From Candidatus Aenigmatarchaeota archaeon (lineage in GTDB: Archaea; Aenigmatarchaeota; Aenigmatarchaeia; CG10238-14): 13,577 nucleotides of DNA. Positions 1 to 13,577 of this stretch are shown here, in pieces. Under the pieces are notes generated by a model. The model did not search any database. It had not been told where the DNA came from and saw nothing but the letters and a program-made list of their open reading frames with translations. Numbering within the stretch: the first letter of the stretch is position 1; each line of letters begins with the position of its first letter. The position numbers and the translations under genes were made by a program. The stretch lies in the NCBI GenBank assembly GCA_017610225.1, contig JAFCCM010000046.1:1-13577 (forward strand). Reading direction: 5' to 3'.

Positions 1-854
1 CACTTCCAACAGGTTTAAAACAGGTTGCCAATATTGAAGGGATGAAATTATATTCATCCGAAAAATTAAAGAAAGCATTTTTATTATCATTTTTAAAATC
101 AGGTAGAGGTAAACCAATTTATCCTAGTATTGAAAAAATGATAGATAATGGTTTAATAACACCATGTTATCTAAGTAAAAATTTATTTAGATTATTTAAA
201 CATAAGATGACAGGTGGGTTAAATAAAACCATTATGGGATTTTACTATTTACATAATAAAAAAGTATATGTTTTAATTGATAATAATATCAATATATTCG
301 GTTCTGCTTCAAATGATTTAATTGTATCTACTACAATGCATGAATGTATGCATCTATGTGCTGGTAGATTTAAATCAAGATTTTTATCATTGTTTAAACC
401 TGTATTAAAGAAATTTTATGAAAATGTATTTACAGGAATATTCAAATTAAAATCTCCATTGAACACTGAAAAAATAATAAACTTTATTATGAGATTTGAA
501 AATAGTACCCCTAAAGTTATTAATAAAGAATTGTCTAATTATTTTAGGTTATTAGAAAAAGAAATGAAAGATATATCATCTCTTAACGATAAAGAATTTA
601 GAAGAGTTTTAACAGATTATATTGTTTCTATAAAAATTTCAATGACTAGCTTTCCAGTATTTGCAAAAATGTATAGAAAATATGTCCATATTTTCGGACC
701 TTTACATAAATCATATGAACAAACTTTTGGAAAAAGAAATAAATACACTACAGTATTTCAAGAATTATATGCTCCATCTGAAGTAATATGTGTCTTATCA
801 GAAATGGCACCAACTACTTCAATAATAAAAAAGGCATTTAAACTAATGGGTTAG
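1..854 (+). CDS. HExxH metallopeptidase-like phage protein, 5' end outside the window
   Basis: The frame is open from the first bases of the window. An ATG exists at 42, but its only purine-rich stretch (GAAGGG) abuts the start codon, unlike the well-spaced ribosome sites of the neighbouring genes, so I treat the gene as 5'-truncated with about 13 extra residues visible before that ATG. Numbering from that ATG, residues 100-104 read H-E-C-M-H, the zinc-binding HExxH signature of gluzincin/metzincin-type peptidases. A possible third ligand lies in the C-terminal segment ELYAPSEVICVLSE (about residues 240-255), but this is a guess. The protein is basic and has no clear membrane segment. Its TAG stop overlaps the ribosome site of the tape measure gene, so the two are co-translated. 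In T4 this position belongs to the hub gene 28, so a tail-hub or tail-processing role is plausible but unproven. Peptidase activity is inferred from the motif alone. Confidence 0.6.
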   Translation, partial: LPTGLKQVANIEGMKLYSSEKLKKAFLLSFLKSGRGKPIYPSIEKMIDNGLITPCYLSKNLFRLFKHKMTGGLNKTIMGFYYLHNKKVYVLIDNNINIFGSASNDLIVSTTMHECMHLCAGRFKSRFLSLFKPVLKKFYENVFTGIFKLKSPLNTEKIINFIMRFENSTPKVINKELSNYFRLLEKEMKDISSLNDKEFRRVLTDYIVSIKISMTSFPVFAKMYRKYVHIFGPLHKSYEQTFGKRNKYTTVFQELYAPSEVICVLSEMAPTTSIIKKAFKLMG

Positions 855-864
855 AGGATTAACT

Positions 865-3543
865 ATGGCAATAAAAGATAACGAAACTCCTGGTGGGAGT
901 ATTACACAAACCAACGATGCTATGGATGAGAGAATTGCGAATATAAGTAATGTAAATAAAACAGTTGACGGAATGGAAAAAGATGTAACTCAAGAAATTA
1001 AAGAAACCGAAGAAATGATTGATAATTCGGAAGATATTGAAAAAGTACAATCATCTATGATTGGTGTTCTAAAGAAAATAAATGAAACCGTTGGAGTTTT
1101 CAGTAAAGGAATAAAAAAAGTATCTATTAGTACTGCTGTTTCTACAAAGGATGCAATATCACAATATGGTAAAGCAGTATCAGAAGATATTAGCTTCAAC
1201 AAACAAAATGTAGTAGCAATGGCTCTAGCAAAAAGTACTCCTTTATTTGGTTATTTTGCAGCTAAATTTATGGAGACAGATGTTTTTAGAAATGCTGCCG
1301 CAAAACTTAGAGAAGGATTTGGAAATGTTCTCGGTAGTGTTGCTACAAAATTTAAAGAAGGTTTTAGCGGTATTGTAGAAAAAGTAAAAAGAAAAAAAGG
1401 TAAAATAACTAAAACTGAAGATGTAAGTTCAATCAACGAAAACGCTCTAACCGAAGCACCAATACCTAAGTTACAACATGGTGGGTACGTTTCTAAAGGT
1501 GGTCTTGCTCAATTGCATCCCGCAGAAGTTGTAATGCCAATCGAGAAAGTTTTATCAAATGTAGATGATCGGCTCGGTACGTTTGAAAACATGATTAATA
1601 TCTACAGAAAAGAACAATTAAAAAGTATAGTAAATATGCAAACATTTGTTTCTACTCAAGGTGAAAAACAAAAAGTTGGTCTAGTTAAAGGTTTTATCAG
1701 AGCATGGGGAGAAGTTAATACTCAATATCTTGAACCTGATTCGAAGCGCCAATTAAGAGCCTTGTTAGCAATTCAAGATGCGCTTGGTGCTCAGATTGGA
1801 ACATGGCGACAAGTATGGCAAAAAATGCTTATTGAGCATCCTATGTTTAGACAAATTATATTTTTAGCAAAAACTATCAAAAGTACTATTGGAGCTCCAT
1901 TTAAAGCAGTATATGCTGTATTCAAATCTAGAGGTGGATACCAAGGCCATTTATCTAGAGCTAAAAATCCAATGGCTGCAACAGCAGAAAATGTAGGTCT
2001 TCTATATACAGAAGGTATGTGGAGAATGGATAATCTTGTATTATATACTAAAGCTATTGCTGAAGCAACAAGAGATTTATCAGCTTTTGTTACAGGAAAA
2101 TCATATGGTAAATTAGAAGGAGTTTCAACCGGCATATGGCGTCTTAGTAATATAGTTACTAAACCATTTATGTGGGCATGGCGAAAGAGTATGAGAGGAA
2201 TTGAGGGTGGAATTCGTAAAGCCCTTGTTGGTGCTGGTAAAGAATCTCTAGCAGAACTTTTAACAAAAGAAAGAACAGTCTTAGGAACCTTTGGTAAATT
2301 TCCTGGTCTTGGAAGAAAACGAGAAATGGAAGAAATTTATGGTAGTCTTTCAAAAACTGCCGGAAAAGAAAAATCTAAAAAAGAACTTACCTTTTATGAT
2401 ACTATGATGAACTGTTGTAAAGTTGAACGAAAAGATAAACAAGTAGAACACAAACACGATAAAAAAATGCTTGAATATAATAAGGATCAGAGTGAATCAT
2501 TAGTTAAAGTAAAGAGAAGATTAAGATCAAAAAACTTCCTTAGTATATTAATGACAGTTGGTGGATTTCTTATGAGTACATTAAGAACTATGTTCTCTGG
2601 TGTAACTGGAATGTTAAGTGGAGCTATAAAAGGTATGGGTATGTTATCTAAAATAGGAACAGGAGCTGGATTAGCTAAATTCTTAGGACCTGCAGCAGGA
2701 CTTCTAGCTGCTGGAGCTATTGGAGTTGGTATAGGAACTATTGTAAATAAATATATTGTTGCTCCTCTTAGAGAAAAATGGTTTAAACATATTGATGATG
2801 TTACACATGCTGGTAGAAAAGAAATAAGTGATATGACAAAAAAAGGAGTAGAACAAGCAAGATATGGAAAAACAGGAAAAGAGAGAAGAGAAGGACAAGT
2901 AGTTGTAGGTAATCTAGCAGCTATTCAACGTGGAAGTGAGGCACAAAAAAAGGATAGGGGTACTTTTTTCGGAATGAGTCTTAACCAAGAAAGAATTCAA
3001 CAAGGACAAGCATCATTTTTTAACGACAATGTACAAAACTATTTGAAGTATGGTTCACCCCAGTTAAAACGTTTAAGAAACCAATGGATACAGCAAGGTG
3101 GTTATTTTGACAGAAAATGGTTTCAAAATCCAGAAAAATATGGAGAAAAGAGAGAAGAATCATTTTTAGCATATGCTAAAAAACATGGAAAACTTATAGC
3201 TATAGAACCAACAACTTATGACAAAGTTGCAATGACTGGTGAAAAAGTAAAAGAGGGTGGACAAGCAGTTATAGATAGAACATCTTTAGCAATAGGTCAA
3301 GCCAAAGATAAATTAGTAGAAGTAAATGCTTTAACTAGTGAAATTAAAAAAGGATTAGTAGAAGTAGGTGATAAAGTTAAAGAAGGTGCACAGGAGTCAG
3401 TTGTAGCTGTACAAAACATGTCTACTGTTGTATCAAACAATATACAAAATCAATCCTCTTCAATAACTGAGGGTGGTAGAAGAGCTTTAAGTCAAGCAAA
3501 AGATTATTATAATGAAAAAATTATCACAGGTAGGATAAACTAA
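865..3543 (+). CDS. Tail tape measure protein (gp29-like position)
   Basis: An 892-aa protein, the second longest and the most helix-rich in the window. The N-terminal 100 residues are charged and probably coiled coil. Residues 205-226 carry a glycine-rich turn followed by LHPAEVVMPI, a signature often seen in phage tape measure proteins. A strongly hydrophobic section spans about residues 558-630, with one segment at 558-580 and a second Ala/Gly-rich one at 602-630, as expected for a protein that enters the host membrane during DNA ejection. The C-terminal 100 residues are again amphipathic helix. The start is supported by AGAGGA six bases before ATG. The next gene starts on the last base of this stop codon (TAATG) and looks like gp48, matching the T4 order 29-48. 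At about 1.5 angstrom per residue the tail would be up to about 130 nm long. No peptidoglycan-hydrolase motif was seen. Identification is by length, composition, motif and context. Confidence 0.75.
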   Translation: MAIKDNETPGGSITQTNDAMDERIANISNVNKTVDGMEKDVTQEIKETEEMIDNSEDIEKVQSSMIGVLKKINETVGVFSKGIKKVSISTAVSTKDAISQYGKAVSEDISFNKQNVVAMALAKSTPLFGYFAAKFMETDVFRNAAAKLREGFGNVLGSVATKFKEGFSGIVEKVKRKKGKITKTEDVSSINENALTEAPIPKLQHGGYVSKGGLAQLHPAEVVMPIEKVLSNVDDRLGTFENMINIYRKEQLKSIVNMQTFVSTQGEKQKVGLVKGFIRAWGEVNTQYLEPDSKRQLRALLAIQDALGAQIGTWRQVWQKMLIEHPMFRQIIFLAKTIKSTIGAPFKAVYAVFKSRGGYQGHLSRAKNPMAATAENVGLLYTEGMWRMDNLVLYTKAIAEATRDLSAFVTGKSYGKLEGVSTGIWRLSNIVTKPFMWAWRKSMRGIEGGIRKALVGAGKESLAELLTKERTVLGTFGKFPGLGRKREMEEIYGSLSKTAGKEKSKKELTFYDTMMNCCKVERKDKQVEHKHDKKMLEYNKDQSESLVKVKRRLRSKNFLSILMTVGGFLMSTLRTMFSGVTGMLSGAIKGMGMLSKIGTGAGLAKFLGPAAGLLAAGAIGVGIGTIVNKYIVAPLREKWFKHIDDVTHAGRKEISDMTKKGVEQARYGKTGKERREGQVVVGNLAAIQRGSEAQKKDRGTFFGMSLNQERIQQGQASFFNDNVQNYLKYGSPQLKRLRNQWIQQGGYFDRKWFQNPEKYGEKREESFLAYAKKHGKLIAIEPTTYDKVAMTGEKVKEGGQAVIDRTSLAIGQAKDKLVEVNALTSEIKKGLVEVGDKVKEGAQESVVAVQNMSTVVSNNIQNQSSSITEGGRRALSQAKDYYNEKIITGRIN

Positions 3544-4724
3544 TGGCAAAACAACCAAACAATGCTTTAATAAAAATACCAGATATTATAGGATTACCTC
3601 CCTGGAATCTAGAACCTCGGACAAATGCTATAATGCAAAACGCAATGCCCACAGCAGAAATACGACCATCTGTTCCATCGTTTCAAGAAGGTTTAGATTT
3701 ATTTACATTAGGAGATGCTTGGGGGCAGTATAAAAATCTTCTAAATTCTCATGGTTTTGATGTTGAAACTGGAGTAAAATCTATTAAAGTTGCATTCTTG
3801 GCTGATAGTTTTCCAACTGATACATTTCAAAACGAATACGGAGAAAACTTTTTACAAAAAATGACAGATGTTGCTTCACAAGGAGCTGCTGATATTAACC
3901 AATTTATGGGATCTAGATCTGCAACTGAATCACTTGGAAAGATTGAAAAAACGTTAAAAGGAAAAGGTGGAGTGGTTGGAGGAATTGGAGCAGGTATGGG
4001 TTGGGCTGCAGATAAGGCAAGAAAACTAATGGAATCTCTTCAAGGAATATCTGGTGGAAAGGGTATAGCTCGTGGAGTCAATTTAGTAGATCGTTTAGCT
4101 GCTGGAGCAAGAATTGACTTTCCACAAGTTTGGAAAACAAGCTCATTTACTCCATCATATACAATGACAATACGTTTATATAACCCAAACCCTGCTAGTG
4201 AATTAGCCACAGATAAATATATCATTGGACCTATTGCTGCAATTATGTTATTAGGAACTCCAATTTCAGATGATGGTGCAACATATAACTGGCCATTCTT
4301 ACATAGAGTAAAAGCTACTGGTATATATGATTTAGACCCTGCATATATTGGTGGAATTACTATTATCAAAGGTGGGGATCAACAAAGTATAGCATATAAT
4401 CAAAGATTAGCAATGGTTGATGTTAGGATTGATTTTGGAAGTTTATATAATACCATGGTAGCAAGTAACAGTGCAAATCCTGCAAGACCTACCTTGAAAA
4501 AATATCTTAACTCAATGAGAGGGGCAAGAAAAATCTATGATAGCTCTGGTAAAGAAAAATTAAATGAAACTAAAACTGCTGCAACCACAAAACTTGCTGG
4601 TACTACAATAGAAACTTCAACAGGAACCACACAGAAAAGGGTTCCCTCAGACTTAGAAGCCATATCAAATGAGTTAGAAGCAGATGATGTTTATGTTTAT
4701 CATAGAGCAGATACTAAACATTAA
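3543..4724 (+). CDS. Baseplate/tail-tube junction protein, gp48/gp54-like
   Basis: A 393-aa protein directly downstream of the tape measure gene, with which it shares one base (TAATG). AGGA lies seven bases before the start. Residues 1-120 hold conserved-looking stretches such as LADSFPTDTF. A Gly/Ala-rich middle section (about 150-175) follows. Residues 192-303 form a beta-rich block that starts with DFPQVWKTSSF, continues with SYTMTIRLYNP and IIGPIAAIMLLGTP, then GGITIIKGGDQQS, and ends with VDVRIDFGSLY. This layout resembles the tube-like domain of contractile-tail baseplate tube initiators (T4 gp48 and gp54), which sit on the hub and template tail-tube polymerisation. Position after the tape measure gene matches T4 gene 48. 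I cannot tell gp48 from gp54, and no second copy is visible here because the strand changes at its stop codon. The C-terminal 70 residues are Thr/Lys-rich and probably disordered. Confidence 0.65.
   Translation: MAKQPNNALIKIPDIIGLPPWNLEPRTNAIMQNAMPTAEIRPSVPSFQEGLDLFTLGDAWGQYKNLLNSHGFDVETGVKSIKVAFLADSFPTDTFQNEYGENFLQKMTDVASQGAADINQFMGSRSATESLGKIEKTLKGKGGVVGGIGAGMGWAADKARKLMESLQGISGGKGIARGVNLVDRLAAGARIDFPQVWKTSSFTPSYTMTIRLYNPNPASELATDKYIIGPIAAIMLLGTPISDDGATYNWPFLHRVKATGIYDLDPAYIGGITIIKGGDQQSIAYNQRLAMVDVRIDFGSLYNTMVASNSANPARPTLKKYLNSMRGARKIYDSSGKEKLNETKTAATTKLAGTTIETSTGTTQKRVPSDLEAISNELEADDVYVYHRADTKH
4721..4724. other. Shared TTAA: overlapping stop codons of two convergent genes
   Basis: Bases 4722-4724 are the TAA stop of the plus-strand gp48/54-like gene. 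Bases 4723-4721 read on the minus strand are the TAA stop of the 371-aa gene. The two transcription units therefore converge with a 4-base overlap and no room for an intergenic terminator. Confidence 0.95.
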
Positions 4725-5836
4725 CAAATATTGTTTCTTAACAACATAGTTAAATAAAATGCAAAATAAGAATTAACTATAAATCTAGTTTGATTTGTTA
4801 ACCCTGAATACCACTCTTTATATTTAATATCAGTCAAAATCTTTTCTAATAAAAGATTAATCTGTTGTTTAAAATATACATTAGATTTGGTTCTCTTAAT
4901 TGCCATTAATCTTCTAACATATTTAATAAACCCCGAACCACATAAAGAATTAACATTATCAAGATCTTTAATAAATAAATGTAATATCATTTTAATATCT
5001 TCACTATATTTTAAATTAGTAATTGAACTAGAAATCAATACTGCAATTGAAGATCTTATTTTTGTTAATTTCTTAGCATCCTCAATAGCCTTTTTATCCA
5101 CAAATTTATATACACATATTTTCTTTGTAGCTTCTTCAATAGCTCTCTTACCTTTTTCTAAAACTTTATATTGAAACATACTATCATCATCTTCAGTTGG
5201 TTCGAGTTGTGTTTTAATAGACCCGCCTTCTTTACTAGCTTTATAATAATTTTGTGCAAAACTCCTAACACTTTGGGCAACTCTATGTCTTGCTTCACCT
5301 ACAAATCTAACAATACTATTAACTTCTGAACAGTCTCTTATGTACTTAGTCCATCTTAATTGGATTTGTTTTGATAGATAATAAAGTCCGTTGGCAATAG
5401 TTTTTTCTCTTATAAATAAATGTGTCTTGGTTAGATGTTCAAGTGTATATCTAAAAACATTGGAATTACAATATTTAATATGTTTATTCATTAAATTGGA
5501 ATAGTATCTTGTTAAAAGGTATGTTACTGTCAAAGAATAACCGGACTGATCTTTTTCCTTTAAAAAATAATACATGATAAATAATAGTAAATTAGTAGGA
5601 ACAACAGTTTGTGTTTTCCATTTTCTTGCTGGATGATCTTTATAAAATCTTTTAATAAATTCTTTTACTTGTTTTTCAGTTAAACCAGTTACAAATAATA
5701 ATTGGTGATATGGTCCTTTTAATGGCGAGTAGTAACATGGTTCTGATAATTTAGATAACTCTCCAGCAGTTAATTGAGTAATCAACCTTTTTAATTTTGA
5801 TTTATTAATTTTTGCTTCTTTTAAAAGTATATCCAT
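4721..5836 (-). CDS. Unrecognised 371-aa phage protein, last gene of the minus-strand tail operon
   Basis: I do not recognise this protein. It is basic, rich in Lys, Tyr, Leu and Ile, and looks mostly helical. It has no signal peptide and no catalytic motif I can name. A short acidic patch (EPTEDDDS, about residue 212 onward) separates an N-terminal helical part from a C-terminal helical part. The ATG lies three bases after the gp6 stop codon, and the only upstream ribosome-site candidate is a weak AGGG about 11 bases away, so translation is probably coupled to gp6. Position right after gp6 suggests a baseplate or tail structural or assembly role, but that is context only. Its end overlaps the convergent gp48/54-like gene by four bases. 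Confidence 0.8.
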   Translation of the reverse strand: MDILLKEAKINKSKLKRLITQLTAGELSKLSEPCYYSPLKGPYHQLLFVTGLTEKQVKEFIKRFYKDHPARKWKTQTVVPTNLLLFIMYYFLKEKDQSGYSLTVTYLLTRYYSNLMNKHIKYCNSNVFRYTLEHLTKTHLFIREKTIANGLYYLSKQIQLRWTKYIRDCSEVNSIVRFVGEARHRVAQSVRSFAQNYYKASKEGGSIKTQLEPTEDDDSMFQYKVLEKGKRAIEEATKKICVYKFVDKKAIEDAKKLTKIRSSIAVLISSSITNLKYSEDIKMILHLFIKDLDNVNSLCGSGFIKYVRRLMAIKRTKSNVYFKQQINLLLEKILTDIKYKEWYSGLTNQTRFIVNSYFAFYLTMLLRNNIC

Positions 5837-5839
5837 AAT

Positions 5840-8290
5840 TTAAAAAACCCTAACAGAAATATTTGATAATGTAAAATAAATATATTCTGGAGAAAATTCT
5901 AATAATTGTGTCTGTGTAAAATTATCAATATCATAATCAAAGAAGATAGAAGATTCTGGTTTTACAACTCTGCATCTTTCAACCCCATCAACTTCTTGAA
6001 CAACATCAATAATTTCCGATCTAAAAATATTAATATTAATACCAAATCTACTTGAAAATTCACTATAGATAGCATTCCTTACAGCACTAGTTAAATCTCC
6101 AAGGGAGCCACTATAAGATGAATTTTTAAAAACATCAACTTCAATTACCAAAGGAATCTCATATTCAGGAATAACCCAACCAGATTCTGAATAAATATAT
6201 TTTTTATTATCGCTTTGAACTAAAACCATTTGATCTGGGTTTGGTTCTACAAAGGACCATGTATCTACACCTGTACAAGTTGCAAAATATTTATTATAAT
6301 TCTCCCAAAGACCAGTTCCTTTTCCTACAATATAAATATCACCAACAACACCTGGAGAAGGTGGATCTGAAATTATAGACACAATTATTTTATTGGTTGT
6401 ATTTAACTGCATATTGTTCATACTACCAGTAGTGTTACCAAACTTTAAACTTACAAAATCTGTCAACATTCTATAATCTTCAAAAGTAGTATTGTTTATT
6501 AATTCTTGTAAAACTTGTAATTCAAAATCTCGTTGATTAATACTATCATAATAACTCTTTTTTATCACAGGAATATCATATACAATATGTCCGGTAGAAT
6601 CTTGAGGCACAGTATCAGACATAGTAAAATCCCTTAAAGATTTTCTAAATGTAAACTGTGTTGAATATGTAGATACCAATCCTGATGAATTTGAAATATG
6701 AAATCTGTATGTTAATTCTCCAGCAGGAACAATTATATAATTTACAAATTCAAGAACAAAAGTTCCAGTAGTGTCATTAGTCATATTATATCTTGCACCA
6801 ATCTCAACAATTTCCATCTCACAAGTTGTAGTACCAGCATCTGATTCTGTTGATGTATAACTCAGTTCATATACAGCTTTTTGATCTTCTCGTTTGGACA
6901 CCAACTTAGTTGCTTGCATATCATAGTCAGTATCAAATGTAGTAGTTAAACTAGGAATTAATTCAAGTTCAAATAAAATATAATCATAATCTGCTACAGA
7001 ATTTAAAGAATCAATAGTCATATCAAAAATAGTATAAAAATCATCTCCACCAATAGTTACTTCTGTTTGTCTTGGAATATATGTTGAAGTAAATAATTGG
7101 AAAGTATCTCTAGTAGGTACTATAGCACCATCAAAAAACAATGTTGTAAATAAACTAATTTCATTTACCTTAAGATCTGATCGTTTTAATATTGGTAAAG
7201 AATTTGAACCAAGAGTTGAGTTTTGAACAATTGTGTCAATATTTGCAAAATCATTTCCTGTCACTATTCTATTAAGTGCTGTTAAATTAGTAATTGAATT
7301 AGATCTTATAGATTCTAAAGATTCTTCATCTATTCCATTAACTGCTGCTGATGTGTTAACTACAGTATAACTAACCAGCTGTGTTATTCCTGATAAAGTT
7401 GTATTATAGATTCTATCTCCACTGGTAATTGAACCCGCAATCACATTACCATCTAGTCCTTTTGTTAAACTTGTAGTTACCTTTATTCTTCCACCAGCTG
7501 GAGGCTGAACCCCATTTAATCCATTACCAAAAGAAATTTTAATACCAGAGTCAGTTCTTGAAGAAACATAACCTAAATCATTATTATCCATCAAAAATAA
7601 ACTATTAAATAAGGTATATATAGTCCACGATGTAGCTCCCGCTTCCTGAACCTCGACAACCAAGTTAGATACCTGACCATCCAATTCAACTTCTTGATCA
7701 TAAAATTGATAAGTTTGTAAATCAGAATCAATTTGAAATTCTTGAATATCAGCTTTAATTTGTTTTACAGGCAATACAAAAGAAAATTCATTTTCAGCAG
7801 TATCAATATCAACTGGAAAATTATATGTTTTATTTCCTTCTTGTACACTAATAGAAACAGTCGAATTATCAGTTACTGTAATTGTTGTAATATAATATGT
7901 TTTAAACTCTATATCCGAACTTTTAAAAACAGCACCAGTTGGGATCACAAATTCAGTGGCCGAATCTGTAAATGAAAATGGCATAGTAATTAAAACATTC
8001 ACTATTGCTGGAGTAGCTTCAGATACAGTATAACCTAAAAATGATGATAGGTTTAATATTGATTCGGGTAATTGAGCTTTAGTAAGAAAGAATTCTTTAT
8101 ATGTTGATACTTGATAAAATAAAGTATTGCTTGTTAAAGTCGCTAAAACCTCAATAATAAAAGAAAGAAATGATGATTTGACTAAATCAACATTCTCCAA
8201 TTCAAGGTAGGATTGTAAATATTTTATAATTTGATTTTTAATTTCATTTCTTGAAAGAAAAATTTGATTTGATAAACTTGTATCAGCCAT
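5840..8290 (-). CDS. Baseplate wedge protein, gp6 / Baseplate_J family
   Basis: An 816-aa protein with the hallmarks of the T4 gp6 / P2 gpJ baseplate family. Around residues 255-275 it has FGNGLNGVQPPAGGRIKV followed by a GLDGN turn, the typical core strand pattern. Around residues 330-350 it has NRIVTGNDFANIDTIVQN, matching the family's conserved R-V-T-x-x-D-[FY] segment. The C-terminal 100 residues (IEVDVF, then FGININIFRSEIIDVVQEVDGV) look like the dimerisation region that closes the baseplate ring. In known phages this protein forms the inner ring of wedge subunits that dilates on contraction. Residues 641-706 look like an inserted extra domain resembling DUF2793 (PPSPGVVGDIYIV then a W, W, Y-x-Y, W pattern). 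The gene starts 19 bases after the 220-aa gene, with AAGGA about 11 bases upstream of ATG. It is longer than T4 gp6 (about 660 aa), partly because of the insert. Confidence 0.88.
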   Translation of the reverse strand: MADTSLSNQIFLSRNEIKNQIIKYLQSYLELENVDLVKSSFLSFIIEVLATLTSNTLFYQVSTYKEFFLTKAQLPESILNLSSFLGYTVSEATPAIVNVLITMPFSFTDSATEFVIPTGAVFKSSDIEFKTYYITTITVTDNSTVSISVQEGNKTYNFPVDIDTAENEFSFVLPVKQIKADIQEFQIDSDLQTYQFYDQEVELDGQVSNLVVEVQEAGATSWTIYTLFNSLFLMDNNDLGYVSSRTDSGIKISFGNGLNGVQPPAGGRIKVTTSLTKGLDGNVIAGSITSGDRIYNTTLSGITQLVSYTVVNTSAAVNGIDEESLESIRSNSITNLTALNRIVTGNDFANIDTIVQNSTLGSNSLPILKRSDLKVNEISLFTTLFFDGAIVPTRDTFQLFTSTYIPRQTEVTIGGDDFYTIFDMTIDSLNSVADYDYILFELELIPSLTTTFDTDYDMQATKLVSKREDQKAVYELSYTSTESDAGTTTCEMEIVEIGARYNMTNDTTGTFVLEFVNYIIVPAGELTYRFHISNSSGLVSTYSTQFTFRKSLRDFTMSDTVPQDSTGHIVYDIPVIKKSYYDSINQRDFELQVLQELINNTTFEDYRMLTDFVSLKFGNTTGSMNNMQLNTTNKIIVSIISDPPSPGVVGDIYIVGKGTGLWENYNKYFATCTGVDTWSFVEPNPDQMVLVQSDNKKYIYSESGWVIPEYEIPLVIEVDVFKNSSYSGSLGDLTSAVRNAIYSEFSSRFGININIFRSEIIDVVQEVDGVERCRVVKPESSIFFDYDIDNFTQTQLLEFSPEYIYFTLSNISVRVF
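6172..6370 (-). other. DUF2793-like domain inserted in gp6 (residues 641-706)
   Basis: The segment reads SDPPSPGVVGDIYIVGKGTG, then a Trp, then a second Trp-centred block (DTWSFVEP), then a polar stretch, KYIY and a closing SGWV. That order of P-x-x-GD-x-YIV, W, W-x-F-x-x-P, Y-x-Y and W is how I remember the DUF2793 module found in phage tail-fibre and host-recognition proteins. It sits between two parts that read as normal gp6/J C-terminal sequence. Assignment is by memory of the pattern and has not been tested by profile search. Confidence 0.55.
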
Positions 8291-8309
8291 ATGTTATGTT
8301 TTCCTTAAT

Positions 8310-8972
8310 TTAATTAAAGTATAATCCACTATTATTATCATATAAATCTTTGAGATTTGATCTAAGATTTTCATTCTTAACAAGTAATTTAGTGAGATAT
8401 GTAGCGTCATCTAATAAATGAATTTTCTTGTCATAATCTAAAAATGTTAAAACTCTATTTAGTTGTCTCTCTTCAATGCTTGCTGTAGTACGACTTTGAT
8501 ATTGATGTGCAATTAATTTCCAAAATGTAAAATCAGTATTAACTGATTTTTCAACTCCTTCTATTTTAAATAAAGGATAAATATCATTTGTCTGTCTTAA
8601 AAATGTTTGGTCAAATTTTATTATATCTCCCGGATATGGAATAAAACCATAAGTACTTGGTATAGTTAAAGTTGTACTTCCTTCTTTAACATATCCTATT
8701 TCCTGACCATCAAAAGCTGTTGTTACATCTTCCATAAAATATACTGGCAATAATAGGATTTTATCATACATCACACCTGTTAACGATCCAAAGTCTTCAT
8801 ATGCTCCACCAAATAATTTATTATCATCCCAAATAGTTTCATCAACATTAAGATGATAGTATGTAACTAAAAATGAAACAGCATGTTTACTATAAAAATC
8901 GTACAGGAGTTTATGATAATCACTTATATATTCATACACTCGCTCATATTTTTGTATTGTATCTAAACTCAA
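8310..8972 (-). CDS. Unrecognised 220-aa virion protein between gp25 and gp6
   Basis: The start is TTG at 8972, chosen because GGAGGGG lies seven bases upstream and overlaps the gp25 stop codon. The N-terminal 90 residues are helical and Tyr-rich. A central beta block has EIGYVKEG, then STYGFIPYPGDIIKFD and, about 35 residues later, FTFWKL. The C-terminal 60 residues are charged and helical. The PGD-x-I-x-F plus FWKL arrangement recalls neck or tail-completion proteins of large myoviruses, but I cannot name the family. Being flanked by two wedge genes also fits a wedge component such as a gp53 counterpart, although no clear similarity to T4 gp53 was seen. It is probably structural and is co-translated with gp25 and gp6. 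Confidence 0.8.
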   Translation of the reverse strand: MSLDTIQKYERVYEYISDYHKLLYDFYSKHAVSFLVTYYHLNVDETIWDDNKLFGGAYEDFGSLTGVMYDKILLLPVYFMEDVTTAFDGQEIGYVKEGSTTLTIPSTYGFIPYPGDIIKFDQTFLRQTNDIYPLFKIEGVEKSVNTDFTFWKLIAHQYQSRTTASIEERQLNRVLTFLDYDKKIHLLDDATYLTKLLVKNENLRSNLKDLYDNNSGLYFN

Positions 8973-8976
8973 TAAA

Positions 8977-9414
8977 CTACCCCTCCGTGCTTAGAAGACC
9001 AGCAAATAATTGCTCATTTAATATAAGAGATAAAATTCCTCTATTTCCTTTATAATCAACATAAATATCAATAGAAACGCCCTTTTCGTTCTTTAAATAT
9101 TTTATATCTACATTTTCAATAAAAGCTCTATTGTCATATTTTTGAATAGAAATATATACTTCATCTTCAATTCTTTGGACAGTTATTTCGTCCAATGGAT
9201 CAAAAATTATTTTATATAAATCACTACCATATTCTGGGTCATAAGGATAACTCCTACGAGGAGTTAATAAAATATTTCTCCATGAATTGATTATAACATT
9301 AAGATTTGTAGTTGATTTAAAATCTCCCTTTGCTTCAATAGTTGGTAAATAATCTCGAATAATATCATCAGAGCCAATCACACTGCCTTTAAATCTATCT
9401 AATAAATTTGACAT
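8977..9414 (-). CDS. Baseplate wedge subunit gp25 (GPW/gp25 family)
   Basis: A 145-aa protein matching the gp25/gpW family in length (T4 gp25 is 132 aa) and motifs. Around residues 43-66 it has SWRNILLTPRRSYPYDPEYG, the family's conserved N-I-L-x-T-P-x-G/R plus PEYG (PEFG) block, then an IFDPLDE motif, then a helix and IQKYDNRAFIENVDI, the R-rich strand found in all members. In T4 and in contractile injection systems this protein sits at the sheath-initiation point of the wedge and pairs with gp6 and gp53. The ATG directly follows the stop codon of the 80-aa ORF (TAAATG), with GGGAG eight bases upstream. The neighbouring gp6 supports the call. Confidence 0.9.
   Translation of the reverse strand: MSNLLDRFKGSVIGSDDIIRDYLPTIEAKGDFKSTTNLNVIINSWRNILLTPRRSYPYDPEYGSDLYKIIFDPLDEITVQRIEDEVYISIQKYDNRAFIENVDIKYLKNEKGVSIDIYVDYKGNRGILSLILNEQLFAGLLSTEG
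8980..8986 (-). promoter_or_regulatory. Ribosome binding site deciding a TTG start
   Basis: GGAGGGG on the minus strand spans the end of gp25 and lies seven bases before TTG at 8972. No ATG with a comparable site is near, so this site fixes the start of the 220-aa gene. Confidence 0.75.
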
Positions 9415-9657
9415 TTATTTTGCTCCCAAGTTTAAATTACCAGCATGTTCTTCCATAGCTTTTCTTCTTTCCTCTTCAAGTTTTGACTTCCATTTAAGAT
9501 AATTATAAAAGCGCTGAAGAGGCATTGAAACAACATGCTTATATGATTGATTACTCATTTCCATACATGCAAAAATATTTTCTTCCAATTCATCTCGAAA
9601 TTTATTTTGTAAATCAGACCGAGTACACCATACGAAAAAAGTTCTGGACCAAGTCAA
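9415..9657 (-). CDS. Small tail-assembly protein overlapping the gp26-like gene (TTG start, or a +1 frameshift extension)
   Basis: An 80-aa reading frame that begins inside the gp26-like gene (44-base overlap, +1 relative frame) and ends immediately before the gp25 ATG. TTG at 9657 is preceded by AGAGGAGG with a nine-base spacer, the best ribosome site in the area. The ATG codons at 9564 and 9558 have no well-placed site. The protein is helical: residues 15-35 are charged, then a VVSMPLQRFYNYLKWK core, then an acidic/basic LEEERRKAMEEH helix. The pattern of a helix followed by MP-x-x-R-[FY] recalls C-terminal segments of phage hub or tail-assembly chaperones. It may be made separately by coupled initiation, or as a C-terminal extension of the upstream protein through slippage at TTT-TTT-C. 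Function is inferred from context. Confidence 0.7.
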   Translation of the reverse strand: MTWSRTFFVWCTRSDLQNKFRDELEENIFACMEMSNQSYKHVVSMPLQRFYNYLKWKSKLEEERRKAMEEHAGNLNLGAK

Positions 9658-10402
9658 GGTCCACGTCCTCCTCTTGCCCGCAATGGATACATGTACTTTT
9701 CATCTTTAATGCAATCCCATATTTACCAAATGTTTTTCTATAGGTTGAATGTATTTCTCTCTTGTCTCTAGAAGGAAGGGATAGATAAGCATCAATAATA
9801 TCACCAGGTTCATTCCAGACAATTAAGTCTCCATTTTCTGGAAGTTGTTTAAACTCATGTATAACAAGAGTTTCTGTTATAATATCAACATTTGCAGCTG
9901 GTTGAGATCCCAGTGTTTTAAACGCCAATAACTCTTCAAACATTGTTGGTTGTTTAATTGTTGCAGTAACTCCTTTTGAAATAGGTAACTCAACTTCAAC
10001 TTTCTTTTTTAATACATCTTTATCAGGATAACTTAATGAACTAAATGTTTCAGATGCCTTAACTGTTATCTGATAATTCTTTGCACAGTTACCACATTTG
10101 ATTTCATAATTTCTAATGTCTTCATATGTAATATGATATAAACCATATAGAAGAGCATCCCGATCTTTTAAAGTAACATTTTTTAAAAAATTTTCATAGG
10201 TTTTAATCTTAGCAGGTTTTTTAACTAATGAATCATAAATACATTTATTTAAATGTTCTGTAATTTTTGATGGTGTTAAAAAGCTAGCTTTTAATCGTTC
10301 TTCCTCTTGAACATTAAGTGTTCTGGTGTGATATGAGTCATGTGTTTGAGGAGTAATGACTTCATATTCCGGATACTTTAAATCGACAAATGATGTAAAC
10401 AT
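9614..10402 (-). CDS. Baseplate hub assembly chaperone, gp26 (T4_baseplate) family-like, with a zinc ribbon
   Basis: A 262-aa protein. I place the start at ATG 10402, not at the upstream TTG 10423, because AAGGAG lies six bases before this ATG and overlaps the sequence that the longer form would translate. Two Cys pairs, C103-x-x-C106 (KCGNC) and C238-x-x-C241 (CIHCG), suggest one zinc ribbon formed around a central domain. The segment before the first pair (RDALLYGLYHITYEDIRNYE) and the closing DLDLVQNFFR look like the T4 gp26-type chaperone family, which also has these cysteines. In T4, gp26 helps assemble the central hub of the baseplate. The TGA stop lies within the nested 80-aa frame. 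Gene position just before gp25 matches the T4 25-26 neighbourhood. Family assignment is from memory of the pattern. Confidence 0.68.
   Translation of the reverse strand: MFTSFVDLKYPEYEVITPQTHDSYHTRTLNVQEEERLKASFLTPSKITEHLNKCIYDSLVKKPAKIKTYENFLKNVTLKDRDALLYGLYHITYEDIRNYEIKCGNCAKNYQITVKASETFSSLSYPDKDVLKKKVEVELPISKGVTATIKQPTMFEELLAFKTLGSQPAANVDIITETLVIHEFKQLPENGDLIVWNEPGDIIDAYLSLPSRDKREIHSTYRKTFGKYGIALKMKSTCIHCGQEEDVDLDLVQNFFRMVYSV
9667..9674 (-). promoter_or_regulatory. Internal Shine-Dalgarno AGAGGAGG inside the gp26-like gene
   Basis: Minus-strand AGAGGAGG ends nine bases before TTG at 9657. It lies inside codons for the GQEEDV segment of the chaperone gene. It is the main sequence evidence that the nested 80-aa frame is translated on its own. 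Confidence 0.6.
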
Positions 10403-10408
10403 AAAAAT

Positions 10409-10414
10409 CTCCTT
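10409..10414 (-). promoter_or_regulatory. Ribosome binding site fixing the gp26-like start
   Basis: AAGGAG on the minus strand with a six-base spacer to ATG at 10402. It argues against the longer TTG-started form at 10423, which would place this site inside the coding sequence. Confidence 0.75.
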
Positions 10415-10433
10415 TCTTTTCAAATCTAATTAT

Positions 10434-10919
10434 TTATTTATTTTGACTTCCCCATTTATATTTAAACTTTTCTTCTTTTTCTGCAAGTTTTTCTTTTAAT
10501 GACTGCAAAGCATTATTTACTCTATCTTTACACAAACCAGGATCTTCTGTTTTTCTACAAGTAGCAAGAGCTGAAGAAAGCATATTAATCTTTTTCTTTA
10601 AGTCATCCATTGAAACTCTTTGAATACACATTGTTCTTTGATTACTAATTCTAAGAGTTCCACACAATCGCCTTTTTTTACTTACTGAAGCTCCTATTGC
10701 TCTCCATAATACCCAAAAAGGACCTCCCAATACAGCTCCTATTGTTTGTGCTATAACATCTTCTTTAATAATTTGTTCTATTGTTTCAGAACCAAATAAG
10801 CATTTCATTTCATCATCAGATGTTTCTTTAATATATTTCAAAATATCTATTTTCTGGCCTTTTGAAATATTCTTATTTTCATGCACAAGAACTATACAAA
10901 TTGTTTTTAAACCAATCAT
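10434..10919 (-). CDS. Four-cysteine membrane-anchored protein, short paralog (161 aa)
   Basis: The smallest of three tandem paralogs. Cys86, Cys98, Cys121 and Cys130 give C-X11-C-X22-C-X8-C, matching the other two copies almost exactly, followed by a charged amphipathic helix (LQSLKEKLAEKEEK). A hydrophobic, Trp-containing segment at about residues 55-73 precedes the first Cys by a short basic stretch (KKRR), as in its neighbours. Residues 5-45 (TICIVLVHENK, then ILKYIKETSDDEM) align with residues about 20-60 of the 342-aa protein (ETLCLLINESK, then LKSFIINEASDYQI). The long variable linker and part of the N-terminal domain are missing, so it is a compact version and not an obvious pseudogene. 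AGAGGA lies ten bases before ATG and overlaps the previous stop region. I do not know its function. Confidence 0.85.
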   Translation of the reverse strand: MIGLKTICIVLVHENKNISKGQKIDILKYIKETSDDEMKCLFGSETIEQIIKEDVIAQTIGAVLGGPFWVLWRAIGASVSKKRRLCGTLRISNQRTMCIQRVSMDDLKKKINMLSSALATCRKTEDPGLCKDRVNNALQSLKEKLAEKEEKFKYKWGSQNK

Positions 10920-10933
10920 GGTGGTATTATCCT

Positions 10934-11962
10934 CTAAACAGCTTTACTTATTTTTTTATTAATTTTATCCATTTTATTTTTTATTGTTTTTACACACTTT
11001 TCAGGATTTTTAGTTAAACCACATTGAGTAGCTGCTCTCTTCAAATCTATAAGTTGTGCTTTATATGCTGAAAGTTGAAATTTTTTCATACAAGTTGTTT
11101 TCTTTAAACCCTTATATGAAGAGCAACTCTTGGCAGCTTTACTATAGAATCTTTTATATATTTTAACACTTGCATAAATAGCTAATATTGCTAACATAAC
11201 TCCAGCAATTTCATTTGGATGAGCTTTAACAAATGATGTTGTTGCATTAGTAGCTGATGATGCTTGTTGTTTGAGATTATTAAATGATTTAGTAATTTGA
11301 GCTCTTAAAGTAACACTTTTCTTAACTATATCAGAAGTAGATCCTTCTGGTTTGTTAACTACTTTTGATATTACCTTTGTTGATAATTTTGGTTTATCAA
11401 TTACTTTTTTAACTAATTTTGAGGTACTACTTATATCAGCTTTAGGTTTTAAATCAGAAGAAGCATAATTTTTAGCTACTGCTTTTTTAGCACTATCTAA
11501 CATAGCTTTTATTTTAGGGTCTATTTTATATTTACTAGGTTTAACTGGACCTTTTCCAGCATTCTTTAACATATTCTGTATACTATATGGATTATCATCA
11601 TCTACTTCTAATAAAGGTTTCCTTGTAGAAAATTTCGGACTAATGGAATCAACTTTTTTAACAACATCATCAAAAATATCAGCTCCAAACATTTCACAAA
11701 CAAAATTTTTATTCTCTTTAACTTCTAATCTTATTCTTTCAAATAAAACTAATTCATTAAAGTAATTAAACTCATTTAATGGAAGTTCACCATCCACAAC
11801 CAAAGATGCTATTTGATAATCTGATGCTTCATTAATTATAAATGATTTTAGTTCTTTCTTGTAAGGAATCTTTGATTCATTTATTAAAAGACAAAGAGTC
11901 TCTCTCATTGATAGTAAAAATAAAAGAGACTCTTTTAATTTAAAGTTCTCTGCTATTATCAT
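10934..11962 (-). CDS. Four-cysteine membrane-anchored protein, middle paralog (342 aa)
   Basis: Residues 1-120 are a helical domain with FIINEASDYQI and YFNELVLFERI, closely matching the 391-aa neighbour. Residues 125-250 are a Lys/Ser/Val-rich, low-complexity linker, likely disordered. A predicted transmembrane helix spans about 251-267 (AGVMLAILAIYASVKIY), followed by KRF and SKAAKSC. Cys280, Cys291, Cys314 and Cys323 give C-X10-C-X22-C-X8-C, with NPEKC at the last Cys, and the protein ends in a basic helix. The pattern suggests a helical hairpin pinned by two disulfides or by metal. AGGA lies six bases before ATG and overlaps the stop region of the upstream paralog. Location between tube and chaperone genes suggests a virion or tail-assembly role. 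No known family is recognised. Confidence 0.88.
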   Translation of the reverse strand: MIIAENFKLKESLLFLLSMRETLCLLINESKIPYKKELKSFIINEASDYQIASLVVDGELPLNEFNYFNELVLFERIRLEVKENKNFVCEMFGADIFDDVVKKVDSISPKFSTRKPLLEVDDDNPYSIQNMLKNAGKGPVKPSKYKIDPKIKAMLDSAKKAVAKNYASSDLKPKADISSTSKLVKKVIDKPKLSTKVISKVVNKPEGSTSDIVKKSVTLRAQITKSFNNLKQQASSATNATTSFVKAHPNEIAGVMLAILAIYASVKIYKRFYSKAAKSCSSYKGLKKTTCMKKFQLSAYKAQLIDLKRAATQCGLTKNPEKCVKTIKNKMDKINKKISKAV

Positions 11963-11970
11963 ATAAGATC

Positions 11971-13146
11971 CTATGCTGCTATTTGAGCTTTCATTTTTTG
12001 CATTTTTACTTGTAAATTTGAAATCTTTTTCTGAATAGGAACTTTACATTTCTCTGGACTCTTAGATTTAGCACAAGCACTCATAGCTGAAGCCAAATCT
12101 TTAATTTGGGCGCCAACAGCACCATGTTGATATTTTTTCATACATATAGTTTTAGCCTTTCCTGACTGTCCAGTACATGATTTAGCTGCCTTGCTCATAA
12201 ATCTTTTATAAACTTTAACTGAAGCATAAAGAGCTAATGCCGCAAGAGCAGCACCACCCACAGTCATACCAGCTTGACTTGTTACTGCTTTTTGTAGTGC
12301 TGGAGCCGCCGCTATAGCTTTAGCTTTAATAGCAGCTAAAAAACCTGCACCACTACCTGCACCACTACCTACACCACTTTGTTGTTTTAATGATGCTTGA
12401 GCCCCAGCTTTAAGACCAGTTGCATCACTCATTCCAGAAGCTTTTTTTCCAGCAAAACCAAATAACTTATTAGCTGTTCCAGCATCAATTCCTTTACCAA
12501 CATAAGCAGATTTACCAACTTTACCCACAACTTTTTGTTGTATACTAAACATCTTATTAGCTGTTGAAGGGTCAACTCCCTTATTAGTTAATTTAAGAAT
12601 AGCAAGCTTTTTATTCCCTGAGGCAACAGCTGTTCTTCCTGCTTTTCCAAGAAAAGATGAAACCTTATTAGCTGCTTTTGCAAGATCAGCTGGAGCATTC
12701 CCATGTTTCATATAATCAACAACTTTCTGAATTCCAACACCTTCTTTATCAAATACTTCATTTAAAATATGATCTTTAGTTGCGAGTTGAAATTCCAAAA
12801 TCGGTGCAGCTGAAGAAAAATTTGGGTATACTGTATCAACTTCATTAATAAATGTTGAAATATCTTCCCCAATATATTTGCCAATTGTATTAAAGTTAAT
12901 TAAAACTTGTTCTTTTAAATTACTAAAAAGTATAATTTCATCAACAAAATTATACTTTTCAACTGGCATTTTTTCATGTACTAACATATACATAATTTCA
13001 TAATCTGATGCTTCATTCACTAAAAAATTCTTTAATGCGCTTTTATGATCAACTGAAGAACTTTCAACCATATAAGATAGTGTCTCTCTTGCTGAAAGTA
13101 AAAATAAAATAGATTCAGCAATACTTTGATTTTCTGTAATAAACAT
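11971..13146 (-). CDS. Four-cysteine membrane-anchored protein, long paralog (391 aa)
   Basis: Residues 1-120 form the shared helical N-terminal domain (FLVNEASDYEI, FVDEIILFSNL, and a closing NFSSAAPILEF that matches KFSTRKPLLEV in the neighbour). Residues 148-235 hold three degenerate repeats centred on ANK: K161, K198 and K227, the last two reading GVDPSTANKMF and GIDAGTANKLF. A Gly/Ser/Ala-rich stretch follows (GVGSGAGSGAG). A transmembrane helix at about 294-312 leads into LYASVKVYKRFMSKAAKSC, nearly identical to the 342-aa copy. Cys324, Cys335, Cys358 and Cys367 give C-X10-C-X22-C-X8-C, followed by a basic amphipathic helix. AGGAGG lies ten bases before ATG. It follows the tail tube gene by 27 bases, so it is likely a late, virion-related gene. 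Function unknown. Confidence 0.88.
   Translation of the reverse strand: MFITENQSIAESILFLLSARETLSYMVESSSVDHKSALKNFLVNEASDYEIMYMLVHEKMPVEKYNFVDEIILFSNLKEQVLINFNTIGKYIGEDISTFINEVDTVYPNFSSAAPILEFQLATKDHILNEVFDKEGVGIQKVVDYMKHGNAPADLAKAANKVSSFLGKAGRTAVASGNKKLAILKLTNKGVDPSTANKMFSIQQKVVGKVGKSAYVGKGIDAGTANKLFGFAGKKASGMSDATGLKAGAQASLKQQSGVGSGAGSGAGFLAAIKAKAIAAAPALQKAVTSQAGMTVGGAALAALALYASVKVYKRFMSKAAKSCTGQSGKAKTICMKKYQHGAVGAQIKDLASAMSACAKSKSPEKCKVPIQKKISNLQVKMQKMKAQIAA
12430..12706 (-). repeat. Three degenerate coding repeats around the ANK motif
   Basis: Within the 391-aa protein, the units near residues 148-171, 190-212 and 219-236 share a Gly-x-x-Pro/Asp lead-in, then ANK, a hydrophobic pair, and GK. 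At DNA level a near-identical CTTATTAGCTG (plus strand) recurs at about 12466, 12553 and 12664. The spacing is irregular (29 and 37 residues between the Lys positions), which suggests old tandem duplication. Confidence 0.55.
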
Positions 13147-13173
13147 AATAACTCATCCTCCTAATAATTTTTA

Positions 13174-13577
13174 TTATCCTGATGCTGATGCTGATGAAAT
13201 AGTATTTCCATATTGTTCAATAACATTAGCTTTCATATTAAAAACAGTTTCTGCATATGTATTACATTTCTTTTTGACCCAAGGTTCATGCCATATATAA
13301 TCAACATTAAATTCAATTTCAATATCTAATCTTCCAACAGTTTCAACATCACTTGTAAATAAATCTTGAGGGTCTTTAGTTGGAAATAGACCATCGTAAC
13401 ACGCATAATATTCAACAGTTTTAGCATCTGGAGCTGTTGTCCAATAATACATCAACCCTGCATATTTTGATTTGGAATAACCCATTCCTTCATCATCTTC
13501 TACTAAATTAGAAACACCTGTTCTATAATCTCTAATCATTTTAACCCATCCGTGCATAATATTAAACACTGGTAATT
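13174..13577 (-). CDS. Tail tube protein (gp19-like), 5' end outside the window
   Basis: The frame is open to the window edge. A GTG at 13569 could be read as a start but has no ribosome site in the few bases seen, so the N-terminus is probably missing. The visible 131 residues read like the C-terminal two thirds of a contractile-phage tail tube protein: HGWVKMIRDYRTG, then AGLMYYWTT, then YACYDGLFPTKDPQD, then RLDIEIEFNVDYIW. The order of W-V-x-x-I-R-D, a Y-x-G-x-FPT turn and a closing V-x-x-x-V/I-x-F-x-x-D-Y strand is typical of the family. The C-terminal tail is Ser/Ala/Gly. Tube protein stacks in hexameric rings around the tape measure. It opens the visible minus-strand operon, 27 bases upstream of the 391-aa gene. 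Confidence 0.72.
   Translation of the reverse strand, partial: LPVFNIMHGWVKMIRDYRTGVSNLVEDDEGMGYSKSKYAGLMYYWTTAPDAKTVEYYACYDGLFPTKDPQDLFTSDVETVGRLDIEIEFNVDYIWHEPWVKKKCNTYAETVFNMKANVIEQYGNTISSASASG

What the first reader, a model, noticed from the sequence alone, without database searches (positions are those of the whole stretch)
10434..13146. Tandem family of three membrane-anchored proteins with a C-X10/11-C-X22-C-X8-C domain
Three adjacent genes of 391, 342 and 161 aa share the same order: a helical N-terminal domain with a (N/T)EASDY-like motif, a linker of very different length, one transmembrane helix, a basic YKRF/KKRR stretch, and a C-terminal four-cysteine domain. The cysteine spacing is nearly invariant (X22 and X8 identical in all three). 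The paired spacing resembles the logic of helical hairpins with two disulfides (as in eukaryotic CX9C proteins), but homology is not implied. Disulfides in a phage protein would suggest a part that works outside the cytoplasm. Position between tail tube and hub chaperone suggests virion proteins, perhaps carried in the tail lumen or ejected into the host envelope. I recognise no named family.
Basis: partly seen in the sequence, partly recalled or inferred. Interest (0 to 1): 0.75.

Follow-up and report, generated by a model that had tools for sequence, protein, structure and literature searches.

The report
Stapled-helix membrane proteins in jumbo phages
Large uncultured phages carry an undescribed protein family of varying copy number that joins a membrane-like helix to a small domain apparently held by cysteine bridges, encoded among both tail and head genes, which may be a shared part for getting cargo or DNA through the host's inner membrane.

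Summary
Confirmed: three adjacent genes (391, 342, 161 aa) share N-terminal domain (NTD; halved in the third), linker, hydrophobic helix and a C-X10/11-C-X22-C-X8-C domain (CTD). Not chance: in 174 distinct CTDs the four cysteine columns hold 170-173 cysteines. An extra pair at -4/+4 of C1/C2 is gained together (44 of 44), and C1/C2 and C3/C4 are mostly lost as pairs, so C1-C2 and C3-C4 probably staple two helix turns, unlike CHCH proteins. No match found in Pfam, PHROGs, NCBIfam, fold searches or named phages. In loci chosen by the hub gene, 40 of 60 carry 1-3 copies between tail tube and hub; in 19 of the 20 others tube and hub lie 31-99 nt apart: an accessory insertion. CTD genes also lie near gp25, near an RNA polymerase gene, and between portal and prohead protease. 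Full NTDs occur in 68 of 98 tube-hub copies and 2 of 58 elsewhere. Best reading (0.42): modular virion cargo with a position-specific N-terminal address and a common stapled membrane rod, ejected to help cross the inner membrane; inferred, not shown. In passing: a conserved likely +1 frameshift site in the hub gene.

The parts
11971..13146 (-). gene A, 391 aa: full NTD, long linker, hydrophobic helix, CTD
   Evidence: (NTD 1e-32, CTD 3e-29)
12046..12177 (-). four-Cys stretch of gene A (C324, C335, C358, C367)
10934..11962 (-). gene B, 342 aa: full NTD, linker, hydrophobic helix, CTD
   Evidence: (NTD 3e-32, CTD 4e-26); 24 other relatives
11618..11962 (-). NTD of gene B (residues 1-115), six helices in the model
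   Evidence: 82% identity to the window in 16 close relatives
11219..11617 (-). disordered linker of gene B (residues 116-248), variable in length
   Evidence: 65% identity and 11.5% gaps
11147..11218 (-). hydrophobic helix of gene B (residues 249-272)
10994..11125 (-). four-Cys stretch of gene B (C280, C291, C314, C323)
   Evidence: all four invariant in 55 rows
10434..10919 (-). gene C, 161 aa: diverged half-NTD, weak hydrophobic helix, CTD
   Evidence: (CTD 7e-19); 17 other relatives
10530..10664 (-). four-Cys stretch of gene C (C86, C98, C121, C130)
13174..13575 (-). flanking gene: tail-tube-like (cut by the window end)
   Evidence: phrog_21400; full-length ortholog in L001 also hits tail tube phrog_45 at 7.5e-5
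9614..10423 (-). flanking gene: T4 gp26/gp51-like hub chaperone
   Evidence: PF12322 6.9e-10; phrog_150 2.7e-10

Best explanation
A modular family of virion cargo or pilot proteins of a jumbo myophage lineage. Shown by sequence: members share the CTD, usually after a hydrophobic helix; the N-terminal part goes with genomic position; copy number between tube and hub varies from 0 to 8; the genes lie in tail, baseplate and head-core modules. Supported by covariation and a model: the CTD is a three-helix rod with disulfide-type staples C1-C2 and C3-C4, a third staple in some paralogs. Inferred: the NTD docks a copy at its station (full NTD at the tube/hub end, half or none elsewhere), the flexible lysine-rich linker lets it be threaded through tube or portal, and on infection the hydrophobic helix and basic stapled rod reach the host inner membrane, where several copies line or gate the passage for DNA and proteins. 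The staples would form after lysis or outside the cytoplasm and keep the part compact outside the cell.
For: Position between tail tube and hub and between portal and prohead protease in three head modules, the two ends of the delivery path. Accessory, with recurrent gain or loss (L010 has a copy, L093 none, hubs at least 95% identical), as expected of cargo. Station-specific N-terminus (68 of 98 against 2 of 58). Four cysteines kept in 170-173 of 174 and co-gained extra pair 44 of 44. Net charge after the helix +3.8 against +0.7 before it (NTD+CTD domains): under the positive-inside rule an ordinary host-inserted orientation would put the cysteines in the reducing cytoplasm. Precedent: crAss001 cargo protein gp45, found in capsid and tail, with a predicted transmembrane helix (PMC10172136, passages).
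Against: No virion proteomics or functional data. Some CTD copies lack a hydrophobic helix. Corrected for ancestry, the extra Cys pair gives only 3 well-supported independent changes, not significant. The large CTD and position counts are not corrected for relatedness. No DsbA-like gene in 7 of 7 phage contigs searched. Charge distribution and hydropathy are also compatible with a helix buried in a bundle.
Confidence: 0.42

Rival explanations
1. Membrane tethers for assembly: the hydrophobic helix holds head-core and baseplate intermediates on the host inner membrane while they assemble, the NTD gripping the intermediate; the protein need not remain in the virion.
For: Genes sit exactly in head-core and baseplate modules. 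T4 heads start on the inner membrane through portal protein and YidC, and SPN3US proheads are seen on it (PMC9026906, passages).
Against: 20 of 60 loci lack the gene at the tail site, odd for an assembly need, although several such phages carry copies elsewhere. Up to eight tandem copies. Conserved paired cysteines have no evident use in the cytoplasm.
Confidence: 0.2
2. Fixed structural parts of tail or baseplate: the hydrophobic helix is not in a membrane but packs in a helical bundle or oligomer, for instance in the tube lumen or hub, and the cysteines lock it after release.
For: Tail operon position. Moderate hydrophobicity; 98 of 174 scored domains lie between 1.0 and 1.6. The model forms a helical bundle-like layout.
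Against: Tube and hub abut without it in 19 of 60 loci. CTD genes also occur in head modules. The linker is disordered in the model.
Confidence: 0.2
3. Late non-virion membrane proteins acting on the host envelope, for example superinfection exclusion or lysis timing, that happen to lie in structural operons.
For: Accessory, paralogous, hydrophobic helix.
Against: N-terminal type follows the structural module; genes are tightly packed with tail genes (8 and 14 nt between A, B and C).
Confidence: 0.08
4. The CTD is a four-cysteine zinc site rather than two disulfide staples.
For: Four nearly invariant cysteines; a weak sub-threshold zf-Tnp_2 match of gene C (E 0.042).
Against: The pairs come and go separately and a third pair is added at -4/+4. 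The hub gene next door shows an ordinary CxxC...CxxC set.
Confidence: 0.06

Closest known systems
crAss001 cargo protein gp45 and podophage ejection proteins (T7, P22)
   Same: Virion-region proteins with a predicted membrane helix, head and tail association, set varying between related phages (PMC10172136, passages).
   Different: No sequence comparison was made; gp45 is far larger (90.8 kDa). Here one small stapled domain is reused in many genes, and virion presence is unproven.
Paralog families of giant phage heads (SPN3US families A and B, phiKZ inner-head proteins)
   Same: Paralogous virion proteins whose number varies strongly between phages (PMC5694885, passages).
   Different: Those are head proteins; this family lies in tail and head modules and matches no Pfam family, whereas family A has similarity to pfam12699.
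Small TIM (twin CX3C) and CHCH (CX9C) proteins
   Same: Helical hairpins held by cysteine pairs; six-Cys paralogs here have CX3C-Xn-CX3C at the first turn.
   Different: Pairs staple successive turns (C1-C2, C3-C4) with X22 between; the window copies have no CX3C or CX9C; no homology found.
T4 hub proteins gp27, gp28, gp29
   Same: Same neighbourhood as gp26, gp51 and gp25.
   Different: A, B and C match none of phrog_1135, phrog_1140, phrog_1283, the families of gp27, gp28 and gp29; the tail module exists without them.

Membership tests
CHCH / twin CX9C | Two CX9C motifs on antiparallel helices with crossed pairing (definition recalled) | tested here: not met
   Spacing 10-11/22/8 in the window; co-gain and co-loss couple C1-C2 and C3-C4
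Small TIM / twin CX3C | CX3C-Xn-CX3C helical hairpin (definition recalled) | tested here: not met
   Absent in the window's three; the spacing is present only in the six-Cys paralogs, 44 of 174 domains
T4 gp27 / gp28 / gp29 hub proteins | Match to the PHROG of each | tested here: not met
   T4 proteins match phrog_1135, 1140 and 1283; A, B and C show none of these up to E 1
Phage ejection / cargo proteins | Present inside virions and delivered into the host | not testable with these tools
   Only genomic position, accessory pattern and anatomy
Phage ejection / cargo proteins | Gene lies in head or tail structural modules | tested here: met
   Tube-hub; portal-protease in L044, L047, L049
Known protein folds (PDB) | Clear structural match of NTD or CTD | tested here: inconclusive
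AR9/PBS1-like jumbo phages as carriers of the family | CTD/NTD gene in the genome | tested here: not met
   No match in AR9, Machias, BpSp or T4 records with profile A2, although AR9 and PBS1 hub genes are distant homologs (20-21%)

The most novel reading that the evidence does not exclude
A phage-wide 'address plus stapled membrane rod' system: one small disulfide-stapled helical module is placed at several stations of the same virion (tail-tube end, baseplate, portal/core) by exchangeable N-terminal docking domains, and the delivered copies co-assemble into the inner-membrane conduit of jumbo myophages.
Probability: 0.25. Interest if true: 0.82.

Novelty: new variant of a known kind. Interest (0 to 1): 0.6.

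Why it matters
How DNA and proteins cross the inner membrane after tail contraction is unsettled for myophages (my knowledge; the T4 tail review seen in passages treats it as speculation). A recognisable family with a testable cysteine-stapled domain, placed in both tail and head modules of many uncultivated jumbo phage contigs, gives concrete candidates, and gives a marker for many unnamed genes in the structural regions of huge phages.

Tried and rejected
CHCH homology: spacing and inferred pairing do not fit. Zinc site: pairs vary separately. T4 gp27/28/29: no PHROG match; weak phrog_184 hits (E 0.027 for B; 0.17 for P0024) start in the linker and were not pursued. Named phages: tblastn of gene A (E<=1), of a CTD (E<=1) and of two other members (E<=10) gave nothing credible (two hits at E 7 and 10). 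Solved structures by sequence: best E 0.09, an inovirus chain. BFVD: best E 0.41. DsbA in phage contigs 0 of 7, thioredoxin 2 of 7; neither decides the redox question. Archaeal host: both genome-collection hits are in archaeal MAGs and a source of P0019 names a Thorarchaeota MAG; I suspect misbinning but did not test it. Protease cleavage motifs, duplication order, PADLOC and sulphur distances were not examined. Literature: searches listed no paper that describes this family, a limited test of an open-licence library; some searches were seen as listings only. The pooled set of 168 CTD proteins comes from capped lists (best 80 loci), family-selected loci and regions picked because they hold a copy, so its proportions are not frequencies in nature.

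Full report
OBSERVATION. The three ORFs lie at the stated coordinates. Cysteine gaps are 10/22/8, 10/22/8 and 11/22/8, and no other frame of the window holds the pattern. Hydropathy maxima just before the first cysteine suit a transmembrane helix in the first two and less so in the third. None of the three has a meaningful Pfam, PHROG or NCBIfam match.

NEIGHBOURHOOD. On one side is a tail-tube-like gene (phrog_21400; its full-length ortholog also hits tail tube phrog_45). On the other come a T4 gp26/gp51-like hub chaperone (PF12322, phrog_150), gp25, a 220-aa gene and gp6; a candidate tape measure gene (phrog_15478, E 0.0016) and a structural gene lie on the opposite strand. Named phages are distant: 22-28% identity for gp6 (22 records) and 20-23% for the hub (7 records: AR9/PBS1-like and one Listeria phage). 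Relatives of B and of C occur on a contig of 306,369 bases, so the phage is probably a jumbo phage.

FAMILY. B has 24 other relatives in about 5.8 billion proteins; C has 17, of which 15 are exactly 161 aa. IMG/VR gave 32 loci. Iterated NTD and CTD profiles show a modular family: NTD+CTD, CTD alone, NTD alone, double NTD, fused copies, and one locus (L026) with eight tandem NTD+CTD genes. In close relatives of B, NTD and CTD are 82% and 83% identical to the window and the linker 65% with 11.5% gaps.

SURVEY NOT CHOSEN BY THE FAMILY. Loci were fetched by the hub gene (225 relatives, best 80 kept). Of the 80, 60 hold both tube and hub; between them lie 0, 1, 2 or 3 family genes in 20, 21, 15 and 4 loci. 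In 19 of the 20 empty loci tube and hub are 31-99 nt apart; L083 has an 886-nt gap with no recognised member. At 95% hub identity there are 47 groups with 15/17/11/4, the one mixed pair counted as empty. On a hub tree of 48 rows presence needs 6 changes (3 forced by well-supported branches) against a shuffled mean of 13: clustered, but changed more than once. So the family is an accessory insertion at a fixed place. Some empty phages have copies elsewhere: of 12 further records searched, which include empty and non-empty ones, 8 have a match.

OTHER STATIONS. Of 12 records searched first, 8 have matches and the four named phages none. I fetched 12 further regions because they hold copies. Three are head modules. 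L044: portal (phrog_213), acidic gene, CTD gene, protease (phrog_207), second CTD gene, two small genes, major capsid protein (phrog_138). L047: portal, CTD gene, acidic gene, protease, small genes, capsid protein. L049 has the same order, with the protease found by PHROGs; its portal and capsid genes are assigned by order and length only (in one search they were seeds of the profiles, so that is no test). In L023 a CTD gene and an acidic NTD gene precede a gene matching PHROG 'protease' phrog_20754. Other copies stand between gp25 and p220, near a structural gene (phrog_20751; L045, L191), near tail-fibre genes (L046) and near an RNA polymerase beta-subunit gene (L193).

ADDRESS AND ROD. Of 168 distinct CTD proteins from all fetched loci (the window's own not counted), 12 cut at the 5' end were set aside. 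A full NTD is found in 68 of 98 tube-hub copies (or copies up to 9 kb before the hub where the tube is off the contig) and in 2 of 58 elsewhere; one of those two, L014, is in fact next to a tube gene on a contig that ends before the hub. Of 32 copies between hub and p220, 28 have no recognised NTD. Fisher p is 1e-17, not corrected for relatedness.

CYSTEINES. In a first set of 69 CTDs each of the four columns holds 67 cysteines, and an extra pair at -4 of C1 and +4 of C2 occurs in 9, a tenth having the second only. In 174 distinct domains of at least 70 aa (the window's three included) the columns hold 170, 173, 172 and 173; all 44 domains with the first extra cysteine have the second, which occurs in 45. 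C3 and C4 are both missing in L017_11443, L013_1848 and L039_2002; the last two look like orthologs and may be one event. C1 and C2 are both missing in L026_8271. Exceptions: three domains have C2 without C1, one lacks both, one has C4 without C3, one lacks both C3 and C4. On a tree built without the extra columns the pair needs 7 changes, 3 on well-supported branches; the second column goes the same way in 2.9 of 3 on average, too few for significance. C2-C3 spacing is 22 in 121 and 18 in 46 of 174 pattern-scored domains; the 18 is what the pattern gives when it takes the outer cysteine of a six-Cys form.

MEMBRANE. Of 94 NTD+CTD domains 36 have a 19-residue mean of 1.6 or more, 57 of 1.0-1.6 and 1 less; of 80 CTD-only domains 25, 41 and 14. 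Mean net charge of the 15 residues after and before the helix is +3.8 and +0.7 (NTD+CTD; C side larger in 80 of 94) and +2.6 and +0.9 (CTD only; 53 of 80). By the positive-inside rule (recalled) ordinary insertion would put the cysteines in the cytoplasm; I read this as a hint that insertion, if any, is from outside, but a buried helix is also possible.

INTERPRETATION. A part that is accessory, multi-copy, encoded in both tail and head modules, flexible, membrane-like and apparently disulfide-stapled fits ejected virion cargo. The nearest functional parallel is crAss001 gp45 (PMC10172136, passages); variable paralog families are known in giant phage heads (PMC5694885, passages). The main rivals are a membrane tether for assembly (T4 and SPN3US heads begin on the inner membrane; PMC9026906, passages) and a fixed structural part; the T4 tail review leaves the minor hub proteins unsettled (PMC3004832, passages). 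Odds: cargo/pilot 0.42, tether 0.2, structural part 0.2.

NOVELTY. No named family, no credible relative in 50,697 phage records at the sensitivities used, no clear structural relative (weak matches do not exclude one), and nothing listed. The domain looks new; variable virion cargo paralogs are a known kind, hence 'new variant of a known kind'.

Noticed in passing
window 9415-10423, minus strand (end of the hub gene, AAC TTT TTT CGT): Likely programmed +1 frameshift: 103 of 104 hub genes (distinct in their last 300 nt) end with in-frame TTT TTT, followed by CGN in 102 and AGG in 1; the +1 frame is then open for 65-82 codons in 103 of 103 and the -1 frame never for 55. The extension is the small gp51-like frame. 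The residues FFR are themselves conserved, but TTT to TTC is 1332 to 355 in hub genes overall. T4 has two genes, 26 and 51, both phrog_150. The exception is L024 (TTC TTT CGC). Likeness to the influenza PA-X site UUU CGU is recalled.
   Followed up: partly
window 5840-8290, minus strand, residues about 640-706: The gp6-like baseplate wedge protein carries a DUF2793 match just above its cut-off (27.5 against 27 bits).
   Followed up: no
window 3-854, plus strand: The 270-283 aa protein beside the tape measure gene contains HECMH, an HExxH-like metalloprotease motif (seen in the translation; motif meaning recalled).
   Followed up: no
L033 487-1590 and protein P0024: Single open frames that hold CTD, double NTD and CTD in a row, as if a CTD-only gene were fused to an NTD+CTD gene.
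   Followed up: no
L047 8725-11727 and L048 3-2159: The portal gene and a ribonucleotide reductase gene of the L039 phage contig contain HNH endonuclease matches inside one open frame, suggesting intein-like insertions.
   Followed up: no
L038, L039: Both genome-collection relatives lie in archaeal MAGs (Thermoplasmatales, Woesearchaeota); misbinning suspected, host unknown.
   Followed up: no
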